64,000 nt of DNA from Streptomyces humicola (GTDB taxonomy: Bacteria; Actinomycetota; Actinomycetes; Streptomycetales; Streptomycetaceae): NCBI RefSeq assembly GCF_024436035.1, contig NZ_JANFNG010000001.1, positions 265,689 to 329,688 on the forward strand, given 5' to 3'. Under the pieces are notes generated by a model, which searched no databases, had not been told where the DNA came from, and worked only from the letters and a program-made list of their open reading frames with translations. Made by a program: the position numbers and the translations under genes. Numbering within the stretch: position 1 is the first letter of the stretch; each line of letters starts with the position of its first letter. Shown piece after piece: positions 1 to 64,000 of this stretch.

Positions 1-211
1 CCTCCAGGCGACCGTGCCGGCACCCGACCCTGCGCAGTCGCACGTCGAGGGCGACGACCGGGGTGTCCAACGGCGCCGCGGTCGAAGGGCCTTGCTGCCT
101 CTTGCTGCCTTTCACGGGAAGGTGGTCGGACGCCGTACGCGACCGGTTCCCGCCATTCTTGCGTCGCCCCGGTGTCAGGGCACGAAACGTGGATGCAACG
201 ATGAGGCAGTT

Positions 212-988
212 ATGGATGTGGGGCAGGACTCTCGGGCGGCACGCGCTGCGATGTTCGCGGCCGTCTGTGTGCTGCTCTCCGCTCTCGGCCACGTGATGAT
301 GTCCGGGGTAGACATTCCGTGGTGGGCCCTGGCCGCCGCCTTCGCCGCCGCGGGGGCTGTGGGCTGGTGCTGTACGGGCCGCGAACGAGGACCGGTCTTC
401 GTCACGACGTTCACCGTGGTGACCGAGTTCGTCCTGCACTCACTCTTCTCCCTCGGGCAGGTTGCGGCGGAGGGGACGTCGAGTGACGGCGAATCCCTGG
501 CGCAGCAGTGGGCGAAGGTGCTGCTGTGCGGAAATGGTTCATCGGCGCCGCTGTCACCCGCTGCCGCTGAACGCCTCGTGCGGGCCGCGGGCCTCGGCCA
601 CCAGCTCAGCTCGCCTCCGCCCAGCATCGGCTCATTGGGCTCAATGAGTTCGATGCCTGGGATGGGCTCAATGGGTTTGATGCCCTCTATGGGCATGTCC
701 CACATGGCCGGTCACGGGAGCACCTACGGCATGCTGGCGGCCCACCTGCTGGCCGCGCTGCTGAGCGGACTGTGGCTCGCCCACGGCGAACGTTCGGCTT
801 TCCGGATCGGCCGTGCCCTGGCCGCCCGGCTGTTCGCCCCGCTCCTGCTCGTCATTCGGGTCGCCGAGCCGCCGCACCGGCCGCGGATCCGCGCCGACCG
901 CCACTGGTCGACACGTCGCCTGCGGTCGCGCCTCCTCGTCCACGCCATCACCACCCGGGGACCGCCTCGCCGGATTGCTGTCGCCTGA
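212..988 (+). CDS. Met/His-rich polytopic membrane protein, probably copper-related
   Basis: A membrane protein of about 258 residues with no assigned enzyme activity. Four hydrophobic segments are visible: near residues 10-30, 35-52, 62-85 and 170-190. Between the third and fourth lies a Met/Gly/Ser/His-rich stretch (about residues 145-172) with seven methionines at short intervals plus His residues, a composition typical of Cu(I)-binding loops. The C-terminal 50 residues are Arg-rich and probably cytoplasmic. I chose the ATG at 212, preceded by GAGG, because residues encoded upstream of it look non-coding. An ECF sigma factor follows on the same strand, and pairs like this are known in actinobacteria near copper genes. 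The copper role is inferred from composition and context only. Confidence 0.6.
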   Translation: MDVGQDSRAARAAMFAAVCVLLSALGHVMMSGVDIPWWALAAAFAAAGAVGWCCTGRERGPVFVTTFTVVTEFVLHSLFSLGQVAAEGTSSDGESLAQQWAKVLLCGNGSSAPLSPAAAERLVRAAGLGHQLSSPPPSIGSLGSMSSMPGMGSMGLMPSMGMSHMAGHGSTYGMLAAHLLAALLSGLWLAHGERSAFRIGRALAARLFAPLLLVIRVAEPPHRPRIRADRHWSTRRLRSRLLVHAITTRGPPRRIAVA

Positions 989-1185
989 CAGCTGAAGCCA
1001 CTGACGCCGTGCCACGCAGCGGCGTGCCCGTACGGGGCGCGCTGGCGCTGACGTGCGCCCGTGTCAGGTCCCGTGGCGGCCGCGAGGACGCACGCCGTCA
1101 GCGCGCGTGCGCCCTGACCGCGGCCGTAGCCCCATGTCACCGGGCCGCCTGAACGCTGCCCGGATCCAGCGAAGGACCTTGAGGG

Positions 1186-1860
1186 ATGACCCCTGCCCTG
1201 ACACCTGTCCCGACTGACCGATGCCGATCGCTCCCATCAGGCACGTGTGCACCGGGACGATCCGCTCAGGCGCGCGATGACGAGTCGACGACGGCACTGG
1301 CGCTCGCCGCACGCGACGGCGACCCCGACGCCGTCGAGCGCTTCGTCCGCGCCACCCGCCAGGACGTACGGCGCTACGTCGCGTACCTCAGCGCCGACCC
1401 GCAGGCCGCCGACGACCTGACCCAGGAGACATATCTGCGAGTACTGCGCAGCCTGCCCCGGTTCGAAGGCCGCTCCTCTGCCCGTACCTGGCTGCTGTCG
1501 ATCGCACGGCGGACGGTGATAGACCGCATCCGCTTCGCCGCAGCCCGGCCCCGCCTGTCCGATACGGCCGACTGGCAACTGGCCGCCGAACTCGCACAAC
1601 CCCGTGGACTGCCCGGCTTCGAGGAAGGCGTAGTGCTGGCCGAGCTGCTGGACGCGCTCCCCGACGAGCGCCGAGAGGCGTTCATCCTGACGGGCCTGCT
1701 CGGCCTGCCGTACGCGGAAGCCGCCGCCGCCACCGGATGTCCCGTCGGCACCGTACGCTCCCGGGTCGCCCGGGCCCGCATGTCACTGATCGACGCGATC
1801 GAGGCATCCGAACGGGAGAACAGCCGGGGGAGGGGCGCAGCAATCAAGCGCGCCGCCTGA
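1186..1860 (+). CDS. ECF-family RNA polymerase sigma factor (SigC-like)
   Basis: A sigma-70 family factor of 224 residues that would direct RNA polymerase to a small regulon. Region 2 is visible around residues 45-115 (ADDLTQETYLRVLR, then RSSARTWLLSIARR). Region 4 lies around residues 145-205, with the DNA-binding helix-turn-helix at YAEAAAATGCPVGTVRSRVARAR. The first 30 or so residues are poorly conserved in appearance, so a start further in is possible. The spacing and sequence resemble the SigC-type ECF group. No anti-sigma factor gene is adjacent. A strong terminator follows the stop. It sits downstream of the Met-rich membrane protein, which may be a target or partner (inference). Confidence 0.88.
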   Translation: MTPALTPVPTDRCRSLPSGTCAPGRSAQARDDESTTALALAARDGDPDAVERFVRATRQDVRRYVAYLSADPQAADDLTQETYLRVLRSLPRFEGRSSARTWLLSIARRTVIDRIRFAAARPRLSDTADWQLAAELAQPRGLPGFEEGVVLAELLDALPDERREAFILTGLLGLPYAEAAAATGCPVGTVRSRVARARMSLIDAIEASERENSRGRGAAIKRAA

Positions 1861-1876
1861 CCGCGGGGTTGAAAGG

Positions 1877-1908
1877 GGGTAGGCCGGTGCTTCCGGGCCG
1901 GCCTACCC
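1877..1908 (+). terminator. Rho-independent-like terminator after the sigma factor gene
   Basis: A perfect 11-bp stem (GGGTAGGCCGG with CCGGCCTACCC) closes a 10-base loop, starting 17 bases after the sigma factor stop. There is no U-tract, which is usual in high-GC actinobacteria. It could also serve zur, which ends at 2033 on the other strand. Confidence 0.75.
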
Positions 1909-2032
1909 AGCCGCCGGCACGCAATGCGCGAGGGTGCGAAGCCTTCCCAAGGGCGCCTGGACGGCGTACCGACTGCCTGACGCCCGGGGGCACGATCGTC
2001 GGCGCCACCGTGTCACATTGCGACGTGCGGTG

Positions 2033-2479
2033 TCACGCGGTGGCGTGGCAGGCCGCGCAGATGCCGGTCAGCTCCACGGTGTGCTGGACGTCTGCGAACC
2101 CGGTCGTCTTTGCGATCTGATCGGCCCAGGTCTCCACCGCGTCGGATTCCAGCGGGAGGCTCAGGCCGCACCGTCGGCAGACCAGGTAGTGGCGGTGATG
2201 GGAGTCCGGGCGGTAGCGGAAGAGCCGTTCGCCGTTGGAGTCGCGGACGACGTCCGCCCGGCCGGTGGCGGCGAGGGCGGTCAGGGTCCGGTAGACGGTG
2301 CTCAGGCCCACCCGCGCGCCACCCGCGACCAGGGCGGCGTGCAAGGTCTGGGCGCTGACCAAGTCCTCGCAGCGCATGAAGGCGTGGAGCACCTCGGAGC
2401 GCTGTGGAGTAGGGCGTCCCAGCAATTTGACGTCGTCGGGCCGTGGGGGAGCGGGGATTGGGCGTTTGGCATCAGTCAC
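2033..2479 (-). CDS. zur: Zur-type Fur-family zinc uptake regulator
   Basis: A Fur-family metalloregulator of 148 residues that represses zinc uptake genes when zinc is sufficient. The winged-helix half shows LLGRPTPQRSEVLHAF and the recognition region VGLSTVYRTLTALA. The dimerisation half carries SHHRHYLVCRRCG and the C-terminal CAAC, giving the two CxxC pairs of the structural zinc site plus the His-rich regulatory site. It is the last gene of the znuA-C-B-B operon, 57 bases after the second permease, so it is probably autoregulated through the box upstream of znuA. Context makes Zur much more likely than Fur or PerR. Confidence 0.9.
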   Translation of the reverse strand: MTDAKRPIPAPPRPDDVKLLGRPTPQRSEVLHAFMRCEDLVSAQTLHAALVAGGARVGLSTVYRTLTALAATGRADVVRDSNGERLFRYRPDSHHRHYLVCRRCGLSLPLESDAVETWADQIAKTTGFADVQHTVELTGICAACHATA

Positions 2480-2536
2480 GTTCTCACTGCCCCGTGATGT
2501 GGTCAGGCCGCCGCCTGTCGGGCGGCGGTGAGCTGG

Positions 2537-3373
2537 TCATGCCGCGCTGCCGCCCGGAAGCGGCTTGCGGGCCCGGATCCTCGCATAGCCTTCGCGGGCC
2601 CAACGGAGCACGTGTGCCAGCGCGTAGCCGACGAAGGCGAAGGCGGTCACGAAGAAACCGATGGGCCAGTCGGTCTGGTACGCGGCGGCGATCGATGCCC
2701 AGACGGTCGCAAGGGCGATCCCGACCGACAGCGCCATGGTGCGCAGCGGCTCGTCGGTGATACAACGCGCCGCGGCCGGGGGCCCGATCATCAGGCTGAA
2801 CATCAGCAGCGCGCCGACGACGGGCACGGCCGTGGTGGTCGCCAGGGCAACGATGGCAAGGAAGGCCATGTCGATGCGGTGGTTGCGGATTCCCCGTGCC
2901 GCTGCGATCTCCGGTACCACCGAGGTGAGCAGCAGCGGCCGGTAGAGTGCAGCGACCGCGGCCAGGCACAGCGCACCGAGCAGCGCGGTGATGCCTATCT
3001 CGTTGCTGCTGACGCCGAGGACCTCGCCGAACAGCAGCGAGTAGATCTCCGGTGCGTATTCGGTGCTCCAGCTGAGGAACAGAGATCCCATGCCGAGCAT
3101 CAGCACCAGGGCCAGAGCGGTCACCACGTCATGTCGGCCCCGTCGTCCGAGCAGGCCGATGGAGAGTGAGGCACCCAGCGAGAACACTCCTAGCCCGACG
3201 ACGGTGTTGAGCCCTATCAGGCTCGCTCCGGCCGCTCCGGCGAAGGCCGCCTCCGGCACGGCGTGGGCGACGAATGCCGAGCCGCGCAGGACGACGAAGA
3301 ACCCGACGACAGGGGCGACGATGGCGACGATGGTGGCCACGTCCCAGGCGTTGACCATGTAGTCCGCGAACAT
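2537..3373 (-). CDS. znuB: Zinc ABC transporter permease 2 (ZnuB family)
   Basis: An inner-membrane permease of the metal ABC-3 family, 278 residues with about seven or eight hydrophobic segments. A characteristic element is the loop ARGIRNHRIDMAFL (about residues 165-180), matching the ABC-3 signature near the ATPase contact. It begins one base after the stop of the other permease gene and is clearly homologous to it, so the transporter is probably built from two different permease subunits rather than a ZnuB homodimer. It shares the operon with the ATPase, binding protein and zur. Confidence 0.9.
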   Translation of the reverse strand: MFADYMVNAWDVATIVAIVAPVVGFFVVLRGSAFVAHAVPEAAFAGAAGASLIGLNTVVGLGVFSLGASLSIGLLGRRGRHDVVTALALVLMLGMGSLFLSWSTEYAPEIYSLLFGEVLGVSSNEIGITALLGALCLAAVAALYRPLLLTSVVPEIAAARGIRNHRIDMAFLAIVALATTTAVPVVGALLMFSLMIGPPAAARCITDEPLRTMALSVGIALATVWASIAAAYQTDWPIGFFVTAFAFVGYALAHVLRWAREGYARIRARKPLPGGSAA

Positions 3374-3374
3374 G

Positions 3375-4310
3375 TCAGCTTGACCTCACCGTTGCCAGTG
3401 GTTGGGCCGCGGCCGGTGATCCGGTGCGGCGGTCGCGGGCGCGGGCGGCCTGTAGCCGGGTTCCGAGGTCGGCGACCAGGTACAGGGTGAAGATCACGGC
3501 CACCACGAAGAAACTCACTGGCCACCCCTTACCGGCCGGTGCCCAGTGGTAGCTGTCGTAGGCCAGGACGATCCCGGCCCAGGTTGAGATCACGCCGATG
3601 GCACCGGCCACGGCCATGGCCATGGCCGGTCGTCTGGTCAACCGCAGTGCAGTCGCGGCAGGGCCGATCAACAGCGCGGTGCTGAGGATGGTGCCCACGG
3701 CCACCGAGGACAGGGCGGCCGACAGCGCCATGAGCAGCAAAAAGGCCAGGCCCAGTGCCCGCACCGGGATGCCGCGGGCCGCTGCCAACTCGGCGCTGAC
3801 CGAGCTGAGCAGCAGCGGGCGGTACAGCAGAGCGAGGACCGCCAGACAGACGAGGCTCAGCAGAATCATGGCCGGCACGGTGATGCCGCTGATCGCGAAC
3901 AGGGAGCCGAACAGGATGGTGATGGTCACCCCCGTCGTGCTGTTGGCGATCGTGTCGAAGTACAGCAGCAGCGCTGACAGTCCGAGCGCGGTGCTCAGCA
4001 CGAGACCGGTCGCCACGTCACGGCCGCGCCGCCGCTGCGTGCCGACGGCCTCCATTGCTCCCGCCACGACGACGCCGCTGGTGAGGAAACCCCACAGGGG
4101 ACTGACACCGACCAGGAACGCGGCGGAGCCACCGAGGGTGCCCAGCGCGCTCAGGGCATGCCCGGCGAACGACTGTCCGCGCAGCACGGTGATCACCCCG
4201 ACCGCGCCGGAGACGAGCGCGACGATGGCTCCGGCGATGAGCGCCGTGCGCACCGGGTCGCTGTGGAAGAACCCGGGAGCGAAGACGGCGTTGACGACGC
4301 CCCCCATCAC
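3375..4310 (-). CDS. znuB: Zinc ABC transporter permease 1 (ZnuB family)
   Basis: A 311-residue ABC-3 family permease for zinc or a related divalent metal. It has multiple hydrophobic segments and the family motif ELAAARGIPVRALGLAFL around residues 180-197. Its start overlaps the znuC stop by four bases (ATGA), implying translational coupling. The C-terminal 25 residues are charged and Ala/Arg-rich. It is paralogous to the permease encoded directly downstream. Substrate identity rests on the linked Zur regulator and binding protein. Manganese is the main alternative for this family. Confidence 0.9.
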   Translation of the reverse strand: MMGGVVNAVFAPGFFHSDPVRTALIAGAIVALVSGAVGVITVLRGQSFAGHALSALGTLGGSAAFLVGVSPLWGFLTSGVVVAGAMEAVGTQRRRGRDVATGLVLSTALGLSALLLYFDTIANSTTGVTITILFGSLFAISGITVPAMILLSLVCLAVLALLYRPLLLSSVSAELAAARGIPVRALGLAFLLLMALSAALSSVAVGTILSTALLIGPAATALRLTRRPAMAMAVAGAIGVISTWAGIVLAYDSYHWAPAGKGWPVSFFVVAVIFTLYLVADLGTRLQAARARDRRTGSPAAAQPLATVRSS

Positions 4311-5182
4311 ACGTCACCACCGCCTCGGCGACCCGTTGCCTCGGCGGCCGGCCGTCCCGGCTGTGGCTGACGCGGGACCGCTTCGAGCGAGACGTCCGAA
4401 CCGGAGACGACCAGGACACGTCCGTCGACCCGAAGGACATTGACCGGATGGCCATACAGCTTGCTCAACACCTCGGTGCGCACGACCTCATTGGTCGTCC
4501 CGGCCGCCACCCGGCCCCCGGCGACGTACACGACGCGGTCCATCACCGGCAGCAGCGGGTTCATGTCGTGCGCGGAGAGCAGGACGGCGATGTGCTGCTC
4601 GCACGCGATGCGTGCGAGCAGGTCGACGATCTCCTGACCGCTGCGGATGTCGAGGTTGGCCAGCGGCTCGTCCATCAGCAGCAGCCGCGGACGGCTGATG
4701 AGCGCGTGGGCGATCAGCACCCGCTGTTGCTCGCCGCCGGAGAGGTTGCCGACGCGGGCGTCGGCGAACCGTGCGGCGTCCACCGCCTCCAGCATCTCGT
4801 CGACCAGCTGCCGACGCCGCCGGGACGGGATACGTGGCCCCACCCGCTCACCGTCGAGCCCCAGGGCGACCAGGTCGCGGGCGCGCAGCGGGGCATCGGG
4901 GTCGATCAGCACCTTCTGCGGGACGTAGCCGACCGAGCGATTGCGCCGGCCCAGCCTGCGGCCGTCGACCAGGACCTTGCCTTCGGCCGGCTCCTGCAGC
5001 CCCATGATGATGCGCAGAATCGTCGTCTTCCCGGCGCCGTTGGAACCGATGAGACCGGCGAAATCACCCGGGGCGAGCGTGAATGACACCTCATCGAGGA
5101 TCTGGCGTCCGCCCAACCACACGCTGACGCCCTCGAGGGCGAGGACGTCACCGCGTAGCGTCGTCTCGTCGCCGCTCATCAC
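4307..5182 (-). CDS. znuC: Zinc ABC transporter ATP-binding protein
   Basis: The ATPase subunit of the zinc importer, 291 residues. Walker A is GSNGAGKTT near residue 46. The ABC signature LSGGEQQRV lies near residue 148 and Walker B LLLMDEPLANLD near residue 165, with a switch His in LSAHDMN. The last 40 or so residues form an extra C-terminal extension rich in Pro, Arg and Gly. It overlaps znuA upstream and the permease gene downstream by four bases each (ATGA), so the operon is tightly coupled. Confidence 0.93.
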   Translation of the reverse strand: MMSGDETTLRGDVLALEGVSVWLGGRQILDEVSFTLAPGDFAGLIGSNGAGKTTILRIIMGLQEPAEGKVLVDGRRLGRRNRSVGYVPQKVLIDPDAPLRARDLVALGLDGERVGPRIPSRRRRQLVDEMLEAVDAARFADARVGNLSGGEQQRVLIAHALISRPRLLLMDEPLANLDIRSGQEIVDLLARIACEQHIAVLLSAHDMNPLLPVMDRVVYVAGGRVAAGTTNEVVRTEVLSKLYGHPVNVLRVDGRVLVVSGSDVSLEAVPRQPQPGRPAAEATGRRGGGDV

Positions 5183-6141
5183 AGCGTCGGCGCCGACTGG
5201 CCGTGACCCAGCGCGCCGTTGAGCGCGGAGACCTCGGCGTTCATCCAGGACTGGTAGGTGTAACCCGGGGTCGGCATGGTCTCGTAGACCCCGACGACGG
5301 GGATGTTGTTCTGCTTGGCCAGCGTCAGCAGCGACTGGGTCAGTGTGTCGGTGACCTGCTGGTTGTAGACGAACGCCTTGACCTTGTGCTGGGTGAAAAG
5401 ACTCTTCTCGGTAGCGACGTCCTGCGGTGAGGGGTCGGTGCCGTTCATCACGTCGGTCTGGAAGGCCCAGGGCGTCAGGTTCTTGATGCCGGCCGCGTCA
5501 AGCAGGTAGTCGGCCACCGGCTCGGTGGTCGCCACCGGTGCGCCGGGGTAGGCGGACTTGAGCTGCGTGATCGCCTGGTTCCAGGACTGCAGCGAGTCGT
5601 CGAACTTGGTGACGTTGGCCTGGTAGTACGCCTTGTGTGACGGGTCGATCGTCGCGAGGTCGTCGGCGATGGCCTTGGCCACTGCGGGCATCGTCGTCGG
5701 CTTGTACCACAGGTGCGGGTTCGGCGTGGAGTCGGGCAGGCCCAGCAGCTTCTGCACGTTGATCACCTGGCGGCTGGAACTCCCGGATGCCTGCTCGATC
5801 TTGCTCATGAAGTCGTCGTAGCCGATGCCGTTTTGGACGATGAGCTGGGCAGTGCTGACAGTGTGTGCGACCTTCGGGTCCGCCTCGAAGGTGTGCGGGT
5901 CGGTGTTGGGGTTGCTCATGATCCCTGTCACCGAGACGTACTGGCCGCCGATCTGGTTGATGACGTCCGCGTACTCGTTCTCCGCCCCGACCGCAACGAT
6001 CTTCTTCCCCGAGCCGCCCGCGCTGCCGTTCGACGACGTGCTCGCGGACGAGTTCGAACACCCGGCGCTGAGCAGCACCGCCCCGACTATGGCGGCTCCG
6101 GCCGCGGCCCGGCGACCGCGTGACATCAAGCGAGTACCCAT
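5179..6141 (-). CDS. znuA: Zinc-binding lipoprotein of the ABC importer (ZnuA/AdcA family)
   Basis: The extracellular zinc-binding component, about 320 residues. It has a basic N-terminus, a hydrophobic core and the lipobox LLSAGC, so it is a membrane-anchored lipoprotein. Metal-ligand His residues occur in the family positions DPHTFEADPK and NPHLWYKP, with a C-terminal Asp/Glu region near the end. The His-rich loop seen in many ZnuA proteins is absent. I favour the ATG at 6141, preceded by AAGGGA; an in-frame GTG at 6159 is also possible. It is the first gene of the operon, about 60 bases downstream of a candidate Zur box. Confidence 0.9.
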   Translation of the reverse strand: MGTRLMSRGRRAAAGAAIVGAVLLSAGCSNSSASTSSNGSAGGSGKKIVAVGAENEYADVINQIGGQYVSVTGIMSNPNTDPHTFEADPKVAHTVSTAQLIVQNGIGYDDFMSKIEQASGSSSRQVINVQKLLGLPDSTPNPHLWYKPTTMPAVAKAIADDLATIDPSHKAYYQANVTKFDDSLQSWNQAITQLKSAYPGAPVATTEPVADYLLDAAGIKNLTPWAFQTDVMNGTDPSPQDVATEKSLFTQHKVKAFVYNQQVTDTLTQSLLTLAKQNNIPVVGVYETMPTPGYTYQSWMNAEVSALNGALGHGQSAPTL

Positions 6142-6196
6142 CCTGGAGTTTCCCTTCACCCGTGACGACCTGGCGGCGCATCTCGGCCGCAGGCGA

Positions 6197-6221
6197 AAGG
6201 GTAATCATTTTCATTTTCAAA
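6197..6221 (-). promoter_or_regulatory. Candidate Zur box upstream of znuA
   Basis: On the minus strand this AT-rich stretch reads TGAAAATGAAAATGATTACC, in a region otherwise G+C rich. It contains AAAATGATT, which resembles the known actinobacterial Zur operator (TGAAAATGATnnTCA-type). The right half of the palindrome is degenerate. The location about 60 bases before the znuA start fits repression by Zur. Confidence 0.7.
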
Positions 6222-6509
6222 GTCCAGGGAGTCCAGGGAGGCGGTGTCCGTCGTGGACGTAGTCGACGTGGTCATCGTGCGGCACCGCCACGTGACCGCA
6301 TCCCGCCCCGTGGCGCGGACCCTGTGCCGGCTGGTCATCGGGTTCGGCCTGTACATGGCCCCTCCACCTTGGGCTGGACCTGACCGGGGGAAACGAACGC
6401 CGGAGTTCGCGCCCCTTCTCGGCACGACGTCCGGTCCCGGCGGGTGCCGGGCGCACACACTTTTTGCGCGGGCGGGAAGGACTCCCGTCCCCTTGTCGAC
6501 CGAGTACAC

Positions 6510-7595
6510 CTAGCCCACGGGACGACGGTCGACCGGGGTGAGCGGGGCGCGGATGGCCACCGGTGTGCGGCGTGCGCCGGACCACGGTGCTGGGACGGCG
6601 TCGATGTCCCGTGCCAGCCGGTAGGCGAGGGCTTCGTAGTTCACTCGCCAGCCGCGGAAGTGCGGCCATGCCTCCTGTGGCGTGCGCTGCAGCGGATAGC
6701 CTTGCTCCTCCATCCGTGCCACGCCCCGCAGGAAGTCCTCGTAGCTGAGTTCAATCGGGTCGTCCGGGTGGGGATCCTGGGCGTACGGGATGCCTTTCAT
6801 GTCGGCAATGTCGCGCAGACAGACGAAACCCGCCCGCAGTGCCATCCGTACCTCGGTCTTCGGCAGCGAGGGGTTGAACGCCAGCCGCAGTGCAGCGGCG
6901 TCCATCACGGCGAGCAGGGCGATCAGCCAGTTGCGGGTCGCCTTGGGGGAGCGGAAGTGGACGAGGATGGGATATGTGGTGTGGCTCTCGCTCACCTGGG
7001 CGCTCCATCGCTCCCAGTTGCGGAAGAGGTCGGTGAGGACGTCCAGCAGCTCCACCTGGGCGTATCGCGCGAGGATCTCCGGCCCCCAGGGCGGGCTCCC
7101 GGCACGGGCCTGCAACAGCGTGACCTCGGTCTCGCGGCGCTGGTAGGCGCCGTACAGGGTGGGCAGATAGCCGACCTGTAGTCCGACGACGATCGGTCCG
7201 GTGGCTGCGGCGCAGAAGTCGACGACGGTGAGCGTCGTCCGTTTGCTGCTGGCGAACCCGAGCGTGAACAGCGAGGAGCCGGACTCCACCAGGGCATCCC
7301 TGATGCCGAACCCGCTGACCGCCGCCTCGAGCAGTGCATAGCCGACCACGAAGCACACCAGCCAACTGACCAGTGTGACGAGGATGGCGAGCGGTGCCAC
7401 CGGGCCGAGGACCCGGTCCTTCGCCTCGGCGCTGCTCATCAGGTTGGCCAGTAGCTGGAACGGCCTGTGCACCAGGCGCTGCACGACCTGGGTGAAACCG
7501 GAACGCGTCGGCCGGGGGATCACCAGTGTCCGCAGCACTGAGGAGAAGATCCCGAGCACGATGACGGCCCCGGCGACGCCCTGCAATACCCGCAC
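6510..7595 (-). CDS. Two-TM channel-like membrane protein with large cytoplasmic C-terminus
   Basis: A membrane protein of about 361 residues, not confidently assigned. A hydrophobic helix near residues 5-25 ends in RTLVIP. A second pair near residues 70-110 flanks the segment ESGSSLFTLGFAS, which has the look of a K+-channel P-loop and selectivity filter (xxTxGxA) but not the canonical TVGYG. The C-terminal two thirds (about residues 150-361) are soluble and helical. I prefer the GTG at 7595 because GGAG precedes it and the first TM helix follows at once; a longer form from 7673 is possible. It stands alone between znuA and a GH18 gene. Confidence 0.6.
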   Translation of the reverse strand: MRVLQGVAGAVIVLGIFSSVLRTLVIPRPTRSGFTQVVQRLVHRPFQLLANLMSSAEAKDRVLGPVAPLAILVTLVSWLVCFVVGYALLEAAVSGFGIRDALVESGSSLFTLGFASSKRTTLTVVDFCAAATGPIVVGLQVGYLPTLYGAYQRRETEVTLLQARAGSPPWGPEILARYAQVELLDVLTDLFRNWERWSAQVSESHTTYPILVHFRSPKATRNWLIALLAVMDAAALRLAFNPSLPKTEVRMALRAGFVCLRDIADMKGIPYAQDPHPDDPIELSYEDFLRGVARMEEQGYPLQRTPQEAWPHFRGWRVNYEALAYRLARDIDAVPAPWSGARRTPVAIRAPLTPVDRRPVG

Positions 7596-7795
7596 CGCAG
7601 CTCCGTTCCCTTCCGGCACCTGCCCTGACGAAGGAAGCGTACGGGGCGTGGAACCGCGATAGCCGGGAAGCACCTCGGACGGCCGATCATGCTCATCCCG
7701 ATGGTCCGGGCCGGCTGCCGGCGGGGTTCGATGTCACCGGGCCCGAGAGCTGCCGGTGCGGCAGCGACACCCCTGCCGCCCCGAGGCGGGAGGGC

Positions 7796-8761
7796 TCAGC
7801 CCATCGCGTCCCTCACGTTCTGGTACCAGCTCGCCGGGCCGCCGCCATTCACGCCGACCGCGTTGAAGTACTCCCAGCCGGCCACGCCTGCGAAGTCCGG
7901 ATGTTCACCGACGAGGGAGCGCACGGTGTCGGCCAGCGTCGTCGGGTCGACGTACCCGGAGCAGTTGGCGGAGTTGGTCACCGCGCCCGTGACCACGCGG
8001 GAAGGGCTGAAGCCGTTGGCCACCACGCTGTCGTAGTCCGTTGTGGAGGACAGATCGCCCCAGCCGCAGTAGAACTGCGCGTTGTACCAGTTGATCTGGG
8101 AGCCCATGTCGCTCTCCAGCGTGCGGTAGTCGAAGCCGCCGGAGAAGGTCGAGCCTCCCGACAGGTCGGTCGCCACCGGTGCCATGGTGATGATGAACCC
8201 GTTGCCGAAGTCGGCGCGCAACTGCGTGATGAGGTGCTCGGTGTCGGCGAGGGAGAAGGTCTCCTCGATGTCCAGGTCCACGCCGTCGAAGTGATACGTC
8301 TTCAGGGTGTCCCGGAGCAGGGGGTAGTACGTGTTGAAGTCGTTGTGCAGATTGGCGTACGTCCCTTGCGCCGCGCCGCCGAGCATCGCCTCAACGTGCA
8401 CCCCCGATTGCTGGAGCGCAGCCAGGTCGGACCACATGGGGGCGAACTTCGCGGCCGACGGCGGGTCGTCGTTGAGGTGGACGGTGCCGTCGCTGTCGAG
8501 GTGGAAGGCGGCCACGTCGATGTCGGTGGCTATGCCGGACAACGATGTCGGCGAAACGTAGGAGCCATTGTCGTACTGCGTCTGGTAGTACGCCACGACA
8601 TGCTGCGATGGGCTGATGGCGGGAGCGGCATGCGTACGCGCACTCGCCGCACTCGCCGCGCCCGTCGCGGCGTCGGCCGGGGCGGCAAGGCAGGCGATGG
8701 CGGCGGCCAGTGCAGCCAGGGCTGCCATCCAGGGGCGGCGCAGAGTGGGAACCATGGGCAA
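7796..8761 (-). CDS. Secreted GH18 glycoside hydrolase (chitinase or endo-beta-N-acetylglucosaminidase)
   Basis: A 321-residue secreted enzyme predicted to cleave beta-1,4 N-acetylglucosamine linkages in chitin-like polymers or N-glycan cores. A Sec signal (residues 1-31, ending near ADA) precedes one GH18 domain. The catalytic DxxDxDxE motif is present as DGVDLDIEE near residue 160, and the strand-6 motif WYNAQFYCGWG lies near residue 225. There is no carbohydrate-binding module. The single domain with a short barrel resembles the EndoF/EndoS-like branch as much as true chitinases. It appears to be a single-gene unit. Confidence 0.85.
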   Translation of the reverse strand: MPMVPTLRRPWMAALAALAAAIACLAAPADAATGAASAASARTHAAPAISPSQHVVAYYQTQYDNGSYVSPTSLSGIATDIDVAAFHLDSDGTVHLNDDPPSAAKFAPMWSDLAALQQSGVHVEAMLGGAAQGTYANLHNDFNTYYPLLRDTLKTYHFDGVDLDIEETFSLADTEHLITQLRADFGNGFIITMAPVATDLSGGSTFSGGFDYRTLESDMGSQINWYNAQFYCGWGDLSSTTDYDSVVANGFSPSRVVTGAVTNSANCSGYVDPTTLADTVRSLVGEHPDFAGVAGWEYFNAVGVNGGGPASWYQNVRDAMG

Positions 8762-8814
8762 TCCTCTCGGTCAGAAGACGCCGCGAGATCATGCCTGACG
8801 CGGCCTGTGCCTGA

Positions 8815-9080
8815 CTAGAGGGCAGTCCGGGACTCCGTTCCCCCGCCCATGAAGTGACGCGGCATCAGCGTACCTCCGTCCGAGATTTCCACATGCACCC
8901 GCCCGGCGCCCAAGTCACGGCTCAATTCGAAGGTCATCGGCGCGGGCGTGCTCCACGGCGTTGGGGACGAGTTCGGAGACCGTCAGCAGCACCGACTCGG
9001 CCACCTCCTCGGGGGCTCTCCACCGGCGGCGATCCAGGTCCTTGGCGGAGTCGCGGGAGCGCTCAACGGGGAAGCCCTGC
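8815..9080 (-). pseudogene. Frameshifted remnant of an RsbW-like ATP-binding (HATPase) protein
   Basis: On the minus strand one frame reads SRDSAKDLDRRWRAPEEV followed by AESVLLTVSELVPNAVEHARA, the N-box region of the anti-sigma-factor-like ATPases abundant in Streptomyces. The next part (RVHVEISDGG, the G1-box region) lies in another frame after a break near 8930, and the gene stops at 8815. The upstream half is missing, with the fragment overlapping the ssuD end. This is a decayed gene. Confidence 0.65.
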
Positions 9081-10217
9081 GGCGAAGGGCACCTCGGGGG
9101 CGGGCTCCTCGCGGTCGCTCTCCGGGTGCGACCAGAGCCCGGCCTGGGTCAGCAGCGGCAGGACCCCCTCGCCGAACCAGTAGGCCTCCTCCAGATGCGG
9201 ATAACCGGACAGGACGAACTCGTCGATGCCGCTGCGGTGGTATTCGGTGATCCGTTCGGCGACCTCGGCGTGGCTGCCGACCAGCGCCGTCCCCGCACCG
9301 CCGCGGACCAGGCCGATCCCGGCCCACAGGTTCGGTGAGACCTCCAGGCGGTCGGCGCGCCCGCCGTGCAGGGCCAGCATGCGCCGCTGTCCTTCGGACT
9401 CGCTGCGGGCCAGGCCCTCTTGGACGGCGCGGACGTCCTGAGGGTCGAACCCGTCCAGCAGCCGTTGGGCCTCGGCCCAGGCGTGCGCGCTGGTGTCGCG
9501 CGAGATGACGTGCAGGCGGATGCCGAAGCGCACATTGCGGCCATGGCGCTGCGCCAGTTCGCGGATCCAGGCGACCTTCGCGGCGACCTGCTCGGGCGGT
9601 TCGCCCCAGGTCAGGTAGACGTCGCTGCGTCGGGCGGCGACCTCGCCGGCCGCGGGGGAGGAGCCGCCGAAGTAGATCGGCGGCACCGGCTCCGGGAGCC
9701 GGGACAGCTGTGCCTGCTCGACGCTGAGGTGCGTGCCGGAGAAATCGACGGACTTGCCCTCCCACAGCTGCCGCACGATCTGCAGGAACTCGTCGGTACG
9801 GGCGTAGCGGGCGTCCTTGTCCAGGAAGTCGCCGTACGCACGCTGCTCGTGGCTCTCGCCACCGGTCACCACGTTGAGCAGCAGCCGCCCCTGGGTGTGG
9901 CGCTGGAAGGTGGCGGCCATCTGGGCGGCCAGGGTGGGTACGACGAAGCCAGGCCGGAAGGCGACCAGGAATTTCAGCCGCTCGGTCTCGCGGCTGAGCA
10001 TGGCCGTGGTCAGCCAGGCATCCTCGCACCAGGCGCCCGTGGGGGTGAGCGCGCCGACGAAGCCGAGCTGCTCGGCGGCGCGGCCGATCTGGGCGAGATA
10101 GGCGAGGGTGGCGTGGCGCTGTCCTCCGGCGGCGCCGGTCGGCACGCCGTGGCCGCCGCCGACTACATGGCGGCTGTCGCCGTTGGTGGGCAGAAACCAA
10201 TGGAAGGTCAGACTCAC
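9063..10217 (-). CDS. ssuD: FMNH2-dependent alkanesulfonate monooxygenase (SsuD-like)
   Basis: A 384-residue bacterial-luciferase-like monooxygenase predicted to release sulfite from alkanesulfonates using reduced FMN and O2. The sequence opens with LTFHWFLPTNGDSR and carries the SsuD-type segment QMAATFQRHTQGRLLLNVV, followed by the Gly-rich GGE motif. Length matches SsuD (about 380). It is the last gene of the sulfur operon, downstream of an FMN reductase gene that could supply reduced flavin. The substrate could be another organosulfonate or sulfone, since the cluster also carries sfnG- and sfnB-like genes. Confidence 0.88.
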   Translation of the reverse strand: MSLTFHWFLPTNGDSRHVVGGGHGVPTGAAGGQRHATLAYLAQIGRAAEQLGFVGALTPTGAWCEDAWLTTAMLSRETERLKFLVAFRPGFVVPTLAAQMAATFQRHTQGRLLLNVVTGGESHEQRAYGDFLDKDARYARTDEFLQIVRQLWEGKSVDFSGTHLSVEQAQLSRLPEPVPPIYFGGSSPAAGEVAARRSDVYLTWGEPPEQVAAKVAWIRELAQRHGRNVRFGIRLHVISRDTSAHAWAEAQRLLDGFDPQDVRAVQEGLARSESEGQRRMLALHGGRADRLEVSPNLWAGIGLVRGGAGTALVGSHAEVAERITEYHRSGIDEFVLSGYPHLEEAYWFGEGVLPLLTQAGLWSHPESDREEPAPEVPFAAGLPR

Positions 10218-10247
10218 GATGTCTCCTGGCGCCGGTGGGGTCGGGGG

Positions 10248-11483
10248 TCACAGCAGGCCGTGGCGCGGCGGGCGGGTGCCGTTCAGCACGTACCGCCCGA
10301 TGTGCTGCACCTTCCAGCGGACAGGGTCGTGCAGAGTGTGCGTACGCGCGTCGCGCCAGTGGCGGCTCAGGTTCAGGCCGGCGAGGGCCGAGCGGGTGCC
10401 GCTCACCTCGAACAGCGCGTCGGAGATCTGCACGGCAGCGGTCGAGGTGAAGGCCTTGGCGGCGGCCACGGCGATGGAGGCTTGCGCCGCGGAGTCGTCG
10501 GTGAGGTCTGCTCGGGCCGCGTCCACGGCGCGGGCGGCGGCGTCGAGCAGTGCGTCGGCGGCCTGTGCCTGCAGGCCGAGCTCGCCGAAGCGTTGGATGA
10601 GCAGCGGGTCGTCGGCTGCTACTGCCACTCCGCTTTCGAACCAGGGCCGGCTTTTGGTGCGTACGAAGGCCACGGCCTCGGCAAGCGCCCCGGCCGCGAT
10701 ACCGGCGTCGATGGCCGCGTGCAGCAACTGGGCGAGCGCGCCGTGCAGTTGCGGCCCGGTGAAGGTCAGGTGATGCGCCACGATGTGCTCGGCCGGGACG
10801 CGTACGCGTACCAGCCGGACGGTTCCGCTGGCGGTGGTGCGCTGGCCCATGCCGTCCCAGTCGTCGACCACGGTCACTCCCGGCGCATTGCGGGGCACGT
10901 AGGCAACGTGCAGCTGTCCGACCTCGTCCCCTTCCTCCGACACGCGGGCCAGCACGGGGATCCAGTCCGCGAAGAGTGCGCCCGTGCAGTAGTGCTTGAG
11001 CCCGTTGAGCAGATACGACCCGTCGGGTTCGCGCTCCAGCCGGGTCCGGATGTCCTGGACGTGCTGGGTGCCGGCTTCGGACTGGGCGTTGCCGAACCGG
11101 CGGCCGGCCAGCACCTGCCCGAGGAAGAAGGCCTGCTGAAACGGACTTCCCTGCTCGCGCAGCACGTTGACGTAGGCGAAGTGGTTCTGCGGGATCTGCG
11201 CCAGGCTGGGGTCGGCCGTCGCCAGCAGCCGGATCACCCGGGCGAGGACCTGGGCGCTCACGTCCGCGCCGCCGTACTCGGCGGGGACGGTCACGGCGAG
11301 CAGGCCGCTTGCGGAGAGCCGATCCAGCTCCGCATGGGGCAGGGCGCGGTCGAGGTCGCGTTGCGAGGCTCCGGGCCGGAACTCCTCGCAGAGCTCGGCA
11401 GCGATGCCAAGGGCCTCGTCGCCGTCGCGGATCACGTGCGCGGAAGCGGCGGGCGGTGTGTTCGGGAAGCCGATCGCGGTCAC
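10248..11483 (-). CDS. sfnB: SfnB-family acyl-CoA-dehydrogenase-fold flavin oxidoreductase
   Basis: A 411-residue flavoprotein of the acyl-CoA dehydrogenase fold. Members of the SfnB/DszC branch work as FMN-dependent monooxygenases in sulfur acquisition rather than in fatty-acid oxidation. Visible parts are an N-terminal helical domain with AVTVPAEYGGADV, the middle beta domain around GNAQSEAGT and HYCTGALFADW, and the C-terminal helical bundle ending in WKVQHIGRYVLNG. The catalytic Glu of true acyl-CoA dehydrogenases is not evident. Flanking ssuD-like and FMN reductase genes support the sulfur role. The exact substrate is unknown. Confidence 0.82.
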   Translation of the reverse strand: MTAIGFPNTPPAASAHVIRDGDEALGIAAELCEEFRPGASQRDLDRALPHAELDRLSASGLLAVTVPAEYGGADVSAQVLARVIRLLATADPSLAQIPQNHFAYVNVLREQGSPFQQAFFLGQVLAGRRFGNAQSEAGTQHVQDIRTRLEREPDGSYLLNGLKHYCTGALFADWIPVLARVSEEGDEVGQLHVAYVPRNAPGVTVVDDWDGMGQRTTASGTVRLVRVRVPAEHIVAHHLTFTGPQLHGALAQLLHAAIDAGIAAGALAEAVAFVRTKSRPWFESGVAVAADDPLLIQRFGELGLQAQAADALLDAAARAVDAARADLTDDSAAQASIAVAAAKAFTSTAAVQISDALFEVSGTRSALAGLNLSRHWRDARTHTLHDPVRWKVQHIGRYVLNGTRPPRHGLL

Positions 11484-11535
11484 GGGCGTACCTCCGGGGG
11501 CGGGCAGGAGTGGGATGCGCAGTTGCTGACGGAGC

Positions 11536-12090
11536 TCAGTTAGCTGCCAATGGCTGCGGGTTGCGGTCGAGGGCGGCGGAGAACTGGTCGACGGTCCGGT
11601 GCAGGGCCTCGGCCGTGGCGGGTTCCACGGTCACTGAGCCGTGGGTGTTGACGGTGATATGCCGGTCCAGGACGAACCAGCCCTGGACGATATGCGCGGC
11701 TCCCATCGAGGACAGCACTGGGCGCAGCGCGTAATCGATGGCCAGCACGTGTGCGGTGGTTCCGCCGGTCGCCAGAGGGAGCACGGTCTTGCCCTCGAGC
11801 GCGTACTGGGGGAGCAGGTCCAGCAGCGACTTCAACAGGCCCGAGTAGGCAGCCTTGTAGACGGGGGTGCCGATGACGACTCCGTCGGCGCGGGCGAACA
11901 GCTCGGCGGCCCGGACCAGCGCCGGGTGGGAGCCGTCGGCGCCCAGCAGCGCCTCCGAGGGGAGGGTGCGGACGTCGAGCGCGAGCACGGTGTGCCCCTG
12001 GGCCGAGAGCCGGACGTCGAGATGGCGCAGCAGACGGGCGGTGCGCGAGGTGGCGGAGGGGCTGCCGGAGACGGACAGGACGGTGGCCAT
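11536..12090 (-). CDS. NADPH-dependent FMN reductase (SsuE/MsuE-like)
   Basis: A 184-residue flavodoxin-fold reductase that supplies FMNH2 to the monooxygenases of this operon. The phosphate-binding loop SGSPSATSRT is at residues 8-17. The motif IGTPVYKAAYSGLLKSLLD (about residues 76-94) is characteristic of the SsuE family. I start at the ATG at 12090, preceded by GAGG at good spacing; sequence encoded upstream is not family-like. It lies between the sfnB- and sfnG-like genes on the same strand. Confidence 0.9.
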   Translation of the reverse strand: MATVLSVSGSPSATSRTARLLRHLDVRLSAQGHTVLALDVRTLPSEALLGADGSHPALVRAAELFARADGVVIGTPVYKAAYSGLLKSLLDLLPQYALEGKTVLPLATGGTTAHVLAIDYALRPVLSSMGAAHIVQGWFVLDRHITVNTHGSVTVEPATAEALHRTVDQFSAALDRNPQPLAAN

Positions 12091-12192
12091 GCGTGCCTCG
12101 TTTTCGGAACGGGAGGGGAATGCGGACCCGATGGGCCCGTTGCAGGACAGGGTGGGCATGGGCACACCGGGAGTGAGGTGGTGGGCGGGGCC

Positions 12193-13326
12193 TCAGGCCA
12201 GGGACGCGGCGGGCTCGGGCTCGGCGTCGGGCTGCTGGGCTTCCAGTTCGCGTACCAGAGGGAGGACCCTCTGGCCGAAGTACTCCACTTCTTCCAGGTA
12301 GTGCAGGAAGCCGAGCAGGAAGAGATCCACCCCCAGGTGCTTGTAGGCGACGATCCGCTCGGCGATCTGCTCGGGCGTGCCGATGAGGCCGGTGCGGAAG
12401 CCGTCGTTGTACTGCACCAGATCCTCGAAGGAGGAGTCCTGCCACATGCCCCTGCCGTCGGCCGTGGACTGGCCCGCCTGCTTCACGGCGGCGCCGAAAC
12501 CGTGCACTGCCTCGGTGTCGGCCTTCGCAATGATCTCTCGCAGGGTGTCGCGGGCCTCGGCCTCGGTGTCGCGGGCGATGAGGAAGCCGTTGAGGCCGAA
12601 GCGGGGGGCCGTGCGGCCTGCCGCGGCGGCGGAGGAGCGCACGTCCTGGATCTGCTCGGTGGCCCCCGCGAAGTCTTTGCCGTTGCTGAAGTACCAGTCC
12701 GAGACCCGGCCGGCCATGGCCCGGGCTGCGGTCGAGTTGCCGCCTTGGAAGATCTCCGGGTGGGGGCGGTCAGGCGTGTTGAGCGGCTTGGGCTTGAGGG
12801 AGAAGTCGCGAATCCGGTAGAAGTCGCCGGCAAGTTCGGCGTGGTCCTCGGTCCAGATCGCGCGCAACGCGCGGATGAACTCCTCGGAACGGCGATAGCG
12901 CTCGTCGTGCTCCAGCCACGGCTCACCGAGAGCGGTGAACTCGCCCTTGAACCAACCGCTCACCACGTTCACGGCGAAGCGCCCGCCGGACAGGTGGTCC
13001 GCGGTGGCACCCAACTTGGCCAACACGCCGGGATGCCACAGACCCGGATGCACCGCGGCGATCACCTTCAGGCGCTCGGTGGCCAAGAGCAGCGCCAAGC
13101 TGAAGCTGGTCGACTCGTGCTGGTACTCGGCTCCGTAGCTGGCCATGTAGCGGACCTGGCTGAGTGCGTAGTCAAAGCCGCTGTTCTCGGCGAGCACGGC
13201 CAGCCGCCGGTTGTAGTCGTAGGTCCAGTCGGTGCGCTGCTCGATTTTGCTGGTGACCAGGCCCCCACTGACGTTGGGGACCCAGTAGGCGAAGCGGACC
13301 GGATCGGGAGCGTGGGCTTGGGACAT
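12193..13326 (-). CDS. sfnG: SfnG-family dimethylsulfone-type FMNH2-dependent monooxygenase
   Basis: A luciferase-like monooxygenase of 377 residues. The start RFAYWVPNVSGGLVTSKIEQ and the segment HPGLWHPGVLAKLGATAD are typical of SfnG, which converts dimethylsulfone to methanesulfinate with FMNH2 and O2. The ATG at 13326 has GGAG at suitable spacing. It is the first enzyme gene of the operon, 302 bases after a Cys-containing leader peptide. The neighbouring SsuE-like reductase is the probable flavin source. A related sulfone or sulfonate substrate cannot be excluded. Confidence 0.85.
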   Translation of the reverse strand: MSQAHAPDPVRFAYWVPNVSGGLVTSKIEQRTDWTYDYNRRLAVLAENSGFDYALSQVRYMASYGAEYQHESTSFSLALLLATERLKVIAAVHPGLWHPGVLAKLGATADHLSGGRFAVNVVSGWFKGEFTALGEPWLEHDERYRRSEEFIRALRAIWTEDHAELAGDFYRIRDFSLKPKPLNTPDRPHPEIFQGGNSTAARAMAGRVSDWYFSNGKDFAGATEQIQDVRSSAAAAGRTAPRFGLNGFLIARDTEAEARDTLREIIAKADTEAVHGFGAAVKQAGQSTADGRGMWQDSSFEDLVQYNDGFRTGLIGTPEQIAERIVAYKHLGVDLFLLGFLHYLEEVEYFGQRVLPLVRELEAQQPDAEPEPAASLA

Positions 13327-13628
13327 GGCGAACTCCAGGGAACGGAAGGGGAAACGGGGACGAGAGGCAAGGGAGCGCTCTTGCTGCATCGGCACGCGGG
13401 GGGCGGTCCACGCGCGGTCAGACGGAGTGCAGGGCCACGAAGTGCCGGGAGACGGAGTGCCGGGAGACGGAGTGCGGCGAGATGGGGAGCATGGCCGGAC
13501 CTGCCGGAACCCTGCGATCACGCGCGTAGCGGGCAGGGCTTGTCCAGTCCGAGGAGGACCAGTCCAGGACGTCGCGAGTGCACCGAAGGCTGTCGGCACG
13601 CAGGCCCGGCACTGGCCAGGCGGGCGTC
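13327..13628 (-). promoter_or_regulatory. Untranslated leader between Cys leader peptide and sfnG
   Basis: These 302 bases hold no convincing gene. They contain the 15-bp tandem repeats at 13441-13485, GTCC/GGAC inverted elements near 13545-13570, and a GC-rich potential stem just after the leader-peptide stop (GCCCG/CGGGC near 13600-13625). Their place between a Cys-coding mini-ORF and the structural genes fits an attenuator, but I could not define alternative structures with certainty. Confidence 0.45.
13441..13485. repeat. Three-copy 15-bp tandem repeat
   Basis: The unit AGTGCCGGGAGACGG occurs twice in perfect copies (13441-13455 and 13456-13470) and once with two changes (13471-13485). 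It lies in the untranslated leader of the sulfur operon. Confidence 0.85.
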
Positions 13629-13718
13629 TCAGGCCACGCGGCGACAGCGACAGACGGCGCTGGACACACGCACCAGGTCGACGTGGCGTCGACGCGTGAG
13701 TCCCAGTCGCTTCTTCAT
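13629..13718 (-). CDS. Cys-containing leader peptide of the sulfur operon (29 residues)
   Basis: A mini-ORF begins at the ATG at 13718 and ends with TGA at 13629. Its product opens MKKRLGLTRRRHVDLVRV and ends SSAVCRCRRVA. The core RRRHVDL-x-R-x-x-S-x-x-C matches a recurrent family of short actinobacterial peptides annotated as putative leader peptides in front of sulfur-assimilation genes. The closely spaced Cys codons (C-R-C) near the end are the natural sensor: ribosomes should stall when Cys-tRNA is scarce and so alter folding of the downstream leader. It precedes the sfnG-like gene by 302 bases on the same strand. Cys-responsive attenuation is established for mycobacterial short ORFs; its use here is inference. 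Confidence 0.78.
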   Translation of the reverse strand: MKKRLGLTRRRHVDLVRVSSAVCRCRRVA

Positions 13719-13812
13719 GTCCGTGAGGGTAGCCAAGGGGAGGTGGTCGGGTCGAGTAGGCATCTACGAGCGCCTGATAGGGTTTCCCTTACATCGAACG
13801 GAGTCTCTCGCG

Positions 13813-14769
13813 ATGCGGATCGAACAGCTGGAGTACATCGAGGCGATCACCCGCCTCGGCTCGCTGCGCCGCGCTGCCGGGGAACTCCACCTCTCCCCAC
13901 CGGCGTTGAGTGAGACCGTCCGCAACCTGGAGCGAGAACTGGGCGTCGAACTCCTGGACCGCAGGCGCTCCGTAGCCAAGATCAGCGATGAGGGCCGCGA
14001 GCTGCTGCCTCATATCACCGGCGTCTTGGAGGCGGTCGACCGGCTGCGCCGCGCAGCCCACGAACATCACCACACCACCCGCATGCTGCGCCTCGGCACG
14101 GTCAACGCGGCCACAGTGCCGTTGCTCGTCCCTGCTATCCGGGAGTTCCGGGCCGCGCATCCCATGACGCAGGTCGAAGTTGTCGCCTCGCAGCAGGCGG
14201 AGATCCATCAGTCCCTGCTGGATGGCAGTTTCGACCTGGGACTGGTCAACTACCTGCGCGGTGACGACTTTCCGCCCGAGCTGCAGACCACCGAACTGCT
14301 ACGGGGGCGTCCCATCGCCTGCGTCCGGCCCGACAGCCCGCTGGCCGCGCTGGAGGTGCTGGGCGTGGACGATCTGCTCCGCGAGCCGCTGGTGGTGATG
14401 CGGTCGGGATACGTCATGCACCGATTCGTCCACCGCCTGTTGCAGGGCCGCTCGCCGTCCTTCTCCTATTCGACCGACGGTGCGGAGATGGGCAAGCTCA
14501 TGGTCGCCGAGGGACTCGGCGTGACGGTGCTGCCAGACTTCAGCGTGCGGGACGATCCCCTGGAGCGCAGCGGCGCCATCACCTACCGGCCCATGGCGGA
14601 CGACTCGACCGAAGTGCTGATGGTCATCCAGTACCGGCGCTTCGGGTCGGCCCCTCGAGCCGCCCGCGACCTTCACGACATCTTCGTCCACCGGGCACAG
14701 GAGCGCCGAAAGGCATTGGAGGACCCTCCAGCGCGTGTGGGCCGTGGTCAGCCGGTAATGCCATCGTAG
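13813..14769 (+). CDS. LysR-family transcriptional regulator of the sulfur operon
   Basis: A 318-residue LysR-type regulator. The N-terminal winged helix-turn-helix is clear (residues 1-60: LEYIEAITRLGSLRRAAGEL then LSPPALSETVRNLERELGV). The effector-binding domain follows from about residue 90, with the typical SFDLGLVNY and EGLGVTVLPDF segments. The ATG at 13813 starts directly at the conserved MRIEQL. It is divergent from the sulfur operon, with the leader peptide start 95 bases away, so it probably controls that operon from the shared intergenic region. The effector could be a sulfur intermediate (inference by analogy with CysB/Cbl/SsuR-type proteins). Confidence 0.88.
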   Translation: MRIEQLEYIEAITRLGSLRRAAGELHLSPPALSETVRNLERELGVELLDRRRSVAKISDEGRELLPHITGVLEAVDRLRRAAHEHHHTTRMLRLGTVNAATVPLLVPAIREFRAAHPMTQVEVVASQQAEIHQSLLDGSFDLGLVNYLRGDDFPPELQTTELLRGRPIACVRPDSPLAALEVLGVDDLLREPLVVMRSGYVMHRFVHRLLQGRSPSFSYSTDGAEMGKLMVAEGLGVTVLPDFSVRDDPLERSGAITYRPMADDSTEVLMVIQYRRFGSAPRAARDLHDIFVHRAQERRKALEDPPARVGRGQPVMPS

Positions 14770-14960
14770 CCGACCCGGAATTCCTCGGGTCCGGGCCGCA
14801 GCGTGTTCGGCCGGTACTTCGGCGGATCGACGATCAGGCGCAGGTTGCTCAGGCGGCCGGGCTCGCCGCCCTTCGTGATCTCGCTGCCGTACCTTGGGCG
14901 GAGAACCCGACTCCACCTGGGCTCCACGTCGGGTTGGAAAAACCGGCTCCGGCGGCACAC
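14748..14960 (-). pseudogene. Unidentified coding fragment
   Basis: An open stretch of about 70 codons whose last 40 have strongly G+C-biased third positions and protein-like sequence (GRLSNLRLIVDPPKYRP, then EEFRVGYDGITG). There is no convincing start and I do not recognise a family. The converging LysR gene ends inside it. It is probably the tail of a lost gene. Confidence 0.3.
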
Positions 14961-14984
14961 CGGCCCCTGCGAGTACGGGGGTCG

Positions 14985-15674
14985 TCACAACTCGACCATG
15001 GTTTGCGGTGCGGCTTGCGCCTTCTTCGCCGAGTGGATGGTCCACAGGATGAGCAGGCCGTAGACGGCGATCATGAGTATCTGCGAGACGTTGGCGGCGA
15101 GTCCTATCGGCAGCAGGTAGATGGCCGCGATGCGCAGGCCGGCGTCGACCAGCAGCGAGATCCCCCAGACCAGGGAGGCGCGGAACCAGCGGGCCCGCAT
15201 GGCAGTGGTCTTCGCGGTGGACTGGAATTCCTCGTGCTGCGCGTTGCCGGCCGAGCGGGCGAAGCGCTGGGCAGCGTAGTAGGCGAGTGGGCGTCTGATG
15301 ATGCAGCTGCCGACGAGGACCAGGCCGGCGGCGCAGGACATCGTCGAGTCCTTGGCGAGAATGAAGCGGGGATCGCCGGTGACGAAGCTCAGCGCGAGGC
15401 CCGCACCGAACAGGGCGAGCAGGAACAGCGCGAATGGATCGAGCCTGCGTTGCCGGACCGCCACCCAGAGCATGCGCAGGCCGGAGACGACGGTGCCGAC
15501 AAGCAGGGCGAGGTAGTTGCTCGCCCCGAGCAGTTCGGCGACGAAGTAGGCGTTCACCGAAAGGCCGATGTCGTAGAAGAGCGTGGTGACCATCGCACGC
15601 GAGGCCGGGTTGAGTCGCCGTCCGCGGGACCGGGTTTCGGTGGGGGTGGCCGGATCGGACGAGGTCTGTGGCAT
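14985..15674 (-). CDS. VC0807-family polytopic membrane protein
   Basis: A 229-residue membrane protein with about five to six hydrophobic segments. The DIGLSVNAYFVAELLGAS start, the DPRFILAKDS loop and the paired C-terminal helices resemble VC0807-family (DUF3159-like) proteins, whose function is unknown. The ATG at 15674 has GGGAG at good spacing; residues encoded further upstream look non-coding. A 10-bp inverted repeat lies 40-85 bases upstream. No functional partner is evident. Confidence 0.7.
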   Translation of the reverse strand: MPQTSSDPATPTETRSRGRRLNPASRAMVTTLFYDIGLSVNAYFVAELLGASNYLALLVGTVVSGLRMLWVAVRQRRLDPFALFLLALFGAGLALSFVTGDPRFILAKDSTMSCAAGLVLVGSCIIRRPLAYYAAQRFARSAGNAQHEEFQSTAKTTAMRARWFRASLVWGISLLVDAGLRIAAIYLLPIGLAANVSQILMIAVYGLLILWTIHSAKKAQAAPQTMVEL

Positions 15675-16437
15675 GTGAACTCCCAGTCGGTCGTGTGGCG
15701 GGAAACAGTTCGAACATGTTCCCGAGCCGCGAAATGATTCCGGTGACGGTCGGGAACATTTCCTTTTTCGATCGGGGACGACGTTACGTTCGGCGACGTT
15801 GATCGTCATGCGGCGATCGCCGTAGATTCGGGTGGACAGATGTCTCCACCCGACGGTCGGCGTGCTGGTATGCGCAGGGCGCGCACCGCAGGACAGCGGG
15901 CCGGGAATGGCCCTACGGAACGGGCTACTCGATGAGGTGAACGCCGTTTGTTTTCGTGCTCCCGTCCGATGAGGGGAATGGGAGTCCGATGAGTTGCTTG
16001 CGTGGTTTCGTGCCCTGGATCGCGCTTTCCCTCGTGTTTGGACACCGGCAAGGTCGGCTATTTCGGCGAGCTGCCTTTGTCGCGAGCATTCTGTTCAGGC
16101 TCGCCCACCAGCTCGTCGGATTCGGCGTTCCCGCGATGTTCACCGACCGGTACGCAGGCGGGTTCGCGCCCGCCGCGCCGCCGCTGTCCCGCTCGTGTCC
16201 TCGGTCGAGCCGGCCTGATCGCCGGCAACGGAGTTGAGGAGCGTGATGGTTGCCGACCCGGTGACCGGTCTCGCGCCCGCGGCACCGGCCGGAACGTCCC
16301 GAACGAGACGGCGCGCCGGAGTCGACCCGGGTGGAGACGGTCCTCCACCCGGAGATACAGCGCTCGCCGCACGACATCGACGTGGGTCAGCCGTACTTTT
16401 CCGGGCATCGGAACAACATCGAGTGGAGGTCATCGAG
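15675..16437. other. Intergenic region without a supported gene
   Basis: This 763-base divergent intergenic stretch shows short open frames on both strands but none with protein-like sequence, a good start or consistent codon bias. It holds the promoters of the VC0807-like gene and the DUF1453-like gene, and the inverted repeat at 15716-15759. Confidence 0.5.
15716..15759. promoter_or_regulatory. Perfect 10-bp inverted repeat upstream of the VC0807-like gene
   Basis: ATGTTCCCGA (15716-15725) and TCGGGAACAT (15750-15759) are perfect reverse complements separated by 24 bases. The left arm overlaps the palindrome GAACATGTTC (15712-15721). This may be a pair of operator half-sites or a hairpin. 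No cognate regulator was identified. Confidence 0.5.
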
Positions 16438-17073
16438 ATGAGCGGTCCCGTTGAGATCGTGTTGATCCTGGCCGCGGTCGGCTACCTGCTGGTCCGGCGC
16501 GTGATGGGAGAGCCCGCACAGGCCAAGCGGATACTGATCCTGCCGGCCGTGCTGAGCCTGATCGGCCTGTCAGACGTGTCCGGACAGGTGAAGACGCCGC
16601 TTTCGCTGCTGTTCCTGGTCGCCACCGCCGCGATCAGCGTCGTCCTCGGTGCGCTGCGCGGTGCGAGCGTACACATCTCCCAGCGGGAGGGCCTCGCGTT
16701 CGTCCGCTACACCGGGGTCACGGTCGTGCTGTGGGTGGTGAACCTGGCGATCAAGTTCGGCGTGAACCTCGCACTCGGCGCTATCGACTCGAAGGACCCG
16801 GGCGCGGTTGGCAACAGCCTGCTGCTCACCCTCGGGCTCGGCATCCTCGCCGAAGGTCTCGTCGTGCTCTACCGCGCGCTGCGCAACAATCACCCGGTGA
16901 TGTGGACCCAGGGCCAAGACGGCGCCCCGCACCAGATGTTCCCGTTCCTGAACGACCCGCAGCGCAGCCTGACCAACCGCGGTGACCACCCGTACGGTGA
17001 CCACCCGTACGGTGACCACCGGGCGGCCGGATGGAACACTCGGCTCGACCAGCCTCGCGACTGCCGCCGATGA
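16438..17073 (+). CDS. DUF1453-like membrane protein upstream of a two-component system
   Basis: A 211-residue membrane protein of the DUF1453/CcdC-like type with about five hydrophobic helices (VEIVLILAAVGYLLVRRV first). The ATG at 16438 has GGAGG eight bases upstream. The C-terminus is unusual: an in-frame 15-bp tandem repeat encodes GDHPYGDHPYGDH, a His/Asp-rich tail that could bind metal. The sensor kinase gene follows after 19 bases, so the protein may be part of the signalling unit, perhaps as an accessory membrane sensor (inference). Family function is not established. Confidence 0.7.
   Translation: MSGPVEIVLILAAVGYLLVRRVMGEPAQAKRILILPAVLSLIGLSDVSGQVKTPLSLLFLVATAAISVVLGALRGASVHISQREGLAFVRYTGVTVVLWVVNLAIKFGVNLALGAIDSKDPGAVGNSLLLTLGLGILAEGLVVLYRALRNNHPVMWTQGQDGAPHQMFPFLNDPQRSLTNRGDHPYGDHPYGDHRAAGWNTRLDQPRDCRR
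16981..17020 (+). repeat. 15-bp tandem repeat inside the DUF1453-like gene
   Basis: The unit GGTGACCACCCGTAC is present twice exactly (16981-16995, 16996-17010) and a third time partly. It encodes DHPYG in frame, so copy number changes would keep the frame. Confidence 0.85.
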
Positions 17074-17092
17074 GGACGGGAATCCCAGGACC

Positions 17093-18253
17093 ATGACCGT
17101 GACGGAACAGCGGCCGGCGGCTCGCCCCGAACGTTTCCGGGACGAGCTGATCCGGCCGTTCCTCGCGCTCGCCACGATCGTCGGCACCATTGCCCAGTGG
17201 CCCTACAGCCGCATCCTGTTCCCGCCGGTCGCGCTGCCTCTGTTCATCCTCGCCTCGATCGCCGCGGTCGGCACGCTGTTGCCGTGGACACGGCTGACCA
17301 GCCGTCAGCAACTCGCCGCGATGACCGCCTACGTGCTGCTCGGCTCGCTACTGTTGCCGCTCGCACATCAGACGACGACGGCGGCGTTCTTCCCTTACCT
17401 CGCCGCCTCGGCGGCGGGCGGGAAACTCGCCTCCCGCAAGGCCGCCATCGGTGTCGCCGTGGCCGGTGCGGTCGTCGCGTCCGGCGCTACCCGGCTCGTC
17501 GAGTTGCTTGCGCCCAACGCATCGCAATGGCCATGGTGGGTGGCGTTGACCGTCGGCCTGCCCGTCTACATCGGAATATCCCAACGGGACCGACTCGACG
17601 CCCTGCACAGCGCGCAGCTCGCGGCCGAGGAGGCCCAGCGCGCCACGGCATCCGAGGCGCGCGAGGCGGCGCTGATCGAACGCGGCCGGATCGCCCGTGA
17701 GATCCACGACGTGCTCGGCCACTCGCTGTCCGGCATCGCGCTGCAACTGGACATGGCCGACGCACTGCACGAGGGCGGTCACGAGTCAGAGGCGAGGGCG
17801 GCCATCCGCAAGGCCCGCGCACTCGCCGTGGACAGCATCAGCGAGACCCGCCGCGCCGTGCACGCGCTGCGCGAGGACACCCTGTCGCTGCCGGACACCC
17901 TGCGCCAACTCGCCGAACACAACGCGGTCGACTTCGCGATCGCCGGCGAGGTTGCCGCGGTCGGCGCCGAGGCGACGCACACGATGGTCCGGGCGGCGCA
18001 GGAGGCGTTGACCAACGCGGCCAAGTACGCACCGGGCGCGGAGCGCAGCATGCGCCTGGCCTTCACCGACGAGCGCGTCACCCTGACCCTGCGCAACGGG
18101 CCCGCGACGGAGGACCTGCGCACCGACCTGGCCGGCGGCACCGGGGTCGGCCTCGTCGGGATGCGCGAACGCGCCGCCCTGCTCGGTGGAACCCTGCAAG
18201 CCGAGCCGACCCGGGAGGGCGGCTGGACCGTGGAACTGGAGCTGCCCCGATGA
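17093..18253 (+). CDS. NarL-type sensor histidine kinase
   Basis: A 386-residue membrane histidine kinase. The N-terminal 170 residues hold about five to six TM segments without an obvious extracellular domain, so the signal may be sensed in the membrane. The HisKA_3 dimerisation motif with the phospho-acceptor His is REIHDVLGHSLSGIALQL (about residue 205). The HATPase part shows VRAAQEALTNAAKYAPG (N box) and GTGVGLVGMRERAALLGG (G box). I use the ATG at 17093, since codons further upstream fall in the preceding gene's repeat. The stop overlaps the response regulator start by four bases. Confidence 0.9.
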   Translation: MTVTEQRPAARPERFRDELIRPFLALATIVGTIAQWPYSRILFPPVALPLFILASIAAVGTLLPWTRLTSRQQLAAMTAYVLLGSLLLPLAHQTTTAAFFPYLAASAAGGKLASRKAAIGVAVAGAVVASGATRLVELLAPNASQWPWWVALTVGLPVYIGISQRDRLDALHSAQLAAEEAQRATASEAREAALIERGRIAREIHDVLGHSLSGIALQLDMADALHEGGHESEARAAIRKARALAVDSISETRRAVHALREDTLSLPDTLRQLAEHNAVDFAIAGEVAAVGAEATHTMVRAAQEALTNAAKYAPGAERSMRLAFTDERVTLTLRNGPATEDLRTDLAGGTGVGLVGMRERAALLGGTLQAEPTREGGWTVELELPR

Positions 18254-18924
18254 CCGAGGACCGCACGATCACCCTGGTCGTCGTCGACGACCAGGCAACC
18301 GTCCGCGAGGCGCTCGCGGTCATGCTCGGTCTCGCCGAGGACGTGACCGTCGTGGCCACCGCGACCAACGGCGCGGAAGCCGTGGAGGCCGCCGAGCGGT
18401 ACCACCCGGACGTGCTGCTGATGGACCTCAACATGCCGGTCATGGACGGGGTCGAGGCGACCGGACGGATCCACCGGGCCGAACCGGACACCACCGTCCT
18501 CGTGCTGACCACCTTCGACGACGACGAGTCGATCCTTGCCGCGCTCCACGCGGGCGCGAGCGGCTACCTGACCAAGGAGGCCGGCCGCGCGACAATCTTG
18601 CACGCCGTGCGCACCGCCGCCCAGGGCCAGACCGTGCTCGCCCCCGCGGTGCAGCGCCGCCTGCTCACCCTGGCCTCTCGGCCCATGCCGGGCGCGCCGC
18701 CCGAGGACCGGGGCGTCGACCTGACCGCGCGGGAACGCGAGATCCTCGGGCTCATCGGCGAGGGCCTGCGCAACCCGCAAATCGCGGCGAAATTGGTGAT
18801 CAGCGAGGCCACGGTGAAAACGCACATCAACAACCTGTTCGCCAAAGCCGGTTTCCATTCCCGCGCCGACGCGGTCCGCTACGCCCTGCGCAACCAGCGG
18901 TCCGGAGAGGCGTCTCAGCAATAG
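18250..18924 (+). CDS. NarL/FixJ-family response regulator
   Basis: A 224-residue DNA-binding response regulator. The receiver domain has the acidic pocket (VVDDQ), the phospho-acceptor Asp in DVLLMDLNMPV near residue 58 and the Lys in YLTKEAGRA. The LuxR-type helix-turn-helix covers the last 65 residues (LTAREREILGLIGEGLRNPQ, ISEATVKTHINNLF). It is translationally coupled to the kinase gene (ATGA). Targets are unknown; the upstream DUF1453-like gene is a possible one. Confidence 0.92.
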   Translation: MTEDRTITLVVVDDQATVREALAVMLGLAEDVTVVATATNGAEAVEAAERYHPDVLLMDLNMPVMDGVEATGRIHRAEPDTTVLVLTTFDDDESILAALHAGASGYLTKEAGRATILHAVRTAAQGQTVLAPAVQRRLLTLASRPMPGAPPEDRGVDLTAREREILGLIGEGLRNPQIAAKLVISEATVKTHINNLFAKAGFHSRADAVRYALRNQRSGEASQQ

Positions 18925-19222
18925 CGGCGGAGGCCGCCCCCCGCGGCGCCGCTGGCCACCGTCCCGCCGTCGCGCAGGCCCCATCGCGGGGATGTCGATC
19001 AGGACAGTTCGCCAGGCCGTACGCGGGCGGTACGCGGTCGCCATCGCGATGTCGCTCATGCTGCGGACGCAACGGCACCCGATCGACCCCATTGGGCTTC
19101 TCCACTCCGTTGCAGACCCCTGACGGTGTATCGGATTGCCGCGTCCCGGCAGGAGCGCCCGGAGGCACCGTCGGTTAACGCACCCCGTCGTCGTGCTTGA
19201 GCAGTTCTTGAGGACGCCGGGG

Positions 19223-19720
19223 TTACAGGACGGAGTTGCCGTACATCTCGCCGAGCGGGTCGGCGATCAGCTCGATGCGGGCGCCGTCGGGATCGCGGAA
19301 GTACACGGACACCTCGCTGTGCACGGTGTGGTCGACGCCGGCCTGCCGCAGATTCTCCACCAGCTGCCGCCACCGATCGGGCGTCACCGAGATGGCGACG
19401 TGGTGCAGCCCGCCGAGGACCTCGGCGTAGGGGTCGAGGTCGAGGCCGGGGAAATCGAAGAACGCCAGCAGGTTGCCGTGGCCGATGTCGAAGAAGAAGT
19501 GCGAGGAGCCGGGGTAGTCGCGGTTCTCGATCAACTCGGTCAGCGGGAACTCCAGCACTTCCTGGTAGAAGGCGATGGTGCGTTCCACGTCGCTGGAGAT
19601 CAGCGCCGTGTGGTGCAGGCCGCGTGCGGTGCTGGCCGGGCGCTGCTCGGCGGGGCACAGATGCTTGGCGCGCAGCCGTGCGCGTTCCGCCGCCAGGGCG
19701 GCGGTGTCGACGGTGGGCAT
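19223..19720 (-). CDS. VOC-superfamily (glyoxalase/dioxygenase-fold) protein
   Basis: A 165-residue vicinal-oxygen-chelate protein. After a helical N-terminal 30 residues come two beta-alpha-beta-beta-beta modules: LHHTALISSDVERTIAFY and LHHVAISVTPDRW. The probable metal ligands are the His residues at the start of each module and Glu in DPDGARIELIADP. This arrangement fits glyoxalase- or extradiol-type enzymes, but substrate cannot be read from the sequence. It seems to be a lone gene. Confidence 0.8.
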   Translation of the reverse strand: MPTVDTAALAAERARLRAKHLCPAEQRPASTARGLHHTALISSDVERTIAFYQEVLEFPLTELIENRDYPGSSHFFFDIGHGNLLAFFDFPGLDLDPYAEVLGGLHHVAISVTPDRWRQLVENLRQAGVDHTVHSEVSVYFRDPDGARIELIADPLGEMYGNSVL

Positions 19721-19838
19721 GCTCGCTCCTGATGGGGTCGGAAGCGTCAGGTCAGCCGAGGGCGGCGTGCATTTCGACGCGCGGACGGAGCGCGATGACG
19801 CTCGTGGTGGTGCCCTCCGTGGCTGGGTGTGGCCGTGA

Positions 19839-20160
19839 TCAGACCTGCTTGATGGCCGAAACCTCGAACTCCAGCACGATCTTGTCGCTCACCAGCACGC
19901 CGCCGGTCTCCAGGGTGGCGTTCCAGGTGATGCCGAAGTCCTTGCGGTTGATGGTGGTCGAGCCCTCGAAGCCGAGGCGGCTGTCGCCGAACGGGTCGGT
20001 GGCCTGCCCTTCGAAGGTGACCGGCACAGTCACCTGTCGGGTCACGCCCTTGATGGTGAGGTCCCCGGTGAGCTCGAAGGCGTCCCGGTCGGTCCGGGTG
20101 ACCTCGGTGGAGCGGAAGATGATCTCCGGTGTGGAGATAGGTGATGTGTCAACCACTTCG
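19839..20160 (-). pseudogene. 5'-truncated YceI-family gene
   Basis: The minus strand encodes the C-terminal part of a YceI lipocalin-like protein: IIFRSTEVTRTDRDAFELTG, LTIKGVTRQVTVPVTFEG and SRLGFEGSTTINRKDFGI. The usual N-terminal half, with the DPAHS-type start, is missing. The reading continues without homology into the opposite-strand MarR gene. In many Streptomyces a yceI gene is divergent from marR; here a deletion appears to have removed its 5' half. Confidence 0.75.
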
Positions 20161-20174
20161 ATGGACTTGCCGAT

Positions 20175-20642
20175 GTGACCGAACCCCGTTGGCTCGACGA
20201 CCGCCGGCAACGCTCCTGGCGCGCCTACCTGGCCATGAACTCCCAGCTCACCGCCCGCCTCCACCGTCAGCTCCAGGCCGACTCCGGACTGTCGCTGGCC
20301 GACTTCGACGTGCTGGTCCAGCTCACCGGTCGCCCCGACGGGCGTGTCCGCGTCCTCGAGCTGGCCCGTGCGCTGCAGTGGGAGAAGAGCCGACTGTCCC
20401 ACCACATCGCTCGCATGCAGCGTCGCGGACTCGTCGCACGCGAGGACTGCCCCGACGATGCCCGGGGCGCTTACACCGTGCTCACCCCCCTTGGACGGCA
20501 GGCGATCGAACAAGCGGCGCCCCGCCACGTCGAGACCGTACGCGCACTGTTCTTCGATCAGCTCACCGCGGAGCACGTGGACGCACTGCAGGCCATCGCC
20601 CACCGCGTACTTTCCCGCCTGGAGGACAACGCGCAGCCGTAG
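20175..20642 (+). CDS. MarR-family transcriptional regulator
   Basis: A 155-residue winged-helix regulator. The DNA-binding part is LADFDVLVQLTGRPDGRVRV, then the recognition helix WEKSRLSHHIARMQRRGLV, with the wing DDARGAYTVLTPLGR. N- and C-terminal helices form the dimer interface. No good ribosome-binding site precedes the ATG at 20175, and the deletion in the adjacent yceI may have taken part of its promoter. A short hairpin follows the stop. Confidence 0.88.
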   Translation: MTEPRWLDDRRQRSWRAYLAMNSQLTARLHRQLQADSGLSLADFDVLVQLTGRPDGRVRVLELARALQWEKSRLSHHIARMQRRGLVAREDCPDDARGAYTVLTPLGRQAIEQAAPRHVETVRALFFDQLTAEHVDALQAIAHRVLSRLEDNAQP

Positions 20643-20645
20643 CCC

Positions 20646-20666
20646 AGCGACCGAGGGCCGGTCGCT
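20646..20666 (+). terminator. Hairpin after the marR gene
   Basis: AGCGACC and GGTCGCT form a perfect 7-bp stem with a 7-base loop, starting four bases after the marR stop. There is no U-tract. Confidence 0.5.
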
Positions 20667-20689
20667 CAGCGGTGGAGCATGCCGGCGCG

Positions 20690-20962
20690 GTCGCAGCTCC
20701 TTCCGCGCGGCCCGATCCTGCGTGGACGCGGACATGATGGGCCAGGCGATGTAGCCGTCGGAGCGCACCAGCAGGCAGCCGTCCTCCTCGGTCTCACAGA
20801 GGCGGCGCCAGTGGCCGTACGCGTCGCGGGCCTCATCGGAGCCGAAGCGCACCACCCGCAGCGGAAGGCCCAGTTGCTCGGCGCAGGCGTGGGCGGCGCC
20901 CGCCGCCGTGTGGTCATGACGGTGCGGACGGAGCTCGATGGCTCCGTCCGCACCGATGGTGC
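20690..20962 (-). pseudogene. C-terminal remnant of a flavin aromatic monooxygenase
   Basis: The minus strand reads ELRPHRHDHTAAGAAHACAE, then a stretch ending DGCLLVRSDGYIAWP. This resembles the thioredoxin-like C-terminal end of PheA/TfdB-family FAD-dependent hydroxylases, where (V/L)LVRPDG-h-(V/I)AW is conserved. The FAD-binding parts are absent. No start or stop frames it convincingly. Confidence 0.5.
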
Positions 20963-20966
20963 CGGG

Positions 20967-23900
20967 TTATGGATAGCTGATCAGATCCGCCACACTAGTG
21001 TTCGAGTTGGACGGTCCTCCGGTGCTGTTGACGATGTGGCTGATCGTTCCCGTTCCACCGAGGGAGACGGTCACCATGTCGCTCAGCTGGACACCCGAGG
21101 TGTCGGGAACTTCGATGGCGCGGTCAGCGACCACGCTGGGGTTTGTGCTGAAGTAACAGTAGACGCCCAGCCCATATGCCTGGTGGCTGGTGACTGTATC
21201 GGCGACCTTGTAGGACGCATAGCCGTTGCTGCTGCCGTTCATCCAGCTGGACTGGTCCGGTGGATCGTAGGGCATTTCGCTCTGGTAGAAGTAGGTTCGG
21301 CCGCCGTTGCCGTTCCATGTCACCTGGTACTGCTGGTAGTGCTCGACGGCCAGGCCGTACATGGTGACGTCGGTACCGTTGACTATCAGGCCGTTCGCCG
21401 CGGTGTTCGACGTCCACCCGACGCCGTTGCCATGGTCTGCCCGCCATAGCCACATGTTGTCTCCGATGACGTTGTTGCTGTTCACCTGGAGCGTTTGCGT
21501 CGCCTGTCCCGGGGTCGCCCCGCCGATGCGGAAGTAGACGTCGGACAGGACGGTCGGGTCATCGGCGTGGTCCGAGGTGGAGCCGGCGGGGCCGACCTGC
21601 ATCAGGACGGGGGAGTTGGTCGTGCCGGCGTCGACGATGAGGCCGGCGATCTTTACGCCGTTGACGTCCGCAACGGAGATCGCTGTGGTGCCGTTGTTCG
21701 CGACCAGGGTTGCCAGGCCGAGGCCGAGCACCACGGTGTCGGGATTGGTCACGTTGATGGTGCCGTCGAGCTGGTAGACGCCAGGAGTGAAGAGCAGGTC
21801 CTTGCCTGCGGCGAGGGCGGCGTTGATGGTGTCGGCGGTGTCGGAGGGGGTGGCGATATAGAAGTCGCCGATCGGCAGGGAGGTGCCTGCTGGGGGACCG
21901 CCTGACCAGTCGGTGCCCGTGGAGTTCGTCCGGTCGGCGGGGACGAAGACGTTGTAGTTCCCGGAACCGTCGATGTAGAGGAAGGGCTGCTCCGCACTGA
22001 CCGGGGTTTGGCCGATCGTGGTGTAGGGCGGGTTGGGGAAGCTCTGTGCCGGGGCACCGGTGTCGCCGACGAAGACCATGTTCCAGTTGGATCCGGTCCA
22101 GCTGCCCAACTGGTCGTTCCGGGAAAGCCACTGCTGCTGGCTTCCGGAGTTGACCTGGCCGTCGACTTCGGAGTCGCCGAGAAAGCCACCGCTGGACCAG
22201 CCGCCGTTGTCGTCGAGCACCAGGTTGCCCTGGACATGCACCCGTCGGAGGGGAGCTGCCTGGGACACGGCCCACTTGGTGGTGCCGGAGGAGGGGGCCA
22301 TGGTGAGGTTCTCCGCCGAGCGCCAGAAGTTCTCGGTCGCGTTACCCCCGTTCCAGCTGGCGTCGGCGTTGACTCCGCCGCCGGTGATCGTAGTGTCGTT
22401 CGGCGACAGGCCCAGGCCGAGCACCTGGGTGTAGAAGCCGACCGGAAGGTTGACGTTGTAGGTGCCCGGCGCGAACAGCAGTGCGTAGCGGCTGGTGCCG
22501 AACTGGTTGGACTGCTGTTGGCTGTAGACGTTGTTGATCTCATTCTGGATGGTCGCGCTGGGCATCGACGGATCGAAGGTCAGCACGTTCGGCCCGAGGT
22601 TGGGGGCGCTACCACTGCCCCCGCCGGATACGGTGGGCAGGGTCCACTTCTGGTTGGCGTTTCCGGTGCAGTCCCAGATTTGGAGCTGGGTTCCGGGGGT
22701 GGTGGACCAGTTGGTGTCGTCCAGGCATTTGCCTGATTGCGGGTTGAGCAGTGCGCCGTTGGATTGTGGTTGCCAGACCTGGGCGCCGGTGCCGTTGCAG
22801 TCGTACAGGTCTACGGTGGTGCCGTTTGTGGTGCCGCCGCCGTTGATGTCCATGCATTTGCCGAGCACTTGAAGTGTGTTGCCCGCGGCGACGGTCCATT
22901 GCTGGGCGCCGGTGCCGTTGCAGGTGTAGACCTGGATAGGGTTGAAGTTGGCCGTCGAGGCCCCACTGTCATCGACGCACAGACCGCCGTAGCCCGTGAT
23001 CGGACCCGTGGCTGAGCCGCCCCCGGAACTGCTCCCGGTGATCTGGTTGAAGATCCGCGAGTAAGCGTAATTGACAGGCTTGTCATAGCCGTCGACTTCC
23101 CAGAAGGACAACTCCTGCACGCCGTTGGACGCGGCGAAGCTCTCGAGGGCCGAGGCGTCGGACTGGGAGAAGAACTCGTTGTCGTCGTTCTGCCCCGCGA
23201 TGGGGGTGAGTCCCATCCTGGCATAGGCGGCGGAGGTGGAGATCCCGTAGAGGCTCGCCAGCTGTCCGGCAGTGGCCTGTGCGGCGGATTCGGCATCGCT
23301 CAGCGGATTCTGGCCGTCACCGAAGTCCATGGTCATGATGTTGACGAGGCTGACATTGACGCCCTGGCTCTTCGCGTCCTGCAGGACGCCCATCTCCTGT
23401 GAGGGCAGCCCGTCAGGGGCCACCGCGAGGGTGTAATCGACCTGTACGGAGGGGTTCTCGGCCTGGAGGGCCGCGAGGGCCTGGTCGCGGCGGGTGTTGG
23501 CGGCGGTGTCGCCCAGCACACTGCCTTCGATGTCGAAGTCGAGCCGGGTGACCCCGTAGGTATTCACCACGTTCGCATAAGCTGCGGTGAGGGCGGAGAC
23601 CGAGGTGCAGGTCTGGGCGAGCTCGCCGCCGGAGGCACCGCCGAAGGAGATGATGACGTTGCCGCCGGCTGCTGTCAGAGAGTTGATCTGTGAGGCGAAG
23701 GCGCCCACAGCGGAGCCGTCATCCTCCCATTGAGCGGTGCAGCCGGATTGCGGGATCAAGAACGCAAGGGTGTAGTCCTTCAAGCCTGTGGCGTTCATGT
23801 CGGCGGACATGTCGCCGGCGTCGCTGCCCGCGATCTGCAAGTAGGGCGCGGCGTAGTGGGCCGGGAATCCGGTGGCGGCGTGGGCCGTGGCGGTGCTGCC

Positions 23901-23972
23901 GAGCGTGAGCGCCATCATCGCGACGGGAAGTGCGGCAGCGGCCGCCACTCTTCTTCCATGACGTAGGGTCAT
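20967..23972 (-). CDS. Secreted multidomain GH18 + ricin-B lectin + beta-helix protein
   Basis: A 1001-residue secreted protein. Residues 1-35 are a signal peptide (ALTLGSTATAHAA). A GH18 domain (about 38-320) keeps the catalytic Glu in TRLDFDIEGS and the MTMDFGDG strand, so chitinase activity is likely. A ricin B-type lectin (about 330-455) has repeated QWT/QVWQP/QKWTL elements. The C-terminal 540 residues are rich in Asn, Gly, Ser and Thr and look like a right-handed beta-helix of the type seen in some large actinobacterial secreted proteins; I cannot assign its activity. The ATG at 23972 sits just before the signal; codons further upstream look non-coding. It ends the carbohydrate island. 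Confidence 0.85.
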   Translation of the reverse strand: MTLRHGRRVAAAAALPVAMMALTLGSTATAHAATGFPAHYAAPYLQIAGSDAGDMSADMNATGLKDYTLAFLIPQSGCTAQWEDDGSAVGAFASQINSLTAAGGNVIISFGGASGGELAQTCTSVSALTAAYANVVNTYGVTRLDFDIEGSVLGDTAANTRRDQALAALQAENPSVQVDYTLAVAPDGLPSQEMGVLQDAKSQGVNVSLVNIMTMDFGDGQNPLSDAESAAQATAGQLASLYGISTSAAYARMGLTPIAGQNDDNEFFSQSDASALESFAASNGVQELSFWEVDGYDKPVNYAYSRIFNQITGSSSGGGSATGPITGYGGLCVDDSGASTANFNPIQVYTCNGTGAQQWTVAAGNTLQVLGKCMDINGGGTTNGTTVDLYDCNGTGAQVWQPQSNGALLNPQSGKCLDDTNWSTTPGTQLQIWDCTGNANQKWTLPTVSGGGSGSAPNLGPNVLTFDPSMPSATIQNEINNVYSQQQSNQFGTSRYALLFAPGTYNVNLPVGFYTQVLGLGLSPNDTTITGGGVNADASWNGGNATENFWRSAENLTMAPSSGTTKWAVSQAAPLRRVHVQGNLVLDDNGGWSSGGFLGDSEVDGQVNSGSQQQWLSRNDQLGSWTGSNWNMVFVGDTGAPAQSFPNPPYTTIGQTPVSAEQPFLYIDGSGNYNVFVPADRTNSTGTDWSGGPPAGTSLPIGDFYIATPSDTADTINAALAAGKDLLFTPGVYQLDGTINVTNPDTVVLGLGLATLVANNGTTAISVADVNGVKIAGLIVDAGTTNSPVLMQVGPAGSTSDHADDPTVLSDVYFRIGGATPGQATQTLQVNSNNVIGDNMWLWRADHGNGVGWTSNTAANGLIVNGTDVTMYGLAVEHYQQYQVTWNGNGGRTYFYQSEMPYDPPDQSSWMNGSSNGYASYKVADTVTSHQAYGLGVYCYFSTNPSVVADRAIEVPDTSGVQLSDMVTVSLGGTGTISHIVNSTGGPSNSNTSVADLISYP

Positions 23973-24347
23973 AACTGCCTTCACTGAAAGGGCGGTCGGG
24001 ATACGGGTGGGGGGTATTCCCGGAGGCCTGGTGCCCGGAGAAGGGCGGCCGAGCACCAGGCAGATGCCATGCGGGCCAGGGACTCCGGTGCAGCGGGAAT
24101 CTGCGGCCGGGATTCGGCCAGCGGCCCCCCAGGCCCTACGGGCCGTCAGGGGTCGCTGGGAGGGATGGTGTGGGGAGGAGTATCGGGTTCCGCCATCGCT
24201 TCCGGCACTGGGCGGGTGCGTAAGCAGAAGTGCTGGGGCACATCTCCGGACGGGACTCGCTGGAACTGCTGTGCTGCTGTGCTGCCGTGCTGCCGTGCTT
24301 GTGAACACGTGCGGACCGAGGTGACGGGTGGCTCGGCAACGACCCGT

Positions 24348-24408
24348 GTTCAAGAGATTGAACGGTCGGAGGCTTCTCCAACCTCCTTTGTTCAAGGCAT
24401 GATTGAAC
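24348..24408. promoter_or_regulatory. Two tandem GTTCAA-n-TTGAAC inverted repeats
   Basis: The first site is GTTCAA-GAGA-TTGAAC (24348-24363). The second is GTTCAA, seven bases, TTGAAC (24390-24408). Their centres are about 43 bases apart, near four helical turns. They lie about 375-435 bases before the GH18 fusion gene and look like a doubled operator for an unidentified dimeric regulator. Confidence 0.55.
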
Positions 24409-25015
24409 TCCCACGCCATGGTCGCGTCAAGGGTATGGACCAATTCTTCAGGGTGCCTTGCCGTCATGGGGGCCGGGAGGCACGGACGGCCTGGCCCGCG
24501 CCTACCGGGTGCAGATCTTCCTCAACCGGATAGAACATGGCCAGTACTTGAACCGCCGCCGAGTCCACCGAACACGAACACCCTCGCGCCGGAGGTTGCG
24601 CCGCTCATTGCAATCTCCCTCAAGCACTGTGGGCATGGCTCGGCGATCCGCGCCCGGCGTTCCGGTTCTCTGGCGCGATTAAACGCGGATCCAGGGCCGG
24701 TCCCCCGGACCCGCGCCGCTCAGGGGTGCCGTTGTCGCCGCGGACCACCCCAGTGGCCCGTCGCCGCCTGGCGAGGGAGAGGTGAGGCAGGACTGCGGGG
24801 ACTGCGTGCCTGCCCGGTGAGCGGCTACCCGAGCCGGGTCACGTTCCAGGACACCGGTTAGTACGAGCCGAGGACGCCGTCCCGGAGACCTGGTGGGGGT
24901 GGCCGCTCCGGTCGGCGAGAGTGTTCCCGGCGTCGGGGTCGGCGGCGAGCGCGCTGTCCTCGACGACCGACGTCAACTCCTGTACTCACACTGCGACTTC
25001 GAGGGACAGCGCCTC

Positions 25016-25051
25016 GCTGCGGCTGCGGCTGCGGCTGGGGCTGGGGCTGCG
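25016..25051. repeat. GCTGSG hexamer tandem repeat
   Basis: Six consecutive units of GCTGCG or GCTGGG in the intergenic region. It would encode Ala/Gly or Pro/Gln runs if translated, but no supported gene covers it. Confidence 0.8.
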
Positions 25052-25190
25052 GTGACGGCGAAGACGCGCGTGCCACGCGACGGCCGGTGTGCAGACGGGC
25101 GCAGATCCTGCCTCGGCAGGGAGGCCTGCGCATCGCAACGACCGGAGCTGCACAGGGCGCTCCGGTAGTGCGCCCGCGGCTCGGCCTGCT

Positions 25191-26474
25191 TCACCAGCGC
25201 AGCAGGCCGAGATCGATCGCGTCGGCCATCGCCTTCATGCCCGCGTCGTTGGGGTGGATGTGGTCGCCCGAGTCGTAGGCAGGGTCGAGGGCGGCCGGGT
25301 TCGCGGGGTCGCGCATGGCGAGGTCGAAATCAATGACCCCGTCGAAGGCGCCGCTGGTACGGATCCACTGGTTGACGCTCTGGCGGAGGCTTTCGGCAGC
25401 GGCGGAGTAGTAACCGTTTCCCTCGTCAGGCATCAGGGTCGCGCCGATGATGTTGACGTGGGCGGCGTGTGCCTCGTTGATGAGGGTGCGGTAGCCGTTG
25501 ATGAGGTCCTGGGCGGTCACCGGCCCGCCGTTGGGGCCCGCATTGTTCCCGATGTCGTTGATGCCTTCGAAGAGGATCACATCCTTGACGCCTGGCTGGC
25601 CGAGGGCGTCATGGCCGAAGCGCTTGAGGGCGCTGACGCCCTGCCAGAGGTTGGGGACATCGGTGAGGACCCGGTTGCCGCCGATCCCGGCGTCGACGAC
25701 GCTCAGCTTTTGCGGGTGCGGTTCGGAGCCCAGACGGCGAGCGAGAAAGTCCGGCCACCGCGTGTAGGTGCCGGTCGAGGAATGGTAGCCGTCGGTGATC
25801 GAGTCGCCGAAGGCGACCACGGTGCCCTTCGCGGTGGGCGACACGACGTCCAGTCCTGCCAGGTAGTACCACGAGGTCGTGGTGGTGCCGAAGGCGTTCG
25901 CGTTGTCGTCACCGGCGTGATTGCCGGGGGCTATGTAGGTGGTGTCGAACGCGTCGGAGTGCCAGGTGGAGCTGCCCGTCGCGCCGGGCAGGTAGAGGCT
26001 GACCAGCAGGTTCTCCCCGGCGTTGACCGAGATCGGGATGACGTCGCTGACCGCCTCTTGACCGGCGGGGATGGTGAGGTGGTCGGAGTGGCCGAAGGTG
26101 ACGTTGAGGGTGGTCCCGCGAACCGCGTCTGCTCCGCTCGTCTGGACGGCGACGTCCACTTCGCTGACATCGAGCGAGGTGTTGCTGTATCGGTTGGACA
26201 AAGTGATGCGTGCCTCTGAACCGGCGACGCTGCTGTGGGCCACCATCCGGATCGTCTGGTTGTCGAAGGCCGGGCCGGCGGTCGTCATGCTGGGCGACCA
26301 GGCGCTGACCCGGGTGCCCGTGCCATGGGGCGAAGGCTCGGCGGCGCTTGCCGCGCCCGCGGTGCTCAGAGGAACGACCGCGAGGGCCATGCACGCCAAC
26401 GCACCAGCCATGGACAGCAAGACTCTGCGACGGGGCGGACAGCTCGCCGTCGGCAGCACTTCCTCATGGGGCAT
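25191..26474 (-). CDS. Secreted SGNH/GDSL-type esterase
   Basis: A 427-residue secreted hydrolase, probably removing acetyl or other acyl groups from plant polysaccharides. A signal peptide with Arg-rich start (RRRVLLSMAGALACMALAVV) is followed by an extra beta-rich N-terminal domain (about 40-200). The SGNH hydrolase domain carries the four blocks: Ser in VAFGDSITDG (about 223), Gly in GIGGN, Asn in FEGINDIG, and Asp/His in DHIHPND (about 404). I use the ATG at 26474 with GGAGAG before it; a GTG five codons upstream is possible. It lies downstream of the GH95 gene on the same strand. Confidence 0.88.
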   Translation of the reverse strand: MPHEEVLPTASCPPRRRVLLSMAGALACMALAVVPLSTAGAASAAEPSPHGTGTRVSAWSPSMTTAGPAFDNQTIRMVAHSSVAGSEARITLSNRYSNTSLDVSEVDVAVQTSGADAVRGTTLNVTFGHSDHLTIPAGQEAVSDVIPISVNAGENLLVSLYLPGATGSSTWHSDAFDTTYIAPGNHAGDDNANAFGTTTTSWYYLAGLDVVSPTAKGTVVAFGDSITDGYHSSTGTYTRWPDFLARRLGSEPHPQKLSVVDAGIGGNRVLTDVPNLWQGVSALKRFGHDALGQPGVKDVILFEGINDIGNNAGPNGGPVTAQDLINGYRTLINEAHAAHVNIIGATLMPDEGNGYYSAAAESLRQSVNQWIRTSGAFDGVIDFDLAMRDPANPAALDPAYDSGDHIHPNDAGMKAMADAIDLGLLRW

Positions 26475-26560
26475 CGTCGATCTCTCCACTCTTTTCTATC
26501 CCGCAAGGGGCTTGAAAACCGGCGTCAGGGGTGACGTTGATGCGCTGCACGCGGGCGGCT

Positions 26561-28978
26561 CTACCCGAGGTTGCGCAGTGTGACGGACTCTCCGGGCCTG
26601 ATACTGAGCTGCCGCGAGGTGCCGTTCGCATAGACGGTCGTGCCGAGGCCGCCGACGCTCTTCAGCGTCGCCTGGGTGACCTTGCCGTTCCTCCAGCTGA
26701 AATCGGCGACGAACCCGCCGCGGACGCCGACGCCGGATACCGATCCGGATGCTGCCCAGGCGGCGGGCAGCGCGGGCAGCAATTCCGCGTGTCCCGGTCG
26801 CGAATAGACGAGCATTTCGATGACTGCGGAGGAAGTGCCGAAGTTCGCTTCGATTTGGAAGATGCCGTTGCCCGGCGAGAGCTCGTAGATGTCGAAGAGG
26901 TTCACCGCCGTCCCGTTGCTGCCGTTGGCCGACGGCTTCAGGTTGTTGACGACGAGCTGGTAGGCCTTCTCCGCGTTCTTCAGCCTCGCCCAGCATAGGC
27001 TGCGCCAGGCGTTCGCCCAGCCGAAGCTGTTCATGCCGCGAGCGATGAGGAGGTTGGTCGCGCCGTCGAGGATGTCCTTCGCCGTGGAGTTGTCCGGCCG
27101 GATCCTGTCACCCGGGAACAGCCCGATGAGAGGGGAGAGGTGGCGGTGCTGGGGGTCGCCGAGGTTGTCCGGCGTCATCCACTCCTCCAGCCAGCCGGTC
27201 GTGGGACTGACCACAGGCAGGTACAGCCGCTCGCGCAGGCCGTCGACGGTTTTGCTGTAGTCGGTGTCCCGGCCGAGTACTTGGGTCGCCGTGAGGTAGT
27301 GGCCGAAGAGGTTCCACACCAGCTCCTGGGCATAGGTGATGCCCTTGGCGTCGAGCGGCCCCTGTTCGGGCGACCAGTCGCTGTCGGCGATCAGGACCTC
27401 GTACGAGGTGCCGGACGCGTCGGTGACCGTAGTGGTGATGAGGCGAGCCTCCCAGAACTCCACTGCGCCCTTGATGAGGGGGTAGACCTTGTCGAGGTAG
27501 GCGCGGTCCTGGGTGTACTCGTAGTGCTCGAACAGGTTCAGACACAGCCAGGCGTTGCCGGCCGGGTGCCACCACCAGCCGCCGCCGCCGTACGGGTTGG
27601 TGGAGATGGCGACGGTCCAGCCGGCGATCTTCCCGCTGGAGTTGCGGTATCTGTTGGTCGGGGTGTTGAACAGCCGCTGAGTGATGTCCGTCCAGGAGGG
27701 CAGTTGCGCCAGGCAGTAGTCGGCGAAGGCGTCGAAGCAGTCAGACAGACCTGCCCGGTCGGCCATCCAGTAGTTCATCTCGATGTTGATGTCGGTGTGG
27801 TAGTCGGCCATCCAGGCCGGGGCGTTGCCGTCCAGCCACAGGCCCTGGAGGTTGAGCGGCAGGCTGCCCCGCGATCCGGATACCATCAGGTAGCGACCGA
27901 ACTGCACGTAGGCAGCCTCGAGTTCGGGGTCCGGCACGTTGTTCTGCCAGCGGGCCTGCACCCGTCCCCAGGTGTCCAGTCCTCGCTGCGCGGCGGAGGA
28001 CGTGCCGAGGTCGAGGCCGAACTCGCCGAAGGCGGCCAGAAAGTCGGCGACGTGGGTGTGCAGCAGGGCGGTCACCGACTGCCTCGCCGCGGCGAGCGCC
28101 TTGCTCCGGGCCAGGGGCTCCGGGTCGACGGACGGGTCGCGGAAGTTCGCGGCGGCGTCGGGCAGATAGTTGGTTCCGCCGCTGACGACGACGGTGAGGT
28201 CCTTGCAGCCGTTGAAGGATAGGGACGTGCCGCTGAGGCCGACCTTGCCGGTGCTGCTGTAGGCGGTGACGGCGGCGCCGTACTTCAGTCCGTTGGCGAG
28301 GGAGGCGCCGAACGATGCGCACGGACCTGCGCTGTCGGCGGTGGTGGACTCACCGTGGGTGCCGGTGAGCGAGACGGTGCCGGTGTAGGAGCCGGCGCCC
28401 TGCTGGGAGAAGTGCAGGACGATGACGTCGTCGGGGCGGCTGGCGAAGATCTGCCGCTGGTAGGTGACGCCGGAGATCTCGTAGGAGGCGCTGACCAGGC
28501 CCTGTGCCATGTCGAGCGTGCGCCGGTAGTCGTTGGCGGAGCTGAGGTCGTGGCCGGGGATGTCGACGGTGAGCTGGGCCAGCAGGGTGAAGGTGCCGAA
28601 GTCGTCCTGGCTGTAGGGGAACTGGCCGTCGCTTTGCAGCGTGTCGTTTCGCCCGCCGGTCCACAGCGTGTCGTCGGTGATCATCAGGAGTTCGCCGGCG
28701 GGGTCGTTGCTCGTGAGTGCTCCCAGGCGCCCGTTCCCTACGGGCAGCCCCTGCTGGATCATCGAGGCGGAGGAGCCGGGAGCCTGCCACCACAGCTGGT
28801 TCTTCGCGGCCTGGGCCGCGGACAGCATGGGGTTCTCCGTGGGACGGAGGGGGGCGGCGGAGGCCGTGAAAGCGGGCAGACCGCCGAGTGCGGTGGCCGC
28901 GCCGGCTGCGGCGGTGAGGGCAAGGAAGCCCCTGCGGCTGAGGCGGTTGTCGAGTGATTCGGTGTGCTGGATGTCCAC
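26561..28978 (-). CDS. Tat-exported GH95 alpha-L-fucosidase/alpha-L-galactosidase
   Basis: An 805-residue glycoside hydrolase of family GH95, which cleaves alpha-1,2-L-fucose or the related alpha-L-galactose by inversion. The twin-arginine signal SRRGFLALTAAAGAATAL is at residues 13-30. The N-terminal beta-sandwich begins near QAPGSSASMIQQGLPVGNGR. The (alpha/alpha)6 barrel holds the Asn-containing segment YHTDINIEMNYW, the SPEQG region with the probable acid Glu, and the HRHLSPLIGLFPG loop. Length is typical of the family. It sits in a run of secreted enzymes downstream of an ABC sugar importer, so xyloglucan or arabinogalactan side chains are plausible substrates. Confidence 0.9.
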   Translation of the reverse strand: MDIQHTESLDNRLSRRGFLALTAAAGAATALGGLPAFTASAAPLRPTENPMLSAAQAAKNQLWWQAPGSSASMIQQGLPVGNGRLGALTSNDPAGELLMITDDTLWTGGRNDTLQSDGQFPYSQDDFGTFTLLAQLTVDIPGHDLSSANDYRRTLDMAQGLVSASYEISGVTYQRQIFASRPDDVIVLHFSQQGAGSYTGTVSLTGTHGESTTADSAGPCASFGASLANGLKYGAAVTAYSSTGKVGLSGTSLSFNGCKDLTVVVSGGTNYLPDAAANFRDPSVDPEPLARSKALAAARQSVTALLHTHVADFLAAFGEFGLDLGTSSAAQRGLDTWGRVQARWQNNVPDPELEAAYVQFGRYLMVSGSRGSLPLNLQGLWLDGNAPAWMADYHTDINIEMNYWMADRAGLSDCFDAFADYCLAQLPSWTDITQRLFNTPTNRYRNSSGKIAGWTVAISTNPYGGGGWWWHPAGNAWLCLNLFEHYEYTQDRAYLDKVYPLIKGAVEFWEARLITTTVTDASGTSYEVLIADSDWSPEQGPLDAKGITYAQELVWNLFGHYLTATQVLGRDTDYSKTVDGLRERLYLPVVSPTTGWLEEWMTPDNLGDPQHRHLSPLIGLFPGDRIRPDNSTAKDILDGATNLLIARGMNSFGWANAWRSLCWARLKNAEKAYQLVVNNLKPSANGSNGTAVNLFDIYELSPGNGIFQIEANFGTSSAVIEMLVYSRPGHAELLPALPAAWAASGSVSGVGVRGGFVADFSWRNGKVTQATLKSVGGLGTTVYANGTSRQLSIRPGESVTLRNLG

Positions 28979-29163
28979 GGTTGTGCGCTCCGTACGTCTG
29001 GGGGATGGCGCGTGCGGGAACGACGGCTGCGTGCCGTCGACGGTTCGTGGGAAAGAGCACTCGAAAGGCGTGTGGGGCGCCCGGATGTACGGGGACCGGG
29101 TGGGGCCGGTCCCCGGGTGCGGGCCCGGACCGTGGCGGTCTGGCCGGCGCAGGGTTACATGCG

Positions 29164-31041
29164 TCAGCCGGAACGCGGGACGTCGATCTTGTCGATGTCG
29201 GGTGCGTATCCGCTGCCGCTGTCGAAGGTGATCGTGTTGGAGCCCGCCTTCAGGGGCAGCCGGATGCTGACGGTGTCGACGGTGTTCCAGTCGCCCGTGG
29301 AGGGGAAGTTGAGGCTGCTGCCGTTGCTGCTGTTGGAGTAGACGGTCACGGAGCGAGGATCGCCGCTGATGTAAGCAACGTTGATGGTGTAGATCCCGTC
29401 CTTCTTCACCGTGATGTCGTTGAATTGCAGTTTGCCGCCGAGGTAGAGGTTGCCGACCTTCTCATGGCCCGAGCAGGCGGCACAGCCGACGACGGTGGCA
29501 CCACCGGTCAGCGTGTTGTCCGGGGACTCGGCCTCGTAGCTTGTGGTGGCCAGTTTGCTGCCGCCGGGCTTGATGGTGAACAACCGTGAGCCGTGCGCGG
29601 GCAGTGCCTCGGTGATGCTGTCCTTGTAGTTCCCGATGTCCTGGTGGTTCCACAGGTCGTGCACGGAGGCGTTGCCTTTGAAGCCGAGGGACGCCCAGTC
29701 GGCGGTGACGGAGGCGGGTGCGCCGGCGAGGTTGAACAGGGCGACGGTGTAGCTGCCGTCGGGGTTCTTGGTGGCCCAGACCTGTTGGTCGCCCATGGGG
29801 GTGACGGGACGGGCGACGGGCGAGTTGCTCTGGTCGACGGCGATGACTTCCTGGTTGGTGAGCAGGGAGAGGCCGTAGCTGTCCAGCTTGGTGAGGTCGT
29901 CACCGGTGAACAGCGGCGACTTGTTGATGGCCCAAAGGGTCATGTAGCTCTGTCGCTCGGCGTTGGTCAGGCCGTCCATCTGCCCGTTGCCGACGTCGAG
30001 CGAGTCGAGGTCGTTCCAGCCGCCCGGGCCGGCCTTGTCGCTCCACGCAGGGGCGTCGTTCCACCGTACCTTGACCGAGTTGTCCCAGGTGACCAGGGTG
30101 TTGCAGTAGCATTCGACGTCGGTGTCGATGCGCCAGCCGTTGGAGTACTGCTTCCAGTCGGCGGCATAGTTGATGTCCAGCGACCAGGAAAGCTCGAGGT
30201 GGATCGGGCGCCCGGTGGCGGCGATGGCCTTGTGCCATGCGGCGACGTCGGCGACGTTGTTGTAGTTGTCACCGGACTTGAAGGACCCGGGGCCCACGCC
30301 GTCCAGCTTGAGGAAGTCATAGCCCCAGTCGGCGAGCATCTGCGCCTGCGAGTCGATGTACTTCTGCGCGCAGGGGTTGTCGAAGTTCAGCTTGTAGGAG
30401 CTGTCCCAGCCGTTGGTGGTGCGGAGATCGGGGTAGACGATGTCGGCGGTGGTGCAGCCGGTAGCGTTCCAGATCGGCACCTTGCCGTCGCCGTACGCCT
30501 CCTTCTCCAGGCCGACAGGCAGGTAGATGCCGGCCTTGAGGCCCTTGGAGTGGATGTAGTCGGCGACCGGTTTCATCCCGTTGGGGAAACGGGCCGGGTC
30601 GGGCGTCTGTCTGCCGTACTGGTCGTACTCGGGCGTCCAGTTGTTGTCGCGCCACCAGCCGGCGTCGATGTTGACGTAGTCATAGCCGTAGTTCTTCAGT
30701 TTGGAGGCGAGGGCGTCCGTCTGCTTCAGGACGTTCGCCTCGGTGAGGTAGCTGTAGTTGCCGTTCGGGTTCAAGCCCGGGTACTGGGAGGACTGCATGC
30801 TCCAGCTGGACCAGCCCATGTAGGGCGTGGCGGCGATGTCGGAGGTGCTGCCCGCTGTGGTGGTCGTGGCCGGGGCCGTGGTGGTGGTTGTGGGAGCGGC
30901 GGCCGCCCTGGCCTGAGGGCTCGTGGTGGGGAGGGCCGTGGCGAGACCGGCGGTAACGGCCAGGACGAGCAAGGCCCTTATGGTCCGGCGTGCGCAGCGG
31001 GCGGTGGCTCCGGGCAGGAGTCGGGACGAGGATGACCGCAT
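29164..31041 (-). CDS. Secreted GH27 alpha-galactosidase (or beta-L-arabinopyranosidase) with C-terminal CBM
   Basis: A 625-residue secreted retaining glycosidase. A long signal region (residues 1-48) and a Thr-rich linker precede the GH27 barrel, which starts at ATPYMGWSSWS. The nucleophile Asp is in YDFLKLDGVG (about residue 246) and the acid/base Asp in WRIDTDVEC (about 307). A C-terminal beta-sandwich (about 500-625, from TSYEAESPDNTLTGGA to IDKIDV) resembles CBM35-type modules. Some streptomycete GH27 enzymes act on beta-L-arabinopyranosides, so that activity is an alternative. It follows the sugar ABC transporter genes. Confidence 0.88.
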   Translation of the reverse strand: MRSSSSRLLPGATARCARRTIRALLVLAVTAGLATALPTTSPQARAAAAPTTTTTAPATTTTAGSTSDIAATPYMGWSSWSMQSSQYPGLNPNGNYSYLTEANVLKQTDALASKLKNYGYDYVNIDAGWWRDNNWTPEYDQYGRQTPDPARFPNGMKPVADYIHSKGLKAGIYLPVGLEKEAYGDGKVPIWNATGCTTADIVYPDLRTTNGWDSSYKLNFDNPCAQKYIDSQAQMLADWGYDFLKLDGVGPGSFKSGDNYNNVADVAAWHKAIAATGRPIHLELSWSLDINYAADWKQYSNGWRIDTDVECYCNTLVTWDNSVKVRWNDAPAWSDKAGPGGWNDLDSLDVGNGQMDGLTNAERQSYMTLWAINKSPLFTGDDLTKLDSYGLSLLTNQEVIAVDQSNSPVARPVTPMGDQQVWATKNPDGSYTVALFNLAGAPASVTADWASLGFKGNASVHDLWNHQDIGNYKDSITEALPAHGSRLFTIKPGGSKLATTSYEAESPDNTLTGGATVVGCAACSGHEKVGNLYLGGKLQFNDITVKKDGIYTINVAYISGDPRSVTVYSNSSNGSSLNFPSTGDWNTVDTVSIRLPLKAGSNTITFDSGSGYAPDIDKIDVPRSG

Positions 31042-31159
31042 GGGTCGGACCTCCTGGTGTCGAAACCTCGGGGAAGGTGCGGGGGAAGCGGGCAGGGGAC
31101 GTGCTTTCCCGATGCCGAGGACCGGACTTGGTGACCTGCCGTGGCGTCGGGTCTGAGGC

Positions 31160-32083
31160 TCAGCCCTTGCTCGAGCCGATGGTGAGCCCGCTGATGAACT
31201 GGCGCTGGAGCGCGAAGTACACCAGCAGCGTCGGGATCGCGGTCATGAGAGCACCTGCCGCGATGAGGTTCGGGTTGGTGAAGTACTGGCCCTGCAGGTT
31301 GGCCAAGGCAGATGTGATCGGACGCTTGTCGCCGGTCTGGATCAGGGTGAGGGACCAGAAGAAGTCGTTGTAGATCCAAATGGATTCCAAAGTCGCGAGC
31401 GCCGCGAACGCCGGGCGGCACAACGGCACCACGATCTGGAAGAACTGACGCCACACCGGGGCACCGTCGACGAGTGCGGCTTCGGAGATCTCCTTCGGGA
31501 TCGTCTTCATGTAGTTGCTGAGGACGAAGGTGCAGAAGCCGCACTGGTAGGCGATGTGGATGAAGATGATGCCCCAGAGGGAGTTGTAGACGAGCAGGGA
31601 GTCGCTCATCCACGATGGCAGCGGTATCAGCAGGTAAAGCTTGTACAGGGGTGTGATCAACACCTGTGCCGGGAGCAGGTTTCCCGCGGTGAAGAGCATC
31701 AGCAGCACGATGTTCCAGCGGAAGTCGAACCGCGAGACGAAGAAGGCCACCGCCGAGGCGAAGAGCAGGGTGCCCAGGACCGCCGGAACCGTGATGAGCA
31801 CCGAGTTCCAGAAGAAGTGCGGCATCCCGGACTGGCTCCAGGCGTCCGAGAAGTTCTGCAAGCTGATGCTGCGCGGCCAGGAAAGATAACCGTGCTTCGT
31901 GGTGTCCGAGTAGGGGCGCAGTGAGGTGTAGACGGCCCACAGCAGCGGCACGAGCCACAGCAACGCGATGCTGCCGAGCATGATGTGCCGTCCGGACTGT
32001 CGCTTCGGCCCTCTCGGGGAGCGGGCGGTACTCGTGAGCGGCGTGCGTGACCGGCGGACCGGTGGCGTGGCGGTCGCGGTCAC
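31160..32083 (-). CDS. Carbohydrate ABC transporter permease (MalG-type)
   Basis: A 307-residue inner-membrane permease with six hydrophobic segments. The ATPase-coupling EAA loop is EISEAALVDGAPVWRQFFQI (about residue 200). The C-terminal GLTIGSSKG is typical of the CUT1 family, which imports oligosaccharides. Its start overlaps the stop of the MalF-type permease gene by four bases. No dedicated ATPase gene is present; such systems in Streptomyces usually share the MsiK ATPase encoded elsewhere. Confidence 0.92.
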   Translation of the reverse strand: MTATATPPVRRSRTPLTSTARSPRGPKRQSGRHIMLGSIALLWLVPLLWAVYTSLRPYSDTTKHGYLSWPRSISLQNFSDAWSQSGMPHFFWNSVLITVPAVLGTLLFASAVAFFVSRFDFRWNIVLLMLFTAGNLLPAQVLITPLYKLYLLIPLPSWMSDSLLVYNSLWGIIFIHIAYQCGFCTFVLSNYMKTIPKEISEAALVDGAPVWRQFFQIVVPLCRPAFAALATLESIWIYNDFFWSLTLIQTGDKRPITSALANLQGQYFTNPNLIAAGALMTAIPTLLVYFALQRQFISGLTIGSSKG

Positions 32084-33024
32084 TGGTCCTCCTTACGGAA
32101 AGTCTGGAACAGGAAGGTCCCGATCGCGGCAAGGGAGACCAGGAGCAGGATGACCGCGAGGGCGGAACCGTATCCGATATGGCTGGACTCGCCGGTGATG
32201 TTGTCGCTGATGAGCAGGGAGAGCAGTTCCATGCCGGGCTTGCTGCCCGTTCCGCCGCCGAGCACATAGACAATGTCGAAGGCGCGCAGGGACTCCATGA
32301 CGGTGACGACCAGGATGATGATGTTGACCGGCTTCATGGCCGGCAGCACCACCTTCATGAAGGTCTGGCGTCCGTTGGCACCGTCGAGCGCGGCAGCCTC
32401 CTTCAGAGCGGGATCGAAGCCCTTCAGCCCCGCCAGGTAGAGGATCATGATGTAGCCGGTGTGCCGCCATCCTGAGGCGACCAGTACGGCCCACAGGTTC
32501 AGGTTGGGATCGCCCAGCCAGTCGATGGGGTGGCCGGACGACACGGTACTGATCACACCGTTCAGCAGGCCGTAGTCGGGGTTGTAGATGATGTCCCAGA
32601 TGAGGCCGACGACCGCCAGGGACAGCACCATCGGTATGAAGATCGCTGTCTGGTAGACCCGGGTGAAGCGGATTTTGCGGTCCAGCTGGTAGGCCAGGAA
32701 GACACCGAACGGGGTGGGCAGCAACGCCGTGAACAGCAGCCAGATCACGTTGTGCGTGACGGCCGGCCAGAACGGCGGGTAGTCGGTGAAGATCTGTCGG
32801 TAGTTCTCCAGCCCGACCCAGTGGAGGTCGGACAGGGTCAGACCGTCCCAGCTGGTGAAGGACAAGCCGATGGAGGCCAGCGCCGGCAGCCACACGAAGA
32901 CCAGCAGGGCAAGCAGTGGGATTCCGACGACAACCGTCAGGAAGAGGCGGTCACCAGGACCGAGTCGGCGGGGACGAGGGTGTGCGCGCGACGAGGCCCG
33001 AGGCGCGGTACGCACGGAGGACAT
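32080..33024 (-). CDS. Carbohydrate ABC transporter permease (MalF-type)
   Basis: A 314-residue partner permease with six TM helices. The EAA loop is KEAAALDGANGRQTFMKVV (about residue 208). A Pro/Arg-rich N-terminal tail of 25 residues precedes the first helix. It is placed between the binding-protein gene and the MalG-type gene, as in many CUT1 operons. The substrate is presumably an alpha-galactoside or fucosylated oligosaccharide, from the linked hydrolases. Confidence 0.92.
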   Translation of the reverse strand: MSSVRTAPRASSRAHPRPRRLGPGDRLFLTVVVGIPLLALLVFVWLPALASIGLSFTSWDGLTLSDLHWVGLENYRQIFTDYPPFWPAVTHNVIWLLFTALLPTPFGVFLAYQLDRKIRFTRVYQTAIFIPMVLSLAVVGLIWDIIYNPDYGLLNGVISTVSSGHPIDWLGDPNLNLWAVLVASGWRHTGYIMILYLAGLKGFDPALKEAAALDGANGRQTFMKVVLPAMKPVNIIILVVTVMESLRAFDIVYVLGGGTGSKPGMELLSLLISDNITGESSHIGYGSALAVILLLVSLAAIGTFLFQTFRKEDQ

Positions 33025-33043
33025 GGTGAACCTCTCCGGTGGA

Positions 33044-34357
33044 TCAGGCCGTGAAGAACCGCGAGCGCTGCGACTCGATGGTCCTGAGCAGGGACGAGCC
33101 GTCGTCGGGATGGTTCAGCCACTCGGTGAAGCCGGGCTCGACCACGGTGGATATGAATCCCGGGTCGCTGTCGCGGTCCCCGAACTGGGTGATGTACTTG
33201 GCACCGGCGATGAGTTCGGCGGACTTCTTCTGCAGGGCGTTGTACGAGCCGGTGCCGGCTGCGGAGTTGACTGCGACATTGCTCGGGTCGACGCTCATGT
33301 AGATGCTCTCGGCCTTGGCGCTGCCGAGGAACTCCAGGAACTTGTGCGCGCCGTCGGGATTCTTCGGACTGCGGCTGAGCATGAAACCGTCGGTGGGCGC
33401 CTCGACCGCGTCCTGACCGTACGTCGGGTCGATTTCCGGAAACGGGAAGAAGTCGACGTCGGACCGGAGGGAGTCGTCGGTGATCTGCTGGCCGAGGAAG
33501 AGCCCGATGACCGCCATGCCGGACTTCTTGTCGAGCAGCGACTGCGCGGCGTCCTGCCATGAGCGGCCGCCCCCGCCCGACTGGAGGTACGGGGCCAGCT
33601 CGCGCCACAGATCGATGGTCCCCACGACGCGCCGGTCGGTCCAAGGAGCCTGGCCCCGCATCAGGGACATATGGAAGTCATAGCCGTTGGCGCGAAGGTT
33701 GAGGTAGTCGAAGGTGCCGAGGATGCTCCAGCTGTCGCCGCCGCCGTAGCCGGAGGCGATCGGGGAGAGCCCGTCCTTTTGCATCTGCTTGGCCAACGCA
33801 GTGAACTGGCTCCAGTTCGCGGGGATCTGGTATCCGTGCTGCTTGAAGACGCTTTTACGGTAGAAGACGGCCCACGGGTAGTTGTAGAGGGGAACGAAAT
33901 AGTACTTCCCGTCCTCTCCCTTGGACAGCTGCTTGGCCGCATCGCTGAAGCCGGCGCCTATCGTGGCCCACACGTCGTCGATGGGGCTGGCAAGGCCCTT
34001 CTTGGCGAAGTACTGCATGCGGTAGCCGGCGAACCAGGTGAAGACATCGTCCGGGGTGCCCTGCAGATAGGTGGAGATGCTCTTCTGGAACGTGTCGTGG
34101 TCGACGGTGTTCGTCTTGACGGTGAGCTTGCTGTCCTTCTCGAAGGCGGATGTCACCGCTGCGTAGGCCTTCTTCGGTGTGGCGTCCCCGCCGTTCGACC
34201 CGAAGGTCACCATGTTCGGGTCGGACGCCGCTCCTGCGCCGCAGGCGGTGAGGGAGGGCGTGGCCAGGGCGGCGGCGCCGAGGCCGAAGATTCCCTGGAC
34301 CACCGTTCTGCGGTTCGGACCTGCCAAAGTCTTGAGGGCGCGGCCGTGCAGCGTCAT
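33044..34357 (-). CDS. Sugar-binding lipoprotein of the ABC importer
   Basis: A 437-residue extracellular solute-binding protein of the carbohydrate family 1 type. The N-terminus has an RR motif (NRRTVVQG) and ends in the lipobox SLTAC, so a Tat-exported lipoprotein is likely. Family hallmarks include FTWFAGYRMQYFAKKGLASP and GFMLSRSPKNPDGAHKFLEF. The ATG at 34357 has AGGAG at ideal spacing and follows the ROK stop by eight bases, so it is in the same operon as its likely regulator. Confidence 0.93.
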   Translation of the reverse strand: MTLHGRALKTLAGPNRRTVVQGIFGLGAAALATPSLTACGAGAASDPNMVTFGSNGGDATPKKAYAAVTSAFEKDSKLTVKTNTVDHDTFQKSISTYLQGTPDDVFTWFAGYRMQYFAKKGLASPIDDVWATIGAGFSDAAKQLSKGEDGKYYFVPLYNYPWAVFYRKSVFKQHGYQIPANWSQFTALAKQMQKDGLSPIASGYGGGDSWSILGTFDYLNLRANGYDFHMSLMRGQAPWTDRRVVGTIDLWRELAPYLQSGGGGRSWQDAAQSLLDKKSGMAVIGLFLGQQITDDSLRSDVDFFPFPEIDPTYGQDAVEAPTDGFMLSRSPKNPDGAHKFLEFLGSAKAESIYMSVDPSNVAVNSAAGTGSYNALQKKSAELIAGAKYITQFGDRDSDPGFISTVVEPGFTEWLNHPDDGSSLLRTIESQRSRFFTA

Positions 34358-34365
34358 TGCTACTC

Positions 34366-35541
34366 CTAATCCGTGTCTGATCCGATGAAGGACTGGATCG
34401 CAGTGGCCGCGGCCCCTCGCGCCCACTCCTCGAAGGACAGCGGACGGGTCATCACGTCGCACTCCGCGGCGGTTCCGAAGGCGGACGCGGCGAACGCGTT
34501 CCGAATCCCCTCCGCAAACAGGTCGTACGCGGCCAGCCCCTCCCCGGAGATGATCACTCGCTCCGGGCCGAGAAGGTTGACCACGGCACCGATGGCCCGG
34601 CCGATGGCCTCGCCGGCCCGCGCGTAGATTTCCCGCACCCCGGGATCTCCGCTGCGGGCGAGTTCCAGCGCCTCGGCAGCAGTGGTCACCGCCCTGCCGG
34701 TGACCTTGCGTACTGCGCGCAGGATCGCGGGGTCTGCAGCGATCGCCTCGACGCACCCGTTGTTGCCGCAGTGGCAGGGTGGGCCGAGCGGGTCGATGGA
34801 CAGATGCCCGATCTCGCCGGCCACGCCATGCGCACCCGACACCACTTGTCCGTGCACCACCAGCCCACACCCGATGCCCGCTCCCACGGTCACCAGGGCG
34901 AAGTCGGAGAGCCCTACTCCGGCCCCGAACCACTGCTCGGCGACCGTCAGCGCCCGCACGTCGTTGTCCACCGTGACCGGCAGCCCGGTCGCGGTCTCGG
35001 CGATCCCAGCGAGCGGTACGTCCCGCCAATCCAGGAAGGGCGAGTAGCGGACCACACCGTCCGCGCGGTCCACGTCTCCTGAGACGGCGATGCCCAGCCC
35101 TCGCACCTGAACACCGAATCCTTCGGCCTCCAAGAGGAGTTCATGCACCAGGGAGGTCATCGAGGGGAGCACCGCCTCCGGCTCGCGGTGCGTGAGCCGT
35201 ATGTGCCGAGCGACCCGGATCCGGCAGCACAGATCGGCCAGGACGGCGATGATCTCGTCTCCCGTCACCTTGACCCCGATGAAGAACGCCCTGCCCGCAT
35301 TCACCCGTACGGGATTGGCCGGACGCCCGAGCGCGGACCGTGCGCCATCGTTGAGGTCTTCGACCAGGTAGCCGACCTCCATCAGGGGGCGCACCGCCTT
35401 GGTGACCGCGGCCGAGGACAGCATGGTCCGCCGTGCTATCTCGGTCCGTGTGAGCGGGCCGTGGGAGAGCACGGTCGTGAAGACCAGGGAAGCGGCCGGA
35501 GTCGTCGCCGGGACCGCCTCGTGAGACGAGGTCGAGCGCAT
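34366..35541 (-). CDS. ROK-family transcriptional repressor of the carbohydrate island
   Basis: A 391-residue ROK-family regulator. The N-terminal winged helix-turn-helix is GPLTRTEIARRTMLSSAAVT. The ROK fold follows from about residue 80, with the sugar-binding region TVGAGIGCGLVVHGQVVSGAHG, the zinc-site motif CHCGNNGCVEA, and GHLSIDPLG. I choose the ATG at 35541; codons upstream of it lie in the promoter. It leads the minus-strand transporter and hydrolase genes and diverges from the GH36 gene, so it probably senses a galactoside and controls both directions through the shared intergenic repeat. Confidence 0.9.
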   Translation of the reverse strand: MRSTSSHEAVPATTPAASLVFTTVLSHGPLTRTEIARRTMLSSAAVTKAVRPLMEVGYLVEDLNDGARSALGRPANPVRVNAGRAFFIGVKVTGDEIIAVLADLCCRIRVARHIRLTHREPEAVLPSMTSLVHELLLEAEGFGVQVRGLGIAVSGDVDRADGVVRYSPFLDWRDVPLAGIAETATGLPVTVDNDVRALTVAEQWFGAGVGLSDFALVTVGAGIGCGLVVHGQVVSGAHGVAGEIGHLSIDPLGPPCHCGNNGCVEAIAADPAILRAVRKVTGRAVTTAAEALELARSGDPGVREIYARAGEAIGRAIGAVVNLLGPERVIISGEGLAAYDLFAEGIRNAFAASAFGTAAECDVMTRPLSFEEWARGAAATAIQSFIGSDTD

Positions 35542-35560
35542 GGCCGGAAACGTAGGGCTG

Positions 35561-35585
35561 TTCTTTTCCTCTGTCAATGAAAGAA
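35561..35585. promoter_or_regulatory. Candidate ROK operator between divergent promoters
   Basis: TTCTTT (35561-35566) and AAAGAA (35580-35585) form a perfect inverted repeat with a 13-base spacer. It lies 20-44 bases upstream of the ROK start and about 140 bases before the GH36 gene, in a locally AT-rich patch. Position and symmetry suit a dimeric repressor, but this is unproven. Confidence 0.5.
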
Positions 35586-35723
35586 GCAGGCTTCTCCTGA
35601 AGCTGCATGTGAAACCACCCTCAACCTGTAAAGGCAAGCTGAGGCACGGGTGTTGACAGTCAATCGAAGGCGAGGTTGGCTGCTGCTCACTGCTCCCTGT
35701 GGCGCAATCGAACGCGAGGATCT

Positions 35724-37874
35724 ATGGCTGCGATCTCCTTCGCCCCGGACCCCGGGGTCTGGCTGCTGTCCACCGCACGCACGTCGTACGCCGTGCGGAT
35801 CGACGACACGGGATCGCCCTGCCACCTCGTGTGGGGACCGCGGCTGACGCCCGCGGCGGCCGGGGAACTCGCGCCGTCTCCGGCCGCGGAGATCAGCAGC
35901 TTCGAAGGCCGCCCTCCGGCCGGCGAGGAGCTACCCGTCGACGGCGGGGCCCGGTACGGAGCACCGTCCCTGCGCGTACGCTTCGCCGACGGAACCCGCG
36001 CCTTCGAGTGGGAGCCACTAGGCCACCGTATCCACGAGCCCGCGGCCGGAACGGCCGAATTGGCCTTGGAGTTCCGCGACCGCCACTACCCGCTCTCGGT
36101 CACCCTGCACTACCGCGTACACGACGACACCGACGTCATGGAGCGTTGGACTGTGCTGCGGAACACCGGAGACGAACCGATCACCCTGCTGCGCGCGGAC
36201 TCGGCGGCCTGGACGCTGCCTGCGCGCGACGACTACCGGATCAGCCACGTCACGGGACGCTGGTCGGCAGAGGGCCAGTTGCACCGTGAATCGGTGCCGC
36301 ACGGCGAGATGGTCCTCACCAGCCGCCGCGGCATCACCAGCCACCATGCGAATCCCTGGGTGATGCTGGACGCCGGCGACGCCACCGAGGACCGGGGCGA
36401 AGTGTGGAGCGCGGCCTTGGCCTGGAGCGGAAGCTGGCACATCACCGTGCAACGCACCTCCGACGGACGCACGGCCTTCACCGGCGGAGCGTGGCACGAC
36501 GGGACGTCACTGCCGCTCGGGCCGGGGGAGGAGCTTGCGACCCCGCACTTCGCGGCCGTTTACACCGACGGCGGTTTCGGCGCGGCGAGCCGCGCCTGGC
36601 ATTCCTACGTGCTGGCCCGTGTGCTGCCATACCCCGACGAGCTGCGCCCCGTGCTGTTCAACTCCTGGGAGGCTACTGGGTTCGATGCCAACGAGACCGG
36701 ACAGAAAGCACTTGCGCAACGGGCTGCACAGCTCGGGGTGGAGCTCTATGTCGTCGACGACGGCTGGTTCGGCGGGCGGCGCGACGACACGGCAGGGCTC
36801 GGCGACTGGACACCGGCTGCCAAGGGCTTCCCCGACGGGCTCTCCCCGCTGATCGACGAGGTCCACCGGCTCGGCATGCGCTTCGGACTGTGGGTCGAAC
36901 CCGAAATGGTCAACCCGGACAGTGACTTGTACCGCGCGCACCCCGACTGGGTACTGCACTTCCGGCACCGCAGCCGCACCGAGCTGCGCAACCAGCTGGT
37001 GCTCAACTTTGCACGCGACGACGTGGCCGAGTGGGCCTACGGCTGGCTCACACGGCTGGTCGGGGACAACGGCGTCGACTTCCTCAAGTGGGACATGAAC
37101 CGTGCCCTCAGCGAGGCCGGCTGGCCCAGCCGCGACGACGGGCAGGACCTGCTGTGGCCGCGGTACGTGCACAACCTCTACGACGTCATCGACCGGCTGC
37201 GGACGGAACACCCTGGGCTGCGCATCGAGACGTGCAGCGGGGGCGGCGGCCGTGTCGACCTCGGCATTCTCTCCCGTACGGACCAGGTGTGGCCGTCCGA
37301 CAACACGGACGCGGCGGATCGGATCTGCATCCAGCACGGCTTCAGCCAGATCTATCCGGCACGAACGATGGCGGCCTGGGTGACGGATGTGCCCAACCAG
37401 CTCACCGGCCGCTCGGTGCCGCTGCGTTTCCGCTTCCATGTTGCGATGGCCGGGGTCCTTGCGCTGGGCGGCGATCTCACGCGCTGGTCGGCGGAGGAAC
37501 TCGCGGAGGCGGCCGAGCTGGTGGCGGAGTACAAGAAGATCCGTCATATCGTGCAGCACGGCGCCCAGTACCGGCTGCGCGGTCCCGTCGACGACGGACT
37601 GTGCGCCGTGCAGTACACCACCAAAGACCGCCGCGAGGTCTTCGTGCTGGTGTGGCAGCAGGTCCGCCGCCACGGCACGCCGCGCCCCGTTCTCAGGCTC
37701 GCCGGCCTGGATCCCGACGCACGGTACCGGGACACCCGTACCGGTGCCGTGCACCATGCGTCGGTACTGACCGGGCACGGGATCGCGCCCGAGCTGCCGG
37801 CCGGGGATTGGTCGAGCGCCTCCCTGCACCTGATGAGGGTGGAGGACGAGGTCGCCAGGACCCGCGGAATGTGA
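35724..37874 (+). CDS. Cytoplasmic GH36 alpha-galactosidase
   Basis: A 716-residue enzyme without signal peptide, predicted to hydrolyse alpha-galactosides imported by the adjacent ABC system. The N-terminal beta-supersandwich (about 1-290) is followed by the barrel. The nucleophile Asp lies in VDFLKWDMNR (about residue 457) and the acid/base Asp in WPSDNTDAADR after CSGGGGRVDLG (about 526). VVDDGWFGGRRDDTAGLGDW is a GH36 signature. The ATG at 35724 is preceded by GAGGA. It is divergent from the ROK gene and likely under its control. Confidence 0.93.
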   Translation: MAAISFAPDPGVWLLSTARTSYAVRIDDTGSPCHLVWGPRLTPAAAGELAPSPAAEISSFEGRPPAGEELPVDGGARYGAPSLRVRFADGTRAFEWEPLGHRIHEPAAGTAELALEFRDRHYPLSVTLHYRVHDDTDVMERWTVLRNTGDEPITLLRADSAAWTLPARDDYRISHVTGRWSAEGQLHRESVPHGEMVLTSRRGITSHHANPWVMLDAGDATEDRGEVWSAALAWSGSWHITVQRTSDGRTAFTGGAWHDGTSLPLGPGEELATPHFAAVYTDGGFGAASRAWHSYVLARVLPYPDELRPVLFNSWEATGFDANETGQKALAQRAAQLGVELYVVDDGWFGGRRDDTAGLGDWTPAAKGFPDGLSPLIDEVHRLGMRFGLWVEPEMVNPDSDLYRAHPDWVLHFRHRSRTELRNQLVLNFARDDVAEWAYGWLTRLVGDNGVDFLKWDMNRALSEAGWPSRDDGQDLLWPRYVHNLYDVIDRLRTEHPGLRIETCSGGGGRVDLGILSRTDQVWPSDNTDAADRICIQHGFSQIYPARTMAAWVTDVPNQLTGRSVPLRFRFHVAMAGVLALGGDLTRWSAEELAEAAELVAEYKKIRHIVQHGAQYRLRGPVDDGLCAVQYTTKDRREVFVLVWQQVRRHGTPRPVLRLAGLDPDARYRDTRTGAVHHASVLTGHGIAPELPAGDWSSASLHLMRVEDEVARTRGM

Positions 37875-37897
37875 CTGGGGGTCAAGGGGCCGCAGGC

Positions 37898-38419
37898 TCA
37901 GATCCTGTCGTCCCGACCAGAGTTTTCGCAGGTCGAAGGCCGTCTCCGCGGGTAGCGGGAGCGGCCTTTGCCAGCTTCGTCGGCGACGCGCCCCCGCACC
38001 CGGCAGCCACGTAAGCCCAGGTGGCGATGCATGTCGATGGTGGGCCCGAACGCGGCGGGCGGAGGGGCCAGATGGAACAGTCGCCGTGGCCGCCCGCCGA
38101 GGGATTTCTCGGCCGCTCGCACCGCCGCGAGCAGCGGTTCGGGGTCGGTCGGGTCGGCCGCGCCGAAGGAGAGCGAGGCCTCAAAGGACTGCCACGCCTG
38201 CCCGGACGGCTCCGCCAGCCCGAAGGTGGCGATGGCGTCGTGCGCGTGTTTGCGGAAGGCTTCGTCACTGAGCGCGGAACGAGCTGAGCCCACGATGCGG
38301 TAGCGGTCCGGGAGCAGGCCCGCCCGTGCGAGGTGGAACAGCCCGGGGATTAGTTTGCGCTTGGCGAGGTCGCCGGTGGCGCCGAATAGTATGATCACGT
38401 GCTCGTCGGGGCGTTTCAT
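37898..38419 (-). pseudogene. zwf: Glucose-6-phosphate dehydrogenase gene, 5' fragment
   Basis: The first 137 or so codons encode a clear Zwf N-terminus: ILFGATGDLAKRKLIPGLF holds the GxxGDLxKRK nucleotide-binding motif, and RRLFHLAPPPAAFGP follows. Homology is lost near 38010. The rest of the frame is unrelated and ends at 37898, about 340 residues short, without the catalytic His region. The start overlaps the gnd stop (ATGA), so the original operon junction is preserved. Confidence 0.85.
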
Positions 38420-38648
38420 GGCTGGCTCCGCTTCTCGGCGTGGCCGCCGAATTCGCTGTGCATGGCGGACAGGACCTTCTCGGCGAACTCGCCAAGGCCT
38501 CGGGATGCGAATCGTTCGGTGAGCGCCGTGGCGATGACGGCGGCGGGTACGCCTTCGTCGACCGCTGCGAGGACGGGTCCACCGGCCTTCGCCGGAGTCC
38601 GAGACGCGACCGGTGAACTCCTCGAGGGCCCTTCGCCCGGACTTCCTC
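38416..38648 (-). pseudogene. gnd: 6-phosphogluconate dehydrogenase gene, 3' fragment with frameshift
   Basis: The minus strand reads [17 protein letters not shown], then shifts frame by one base near 38580 and continues [20 protein letters not shown] with [16 protein letters not shown] to a natural stop at 38416. This matches the last about 75 residues of YqeC/Gnd-type 6-phosphogluconate dehydrogenase. The N-terminal NADP-binding part is gone and the piece is joined directly to a pgi fragment. Confidence 0.8.
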
Positions 38649-38745
38649 CCCGGTCTTGCCGAAGGCGAGCGCCTGGGCGTGGGCGAAGATGTTGGACGAC
38701 AGGATGCGAGCCGTGGTGGTCGCCGAGTGGGTTGAGATCCGCGGT
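38649..38745 (-). pseudogene. pgi: Glucose-6-phosphate isomerase fragment
   Basis: One frame encodes [20 protein letters not shown] then GEEVRA, which matches the Pgi segment that usually reads (A/N)xxAQ-x-x-ALAFGKT. Only about 30 codons remain, fused to transaldolase sequence on one side and gnd sequence on the other. Confidence 0.65.
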
Positions 38746-38870
38746 GCGCTGGAGGTCTTCGATGGCCGGCTCGAAGAAGAGCTCCTCATCCGGTCGTCCG
38801 GCCGCGGACTTGGCGCGGATGGCGTCGTCGTACGAGCCGGGGGAGGTGGCCCGGTCGAAGATCGAGAGCG
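38746..38870 (-). pseudogene. tal: Transaldolase N-terminal fragment
   Basis: The stretch [20 protein letters not shown] followed by [11 protein letters not shown] matches the early region of actinobacterial transaldolase. Neither start nor active-site Lys region survives. It lies between tkt and pgi pieces. Confidence 0.6.
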
Positions 38871-39299
38871 TGAAGCCGCCAGGGTTGAACCGCGCAGCTG
38901 GCCACTGGCCCGCGATTGCCATGCCGACCGAGGTGGCGACCCCCTGGCCGTACTCCGGGTGTCCAGGGCAGCGCGAGTCAAGTTGCCGGAATGACTTGAG
39001 GTCATCGCGGGTCACCGCCGGGCGGCCCAGCACCTCGCAGTCGGGATCGACCGCGCGGAAGCCTGTCAGGTGCAGCAGCGACCACAGCAGGGCGCAGGCG
39101 TGACCTCGGAGAGCACGAAGCGGTCGCGGTTCGGCCAGATCGGATCGGCGGGGCCGAAGCGCAGGAACCACTGCCACAGCGTGTACGCGACAGGTGTCAT
39201 GCCCATCGGAGTCCCGGGATGCCCCGAATTCGCCTTTTGGATCGCGTCCACGCACAATCCGCGAATCGTATTCACCGACAGCGTGTCCAGGTCGGTCAC
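38871..39299 (-). pseudogene. tkt: Transketolase gene, 5' fragment with frameshift
   Basis: From a GTG at 39299 the product begins [20 protein letters not shown] and continues [20 protein letters not shown], a classic transketolase N-terminus (thiamine-diphosphate enzyme of the pentose phosphate pathway). After FVLSE the frame breaks near 39100. The continuation ([20 protein letters not shown], then [19 protein letters not shown] and [14 protein letters not shown]) is in another frame and lacks the usual HxxVxGVETTTGPL segment. It ends near 38880. Confidence 0.85.
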
Positions 39300-39589
39300 C
39301 GCTCAGCCGCCCTCCGTGATCGCGATGGAGGTCTGCCCTTGTGCACTGCAACGACGAGCCTGGCCGAAGAGGCTGGAGAAAAGCGCGAGAAGCAAGCCGC
39401 CGTTCCGGCAGGACCACCCCTGCAGGCAAGATGCTTGGGCCCTTGGCCGAATGTGGGTCATTTCGATCACCCACGCTCACCAGCCTAGGTTTGCCCGTAC
39501 CCACCCTCAACTTTTCACCACGCGCACACCGACCGTGCCTTCACCGAACTGCAGGTGTCCGGTCCGCTGCGTGTCGGGCTCTCCGTTCA
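39300..39589. other. Intergenic stretch next to the relic cluster
   Basis: No gene is supported in these 290 bases; short frames on both strands lack family features. It would contain the former promoter of the tkt-led operon. Confidence 0.4.
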
Positions 39590-39794
39590 GTGGACGATGT
39601 GCTCGGCCGTGCAGGTCCCCGAGTGCGCCGCTGGCCAGCATCAGGGAGGTGAGCGCCAGCGCGTAGCCGTCCACCACCCACTGCAGACCGGAGGCGCCGG
39701 CCGCGAGCCCGGTACCGATCCGCGGCAACGCAACGTTGACGATCGTCATGTTGAGCGACGCCAGGAAGCAGCCGACGCACATCACGCCGAGTTG
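39590..39794 (-). pseudogene. MFS drug-transporter (EmrB/QacA type) N-terminal fragment
   Basis: The minus strand encodes FLASLNMTIVNVALPRIGTG, LQWVVDGYALALTSLML and GALGDLHGRAH. These are TM1, TM2 and motif A of the 14-TM drug:H+ antiporter family. Only about 65 residues remain; the following sequence is unrelated. Confidence 0.75.
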
Positions 39795-40059
39795 CCGTTG
39801 GGGAGGCGTGGCACAGGCGCATGAAGGTGTGGATGCCGGGGTCGGTGGCTGCCCGGCGCACCATGTCGTGCCACTCCGACAGATGCGAGGGTTGTGGTGC
39901 GGTGGGTATTGCGCCGGGGCTGAGGGCCTCGTTGTAGGCGCGCAAGGCGCAGGCGGCGGCGTCGGTGGCGAGGAGTTCCAAGGCCTCGGGGTCGATGCCG
40001 GGCGCCGGGCCCTCACAGGCCCAGGCAAGTGCCTCCGAGGGTGGGTACGGTTCGATCAC
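39795..40059 (-). pseudogene. Unidentified 5' gene fragment joined to the MFS piece
   Basis: A GTG at 40059 opens a protein-like stretch of about 85 codons (MIEPYPPSEALAWACEGP, then HDMVRRAATDPGIHTFMRLC) with good third-position bias. It then loses coding character where the MFS fragment begins in another frame. I do not recognise the family. Confidence 0.4.
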
Positions 40060-40162
40060 CGGTCATACTGCAGGATCCGCCATGCGCAGGCCACGGGATC
40101 TGCAGCTCTCGGGGCAGCCGCGAACTCAGGGCACACCCGAAGCGCGATCCACGGCTGGATTA

Positions 40163-41554
40163 TCAGTGGTGGAAGCCGGAGCGGGCCTCGCCCGGCAGCG
40201 GCTGGGCGAATCGGTCGAGGTAGTGCACGCTCTCCTCGATATCCTTGAGCAGGGCACGGGCCAGATCCATGCTCAGCCCGTTGCGCACCACGATCCGCTG
40301 CACTGTCATGTCGGCCAGGTCGTCAGGCATCGGATAGGCGGGCACCAGCCAGCCCTTCTGGCGCAGCCGGTCCGACAGGTCGTACAGCGTCCAGTTCTCC
40401 GTGTGCCCCGAGGCCTGCCGCCAGGCGAACACGGGGATGTCGGACGCGTCGTTCCACAGTTCGAACGCGTCAATCGTGCCGATCCGCTCGGCCAGGAACT
40501 TGGCCACGTCCTGTGAGGCCTGTTGCACCTCGCGGTAGCCTTCGCGGCCGAGCCGCAGAAATTGGAAGTACTGCAAGAGGACTTGGGCGCCGGGGCGGGA
40601 GAAGTTCAGGGCGAAGGTCGGCATGTCACCGCCCAGGTAACTGACCTTGAAAACCAGGCTGTCGGGCAACAGGTCCCGGCTGCGCCACACCACCCAGCCC
40701 ATGCCGGGGTAGACCAGTCCGTACTTGTGGCCGGAGGTGTTGATGGAGACGACCCGCGGTACGCGGAAATCCCAGGCCAGGTCAGGCTGGAGGAACGGAG
40801 CGACCATCCCCCCTGAGGCGCCGTCAACGTGGATGGGGATGTCCAGCCCGGTTTCACGCTGGATCTCGTCGAGTGCGGCGTTAAGCTGCGCGACGGGCTC
40901 GTACATGCCGGTGTAAGTGACCCCGAGAATGGAGACCACACCGATGGTGCCGTCGTCGACGTACGCCCGCAGATTGAACCCGTCGAGGGTCTTGTGCTGC
41001 TCACTGATGGGCACGAAGCGTGGTTCGACTTCCCAGTAGTTGCAGAACTTCTCCCACACGACCTGCACCGCCGAGCTCATCACAAGGTTCGGACGGTCGG
41101 CGGACTTGCCCTGGGCACGGCGCGCTTCCTGCCAGCGCCGCTTGAGTGCGAGCCCGCCGAGCATGCACGCCTCGGAGGAGCCAACGGTCGAGCATCCGAT
41201 GCTCGCGGCGGGGTCCGGCGCGTGCCACAGATCCGCGGTGATCCTCCAGCAGCGCTCCTCGATGGCTGCGGTGCTCGGGTACTCGTCCTTGTCGATCATG
41301 TTCTTGTCGAAGGTCTCGGCATACAGACGCTTGGCCTCGTCGTCCATCCAGGTGCCGACGAAGGTCGCCAAGTTCAGCCGCGCGTTGCCGTCGAGCATCG
41401 CCTCGTCGTGCACGAGCTGGTACGCGGTCTCCGGCAGCATCGGCTGCTCGCCGAGCCGGAATCGCGGCCGGCTGCGAGCCTCGCCGGGACGCGCGAACAG
41501 CGGGTTGACGTTCAGGTCCTCGGCGGGCTCATCTGCACTGTGACGATGCGGCAT
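40163..41554 (-). CDS. gadB: Glutamate decarboxylase
   Basis: A 463-residue PLP enzyme converting glutamate to GABA with consumption of a proton, usually linked to acid resistance or GABA metabolism. The cofactor Lys is in NTSGHKYGLVYPGMG, near residue 276 as in well-studied GadB. HVDGASGGMVAPF provides the Asp that binds the pyridine nitrogen, and GCSTVGSSEACMLGGLALK contacts the phosphate. The ATG at 41554 has GGTGGAG before it. The length matches GadB (about 466). No glutamate/GABA antiporter gene is adjacent; the MFS remnant downstream is of the drug-export type. Confidence 0.95.
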   Translation of the reverse strand: MPHRHSADEPAEDLNVNPLFARPGEARSRPRFRLGEQPMLPETAYQLVHDEAMLDGNARLNLATFVGTWMDDEAKRLYAETFDKNMIDKDEYPSTAAIEERCWRITADLWHAPDPAASIGCSTVGSSEACMLGGLALKRRWQEARRAQGKSADRPNLVMSSAVQVVWEKFCNYWEVEPRFVPISEQHKTLDGFNLRAYVDDGTIGVVSILGVTYTGMYEPVAQLNAALDEIQRETGLDIPIHVDGASGGMVAPFLQPDLAWDFRVPRVVSINTSGHKYGLVYPGMGWVVWRSRDLLPDSLVFKVSYLGGDMPTFALNFSRPGAQVLLQYFQFLRLGREGYREVQQASQDVAKFLAERIGTIDAFELWNDASDIPVFAWRQASGHTENWTLYDLSDRLRQKGWLVPAYPMPDDLADMTVQRIVVRNGLSMDLARALLKDIEESVHYLDRFAQPLPGEARSGFHH

Positions 41555-41955
41555 AGTCTCCACCTCAATTTGCCTAACGCGACGGCTAGCGCGCGGGGCC
41601 GCCCGGATCGCAGATGACGCGGGCAAGCGTTCTATCAGCAGATTAAGGAATCTCAAGACGACGAGGCCAACGACGACACGCCCTGACGCCGGGCGCTGAG
41701 CGTCAGCGCAATGCCAGGCGTGCCTGGTCGTCAGGTCGGCGTGCGAGTCCTGCCGCGGCAGCTTTGCCGCCTCTCTGCCGTGTATACCGAGGCATATTCA
41801 CGTGGAGCGTGATCGGTTAGACAATTCCGAGCATCAAACTTCGAGATCGCAAATCACCGAACTATTTGCGACGCCCGCTCATGAATTTCGGGTGTGAGGC
41901 GGACCTGCGGCCCTGTCGTCGTGCTCACTCGTGCCATCTATGCCATGCTCGTGTC
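41555..41955. other. Divergent intergenic region with several palindromes
   Basis: This 401-base region lies between gadB and the DsbA-fold gene. I see no gene. It has CCAGGC-GT-GCCTGG (41714-41727), the 12-bp palindrome CTGCCGCGGCAG (41750-41761) and the TCGCAAAT/ATTTGCGA repeat (41847-41871). The right half is AT-rich compared with its surroundings. Confidence 0.5.
41847..41871. promoter_or_regulatory. Perfect 8-bp inverted repeat upstream of the DsbA-fold gene
   Basis: TCGCAAAT (41847-41854) and ATTTGCGA (41864-41871) are reverse complements with a 9-base spacer, 85 bases before the ATG at 41956. This is a candidate operator. No adjacent regulator gene is known to match. Confidence 0.5.
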
Positions 41956-42540
41956 ATGATTCCCGCAAATACGACTGGCGTTGGTGGCGCCACGGTGTAC
42001 TACGGCGCCCTGGACGCGCCTCACGTGCTCCAGGTGTTCGTCGAGCTGCGCGACCGGGCGAGCCACCGCGTGGCAGAAAGTCTTCTCGACACCATCCGCC
42101 AAGCCGCCGATGAGGGAAGGTTCGTCGTCAAGTTTCACTTCGCGGCAACGATCGACGACACGGCTGGCGGTAGCGGTTCTCGGCGTGCTCTAGGCGCACT
42201 GGCTGCGGCGAGCGACGTGGGACAGACACAGTTCCTTGACTACCTGGGGACGCTGTTCGCCTCTCAGCCGTTTCCCCCCGTTGATGATCAGTTCTCCGAT
42301 CCCTCGGTGCTGCTGTCGCTAGCCGGCGCGGTAAACGGACTGAGGTCGGCTGACTTCGATCGAAAGGTCACAGATAATACGTACGCGGCCTGGGCTGGAG
42401 AAGTAGTCGGAAACTTCGAGTCCTTCGGTGTGGTGGGCGCGCCGGTCGTCTGGTATGACGAAGAGGTCATTCCCGTCGTGAAAATCGAGGGAGGTCCCGC
42501 CATCACCCCTCAGGAGTTTTTGGCCCAGCTCCAGGAATAA
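41956..42540 (+). CDS. DsbA-fold thioredoxin-like protein lacking all cysteines
   Basis: A 194-residue protein with the layout of the DsbA/thioredoxin_4 family: an N-terminal beta strand (HVLQVFVELRDRASHRVAES), helical insert (LAAASDVGQTQFLDYLGTLF), and C-terminal FGVVGAPVVWYDEEVIP with the cis-Pro loop (GAP). The usual FxDFxCPxC active site is replaced by FVELRDRASHR, and no Cys exists in the protein, so classical disulfide chemistry is ruled out. It has no signal peptide. A ribosome-binding site before the ATG at 41956 is weak, and a start 30 codons upstream is possible. Local base composition is less G+C rich than neighbours. Confidence 0.65.
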   Translation: MIPANTTGVGGATVYYGALDAPHVLQVFVELRDRASHRVAESLLDTIRQAADEGRFVVKFHFAATIDDTAGGSGSRRALGALAAASDVGQTQFLDYLGTLFASQPFPPVDDQFSDPSVLLSLAGAVNGLRSADFDRKVTDNTYAAWAGEVVGNFESFGVVGAPVVWYDEEVIPVVKIEGGPAITPQEFLAQLQE

Positions 42541-43448
42541 AGACGTGCTGCTGCCGCGTACACGACTTCAAGCAACTTCCGGCCCGGGAGATGTCCACGC
42601 GGCGGCCTGAACGGCCGAAGGACGTTGCCTAGCGTGACAGGGGGCGGGACACCACTCCCGCGACATCGCTGCGAACTGGTGGAAGTCCTACCCGCCGACG
42701 AAACCCTCCGCGACACGCTGGTCGAGCCGACCGGGCTGATCGCGATCTCGGTGACCCAGTCGTGCGGCAACTGCCCCCCACATCACAGAAGCTTTCATGC
42801 GATCCACGCCGAAGGAGGCGGGAGTCGGCCCGGTGGCAGGGGCATTGGTTTTGACGGTCTCGGCGCTTGTCCAGCCGTCGGTGCCGAACAGGACCGCCTG
42901 GAATCCTTGCTGTCGCCGGCGGCGAGGCATCGAATCGCCGCGGTGGCGTCCCGCATGGCATTGCCCCCGGCCCCGGGAGCGATGTACGGCGCGCCGCCGC
43001 CGGCCGGCTCGTCGGTGCCGTCCTGGACCGTCGGCTGCGGCATGCTGTCCCGCCATCCTTCCTTGGCACGCCGCACGGTCGGCGAAGGGCGCGCCCCGAT
43101 TATGGGGAAGGGTGTTCCGCGAGCGGATCAAGCCCGGTGAGCCGGAAGGGGGCGGAGCTGGTCCCGACCCGGCCAGCGGCTGGTGAGGAGGCGTAGATCA
43201 GGACGGCAGTCTGCTCGCCGGCTCCGCACGCTGAGGTCCGCGGTTGGCCCTGTTTTCGGCGCATGGCGAACGTTGCCAGGCCAAAAGGCGTGCGGAACGC
43301 CGAACGGGCGTCAGCTTGCCGCATGTCAAATCAAAGTAAAACGGTCATAAAGTTCGAGCATCTGGTCACATTCGGACGCGAAACGGGCGAATATGGGCAT
43401 AGTGCGCCGCACGAAGGCGTGTCTGAAGATCGATCCGAGGAGAGCCTC
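42541..43448. other. Region of about 0.9 kb with only fragmentary coding signal
   Basis: No complete gene is supported. Two patches have coding-like third-position bias: the plus strand at about 42660-42775 (ELVEVLPADETLRDTLVEP) and the minus strand at about 42830-43035 (DEPAGGGAPYIAPGAGGNAM, then in another frame FQAVLFGTDGWTSAETVKT). Neither is recognised. They are probably decayed genes. Confidence 0.35.
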
Positions 43449-43637
43449 TTGATCCACGGAATGGCCGACGCCCCCGACCCCGCTCCCCGCGCCAATCCCG
43501 CCCTGGCCGTCGACTGCGACATATGCGGCGGCTGGGGAACCGTGATCACTTACCGGGGGAGTCACGAGCTCTGTCCGGCCTGCCAGCCTCATGGCGATCA
43601 GAGTTACTCCGACAGCAGCGCCACCCGGGCGGAGTGA
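43449..43637 (+). CDS. Small zinc-ribbon protein
   Basis: A product of about 62 residues with the pattern CDICGGWGTVITYRGSHELC-PAC, two CxxC pairs 17 residues apart, so a DnaJ-like zinc ribbon is likely. Function is unknown. The start is uncertain. A TTG at 43449 has GAGGAGAG five bases upstream; ATG at 43461 gives a slightly shorter protein and ATG at 43323 a longer one with a poor ribosome-binding site. Confidence 0.5.
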   Translation: MIHGMADAPDPAPRANPALAVDCDICGGWGTVITYRGSHELCPACQPHGDQSYSDSSATRAE

Positions 43638-44001
43638 GCAGGGTTCGGGATCGACGCTCTCCGGTCGTCACCGCGTTTCTCGGTGCTCCGTCACGGTGAG
43701 GGTGCGAAGCGTCACGGTCCAGCAACGGCGGCACCTTTCGCACACCGAACTGCCAGACTCGGCACGCAATTTCGTCTCCCGCTCACTCACGCGGGCGGAC
43801 TCGGCATCTCGAATCCGTACTCCGACACCAAAGAGGCTCCGAGTCAGTTGCGCATACCCGACTCGGGGCCTCTGTTGCCCGGCTGCCCGCCTCGCCAGCA
43901 GGGCGTCGGGTGGTCAGGTCATGATGAATGACCGGAACCCAGCCGCCCGTACACCCTCACCGTTGCAGGCGGGGCACTTCACACGCGAAGCGCCGGCTGG
44001 T
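43638..44001. other. Intergenic region with a strong hairpin
   Basis: No gene is supported here. The main feature is the inverted repeat at 43832-43873, which would terminate transcription of either the tetR gene (from the right) or the small zinc-ribbon gene (from the left). Confidence 0.5.
43832..43873. terminator. Bidirectional terminator-like hairpin
   Basis: AGAGGCTCCGAGTC (43832-43845) pairs with GACTCGGGGCCTCT (43860-43873), with one mismatch in 14 and a 14-base loop. It lies between two converging genes. Confidence 0.65.
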
Positions 44002-44595
44002 TCAGTCTGGGATGGCGGCGTCGACCAGGGCGGCGGCTGCGGTGCGGGCGGCTGTTTCGGCGCTGGGGTCGCGGTCCAGCCAGGCGCTGATCCCGGCGCC
44101 GTCGTAGAGCAGTACCAGTTGCTGGGCGAGTGATTTCGCGTCCTTGGCGCCTGCCTGCTGGGCGAGGCCGAAGAAGAGTTCGTGGAGCCAGGTGCGGTAG
44201 TCGTTCGCGGCCTGTTCGACGACGCCGCCGGGTGGGGCGTCGGCGCTCGCACTGATGAACGGGCAGCCACGGAACCCCGGCTCGCTGAACGAGAGCCCCT
44301 GCACCTCGAACGCGCCGACCAGGCGCTCCTTCGGGGTTTCGTAACGCGCTTCGAGCTCGCGTGTCATGTGCTCGACGGTCGCGGCGTGCCGTGCCTGTAG
44401 GTAGGCGCGGACCAGGCCGTCCTTGCTGCCGAAGGCGCTGTACAGCGTTGCCTTTGCGACCCCGGCGTGCTGGATGACCCGGTCGATCCCGACCGACTGG
44501 ACACCCTCGGCGTAGAACAGCTCGTTGGCGGCGGCCAGCAGCCGCGCCCGCGCCGCCGCACTGCGTTCCCGCGGTGAGAGCACTTTCTCAGACAT
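44002..44595 (-). CDS. TetR-family repressor
   Basis: A 197-residue TetR-type regulator. The N-terminal DNA-binding domain shows ARLLAAANELFYAEGVQSVG and the helix-turn-helix IQHAGVAKATLYSAFGSKDG. The C-terminal half is a typical all-helical ligand domain with GFRGCPFISASAD, a feature of the subgroup that often regulates divergent oxidoreductases. I use the ATG at 44595. The divergent SDR gene starts at 44732 and three copies of a CAGACnGGTCTG-type site lie between, so autoregulation and control of the SDR are likely. Confidence 0.92.
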   Translation of the reverse strand: MSEKVLSPRERSAAARARLLAAANELFYAEGVQSVGIDRVIQHAGVAKATLYSAFGSKDGLVRAYLQARHAATVEHMTRELEARYETPKERLVGAFEVQGLSFSEPGFRGCPFISASADAPPGGVVEQAANDYRTWLHELFFGLAQQAGAKDAKSLAQQLVLLYDGAGISAWLDRDPSAETAARTAAAALVDAAIPD

Positions 44596-44608
44596 GCCCA
44601 CAAGGTAG

Positions 44609-44705
44609 CAGACAGGTCTGTCTGTCTTCAATCGGCCTCCTATGGCCGTTGACATATCCAGACCGGTCTGTCTAGGTTGGAGGCGTTACCAGACAGACCG
44701 GTCTG
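44609..44705. promoter_or_regulatory. TetR operators overlapping the SDR promoter
   Basis: The palindrome CAGACCGGTCTG occurs exactly at 44659-44670 and 44694-44705, and an imperfect copy (CAGACAGGTCTG) at 44609-44620. A sigma-70-like promoter for the SDR is visible: TTGACA at 44649-44654 and TAGGTT at 44673-44678, 18 bases apart. The first perfect operator lies inside the spacer and the second just downstream of the expected start site, so bound repressor would block RNA polymerase. Confidence 0.8.
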
Positions 44706-44731
44706 GATAACAATTCCGGAAGGTGCATTCC

Positions 44732-45478
44732 ATGTCCATGGAGCGCGAAGACAACCTCGACCTGCATCCCATTACCGCCCTGGTCACCGGGGCCACATCC
44801 GGCATCGGCCGGGCGGTCGCCAAGCGGCTCGCCGCCGACGGAATGTCTGTCGTCGTGACCGGCCGCAACGCCCGGCGTGGCGCCGAGACCGTCAACGAGA
44901 TCACCGCGGCCGGCGGCCGCGCCCGGTTCGTCGAGACGGACCTGGAGGACTCGGCCGGCATCGACCGGCTCGCCGCGGAGGTCGGCGAAGTCGACGTCCT
45001 GGTCAACAACGCCGGGCAAGCCATCTGGGCACCGACAGAGGAGATGAAGGTCTCCGACTACGACGCGATGTTCGCCAGCAACGTCCGCGCAGCGTTCTTC
45101 CTCGTGGCCGCGTTCGCCCCGACGATGGCGGCGAAGGGATCGGGCAGCGTGATCAACATCGGCAGCATGGCCGGCAGTCTCGGCCTGGCCGCCGGCGCCG
45201 CCTACGGCGCGACCAAGGCCGCACTGGCGTCGCTGACACGAGGCTGGACGGCCGAGTACAGCGCCCGCGGCGTCCGCTTCAACACCGTCGCCCCCGGTCC
45301 GGTCTACACCAGGCCCGAGGCCCGCGACCTGTTCGACGCGCTCGCCGAGACCACCGCGTTGAGGCGCGCCGCCCAGCCCGCCGAGGTCGCCGAGGCCGTC
45401 GCATTCCTCGTCTCGCCGAAGGCCGGCTACATCACCGGCGCGACCGTCGCCGTCGACGGCGGCCGCACCGCCATCTGA
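44732..45478 (+). CDS. Short-chain dehydrogenase/reductase
   Basis: A 248-residue NAD(P)-dependent oxidoreductase of the classical SDR family. The cofactor motif is TALVTGATSGIGRAVA (about residue 17) and NNAG follows near residue 92. The catalytic Ser, Tyr and Lys are in NIGSMAGS, AAYGATKAAL. The C-terminus SPKAGYITGATVAVDGG is typical. The ATG at 44732 has GGAAGG eight bases upstream. Substrate is unknown. Expression is probably induced when the divergent TetR protein binds its ligand. Confidence 0.9.
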   Translation: MSMEREDNLDLHPITALVTGATSGIGRAVAKRLAADGMSVVVTGRNARRGAETVNEITAAGGRARFVETDLEDSAGIDRLAAEVGEVDVLVNNAGQAIWAPTEEMKVSDYDAMFASNVRAAFFLVAAFAPTMAAKGSGSVINIGSMAGSLGLAAGAAYGATKAALASLTRGWTAEYSARGVRFNTVAPGPVYTRPEARDLFDALAETTALRRAAQPAEVAEAVAFLVSPKAGYITGATVAVDGGRTAI

Positions 45479-45514
45479 ACCTGTCTAATAACCTGCTACA
45501 AGAGGACAACATTC

Positions 45515-45785
45515 TTGAGCAACACCGTGTACGGCCTGAGAGTCGACGCCGCCGACGCCGCCGACGCCGAGAAACTCGCCAACTTCTGGGCCGAGGTACT
45601 CGGGAGGGACGTTGCGTCAGGCGCGAGCTCCGAATTCGCCACACTCGATACGGACCTGGCCACCCCTCGGCTGAGCTTCCATCGGGTCCCCGAGCCGAAG
45701 TCGGTGAAGAACCGGCTGCACCTCGACCTCATCGGCCCCGCCTTCGAGGCAGAGTCACAGCGGCTGCTCGCGCTCGGCGCCTCCC
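45515..45785 (+). pseudogene. 3'-truncated VOC-family gene
   Basis: The product starts MSNTVYGLRVDAADAADAEK and has AEKLANFWAEVLGRDV, TPRLSFHRVPEPKSVKNRLH and HLDLIGPAFEAESQRLLALG, the glyoxalase-like domain of actinobacterial VOC proteins. After LALGAS the expected strand (with the DPEGNEF-type end) is missing. The DNA continues instead into the tail of an SDR gene in a different frame. The protein, if made, ends at 45847 with unrelated residues. Confidence 0.7.
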
Positions 45786-45876
45786 GGCCGCGGCCGCCCT
45801 CTTCCTCGCATCGGACGAGAGCAGCTTCTGTGCAGGCATGGACCTGAGCGTCGACGGCGGCATGGCTCAGGTCTGA
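45781..45876 (+). pseudogene. SDR gene tail fused to the truncated VOC gene
   Basis: In a second frame the last 31 codons read AAAALFLASDESSFCAGMDL then SVDGGMAQV with a natural stop at 45876. This is the typical C-terminal end of a classical SDR and is not a copy of the intact SDR upstream. It implies a deletion between a VOC gene and a following SDR gene. Confidence 0.75.
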
Positions 45877-45974
45877 GGCTGGAGTCTGAGAATCCGGGGA
45901 ATCTCGTCTCCTCCACGAGGTGGCTCCTGCACTGCGGCGACGCCACGCTGAGCGCGCACGAACGCAGGCGGTGT

Positions 45975-46907
45975 TCAGTTACCGCTGTCGACCTCGAGCA
46001 CGATCTTGCCGCGGGTCCGCCCGGCCATGCTGAGCCGGAACGCCTCGGCGGCGTCGGCAAGCGGCAGGGCGCGCTCGACGTGGACACCGAGCTTGCCGGC
46101 GTCGGCGAGTCGGGCGAGTTCGGCAAGGTCCGCGCTGTCCGGCCGCACCCACACATGGTGTCCGCCGCGCCGAGTGACGTCCGGGTCGACGATCGACGCG
46201 ACGCGGGAGCGGTCCTTCAGCAGTTCCTGGGAGACGGCGACCGCGACACCGCCCACGTAGTCCACGGCCGCGTCGATGCCCTCCGGTGCCAGCCGGCGCA
46301 CCCGGTCGGCCAGGCCCTCGCCGTAGGTGACGGGTTCGGCGCCCAGGGAGCGCAAGAAGTCGTGGTTGTGTTCGCCGGCTGTGCCGATCACCCGTGCCCC
46401 CTTGGCCACCGCGATCTGTACGGCGAAGGCCCCGACACCGCCGGCAGCCGCGTGGACCAGGACCGTGTCGCCCGCGGTGACCCCCACCCGGCCCAGTGAC
46501 CGCCAGGCGGTGAGCCCTGCCAGCGGGACGCCGGCCGCTTGCTGCCAGCTCAGCGAGGCGGGCTTGCGTGCGAGGGCACGCACGGGCGCGTCGACGAGCT
46601 CCGCGTAGGTGCCGTGCTGCACCTCGTCCTTGCGGACGTAGCCGAAGACCTCGTCGCCCACCGAGAACTCGGGGGCGTCCAGGCCGACCGCCTCGACGAC
46701 GCCCGCGACATCCCAGCCGGGTACGAGGGGGAAGTGGACGTACATGAGCGGGTCGAGATACCCGGCGACGATCTTCCAGTCGACCGGGTTGACCCCGACG
46801 GCCTTCACTCGCACGAGGACCGAGTCGGGACCGACCTTGGGATCGTCGGTCTCCGTCAGTTCCAGGGTCTCCGGGCCGCCATAGCGGTTCGCGGTAATTG
46901 CACGCAT
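45975..46907 (-). CDS. Zinc-independent quinone oxidoreductase-like protein
   Basis: A 310-residue NADPH-dependent oxidoreductase of the medium-chain (MDR) superfamily. The N-terminal GroES-like domain starts MRAITANRYGGPETLEL, with VGVNPVDWKIVAGY and FPLVPGWDVAGVVEAVG. The Rossmann domain has VLVHAAAGGVGAFAVQIA (about residue 145). Zinc-binding Cys residues are absent, as in quinone reductases. It ends GRTRGKIVLEV. It appears to be transcribed alone and the natural substrate is not evident. Confidence 0.9.
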   Translation of the reverse strand: MRAITANRYGGPETLELTETDDPKVGPDSVLVRVKAVGVNPVDWKIVAGYLDPLMYVHFPLVPGWDVAGVVEAVGLDAPEFSVGDEVFGYVRKDEVQHGTYAELVDAPVRALARKPASLSWQQAAGVPLAGLTAWRSLGRVGVTAGDTVLVHAAAGGVGAFAVQIAVAKGARVIGTAGEHNHDFLRSLGAEPVTYGEGLADRVRRLAPEGIDAAVDYVGGVAVAVSQELLKDRSRVASIVDPDVTRRGGHHVWVRPDSADLAELARLADAGKLGVHVERALPLADAAEAFRLSMAGRTRGKIVLEVDSGN

Positions 46908-46984
46908 AGCGGACACAATAAGCCAGAGACCTTGGCCGTTCCGTGGCTCCGCCGCGACACGGTTTCCACCAGGTTGCCTGGATG

Positions 46985-47200
46985 GCCACGAGTCCGTCCG
47001 CAAGCGCGGCAAGACCATCGGCGGGACCAGCGTCGCCGATGGCCGGATGCTGTCCATGACCCTCCATCTGCGCGACCAGGAGATGAGCCTGCACGACATC
47101 GCCTCCCGGCTCGTCATCACCAGGGGCAAGAAGAAGGGCGGGCACCCTCACCCGCGACCGCCATGCGGATGCCGCGCGAGCGGCAAGCAGACGGCCTAGT
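46985..47200 (+). pseudogene. Recombinase/resolvase remnant
   Basis: The plus strand reads SVADGRMLSMTLHLRDQEMS then LHDIASRLVITRGKKKG, after which the recognisable continuation (PSPATAMRMPRER) is in the next frame. This is the helix-turn-helix end of a serine-recombinase-like protein (DIAxxLVIxxGxKKGxHPSPATVxRML). Both ends are missing. Confidence 0.5.
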
Positions 47201-47624
47201 CGGTGAGGCCCGAGATCGCGAGCACCTTGTCGATCTGCACCCGGACGAGCAGGGTGCCGGGGACGCCGTTGCGGGCGCCGTATTCCTCGGCGCGCTTGGC
47301 GCCCATATAGCGGGCCGCGATCCGGGTGGCCCACTCCCGGACCTGTGACAGGTCGTCCCTGAGCTCCGCGCGGCCCTGCAGCATCGCGAACGCGAACGGC
47401 GGACGCTCGTCGTCCACGCACAGCGCAACCCGGCTGTCCCGGGCAAGGTTGCGGCCCTTGACCGTGTTCTCGCCGGTGTTGAATACCAATGCATCGCCGT
47501 CGAGCACGAACCAGACGGGGGCGACGTGGGGGCTGCCGTCTGCGCGCACGGTGGAGAGCTTGCCCGTTCGGGTGCCGGACATGACGAATGCGCGCCATTC
47601 AGCGTCGCTCATCTTCTGTGCCAT
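47196..47624 (-). CDS. PPOX-class F420- or FMN-dependent oxidoreductase
   Basis: A 142-residue split-barrel flavin/deazaflavin enzyme. GKLSTVRADGSPHVAPVWFV, the VFNTGENTVKGRNLARDSRV segment and the VRVQIDKVLAISG end are typical of actinobacterial PPOX proteins that use F420 or FMN to reduce small molecules. I use the ATG at 47624; an ATG five codons upstream is equally open. Neither has a clear ribosome-binding site, so translation could be leaderless. The substrate is unknown. Confidence 0.88.
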   Translation of the reverse strand: MAQKMSDAEWRAFVMSGTRTGKLSTVRADGSPHVAPVWFVLDGDALVFNTGENTVKGRNLARDSRVALCVDDERPPFAFAMLQGRAELRDDLSQVREWATRIAARYMGAKRAEEYGARNGVPGTLLVRVQIDKVLAISGLTD

Positions 47625-48305
47625 GATCGAATGTTGCATGACGATCGCACAGCTGACGGCCAGTGACGCGCGGGCTGGTCGCTCCCACCAGATGGCTGAT
47701 CACTGCCTTCAGCGGCACGGCAGGGGACGACTTACGGAGAACGATTCACCCGTGCGGATCGCGTCATTCACGGAGCGCACGGTCTCGGCTGCAGACTGGC
47801 GCTGAGCCCATGCTGCTACGGCTGCCGTTGATCACACCGTCGGCACTGGATGCCGGGCAGCGCGGGCGGCCCGCGCCCAGTCGCGACAGGGCACTGACGG
47901 CAGCGAGGCGACGCACCGGGCCGCGCTGTGGCCGGGACCGGCCGCCCGCATGGGGACTTCCTGCACGCGGTCCAGCCCTCGTCTCCTTCGATATCCCCTA
48001 AACTGGTCTGCGGTCGTACAGTTCTTCTCTCCGATTCCGCGGAAGTATCGTCCATGGGCCGAACTCCCTGGGGCATGGTCCGGTCGGCTCGAACACCGAG
48101 TGGCGTTGTGCTTCCGCGGTCCCATTCCGCGCTCGGCGTCGCGTCGACGGCGCCGTCTGGGGGGCCTCATCACGGCACGCATGACGACCGGCTTCCCTCG
48201 AAGACAAGGCCCGACGCTTCCCGCCTGGAGCGCCGCTGAGCGGCAGCGAGTCGGAGCGCGGCAGGAGAGGCACTGCTGAACGAGTTCGTTGACGAGGAGG
48301 CGGCC
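47625..48305. other. Intergenic region without a supported gene
   Basis: About 680 bases between divergent genes. Open frames on both strands have no recognisable protein features. The ribosome-binding site of the downstream monooxygenase (GAGGAGG at 48293-48299) marks its right end. Confidence 0.45.
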
Positions 48306-49364
48306 ATGACCGAACGACTGGACACAGTCGTGATCGGCGCCGGTCAGGCCGGACTCGCGGCGGGAGCGTACCTGGCCCGCTATGGGAGGGAATTCGTGAT
48401 CTTCGACGCCCACGCGAGGATCGGCGAATCCTGGCGCCGCAGGTGGGACTCACTGCTGCTGTTCACACCCGCCGCCATCAGCGGCCTGCCCGGCCTGCCG
48501 TTCCCTGCCCCGCCCAGGGCCTTCCCCGGCAAGGAGCAGATGGCCGATTACCTGCAGACGTACGCCGAGACCTTCAACCTGCCGGTCCGTCTGGACACTT
48601 GTGTCCGTGAGCTCACCCGGCGTGACGGCAGATTCCTGCTGGACCTGGAGGACGGCAGCCTCGAGGCGGACAGCGTGATCGTGGCCACCGGAGCCCTGCG
48701 TGCCCCCCGCAGACCCGCATTCGCCGACGAGCTGGATTCGGCAATACAGCAGTTCACCGTGGCCGACTACCGCAACTCCACCCAGGTCGCCCCGGGGCCT
48801 GTACTGGTGGTCGGCGCCGGCAACTCTGGCGTGGAGATCGCAACCGAACTCGCCGCGACGCACCTTGTCTGGCTCGCCGGACGCCACCCGGGCCACTTCC
48901 CGTTCAACCCCACCGGCCCCGTCTTCTGGCGACTCGCGCACCACCTCCTGACCGTCGACAGCCCGGCGGGACGCTGGCTCCACGCTGCCACCAACGACAA
49001 GGGCACACCCGTGATCAGGAGCAGTCCGCGGAAACTGGCGAAGGCAGGAATCGAACGCCTACCCAGAGTGGAGGGGCACTCCCACGGTCTTCCTCTCCTC
49101 GCCGACGGGAGGACCCTGCGCCCCGCGGCCATCGTCTGGGCCACTGGCTTCGGACCGGAATACGACTGGATCAACCTGCCCGCCTTCGACCAGTCCGGCA
49201 CACCCCGCCATACTCGCGGAGTATCCGTGATCCCTGGCCTTTACTTCGTCGGCCTGCCATTCCAGTACAGCTTCACCTCAGAATTGGGCTGCGGCGTCGG
49301 TCGAGATGCCGAATACGTCGTACGACACATCACTGGTCACGTCGGATCCGAGGTCACGGTGTGA
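48306..49364 (+). CDS. Flavin-containing monooxygenase-like FAD/NAD(P) oxidoreductase
   Basis: A 352-residue two-dinucleotide-binding flavoprotein. The FAD motif is TVVIGAGQAGLAAGAYLARY (residues 8-27) and the NADPH motif LVVGAGNSGVEIATELA (about 175-191). ESWRRRWDSLLLFTP fits the FMO/CzcO-type family, and IVWATGFGPEYDWI is the C-terminal ATGF motif. The ATG at 48306 has a strong GAGGAGG. It seems monocistronic. Baeyer-Villiger or N/S-oxygenation is possible; the substrate cannot be told. Confidence 0.9.
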   Translation: MTERLDTVVIGAGQAGLAAGAYLARYGREFVIFDAHARIGESWRRRWDSLLLFTPAAISGLPGLPFPAPPRAFPGKEQMADYLQTYAETFNLPVRLDTCVRELTRRDGRFLLDLEDGSLEADSVIVATGALRAPRRPAFADELDSAIQQFTVADYRNSTQVAPGPVLVVGAGNSGVEIATELAATHLVWLAGRHPGHFPFNPTGPVFWRLAHHLLTVDSPAGRWLHAATNDKGTPVIRSSPRKLAKAGIERLPRVEGHSHGLPLLADGRTLRPAAIVWATGFGPEYDWINLPAFDQSGTPRHTRGVSVIPGLYFVGLPFQYSFTSELGCGVGRDAEYVVRHITGHVGSEVTV

Positions 49365-49505
49365 AGACCGTGTGGGGCTCTGGGGGCGGCGCTCCCCAGC
49401 GTCAGGGCCTGGAGACCAATCGTTACTGGTCGGCAAAGGTACCGGCGCCGCCCGCGTCCAGCCACGGCAGGTCGTGGCCCATTCGGTCCGCTTGGTGCGC
49501 AGGTA

Positions 49506-49739
49506 TCACAGGTTGTCCACCCCGGCCTTCACGGGCAGCGGCTCGCGGCCGATCACCCGCAGCCCGTGCCGCTTGAGCTCCGCGATCTTGTCAGGGTTGT
49601 TGGTCATCAGGCGGAGTGAGCGCACCCCGAGGTCGGGGAAGATCTGGGCGGCGACGCCGTAGTCGCGAGCGTCGGGGGGCAGGCCGAGCTCCACATTGGC
49701 GTCCAGGGTGTCGTGGCCGAGCTCCTGGAGCTCACACGC
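49506..49739 (-). pseudogene. ribA: GTP cyclohydrolase II C-terminal fragment
   Basis: The last 77 codons of a RibA-like gene: ACELQELGHDTLDANVELGL, PPDARDYGVAAQIFPDLGVR and LRLMTNNPDKIAELKRHGL. The zinc-binding Cys cluster and catalytic region upstream are missing, and the sequence before 49739 is unrelated. It is a relic, not a complete riboflavin gene. Confidence 0.8.
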
Positions 49740-50105
49740 CACAGGTCGGCCCCACCTGGTCATCGGCACAGGTGGTGGCGACCGTGTCTGAAAGTCCGTT
49801 CGAGTCTGTGATGTGCCGGGCTGGCCAAGGCCCAGCCCGGCTGCAGCGCTGCGCATGCATGGTGGGGATCGTCGACGGAATCGCCGTGACTTGCTTGCTG
49901 CCGCCCGGCTCCCGCGCCTCCGCGGCCCGAGAGGCATGTTGAACATACACCTATCTTGGGGTAGCGTTCCTGTCGCGCGTGGAAGGGGGTCGTGGTCAGA
50001 CCCGGCCGGTCATCGCTGTTCCCCCGTGGCGAGAACCGGGACGTACCCCGTGCATCTGGCCCCGCCGAGTGCATCCCCCGCGCCGGCGGGGCCTCCCCCT
50101 CGGGC
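49740..50105. other. Intergenic region without a supported gene
   Basis: About 370 bases between the ribA fragment and a small ORF. No frame shows family features or a good start. Confidence 0.4.
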
Positions 50106-50285
50106 TCATGCCCGGCCGCTGTTGTCATTGGCAGTGGGTCGGCCGACCACGACGCGGGCGATCCGCCGTTCGCTGGCCTGTACCGGCCGCAACGTCTGCA
50201 TCACACCGTCGCGCTCGCACAGCCACGCGACCGCGGCAGCGGTCTCCTCGCGGTCGTCCCCGCGCGGCGTGAACCGGATCCCCAT
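50106..50285 (-). CDS. Possible small protein of 59 residues
   Basis: A short ORF from ATG at 50285 to TGA at 50106 with strong G+C third-position bias. The product starts MGIRFTPRGDDREETAAAVA and includes WLCERDGVMQTLRPVQASER. There is no Shine-Dalgarno sequence and I recognise no family. It may be a genuine small gene or the start of a lost one. Confidence 0.35.
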   Translation of the reverse strand: MGIRFTPRGDDREETAAAVAWLCERDGVMQTLRPVQASERRIARVVVGRPTANDNSGRA

Positions 50286-50438
50286 ACGCCGATTGTGACG
50301 GGCAATCAGCCGGAACGTGGCCAGAACAGACTAGTACCTGGTTCCGTGTGCAGGGCCCATGTCCCGCATCTCCGTTGCCTCTTCGGGTAGGCGTAGCCCA
50401 CGAGCCCGAACAGCCAATGAGCCTACGGAGGCGAATTC

Positions 50439-50660
50439 ATGGGCATCGGCGGATGCATTGGTCTGATCGCGCTGGGAGCGATTCTCACCTTCGCGGTCGA
50501 CTGGCACGTGAAGGGAGTCAACCTGGGCCTGGTCGGCCTCATCCTGATGGGCGTCGGCATCATCGGCCTGTCGGCCTACGTCAGCATCTTCCGGCGGCGC
50601 CGCGTACAGCCACCGCCCCCGGCCGCGCCAGTGATCGAGGACCACCGGTATTACGAGTGA
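50439..50660 (+). CDS. DUF6458-like small membrane protein
   Basis: A 73-residue protein with two TM helices (GIGGCIGLIALGAILTFAVD and GLVGLILMGVGIIGLSAYVS), then an Arg-rich patch FRRRR and a Pro-rich tail ending VIEDHRYYE. This layout matches the DUF6458 family, common in actinobacteria and of unknown function. The ATG at 50439 has GGAGG at good spacing. Confidence 0.82.
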   Translation: MGIGGCIGLIALGAILTFAVDWHVKGVNLGLVGLILMGVGIIGLSAYVSIFRRRRVQPPPPAAPVIEDHRYYE

Positions 50661-51114
50661 CCGGCGGTCAACCAACGGCACACCCATCAGGGGGTCAGCG
50701 TGAATGGGCAGCGAGCGGATGCGTACGCCGGTGCCGTGTTGGGCGGCGTTGGCGACGCCGGCCTGACCTCGCCCGGACGGATCGACGTCGTTGGTCCGCA
50801 GCGACCACAACTCTTCACGGCGAAGCGTCGCATCAGCACCTGCTTCACTCGGCCCCGGCCGGGATCCACGGTATTCCGGTCGCCCCGGAAGCGGATGAAC
50901 TCCAGGCCGGCCGGCGGCGGGCGCCGTGCCGCGGGCGCGGGGTTGTGCAGGTGGGAGGCATCACGGTACTTCTGGGTCGGGATGGCGGGGAGGGGGCGGC
51001 GCGCGCCGCCCGGCCGACCATGGGAGAACGCCTGCGGAAGCCCGTTCTGCCCGTACGTGGCTGGGTACCCGTCTGGCGACGCCGGACGGCGTCATACGAG
51101 GAACGGAGGCCGTG
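50661..51114. other. Intergenic region without a supported gene
   Basis: About 450 bases between two small membrane-protein genes on the same strand. No frame is convincing. The GGAGG at 51104-51108 belongs to the downstream gene. Confidence 0.4.
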
Positions 51115-51276
51115 ATGATCAAGGTGCTGCTTGTGCTGCTTGCCCTGGTGCTGCCCTGGCTCGCCGTGCTGCTCAAGGACGGCCCCAGCATCAAGGTGCT
51201 GTGGGCCTTTCTGCTGCAGTTGTGCGGCCATGTCCCCGGCGTGATCTATGGCATCTACCAAGTCGTCCGGGACTGA
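51115..51276 (+). CDS. YqaE/Pmp3-family small membrane protein
   Basis: A 53-residue protein with two hydrophobic helices: LLVLLALVLPWLAVLLKDG and LWAFLLQLCGHVPGVIYGIY. The PW/LPGVIYA-type pattern matches the Pmp3/YqaE family, linked in other organisms to membrane potential and salt stress. The ATG at 51115 is preceded by GGAGG; a GTG one codon upstream is possible. Confidence 0.85.
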   Translation: MIKVLLVLLALVLPWLAVLLKDGPSIKVLWAFLLQLCGHVPGVIYGIYQVVRD

Positions 51277-52260
51277 CCTCCTCGACGCGGTGGGCGCGGG
51301 GTCGCTCTGGCCCTCCAGAGCGGCCAGCACGCGCTTGGTCAGCTGCTGCGGGATGTCCGCTCTCACCGGCCGGCTGGAGCCCGCTCGCGCGGGCCCGGCC
51401 GACCAATTGCCCGATCGACTGGTCGTCCAGCAGGTCCGCCGACAGCTCGACCGGCCGGACCTCCTCAACCGCCTCGGCAGAGGCAGCTGGCCGGCCCAGG
51501 AGCGAGCGGTGCCGACAGCGGCAGCGTCAGACGGCAGGACCAGGCTCGCCACGTTCCCGGGGTTCAACATACGTGTGCCAGCCACGGGCAGGGCCGGCTT
51601 CACGGTCCCCAGACACGTCACGACGGACGCTCTCGAGGCGTGGACCCGTTCCGCGGTCGCGACCGGACCGGTGTGCGCGTCGTCGTCACCGCAGCTTTTC
51701 AGAAGCAGGACGCTGCCCGGGGGTACGTCGACCTCGGTGTTCTCGAAAGAGCGGCCATCGGCACCCAGAGGTGGGCGGAGGGCAAGGTCGGGTGCGCTGA
51801 CGACCCCGTCCGTCACGCCTGATGCCGCCCATGACGCTGACGGTCCAGCCGCGTGCCGTCGGCGCAGGTAGGCGCGGAACGTGGGGGACGAGTCCGCACG
51901 ATCGGCGATGACGTGGTCCGGGCGGGTGCACGGATGGCCACCGAGGCGGGCGACGCGGATGCGGTCCATGAAGACCGGGACCGCCCGCAGGCCTGCCTTC
52001 GGGGCTACTTCTCCAGGTGGTACTCGACCCGGGGGGAGCGGCCGGTGCTGGTCTCGTTGAGGAGCGCCTTATCCGTCGAACAGCAACCATATGAGAGGCA
52101 CTCCGCCGCGATGTCGAGCAGTCCGTGCAACTGCCCAGCCACTGCCGTCGTCCCAGGCTCCGTGCCTTTGCCAGGAACAACTCTCCGGAAGCGGCCTGAG
52201 CTCGTGCACCGCAAGCCCGGCGTACCATCACGTCGAGCGCATCCCGGACAGGGGGAACCC
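51277..52260. other. About 1 kb without an intact gene
   Basis: The only recognisable content is the SpoIIE/ATPase relic at 51500-51800 on the minus strand. The remainder has open frames without family features. Confidence 0.45.
51500..51800 (-). pseudogene. Relic of a SpoIIE (PP2C) phosphatase/ATPase regulator gene
   Basis: The minus strand carries PPLGADGRSFENTEVDVPPG followed by SVLLL, a SpoIIE phosphatase element. Downstream in the same frame lies SLVLPSDAAAVGTARSWA, which looks like the start of a HATPase anti-sigma-type domain. These two domains are often fused in Streptomyces. Intervening conserved residues, including the DGxxE motif, are scrambled. Confidence 0.45.
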
Positions 52261-52638
52261 ATGACGATCAACCAGCCGACCGGCGCCGACCTATGGCTAC
52301 CCGAACCTGAAGACCACGACTTCCCGGCAGCAGCCGACTACCTCGACCTGATCATGGGTGCGGAGCGTGTGGAACGCATCATCGCCGACCTCCAACGGGC
52401 CCCGACCCAGATCAAGATGGCCAAGGACATCCTCCGCGCCTCGGGCCTGCCGCTGCTGGGCGCGGACAACGTGCACGTCAAGCACGACATCCAGAAAGCC
52501 CGTGACGGGAAACGTCTCTCGCCGGTGCTTCTGGTCCGCGGCACGCCGCTGATCATCGCCGACGGCTACCACCGCGTCTGTGCCGCCTACCACCTCACCG
52601 AAGACCTCGTCATCCCCTGCCGCCTCGTCGACCGCTAG
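52261..52638 (+). CDS. ParB/Srx-like small protein of unknown function
   Basis: A 125-residue protein. An N-terminal helical part (DYLDLIMGAERVERIIADL) is followed by KMAKDILRASGLPLL and the segment SPVLLVRGTPLIIADGYHRV, whose ADGYHR resembles the GxHR nucleotide-binding motif of ParB/sulfiredoxin-fold proteins. No DNA-binding domain is present, so it is not a partition protein. The ATG at 52261 has a GGGGGA ribosome-binding site. Actinobacteria have standalone proteins of this type with unknown role. Confidence 0.7.
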   Translation: MTINQPTGADLWLPEPEDHDFPAAADYLDLIMGAERVERIIADLQRAPTQIKMAKDILRASGLPLLGADNVHVKHDIQKARDGKRLSPVLLVRGTPLIIADGYHRVCAAYHLTEDLVIPCRLVDR

Positions 52639-52786
52639 AATCACTCTGTCCAGGCGCCCCAAGCCGGTTGGATTGCCTCGCTGTTCACCAGATCCCTGGC
52701 ACGAATCGCGATCGAGACGTTCTCGGCGAGTTCGGCGTCATCCGAGCCGGATATTCTCTGAGGCGGCTGCCCGGCGCGGTGGTCGG

Positions 52787-53569
52787 TCAGTCCGCCGGCT
52801 GGCACTGCGGGCACCACACCGTGCTGCGGCCGGCGACCCGGCCCCTGCGCAGCGGGCCGCCGCATCGCGGGCACTGCGGATGCGGGTCGTCGCGGTGGCC
52901 GGTCAGCCACGACGGCCGCCCGGGCACCCGTCCGGCGCGCACCGACTGGCGCAGGACGCGCCGGGTCTCGCCGTGGAGGCGGCGCAGCTCGTCGTCGGAC
53001 AGCTCACGGGCGGGGCGCGACGGGTGCAGCCGGGAGCGCCAGAGGATCTCGTCGGCGAGGAGGTTGCCGAGGCCGGCGAGGACGGACTGGTCGATCAGCG
53101 CCGACTTCAGCCCGCCGCGGCGGACGCCGATCGCCTCGGCGAACTCCTGTCGGCCCACGTCGAGTGCGTCCGGACCCTGGTCGGCGAGGAGCCGCTCGAC
53201 CGCCGCCTCATCGTCGGCGAGCCGGATGCCCTGCAGCTTGCGCTGGTCGCGGTAGCACAGCCGGCCGTGGTCGAGGACGAAGACGACGCGGTCGTGCGGA
53301 TGGCGCTCCTCGGCCTGCGGCCCGCCGACCAGCTCGCCGGTCATTCCGAAGTGCATCAGGACCGCCGGGCCGTCGGTGCGGGCGATCAGCCACTTGCCGT
53401 GCCGACCGGGCGCGCGGAAGCGGCGGCCCCTGAGCGCCTGCCGCAGTCGGCGGGCCGTCACGCCGCGCAGCACCCCGGCGTCGTTCACCTCCACGTCCTC
53501 GATGCGTCGCCCGCGGCCGTGGGAGTCAAGCACATGGCGGAAGGACTCGACGTCCGGAAGCTCAGGCAT
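52787..53569 (-). CDS. Fpg/Nei-family DNA glycosylase
   Basis: A 260-residue base-excision-repair glycosylase/AP lyase acting on oxidised bases. The mature N-terminus PELPDVE carries the catalytic Pro and Glu. The Lys contact is in GRHGKWLI (about residue 58). The helix-two-turns-helix is SVLAGLGNLLADEILWRSRL, and a C-terminal zinc finger is formed by CPRCGG and CPQC. It is somewhat shorter than E. coli Fpg (269). Whether it prefers purine (Fpg) or pyrimidine (Nei) lesions cannot be decided here. It lies about 180 bases upstream of the CBS-pair gene's stop. Confidence 0.9.
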   Translation of the reverse strand: MPELPDVESFRHVLDSHGRGRRIEDVEVNDAGVLRGVTARRLRQALRGRRFRAPGRHGKWLIARTDGPAVLMHFGMTGELVGGPQAEERHPHDRVVFVLDHGRLCYRDQRKLQGIRLADDEAAVERLLADQGPDALDVGRQEFAEAIGVRRGGLKSALIDQSVLAGLGNLLADEILWRSRLHPSRPARELSDDELRRLHGETRRVLRQSVRAGRVPGRPSWLTGHRDDPHPQCPRCGGPLRRGRVAGRSTVWCPQCQPAD

Positions 53570-53749
53570 GGTGTGTCACCGTCCGTCGCGGCAGGTCGGG
53601 GCGCTCGGATGCGGGCTGCGCGGGCAGATGCATCAGCGACCTCCACGGCTGGCTCCGGCGTGCGAACGAGGCCGACTGCACTGGCCGAACCCTGTCCGCC
53701 CGGGGCCCGGAGCTGCGCGATCCGGGCCCGTGCGGGTGCAGCCGAACTG

Positions 53750-54169
53750 TCAGGTATTGGGTTCGGCGGCGATGATGTCGGCGAGTGCGCAGTGTTCGTC
53801 GCGTTCGATGGCGAGGTCGCCGAGGGAGAGGATGCCGACGGGTTGGCCGCCGCGTACGACGGGCAGGCGGCGCAGGCTGTGTTTGCGCATCAGTTCGACG
53901 GCGGTGGAGACGGCGTGGTCGGGGGAGATGGTGACGACCTGGCTGCTGCAGACGTCGGTGACGGTGGTCTGTTCGGGGTTCTTGCCGTCGGCGGGGGCGC
54001 GTACGACCAGGTCGCGGTCGGTGACGAGGCCGCGCAGAGCATTGTCGTCGGCGACGAGGACGGCGCCGATGTCTTCGTCGCGCATGCGCCGGGCGACCTG
54101 GGCGATGGAGGTTTGCACCCCGACCTTGACCGGGGCGGTGGTCATGATCTCCTGGACCGTTTGCGGCAT
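53750..54169 (-). CDS. CBS-domain-pair protein
   Basis: A 139-residue protein made of two CBS domains (about residues 8-58 and 72-125) that bind adenosine nucleotides as a regulatory unit. Typical segments are MTTAPVKVGVQTSIAQVARR, DIGAVLVADDNALRGLVTDR and LRRLPVVRGGQPVGILSLGD. The ATG at 54169 has GGGAGGG at ideal spacing. It stands alone. Such proteins in actinobacteria are often hypoxia- or stress-related. Confidence 0.9.
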   Translation of the reverse strand: MPQTVQEIMTTAPVKVGVQTSIAQVARRMRDEDIGAVLVADDNALRGLVTDRDLVVRAPADGKNPEQTTVTDVCSSQVVTISPDHAVSTAVELMRKHSLRRLPVVRGGQPVGILSLGDLAIERDEHCALADIIAAEPNT

Positions 54170-54594
54170 GGGTCCCTCCCTGGGGTCGGGCGGCACCGGT
54201 GGGCGCCGCCGCTCCTTCGGTGCTGTTTCGCGGGTACCCGGGGTCGGGCGAGTGAATCGTGGAGTGCGCTGGGTACCCGGACGGCTCCGGCAGGCAGCCG
54301 GGAACAGGGACACCGTCGGAACGATGCCGGAGAGCAACGACGCAGTCCTGCCGCGCAGGCACCAGCACGGCCAGATCCGGGCGGTGGCTGGACGCGGTGC
54401 TCGACGAGACGGAAGAGAGCCTGCAGCACGCAGACCCCAGTGACGAGAGCTCGTCCGAGGGGCCGTGTCGTACGGCCCCTCGGAACGCCTCTCGGAGGAG
54501 GTGCTCGGGTCGGCCGTCCTGGCCCGAGCACGGACGCGATGGAAGCGCACGACGCCCGTTCCTTCGCTGCATCCCCTCACAACGGCAAGCGACT
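54170..54594. other. Intergenic region without a supported gene
   Basis: About 425 bases with overlapping open frames on both strands and no recognisable protein. It lies between the CBS gene and the transposase fragment. Confidence 0.4.
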
Positions 54595-54694
54595 GTGCAT
54601 CAGTGAGGCGTGGCTTGTCGACCTGATGCCGCAGGACGGCGAGCTGGTGGCGCAACGTCAGAATCTCGATGTTCTTGTCGCCGCTCATGGGCAA
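54595..54694 (-). mobile_element. Transposase N-terminal fragment (integrase-core IS type)
   Basis: The minus strand encodes DKNIEILTLRHQLAVLRHQV followed by DKPRLTDA. This is the start of the helix-turn-helix transposases with integrase core (pattern ExLxLRHQLxVLxRQ-x-x-(R/K)PR(L/F)). Homology stops after 33 codons and no inverted repeats were seen. Confidence 0.65.
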
Positions 54695-54733
54695 GGATCA
54701 CGTCGTCGACTCGCTGCCTCCACCCGGCCGCTT

Positions 54734-56485
54734 TCACCCGGCGGCCGCCTTCAGGATCGCCGCGACGATCGGGCCTGCGTACTGATAGCCCTCACCGCTG
54801 TTCGGGACGGTCGCGGCGGCGGCGACGTCCCCGTCGTACGCGACGAACCAGCTGTTGGGCTTGGTCTGCCCATCGACCTCCGCGGTACCGGTCTTCGCGC
54901 CGACATCGCCGCTGAGCCCGGCCATCGCCGGAGCCGCCGTACCGGACTGCGCCGTCAGCTGCATCATGGAGCGGACATCCGCCGCCACCGATGCGGGCAG
55001 CGACCGGAAGACCTGCGCGAACGTCCGGCCGTCGAGCGACTGCGGGACGATGAAGGGCTGGTGGAACGAACCGGCCTTGACGGTGGAGACCACCGACGCC
55101 ATGGCCAGCGGGCTCATCACGTCGTTGCCCTGTCCGATGTACGACATGGCTTTCATCGCGCCGGTCGCGGCGGGGACGCTGCCGGCGTTGCTGGGAACGC
55201 CGACGTTCCAGTTCATACCGATCCCGAAGACGTCGTGCGCCTCGTTGGAGACGGCGTCGTCGGGCAGGAAGTTCGCCGTGGAGATGAAGGCCGTGTTGCA
55301 GGAGTCGGCGAAGTCCAACGCCATGTTGGGGTTCTGGAGCGAGAAGTTGTTCACGTTGTGAAAGGTCTGGCCCCCGTACTGCAGGTACTTCGGGCAGGGC
55401 AGCGGCTTGTCCGGGGCGACCTTGCCGGTCTCCAGCGCCGTCGACGCGGTGATCAGCTTGAAGGTCGAGCCCGGCGCGTAGTTGCCTGACATCGCCTTGT
55501 CGAAGCCGACTGCCGGCTGATTGGCGACGGCCAGGATCGCGCCGGTGCTCGGCTGGATCACCACCGTTGACGCGTCCGGTCCCTTGGTCGTGACCGCCTT
55601 CTCGGCGGCGGCCTGGATGCGGGCGTCGATCGTCGTCGTCAGCGGCTTGCCCGGCACGCCCTGCGACAGGACGCGCAGGACCTGGCCCGGCGTACCGTCC
55701 GCGCCCCTTACGCGGATCTCGGTTCCCGGCGTGCCGCCCGTCGCGGTGCCGTAGGCCTGTTGCAACTGGCTCAGTATCGAGCCGAGGGAGGGGTATTGAG
55801 ACGCCGTGAGTACTGTCCCGTTGCGGTCGACGACCCGGAGCGGGGGCGGGACCGACCGGTCCGTCTCCAGGGTCTGCCCGGCGCTCAGCTTCGGATACAC
55901 CACGGCGGGAGCCCACTTGACCACAGGGCGTCCGGTCGCAGCGTCACGCGTGACGGTCAGCGTGGAGTCATAGCTCCAGCTCGATGACCGGCCACCTTGA
56001 TCGAAGCGTGCCTCGGCGGCGAACGGGACGCTGGTGCCGGTCGCAGGCTTGCCGGTGAGAGTGACCGAGGTGGCGTGCAGCTGGGTGCGGAACGCTGCGA
56101 GCCGGCCGGCGGCCTGCGATGCGTCGTCCGTCAGACCGGCCGCCTTCGCCGTGTCGCCGGAGGACCACGCGGCAAGGAAATCGCGCGCGGTGTTCGCCAC
56201 GTCGGCGGCCGACAGGGCGGCGGTCGTCTTCGACGCGCGCGCCTGGGCCAGGGCGGGAGCCGCGGGGCCCGCGGAATCACCGTTCGGCGTGCCCTGCAGC
56301 AGGGCGTAGCCGCCGTAGCAGGCCGCGCCGAACGCCGCCGTGCAGGCCCCGCCTATGAGGGCGCCCTTGACGCCTCGTGGTATGCCCGTGTTCGTCTCGT
56401 AAGGCCTGTTCTTCCCTACCGGCCCGCGCCATGCCGAAGGGCGGCGATCGATCGGCCGCCGCGGCTTGCGTCGGTGCTCGCTCAT
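54734..56485 (-). CDS. Class B penicillin-binding protein with MecA_N-type domain
   Basis: A 583-residue peptidoglycan D,D-transpeptidase. A basic cytoplasmic tail and one TM helix (about residues 38-58) anchor it. An NTF2-like MecA_N domain (about 75-195) precedes a dimerisation region and the transpeptidase. The active-site motifs are SxxK in GSTFKL, SxN as SCN in FADSCNTAF, and KTG in GAKTGTAEVD. There is no glycosyltransferase domain. The ATG at 56485 has GGAG upstream. Streptomycetes carry several such PBPs; this one has no clustered cell-wall genes, so its role (growth or sporulation) is unclear. Confidence 0.92.
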   Translation of the reverse strand: MSEHRRKPRRPIDRRPSAWRGPVGKNRPYETNTGIPRGVKGALIGGACTAAFGAACYGGYALLQGTPNGDSAGPAAPALAQARASKTTAALSAADVANTARDFLAAWSSGDTAKAAGLTDDASQAAGRLAAFRTQLHATSVTLTGKPATGTSVPFAAEARFDQGGRSSSWSYDSTLTVTRDAATGRPVVKWAPAVVYPKLSAGQTLETDRSVPPPLRVVDRNGTVLTASQYPSLGSILSQLQQAYGTATGGTPGTEIRVRGADGTPGQVLRVLSQGVPGKPLTTTIDARIQAAAEKAVTTKGPDASTVVIQPSTGAILAVANQPAVGFDKAMSGNYAPGSTFKLITASTALETGKVAPDKPLPCPKYLQYGGQTFHNVNNFSLQNPNMALDFADSCNTAFISTANFLPDDAVSNEAHDVFGIGMNWNVGVPSNAGSVPAATGAMKAMSYIGQGNDVMSPLAMASVVSTVKAGSFHQPFIVPQSLDGRTFAQVFRSLPASVAADVRSMMQLTAQSGTAAPAMAGLSGDVGAKTGTAEVDGQTKPNSWFVAYDGDVAAAATVPNSGEGYQYAGPIVAAILKAAAG

Positions 56486-57100
56486 GCTTCCAGCTCCTCG
56501 GGCAAACGGCTTCACACTCGGGACGACGACGTCCCTCCAGCGCCACATGGTTCCCGACGACCCCGATGTCGAACAACATCACAGCGTCAGATCCAGAGGA
56601 AGTCATATCTATCTGGGCAAAGCTGTCTTTACCTTGAAAGAGACAGGCAAGGGCTGTCGCCGAGCGGCAGGTGGGTCAGAACGCCGGAAGTGGTCACAAT
56701 TCAGGCGTCGCCGACATGCTTCGAGGCCGAAAGCGTGAGGGAGCGGGAGGTCTCGACTCCCGCGGCGGTCTTGCGCATGGTCTGTGGGTTGCCGAGGGAG
56801 CCGGCCCGTTCGCAGGCGATACCCGTGCCCCGTACGTCGCGCCCGGAATGCGGCGCGAGCTCCGTGGGCGCACGCTGGGAGGGAGGGGTTTGGTGTGGGT
56901 GCCGTCCTGGAGGTACAAGGCTTCAGGCGGTCACCGGAATATCAGGGAACCCATGGTCAGCGCAATCGCGATGCTGGTCCCGGCGCCGTGCCACCTGAGC
57001 GCGAGGCGGTCCGGCTGGGCAGCAGCGGGTCGCGGCACGCTGGTCGAGGAGGCCCCGATGCCGAGGGCGCGCCGAGGCGGCGGCATGGAGGTGGGCGGCC
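56486..57100. other. Intergenic region without a supported gene
   Basis: About 615 bases between the divergent PBP and ligase genes. A minus-strand frame ends in a short hydrophobic run near 56925-56990 (IAIALTMGSLIF), but there is no convincing start or family match. Confidence 0.4.
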
Positions 57101-57952
57101 GTGACTGACCCAATCCCACCACCCGTGAAGGTAATGCTGGCCCGGCCCGTCGACCATCTGCCGAGCAGTCGTGGTCCGCTACCGATGGAACCCAAATGGG
57201 ACGGCTGGAGACTCGTCATCCTGACCGGCCCTGTGCGTCTGCAGACTCGTCCAGGCAGGTTCATCACGGACCGGTTCCCGGAGATCGCCGCTGCGGCGGA
57301 GGCCGTGCCCGCAGGCACGGTCTTGGATGGCGAGCTGGTCGTCTGGCGCAACAAGCGCCTCGATTTCGTGGCCTTGCAGTCCCGTGTCGTGGGTGTCGGG
57401 ACGATGCTTCCGCCCGCCAGTTATGTGGCGTTCGACTTGCTGGCACTGCGTGACGGGGACATGCGTCAGGAGCCGTATGAGGCCCGGCGTGCGGCGTTGG
57501 TGGAGCTGCTGGCCCCTTTGGGGCCGCCGTTGCAGCCCACGTCGATGACGACGGATCCGGACGAGGCAGCGGATTGGTACGAGACGCTCTCCGAGTCGGG
57601 CATCGAGGGCCTGGTCATCAAGCGGTTCGGGCAGCCGTACATGCCGGACGAACCAGGCTGGATGAAGATCAGGCATGCGGTGCCGCAGGATGCGGTCGCC
57701 ATGGGCATTATCGACCCACAGCGGTGCCCGGCCGCCCTGGTGATCGACTACGGTGACGGGCCGATCAGCGCGACCGTGGATCCCGCGCAGGCCCGACTCC
57801 TTGCTGAACTCGCCACACCGGGCGCCGAGGGGCAGTTGCCCGACGGCACCCACTACGTGACGCTTGTCGATCCGGTTCCGGTGGAGATCCGGCAAGGCGG
57901 CGCATCGGATGCTCGGACTGTCGTCACACGGGTCCGTGGCGATGCGGGCTGA
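57101..57952 (+). CDS. ATP-dependent DNA ligase-like protein
   Basis: A 283-residue nucleotidyltransferase of the ATP-dependent DNA ligase family. Motif I with the adenylated Lys is EPKWDGWR (about residue 32). Motif III is VLDGELVVW, motif IIIa VAFDLLALRDGD, motif IV EGLVIKR and motif V WMKIRH. A short OB-like C-terminal part follows; the protein is shorter than the usual 310-350-residue LigC/LigD ligase domains. The start is a GTG at 57101 with GGAGG nine bases upstream. No Ku or primase gene is adjacent, so a role in end joining is not indicated. Confidence 0.88.
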   Translation: MTDPIPPPVKVMLARPVDHLPSSRGPLPMEPKWDGWRLVILTGPVRLQTRPGRFITDRFPEIAAAAEAVPAGTVLDGELVVWRNKRLDFVALQSRVVGVGTMLPPASYVAFDLLALRDGDMRQEPYEARRAALVELLAPLGPPLQPTSMTTDPDEAADWYETLSESGIEGLVIKRFGQPYMPDEPGWMKIRHAVPQDAVAMGIIDPQRCPAALVIDYGDGPISATVDPAQARLLAELATPGAEGQLPDGTHYVTLVDPVPVEIRQGGASDARTVVTRVRGDAG

Positions 57953-57956
57953 CTGG

Positions 57957-58307
57957 TCAGATGGCAACAGGACCGGTCCGGACCGCGTACCAGGAACCCC
58001 TGCAATCCCGGAGGGCGTCTCGCTCCTCGAACATTCCGGCGAGGCCGCAGACTCCACCTTGGTCGTCCAGGATGGCGAAGCCGTCATAGAACGTCCCGAA
58101 GACACGAGACGCACCGACGCCATGGGCAAGTTGGATGCTTTGTGTCGCGGCGCTGTAACGGCCCTCGACAGGATGATCGGCCAGCCGGGCATCCATCGTC
58201 CCGTCGGACAAGACCCTGAAAATGCTCAGAGGCATAGTCCCGGTGGTCCCGTCCAGCCGTCGGGCGCCGCCTGTTTGGAATGTGTAGTTGCCTCTCACGT
58301 CCACCAT
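57957..58307 (-). CDS. Small beta-rich hypothetical protein
   Basis: A 116-residue protein without a recognised family. It opens VRGNYTFQTGGARRLDGTTG and contains FRVLSDGTMDARL, VEGRYSAATQSIQLAHGVGA and FYDGFAILDDQGGVCGLAGM, suggesting a small beta-barrel or lipocalin-like fold with two Cys residues. There is no signal peptide. The ATG at 58307 has an excellent AAGGAGG, so it is very likely expressed. It is convergent with the ligase gene, with four bases between the stops. Confidence 0.65.
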   Translation of the reverse strand: MVDVRGNYTFQTGGARRLDGTTGTMPLSIFRVLSDGTMDARLADHPVEGRYSAATQSIQLAHGVGASRVFGTFYDGFAILDDQGGVCGLAGMFEERDALRDCRGSWYAVRTGPVAI

Positions 58308-58382
58308 CTGTCGACCTCCTTCGCTGCGGCTCGGTTGGATGCGCGCCCAGACCCCCGTCCAGTGGACCGGGGCGGCTCAGAG

Positions 58383-60029
58383 CTACAGGGCGTTTCCCAG
58401 GGCGGCGGTCACGAGTGCCTTGGCTTCCTCCTGGACTCGGACGAGATGGTCAGGGCCGAGGAAGGACTCGGCATAGATCTTGTAGACGTTCTCCGTGCCG
58501 GAGGGGCGTGCGGCGAACCACGCGTGCTCGGTTGCCACCTTGATGCCGCCGATCGGAGCGTTGTTTCCGGGCGCTTTGGTGAGGACGGCGGTGACTGGTT
58601 CGCCCGCGAGGGTGTCGACCGCAATCTGCTCGGGCGACAGCTGGGCGAGGACCGCCTTTTGCTCGCGCATGGCGGGCTCGTCGACCCGGGCGTAGGCGGG
58701 TGCGCCGAAGCGTTCGGTGAGCGTTGCATAATGCTCGGACGGTGACTCGCTGGTCACGCCGGTGATCTCGGATGCGAGCAGGGCGAGAACGATCCCGTCC
58801 TTGTCGGTCGTCCAGACCGAGCCGTCCCGTTGCAAAAAGGATGCACCGGCGGACTCCTCGCCGCCGAAGCCGATCGATGCGTCCATCAGGCCGTCGACGA
58901 ACCATTTGAAGCCGACCGGCACTTCCACGAGCTTGCGCTCCAGGTGCGCTGCCAGGCGGTCGATCATGCTTGAGGAGACCAGTGTCTTCCCGATTCCGGT
59001 GGTGCGTGGCCACTGGTCACGATGCGAGTACAGGTAGGAGATGGCCACGGCGAGGTAGTGGTTGGGGTTCATCAAGCCGGCATCCGGGGTGACGATGCCG
59101 TGCCGGTCCGCGTCGGCGTCGTTGCCGGTGGCCACGTCGTACATGTCGCGATGCGAGATCAGTGAGGCCATTGCGTGAGGTGAGGAGCAGTCCATGCGGA
59201 TCTTGCCGTCCCAGTCCAGAGTCATGAAGCGCCAGGTCGGGTCGGTCAGTGGATTGACGACCGTCAGGTCCAGGTGGTGGCGCTCTGCGATTCGCCCCCA
59301 GTAGGCGACCGATGCGCCACCCATCGGGTCCGCTCCGATACGCACGCCTGCGGAGCGCACGGCGTCCAGGTCGACCACGGCGGGCAAGTCGCCGACGTAG
59401 CGGTCCAGGAAGTCGTACCGACCGGTGGTCGGCGTGGACAGGGCGCGGGCGTAGGGAAGCCGGCGCACGTCCTTCAGGCCGCCGGCGATCAGTTCGTTGG
59501 CGCGGTCCTGGATCCATGCGGTCGTCGCGGAGTCGGCGGGGCCGCCGTTCGGCGGGTTGTACTTGAAGCCACCGTCGGTGGGCGGGTTGTGGGACGGTGT
59601 GACCACCACGCCGTCCGCAAGGCCGTGGGAACGGCGGCGGTTGTGGGTGACGATGGCACGCGAGACGGCCGGTGTGGGCGTGTAACCATCGGCGTTGTCG
59701 ATGAGCACGGGGACGTCATTGGCGGCGAAGACCTCCAGGGCGCTCACCTTTGCAGGTTCCGACAGAGCATGGGTGTCGGAACCGAGGAACAGCGGCCCAT
59801 CCGTGCCTCGCATCGTGCGGATGTCGCAAATCGCCTGACTGGTCGCGGCGATGTGGTCCTCGTTGAATGTGGTGGACAGCGACGATCCCCGATGTCCGGA
59901 GGTGCCGAAGACAACGTGCTGGGACGGTTCGGTGGGATCCGGGTGCAGGGCGTAATACGCCGTCACCAGCCTGGCAACGTCCACCAAGTCCTCCGGTTTC
60001 GCCGGCTGCCCGGCTCGTTCGTGCGGCAT
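58383..60029 (-). CDS. pgm: Phosphoglucomutase (alpha-D-glucose phosphate-specific)
   Basis: A 548-residue enzyme interconverting glucose 1-phosphate and glucose 6-phosphate, linking glycogen/trehalose and glycolysis. The phosphoserine is in VVTPSHNPPTDGG (about residue 146). The metal loop is TGNDADADRHG, the sugar-binding loop GFGGEESAG and the phosphate-binding loop RPSGTENVYKIYAES. FGTSGHRGSS near residue 40 is also typical. I use the ATG at 60029 with AGGAG; codons upstream are not family-like. Length equals that of bacterial Pgm (about 546). Confidence 0.95.
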   Translation of the reverse strand: MPHERAGQPAKPEDLVDVARLVTAYYALHPDPTEPSQHVVFGTSGHRGSSLSTTFNEDHIAATSQAICDIRTMRGTDGPLFLGSDTHALSEPAKVSALEVFAANDVPVLIDNADGYTPTPAVSRAIVTHNRRRSHGLADGVVVTPSHNPPTDGGFKYNPPNGGPADSATTAWIQDRANELIAGGLKDVRRLPYARALSTPTTGRYDFLDRYVGDLPAVVDLDAVRSAGVRIGADPMGGASVAYWGRIAERHHLDLTVVNPLTDPTWRFMTLDWDGKIRMDCSSPHAMASLISHRDMYDVATGNDADADRHGIVTPDAGLMNPNHYLAVAISYLYSHRDQWPRTTGIGKTLVSSSMIDRLAAHLERKLVEVPVGFKWFVDGLMDASIGFGGEESAGASFLQRDGSVWTTDKDGIVLALLASEITGVTSESPSEHYATLTERFGAPAYARVDEPAMREQKAVLAQLSPEQIAVDTLAGEPVTAVLTKAPGNNAPIGGIKVATEHAWFAARPSGTENVYKIYAESFLGPDHLVRVQEEAKALVTAALGNAL

Positions 60030-60039
60030 CGTAGGCTCC

Positions 60040-61431
60040 TTACCGTTCGACCGGCTCGTCCTTGTCACTTGCAACCGCCGACCGGTCCGGCCGGATCCGG
60101 CACCTGTGTGCTCGCGGTCGGTGTTCGCTGCGCTCGGAGCCGGTGCCCGCTGCGTCTGCTGCGGATCTGGTGCCCCACCCGCTGCACGGTGCCCGGGGAC
60201 GGGGCCTGCGGAGCTGGAGGCGGTCCCGTATTTCACCGCCACCCCAGCCGAGCCAAGGCAGTCGCTGTAGGACGGAATCGGCCGCCGGAGGGGCTTGTCC
60301 ATCGCCATTCGCCTCGTCCCCGGTCGTCCGCGACCACCGGGCGGTCTCCAACTCCTCGATCATGCGAGCGGCGTTGGCCAGCAGCGTGCCGTGGGTTTCC
60401 CAGCTTCCCGGCTCCTTGGCTCTCAGTAGTCTCGCCAACCGCTCCCGCAGCTCACGCGCGTCGGCAAGCGATCTGCCGAGCCCCACGTTGATGCTGTCGG
60501 CTTCGGCGACCGCATGAGCCTTGGTCAGGAGACCGAATGCGTGGACGGCATCCGCGAGGTGGGTGAGCAGACGTGCCAGTGGAGCGGCCAGATCGGCGCT
60601 GTAGATCCGTTCGCCCCGCTCCCGGTCACGGCCGAGGTCGCTCAGCGAGCGGCAGAGCGAGCGCAGGCTCACCGAGCAGCGCTCCAATGTATCCAGTCCG
60701 CCGCGCAGCACCATCCCGGAATGGCGCAACGGACGGGCACGCGGATTGAACCGCAGGCTCTCCTCGGCCCTGTCCAGCTCCCGCTCCACGTGGATGATCT
60801 CCCGGTCCAGCCGGCGTGCCGCACGCAACCAGACCTCGGCGCGCTCCCGGGTGGCACCGGACTGCAGCTGGAGCGCCACGTCCCGCAGCAGTCTGCTCAT
60901 CCGGCCCGCCAGGTCTTGGACCGCCTCTCCTGCCGGCTGTACGTACACCGGTGGCGGGATGAGTACGTTCACAACAACCCCCGCGGCTGCGCCGATGAGC
61001 GCCTCGGTCAGCCGGTTCAGCGCGTTGACGGCGGGATTGCTCACGCCGAGCACGAGCATCGCGCTGACCGCTACCTCCGGTACCAGCTCACCCAGCCGCA
61101 GCAGATGCCCCACCGTCAAGGAGGCGAGGATGAGTGCGCCCATGCTCCACCAGCTCAAGCCGACCAGGTCACTGAAGACGACGGCGACCAGCAACCCGGT
61201 GACAACGGTGGTGATCCGTTTGATGCTCGTGGTCAGTGTCGCGTAGAGCGAGACCTGTACGACGAGCACGGCCGTCAGCGGAGCGAGCAAGGGAAGCCGG
61301 TCGGGGGCGAGGCGGAGCGCCACGAGGTACGCCAGGACGGCAGCCGCGGTGGACCTCAGCGACTGCACGACCGGGTCGCGCCGGCGCCTCACCAAGTCGA
61401 GCACGGGCACGCTCAAGGGTGTCCGGAACAT
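60040..61431 (-). CDS. FUSC/aromatic-acid-exporter-like membrane protein
   Basis: A 463-residue protein. The N-terminal 165 residues hold about five to six TM helices (TAAAVLAYLVALRLAP, LLAPLTAVLVVQVSLYATL and others) with the FUSC-family pattern. The remaining 300 residues are soluble, helical and rich in Arg, Leu and Glu, with predicted coiled-coil stretches. The last 60 residues are low-complexity Arg/Pro. The family exports aromatic acids or is uncharacterised. It is followed by the pgm gene after 10 bases, so the two may be co-transcribed, although no functional link is obvious. Confidence 0.78.
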   Translation of the reverse strand: MFRTPLSVPVLDLVRRRRDPVVQSLRSTAAAVLAYLVALRLAPDRLPLLAPLTAVLVVQVSLYATLTTSIKRITTVVTGLLVAVVFSDLVGLSWWSMGALILASLTVGHLLRLGELVPEVAVSAMLVLGVSNPAVNALNRLTEALIGAAAGVVVNVLIPPPVYVQPAGEAVQDLAGRMSRLLRDVALQLQSGATRERAEVWLRAARRLDREIIHVERELDRAEESLRFNPRARPLRHSGMVLRGGLDTLERCSVSLRSLCRSLSDLGRDRERGERIYSADLAAPLARLLTHLADAVHAFGLLTKAHAVAEADSINVGLGRSLADARELRERLARLLRAKEPGSWETHGTLLANAARMIEELETARWSRTTGDEANGDGQAPPAADSVLQRLPWLGWGGGEIRDRLQLRRPRPRAPCSGWGTRSAADAAGTGSERSEHRPRAHRCRIRPDRSAVASDKDEPVER

Positions 61432-61463
61432 GGCCTACGCCGCTCTCGAGACGGCCGCGCATC

Positions 61464-61913
61464 TCATAGAAGCAGGTCGAACAAGCTGAGGACCTGCTCC
61501 CACTCCGGAGTGAGCGGATGGCGCCGATCCGGAGCGATGATCCGGAATGACTGTGCCATGGCAACGCTCAGCCCGCCTGCAATGGCCGGCAGTCTCTGCT
61601 TCGTCTGGTCGCTGATGGCCACGTCGAGTGCAGGGTGCGCGGCCAACTGGTCAAGCAGCGGCTGCAGCTCGATCTGCTGGTCGAGTTCCTTGAAAGCATG
61701 GATGCTTTCCTGCAGCCCCTTGGTGATCGGGAGGTCGTGCGGCTCGATGATGTCCCGACCACTGGCCTTGGCCGCGGCCTCGCCCACGAGGAACAAGTCA
61801 TAGATCTTCTGGTCGATGAAGTCGGCGTAGCGCTTGAGGTCGTTCTTGTCGACGGCGAGGCCAGCCGCCGCGCGGAAGAAGCGTTCGAATTTGGTTACCC
61901 CCATGAACGGCAT
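61464..61913 (-). CDS. DUF1931 bacterial histone-fold protein
   Basis: A 149-residue protein of the DUF1931 family, whose structures show tandem histone folds in one chain. GVTKFERFFRAAAGLAVDKN and LKRYADFIDQKIYDLFLVGE form the first fold, with the loop GRDIIEPHDLPITKG, a histone-like strand-loop. The second half (LDQLAAHPALDVAISDQTKQ to the C-terminus) would be the second fold. A perfect AGGAGGTGATC precedes the ATG at 61913. It lies among stress genes (trxC, clpB). DNA binding has not been shown for most members. Confidence 0.85.
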   Translation of the reverse strand: MPFMGVTKFERFFRAAAGLAVDKNDLKRYADFIDQKIYDLFLVGEAAAKASGRDIIEPHDLPITKGLQESIHAFKELDQQIELQPLLDQLAAHPALDVAISDQTKQRLPAIAGGLSVAMAQSFRIIAPDRRHPLTPEWEQVLSLFDLLL

Positions 61914-62133
61914 GCGGATCACCTCCTGAATTGAGTCGGACCTTGCGTCCCCACGCCGATCCCGAGGCACTCGTCGCGTCCGTCGGGGGTCCTCGGCTCG
62001 TTCCGCATCAGCCGGGGGCGGGTGCTCCCACCTCCGTCAGCTTCGCAGCGTCGCCTTGACGCGGGTGACGTGTCGAACGAGGGCCGGACGGGTTCGTGGA
62101 CGACGGTCATGTTGTCTCCCATGACGAGGCGTG

Positions 62134-62613
62134 TCAGGCGGGCTGTGCGCGCCGGGCGATGGCCTTCTCTGCCCACTCCCGCAGCACGTGGGGTGGTGCG
62201 GCACCTGCTTGCCTGGCGATCTCGCGGCCCCGGTCGAGAATGAGCAAGGTGGGCACGGCCATGACGGTGAACCGCTGTTGCAACCGCTGGGACTTGTCCA
62301 CGTCCACCTTGACCAGCTTGATCCGGCCGGCCATCTCCCGGGCGACGCGTTCGAGTGCCGGGCTGACCATCCGGCACGGGCCACACCAGGCAGCCCACAG
62401 GTCCACCAGGACGGGCAGAGTGGCCCGCTCGGCGACCTCGGTGAAGTCCTGCTCGTCGGCGTCGACAATCCATGGCAGTGGGCGGTGGCAGTTGCCGCAT
62501 CGGGGAGTGCCCTCCGCCGCGACCGGGATCCGATTGGTCTTGCCACAGTGGTCGCAGCGGACGGTGAGCATCCGTGCGCGCGCAGCCGCCCCAGGGTGGT
62601 TGTAGCCGCTCAT
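62134..62613 (-). CDS. trxC: Thioredoxin 2 with N-terminal zinc ribbon
   Basis: A 159-residue thioredoxin. The active site WCGPC lies near residue 77 in LVDLWAAWCGPCRMVSPALE, with the cis-Pro in MAVPTLLILDRG. The N-terminal 45 residues carry two CxxC pairs (RCDHCGKTNRIP and RCGNCHRPLP), the zinc ribbon that defines TrxC-type proteins and tunes them to oxidative stress. The ATG at 62613 has GGGAGG five bases upstream. It is 21 bases downstream of clpB on the same strand, so co-expression with the chaperone is likely. Confidence 0.93.
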   Translation of the reverse strand: MSGYNHPGAAARARMLTVRCDHCGKTNRIPVAAEGTPRCGNCHRPLPWIVDADEQDFTEVAERATLPVLVDLWAAWCGPCRMVSPALERVAREMAGRIKLVKVDVDKSQRLQQRFTVMAVPTLLILDRGREIARQAGAAPPHVLREWAEKAIARRAQPA

Positions 62614-62634
62614 GATGCCTCCCGGCGAATGCGA

Positions 62635-64000
<1,366 letters not shown>

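Follow-up and report, generated by a model that had tools for sequence, protein, structure and literature searches.

A conserved mini-ORF as a probable cysteine leader peptide in front of a sulfone/sulfonate operon of Streptomyces humicola

The mini-ORF, its operon and a candidate promoter

Is the short open reading frame in front of an organosulfur operon of Streptomyces humicola a leader peptide that adjusts the use of sulfones and sulfonates to the supply of cysteine? The question arises from a window of 64,000 nucleotides (the whole stretch of DNA that was analysed), for which an earlier note had claimed a 29-codon mini-ORF ending in the residues C-R-C. Translation of the minus strand bears this out. 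The mini-ORF occupies 13718..13629 (ATG...TGA, 29 codons, MKKRLGLTRRRHVDLVRVSSAVCRCRRVA followed by the stop); the plus strand at 13629-13718 was considered as an ORF and rejected. The two Cys codons, 23 (13650..13652) and 25 (13644..13646), are both TGT and have an Arg codon between them, a contiguous run of Cys codons being absent. Codon 23 lies 11 codons past the His of the RRRHVDL motif, and we number positions from this His, codon 23 being +11. The peptide belongs to the NCBIfam family NF042934 "putative leader peptide" (cis_reg_atten), scoring 37 bits (E 1.8e-9) against a curated cut-off of 27, the name of the family stating no tested function. With NF042933 (Ms5788A) and NF042936 (Ms4527A) it scores 20.1 and 18.9 bits, below the cut-off of 45, and a scan of the whole window against Rfam gave no match.

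As had been stated before, the mini-ORF has the orientation of the sulfur genes and is separated from them by 302 bases: all lie on the minus strand, and the spacer from the leader stop to sfnG comprises 13327..13628. The first gene, sfnG (dimethylsulfone monooxygenase, 12193..13326, TIGR04021 631 bits, cut-off 383), begins with the ATG at 13326 and has a Shine-Dalgarno (SD) core GGAG at 13333..13336. It is followed by an ssuE-type FMN reductase gene (11536..12090, TIGR03567 221 bits, cut-off 164) and by sfnB, encoding a sulfur acquisition oxidoreductase (10248..11483, TIGR04022 555 bits, cut-off 431). These three had been named correctly, all of them being above the NCBIfam cut-offs. The fourth gene (9063..10217), previously given as ssuD, we call SsuD-like only, because it remains below both alkanesulfonate monooxygenase cut-offs (PRK00719 473 bits, cut-off 510; TIGR03565 464 bits, cut-off 518). 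A gene for a LysR-family regulator (PF00126 and PF03466) diverges on the plus strand at 13813..14769; joint two-layer control by LysR and the leader is only a proposal.

Seven nucleotides 5' of the mini-ORF ATG there is a candidate -10 element TACCCT (13726..13731, minus strand), and a candidate -35 element TCGACC (13750..13755) lies 18 nucleotides 5' of it. A sigma-70 consensus scan of the leader gave no match, these elements being too weak for the scan. A comparable geometry is found in most relatives, for example TTGACG-N18-CACGAT-N7-ATG, and at one locus (L084) TCGACC-N18-TAACCT-N7-ATG. From the arrangement TCGACC-N18-TACCCT-N7-ATG, which rests on this shared geometry, it is likely that the transcript starts at or beside the mini-ORF ATG (leaderless-type initiation).

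Conservation before sfnG and other leaders of the family

The earlier note had suggested looking for the mini-ORF and its Cys codons in relatives, and this comparison was passed decisively: the mini-ORF is conserved before sfnG in 62/62 Streptomyces-type loci examined, with an invariant Cys at +11. Among 80 sfnG loci in named genomes, all 55 loci of Streptomyces and Actinacidiphila have it, as do all seven same-family genomes with sfnG (S. humicola included). In nearly all Streptomyces-type sfnG loci the LysR gene is conserved and divergent, and the downstream genes are alike where the contig reaches. Between Leu -5 and Ser +8 the 62 peptides are near-identical; the spacer, by contrast, has diverged in length and sequence. 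The start is kept in two ways, by a leaderless-type promoter in most clades and by a strong Shine-Dalgarno sequence, e.g. GAGGAGGTGA, in several. As to the Cys codons as a conserved sensor, the first one stands, and the C-R-C spacing does not: the second Cys varies between relatives, Cys at +13 occurring in 17/62 sfnG leaders, and 13/62 have a single Cys. Diverged forms of the leader occur in a Nocardia genome (L098) and in a genome of the Pseudonocardiaceae (L102), and in two Actinomadura loci (L091:6139, L096:6141) a leader with TGT at +11 follows sfnG and precedes the gene after it, which is another position within the operon. By the pattern used, no leader was found at sfnG in Gordonia, Williamsia, Nocardioides and others. 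Two loci (L062:3881 and L068:3591) have, on the minus strand of their LysR region, a second leader-like peptide, VTRRHVDYVRVTTTGC, again with TGT at +11.

Because of its E value with NF042934 and its conservation in the 62 Streptomyces-type sfnG loci, the mini-ORF is genuine and far above chance. Spurious ORFs do abound in GC-rich DNA, and hence a chance ORF without function has to be considered; yet the mini-ORF is kept in every Streptomyces-type locus as well as across paralogues, and the DNA pattern described below finds nothing when read backwards. On conservation we reject this explanation, whose probability we regard as practically nil.

Paralogues are found in the genome of S. humicola itself, where the NF042934 profile matches 11 places at E <= 1. 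Eight of the 11, the mini-ORF included, have Cys at +11, in all cases TGT. Three matches (L009, L012, L013) have no Cys at this position and were not counted as leaders. Downstream of the Cys leaders, where scanned, we found genes for cysteine synthase, rhodanese and an ssu-type ABC ATPase, a sulfite/nitrite reductase-type gene followed by APS/PAPS reductase, and genes for DmoA-like monooxygenases and a cysteine dioxygenase (CDO)-domain protein, the last preceded by the leader L010 (C55:120125). Members of NF042934 above the cut-off occur in 93/100 genomes searched. The genes after the leaders of relatives encode cysteine synthase, luciferase-like monooxygenases, FMN reductase, NMT1-type binding proteins, arylsulfotransferase, rhodanese and cysteine dioxygenase; some are without clear link to sulfur. 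The mini-ORF is a member of a family of probable Cys-sensing leader peptides that is widespread among actinobacteria, and by family membership and conservation the core idea of a Cys leader peptide for the organosulfur operon holds. Several leaders are of the RLWRRVHMDLVRYAGCVC type (L201, L204, L208, L209, L212, L215, L244). After L201 comes a gene for cysteine dioxygenase; as this enzyme degrades cysteine, its place behind a switch for low cysteine is unexpected. L011 (C8:30296) of S. humicola resembles this type. In one leader of the HVDLCRLASA type (L221) the +11 codon is TAG, a stop in place of the conserved Cys.

The leader family as such is already recognised; for its present setting we found no description. 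According to passages in PMC13236596 and PMC9031893 that cite Canestrari et al. 2020, the function of mycobacterial Cys leaders has been shown. The S. humicola leader resembles the mycobacterial poly-Cys leaderless ORFs in being a mini-ORF, probably of the leaderless type, before sulfur genes, with (K/R)RR(A/H)VDLxR and a Cys codon UGU at +11. It differs in having no poly-Cys run and in its genetic setting, with a LysR gene next to it and a sulfone/sulfonate operon after it. For Mycobacterium, Propionibacterium and Bifidobacterium, Cys leader peptides lacking clear terminators were predicted by Seliverstov et al. 2005 (PMC1262725); in the parts of that paper considered here these are likewise candidate actinobacterial leaders with no obvious terminators, whereas their runs of Cys codons lie near the stop, they precede cys operons and cbs, and sfnG does not appear in the examples given. 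The uORFC-8-2 leader of cysS in Rhodobacterales (PMC8632094) is alike in being a uORF whose conserved Cys codons are taken to be a sensor of Cys-tRNA, and differs by the dominance of UGC and the presence of an intrinsic terminator. Among the eight leader peptides listed in a reannotation of S. lividans, none is cysteine-dependent. We found no paper with both HVDL and leader peptide, which is weak evidence given the limited collection searched; equally weak is the lack of any mention of an invariant UGU, or of sfnG together with NF042934, in the portions of the literature that were covered.

The invariant UGU codon and the peptide before it

At +11 the codon is TGT in 62/62 sfnG leaders and in 116/116 leaders of a diverse set, one further leader of these 117 having a stop; as the leader sets overlap partly and the species are related, the counts are not independent events, although many families and unrelated downstream genes are represented. 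At other Cys positions of the diverse leaders TGC prevails over TGT (101:15), as it does among the Cys codons of the genes downstream (103:3). The mycobacterial-type poly-Cys leaders of NF042933 follow the same rule, with TGT at +11 in 28/28 and TGC prevailing at +10 (14:2) and at +4 (25:3). A degenerate DNA pattern ending in either TGT or TGC, which was chosen to avoid profile bias and gives zero in backward-read controls, had 101 matches in 55/148 genomes of the class when ending in TGT and none when ending in TGC. That the key Cys is always encoded by UGU, although UGC dominates elsewhere, gives a clue to the possible working of the sensor.

The residues around the motif are kept in a different manner. 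Arg -2 and Arg +5 are present in 117/117 distinct diverse leaders with five codons used at each position, and Asp +2 is invariant as an amino acid in all 117 with several codons. As these three residues do not change and their codons do, the pattern indicates that selection acts on the predicted leader peptide. For the invariance of UGU, decoding of the codon would be the simplest reason, because no shared RNA structure inside the mini-ORF was predicted across the leaders and the bases flanking the +11 codon vary. Bacterial tRNA-Cys carries the anticodon GCA, by which UGU would be read through G:U wobble.

The wider result is that an invariant nascent-chain motif is followed by an invariant UGU, and this is the part most deserving follow-up. 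The known cysteine-responsive leaders of mycobacteria have poly-Cys tracts; here one Cys seems enough. It might be, and we put this forward tentatively as falling somewhat short of an even chance, that actinobacterial Cys leaders in general are hybrid sensors, in which a conserved nascent chain prepares the ribosome in such a way that one wobble-read UGU at a fixed distance suffices for gauging Cys-tRNA. The mycobacterial poly-Cys tracts would then be an elaboration, and the leaders would define a class-wide, ribosome-directed sulfur regulon including sulfone and sulfonate use. With an invariant motif and an invariant rare codon, it becomes directly testable whether a tRNA sensor owes its sensitivity jointly to codon choice and nascent chain.

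Proposed mechanism and possible downstream switch

For the locus in S. humicola we consider it likely, with a good margin for error, that the mini-ORF encodes a leader peptide acting in cis, which reports charged tRNA-Cys and controls sfnG-ssuE-sfnB-ssuD-like by stalling at UGU. The mRNA would probably begin with the mini-ORF ATG or close beside it, so that a ribosome would start on the mini-ORF without delay. The nascent chain RRRHVDLxRVSSxx may prime this ribosome to pause when the invariant UGU, decoded by wobble with the GCA anticodon, comes next. If Cys-tRNA is short, the ribosome would stall at UGU and thereby alter the folding or the termination of the downstream leader; the four genes would then be made and sulfur recovered from sulfones and sulfonates. 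If cysteine is plentiful, the ribosome would finish the mini-ORF and the operon would stay low. Comparison among relatives supports a mini-ORF under apparent selection, its invariant UGU-Cys, its recurrence in front of sulfur genes and, for a single Streptomyces clade, a predicted pairing with the SD. We infer the stalling, the kinetic role of UGU and a downstream switch in S. humicola; the help of the nascent chain would follow from its conservation alone. Such a mechanism would mean that in Streptomyces-type bacteria the use of dimethylsulfone and sulfonates, too, comes under sulfur control directed by the ribosome.

Against induction at low cysteine speaks the occurrence of two leader types before cysteine dioxygenase genes, where such induction makes little sense. 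Members in this position would be expected to respond to high cysteine and might suggest that, similar to TnaC, the peptide senses free cysteine bound within the tunnel of the ribosome, and not charged tRNA. The invariance of the tunnel-proximal residues agrees with this as well, but an invariant Cys codon that is always UGU fits tRNA sensing better, and we regard tunnel sensing as very unlikely.

How stalling at UGU would be passed on to sfnG is best seen in the largest Streptomyces clade. There the sequence CUCCUGUUGC, within the codons for Ala-Ser-Cys-Cys (ASCC), is exactly complementary to the sfnG SD region GCAACAGGAG, and the pairing of about -22 kcal/mol is better than that of nearly all control windows. 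For 22/61 leaders the pairing with the sfnG SD is matched by fewer than 1% of control windows, and a compensatory change was seen at one locus (L044: leader UGUCG, SD CGACA). The pairing in the ASCC clade agrees with the model of translational control described from mycobacteria. When leaders and SDs were swapped among loci, own pairs were only modestly better on average (-15.8 vs -14.4 kcal/mol), and pairing with the SD is therefore a feature of a clade and not general. In S. humicola the best pairing joins UCCAG with CUGGA and UGGUG with CGCCA, and that of the Cys region with the sfnG SD is not above random, 84% of windows being as good. Equilibrium folding with the stalled ribosome masked gave no clean release of the SD in most loci, S. 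humicola included.

These results bear on the possibility that the mini-ORF is an ordinary translational attenuator of the mycobacterial poly-Cys type, in which Cys codons slow the ribosome and a sequestered SD is released, RRRHVDL being incidental or an effect at the RNA level. It has a published mycobacterial precedent (in the passages citing it in PMC13236596 and PMC9031893), and in the ASCC clade the Cys codons pair directly with the SD. However, many leaders have a single Cys (13/62 sfnG leaders), and yet the residues upstream are invariant in spite of free synonymous change, no RNA structure is common to the leaders, and the pairing at the S. humicola locus lends no support. We thus lean against this explanation, which we still take as a serious possibility.

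An attenuator within the 302-nt leader, as the earlier note had proposed, did not find support in S. humicola: no terminator-like site was detected on either strand of 13280..13860, SD pairing is at random level and masking frees no SD. The missing intrinsic terminator would suit attenuation of transcription by Rho, where a stalled ribosome shields, or one that finishes exposes, a C-rich Rho site in the spacer. This would be a rival for the switch and not for the sensor. It was proposed earlier for mycobacterial cys leaders (in the portion of PMC1262725 that deals with them), and the spacers are indeed C-rich (43% C, 24% G), but the excess over the coding region (39% C, 28% G) is small, and the SD-pairing clade points to translation control in that clade. 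Rho-dependent attenuation thus appears rather unlikely to us, if by no means far-fetched. Within the spacer of S. humicola, at 13420..13485, we noted short tandem repeats (CCGGCACTCCGTCTC, minus strand) that by eye are absent from relatives; their copies contain ACTCC, which is complementary to the GGAGU of sfnG.
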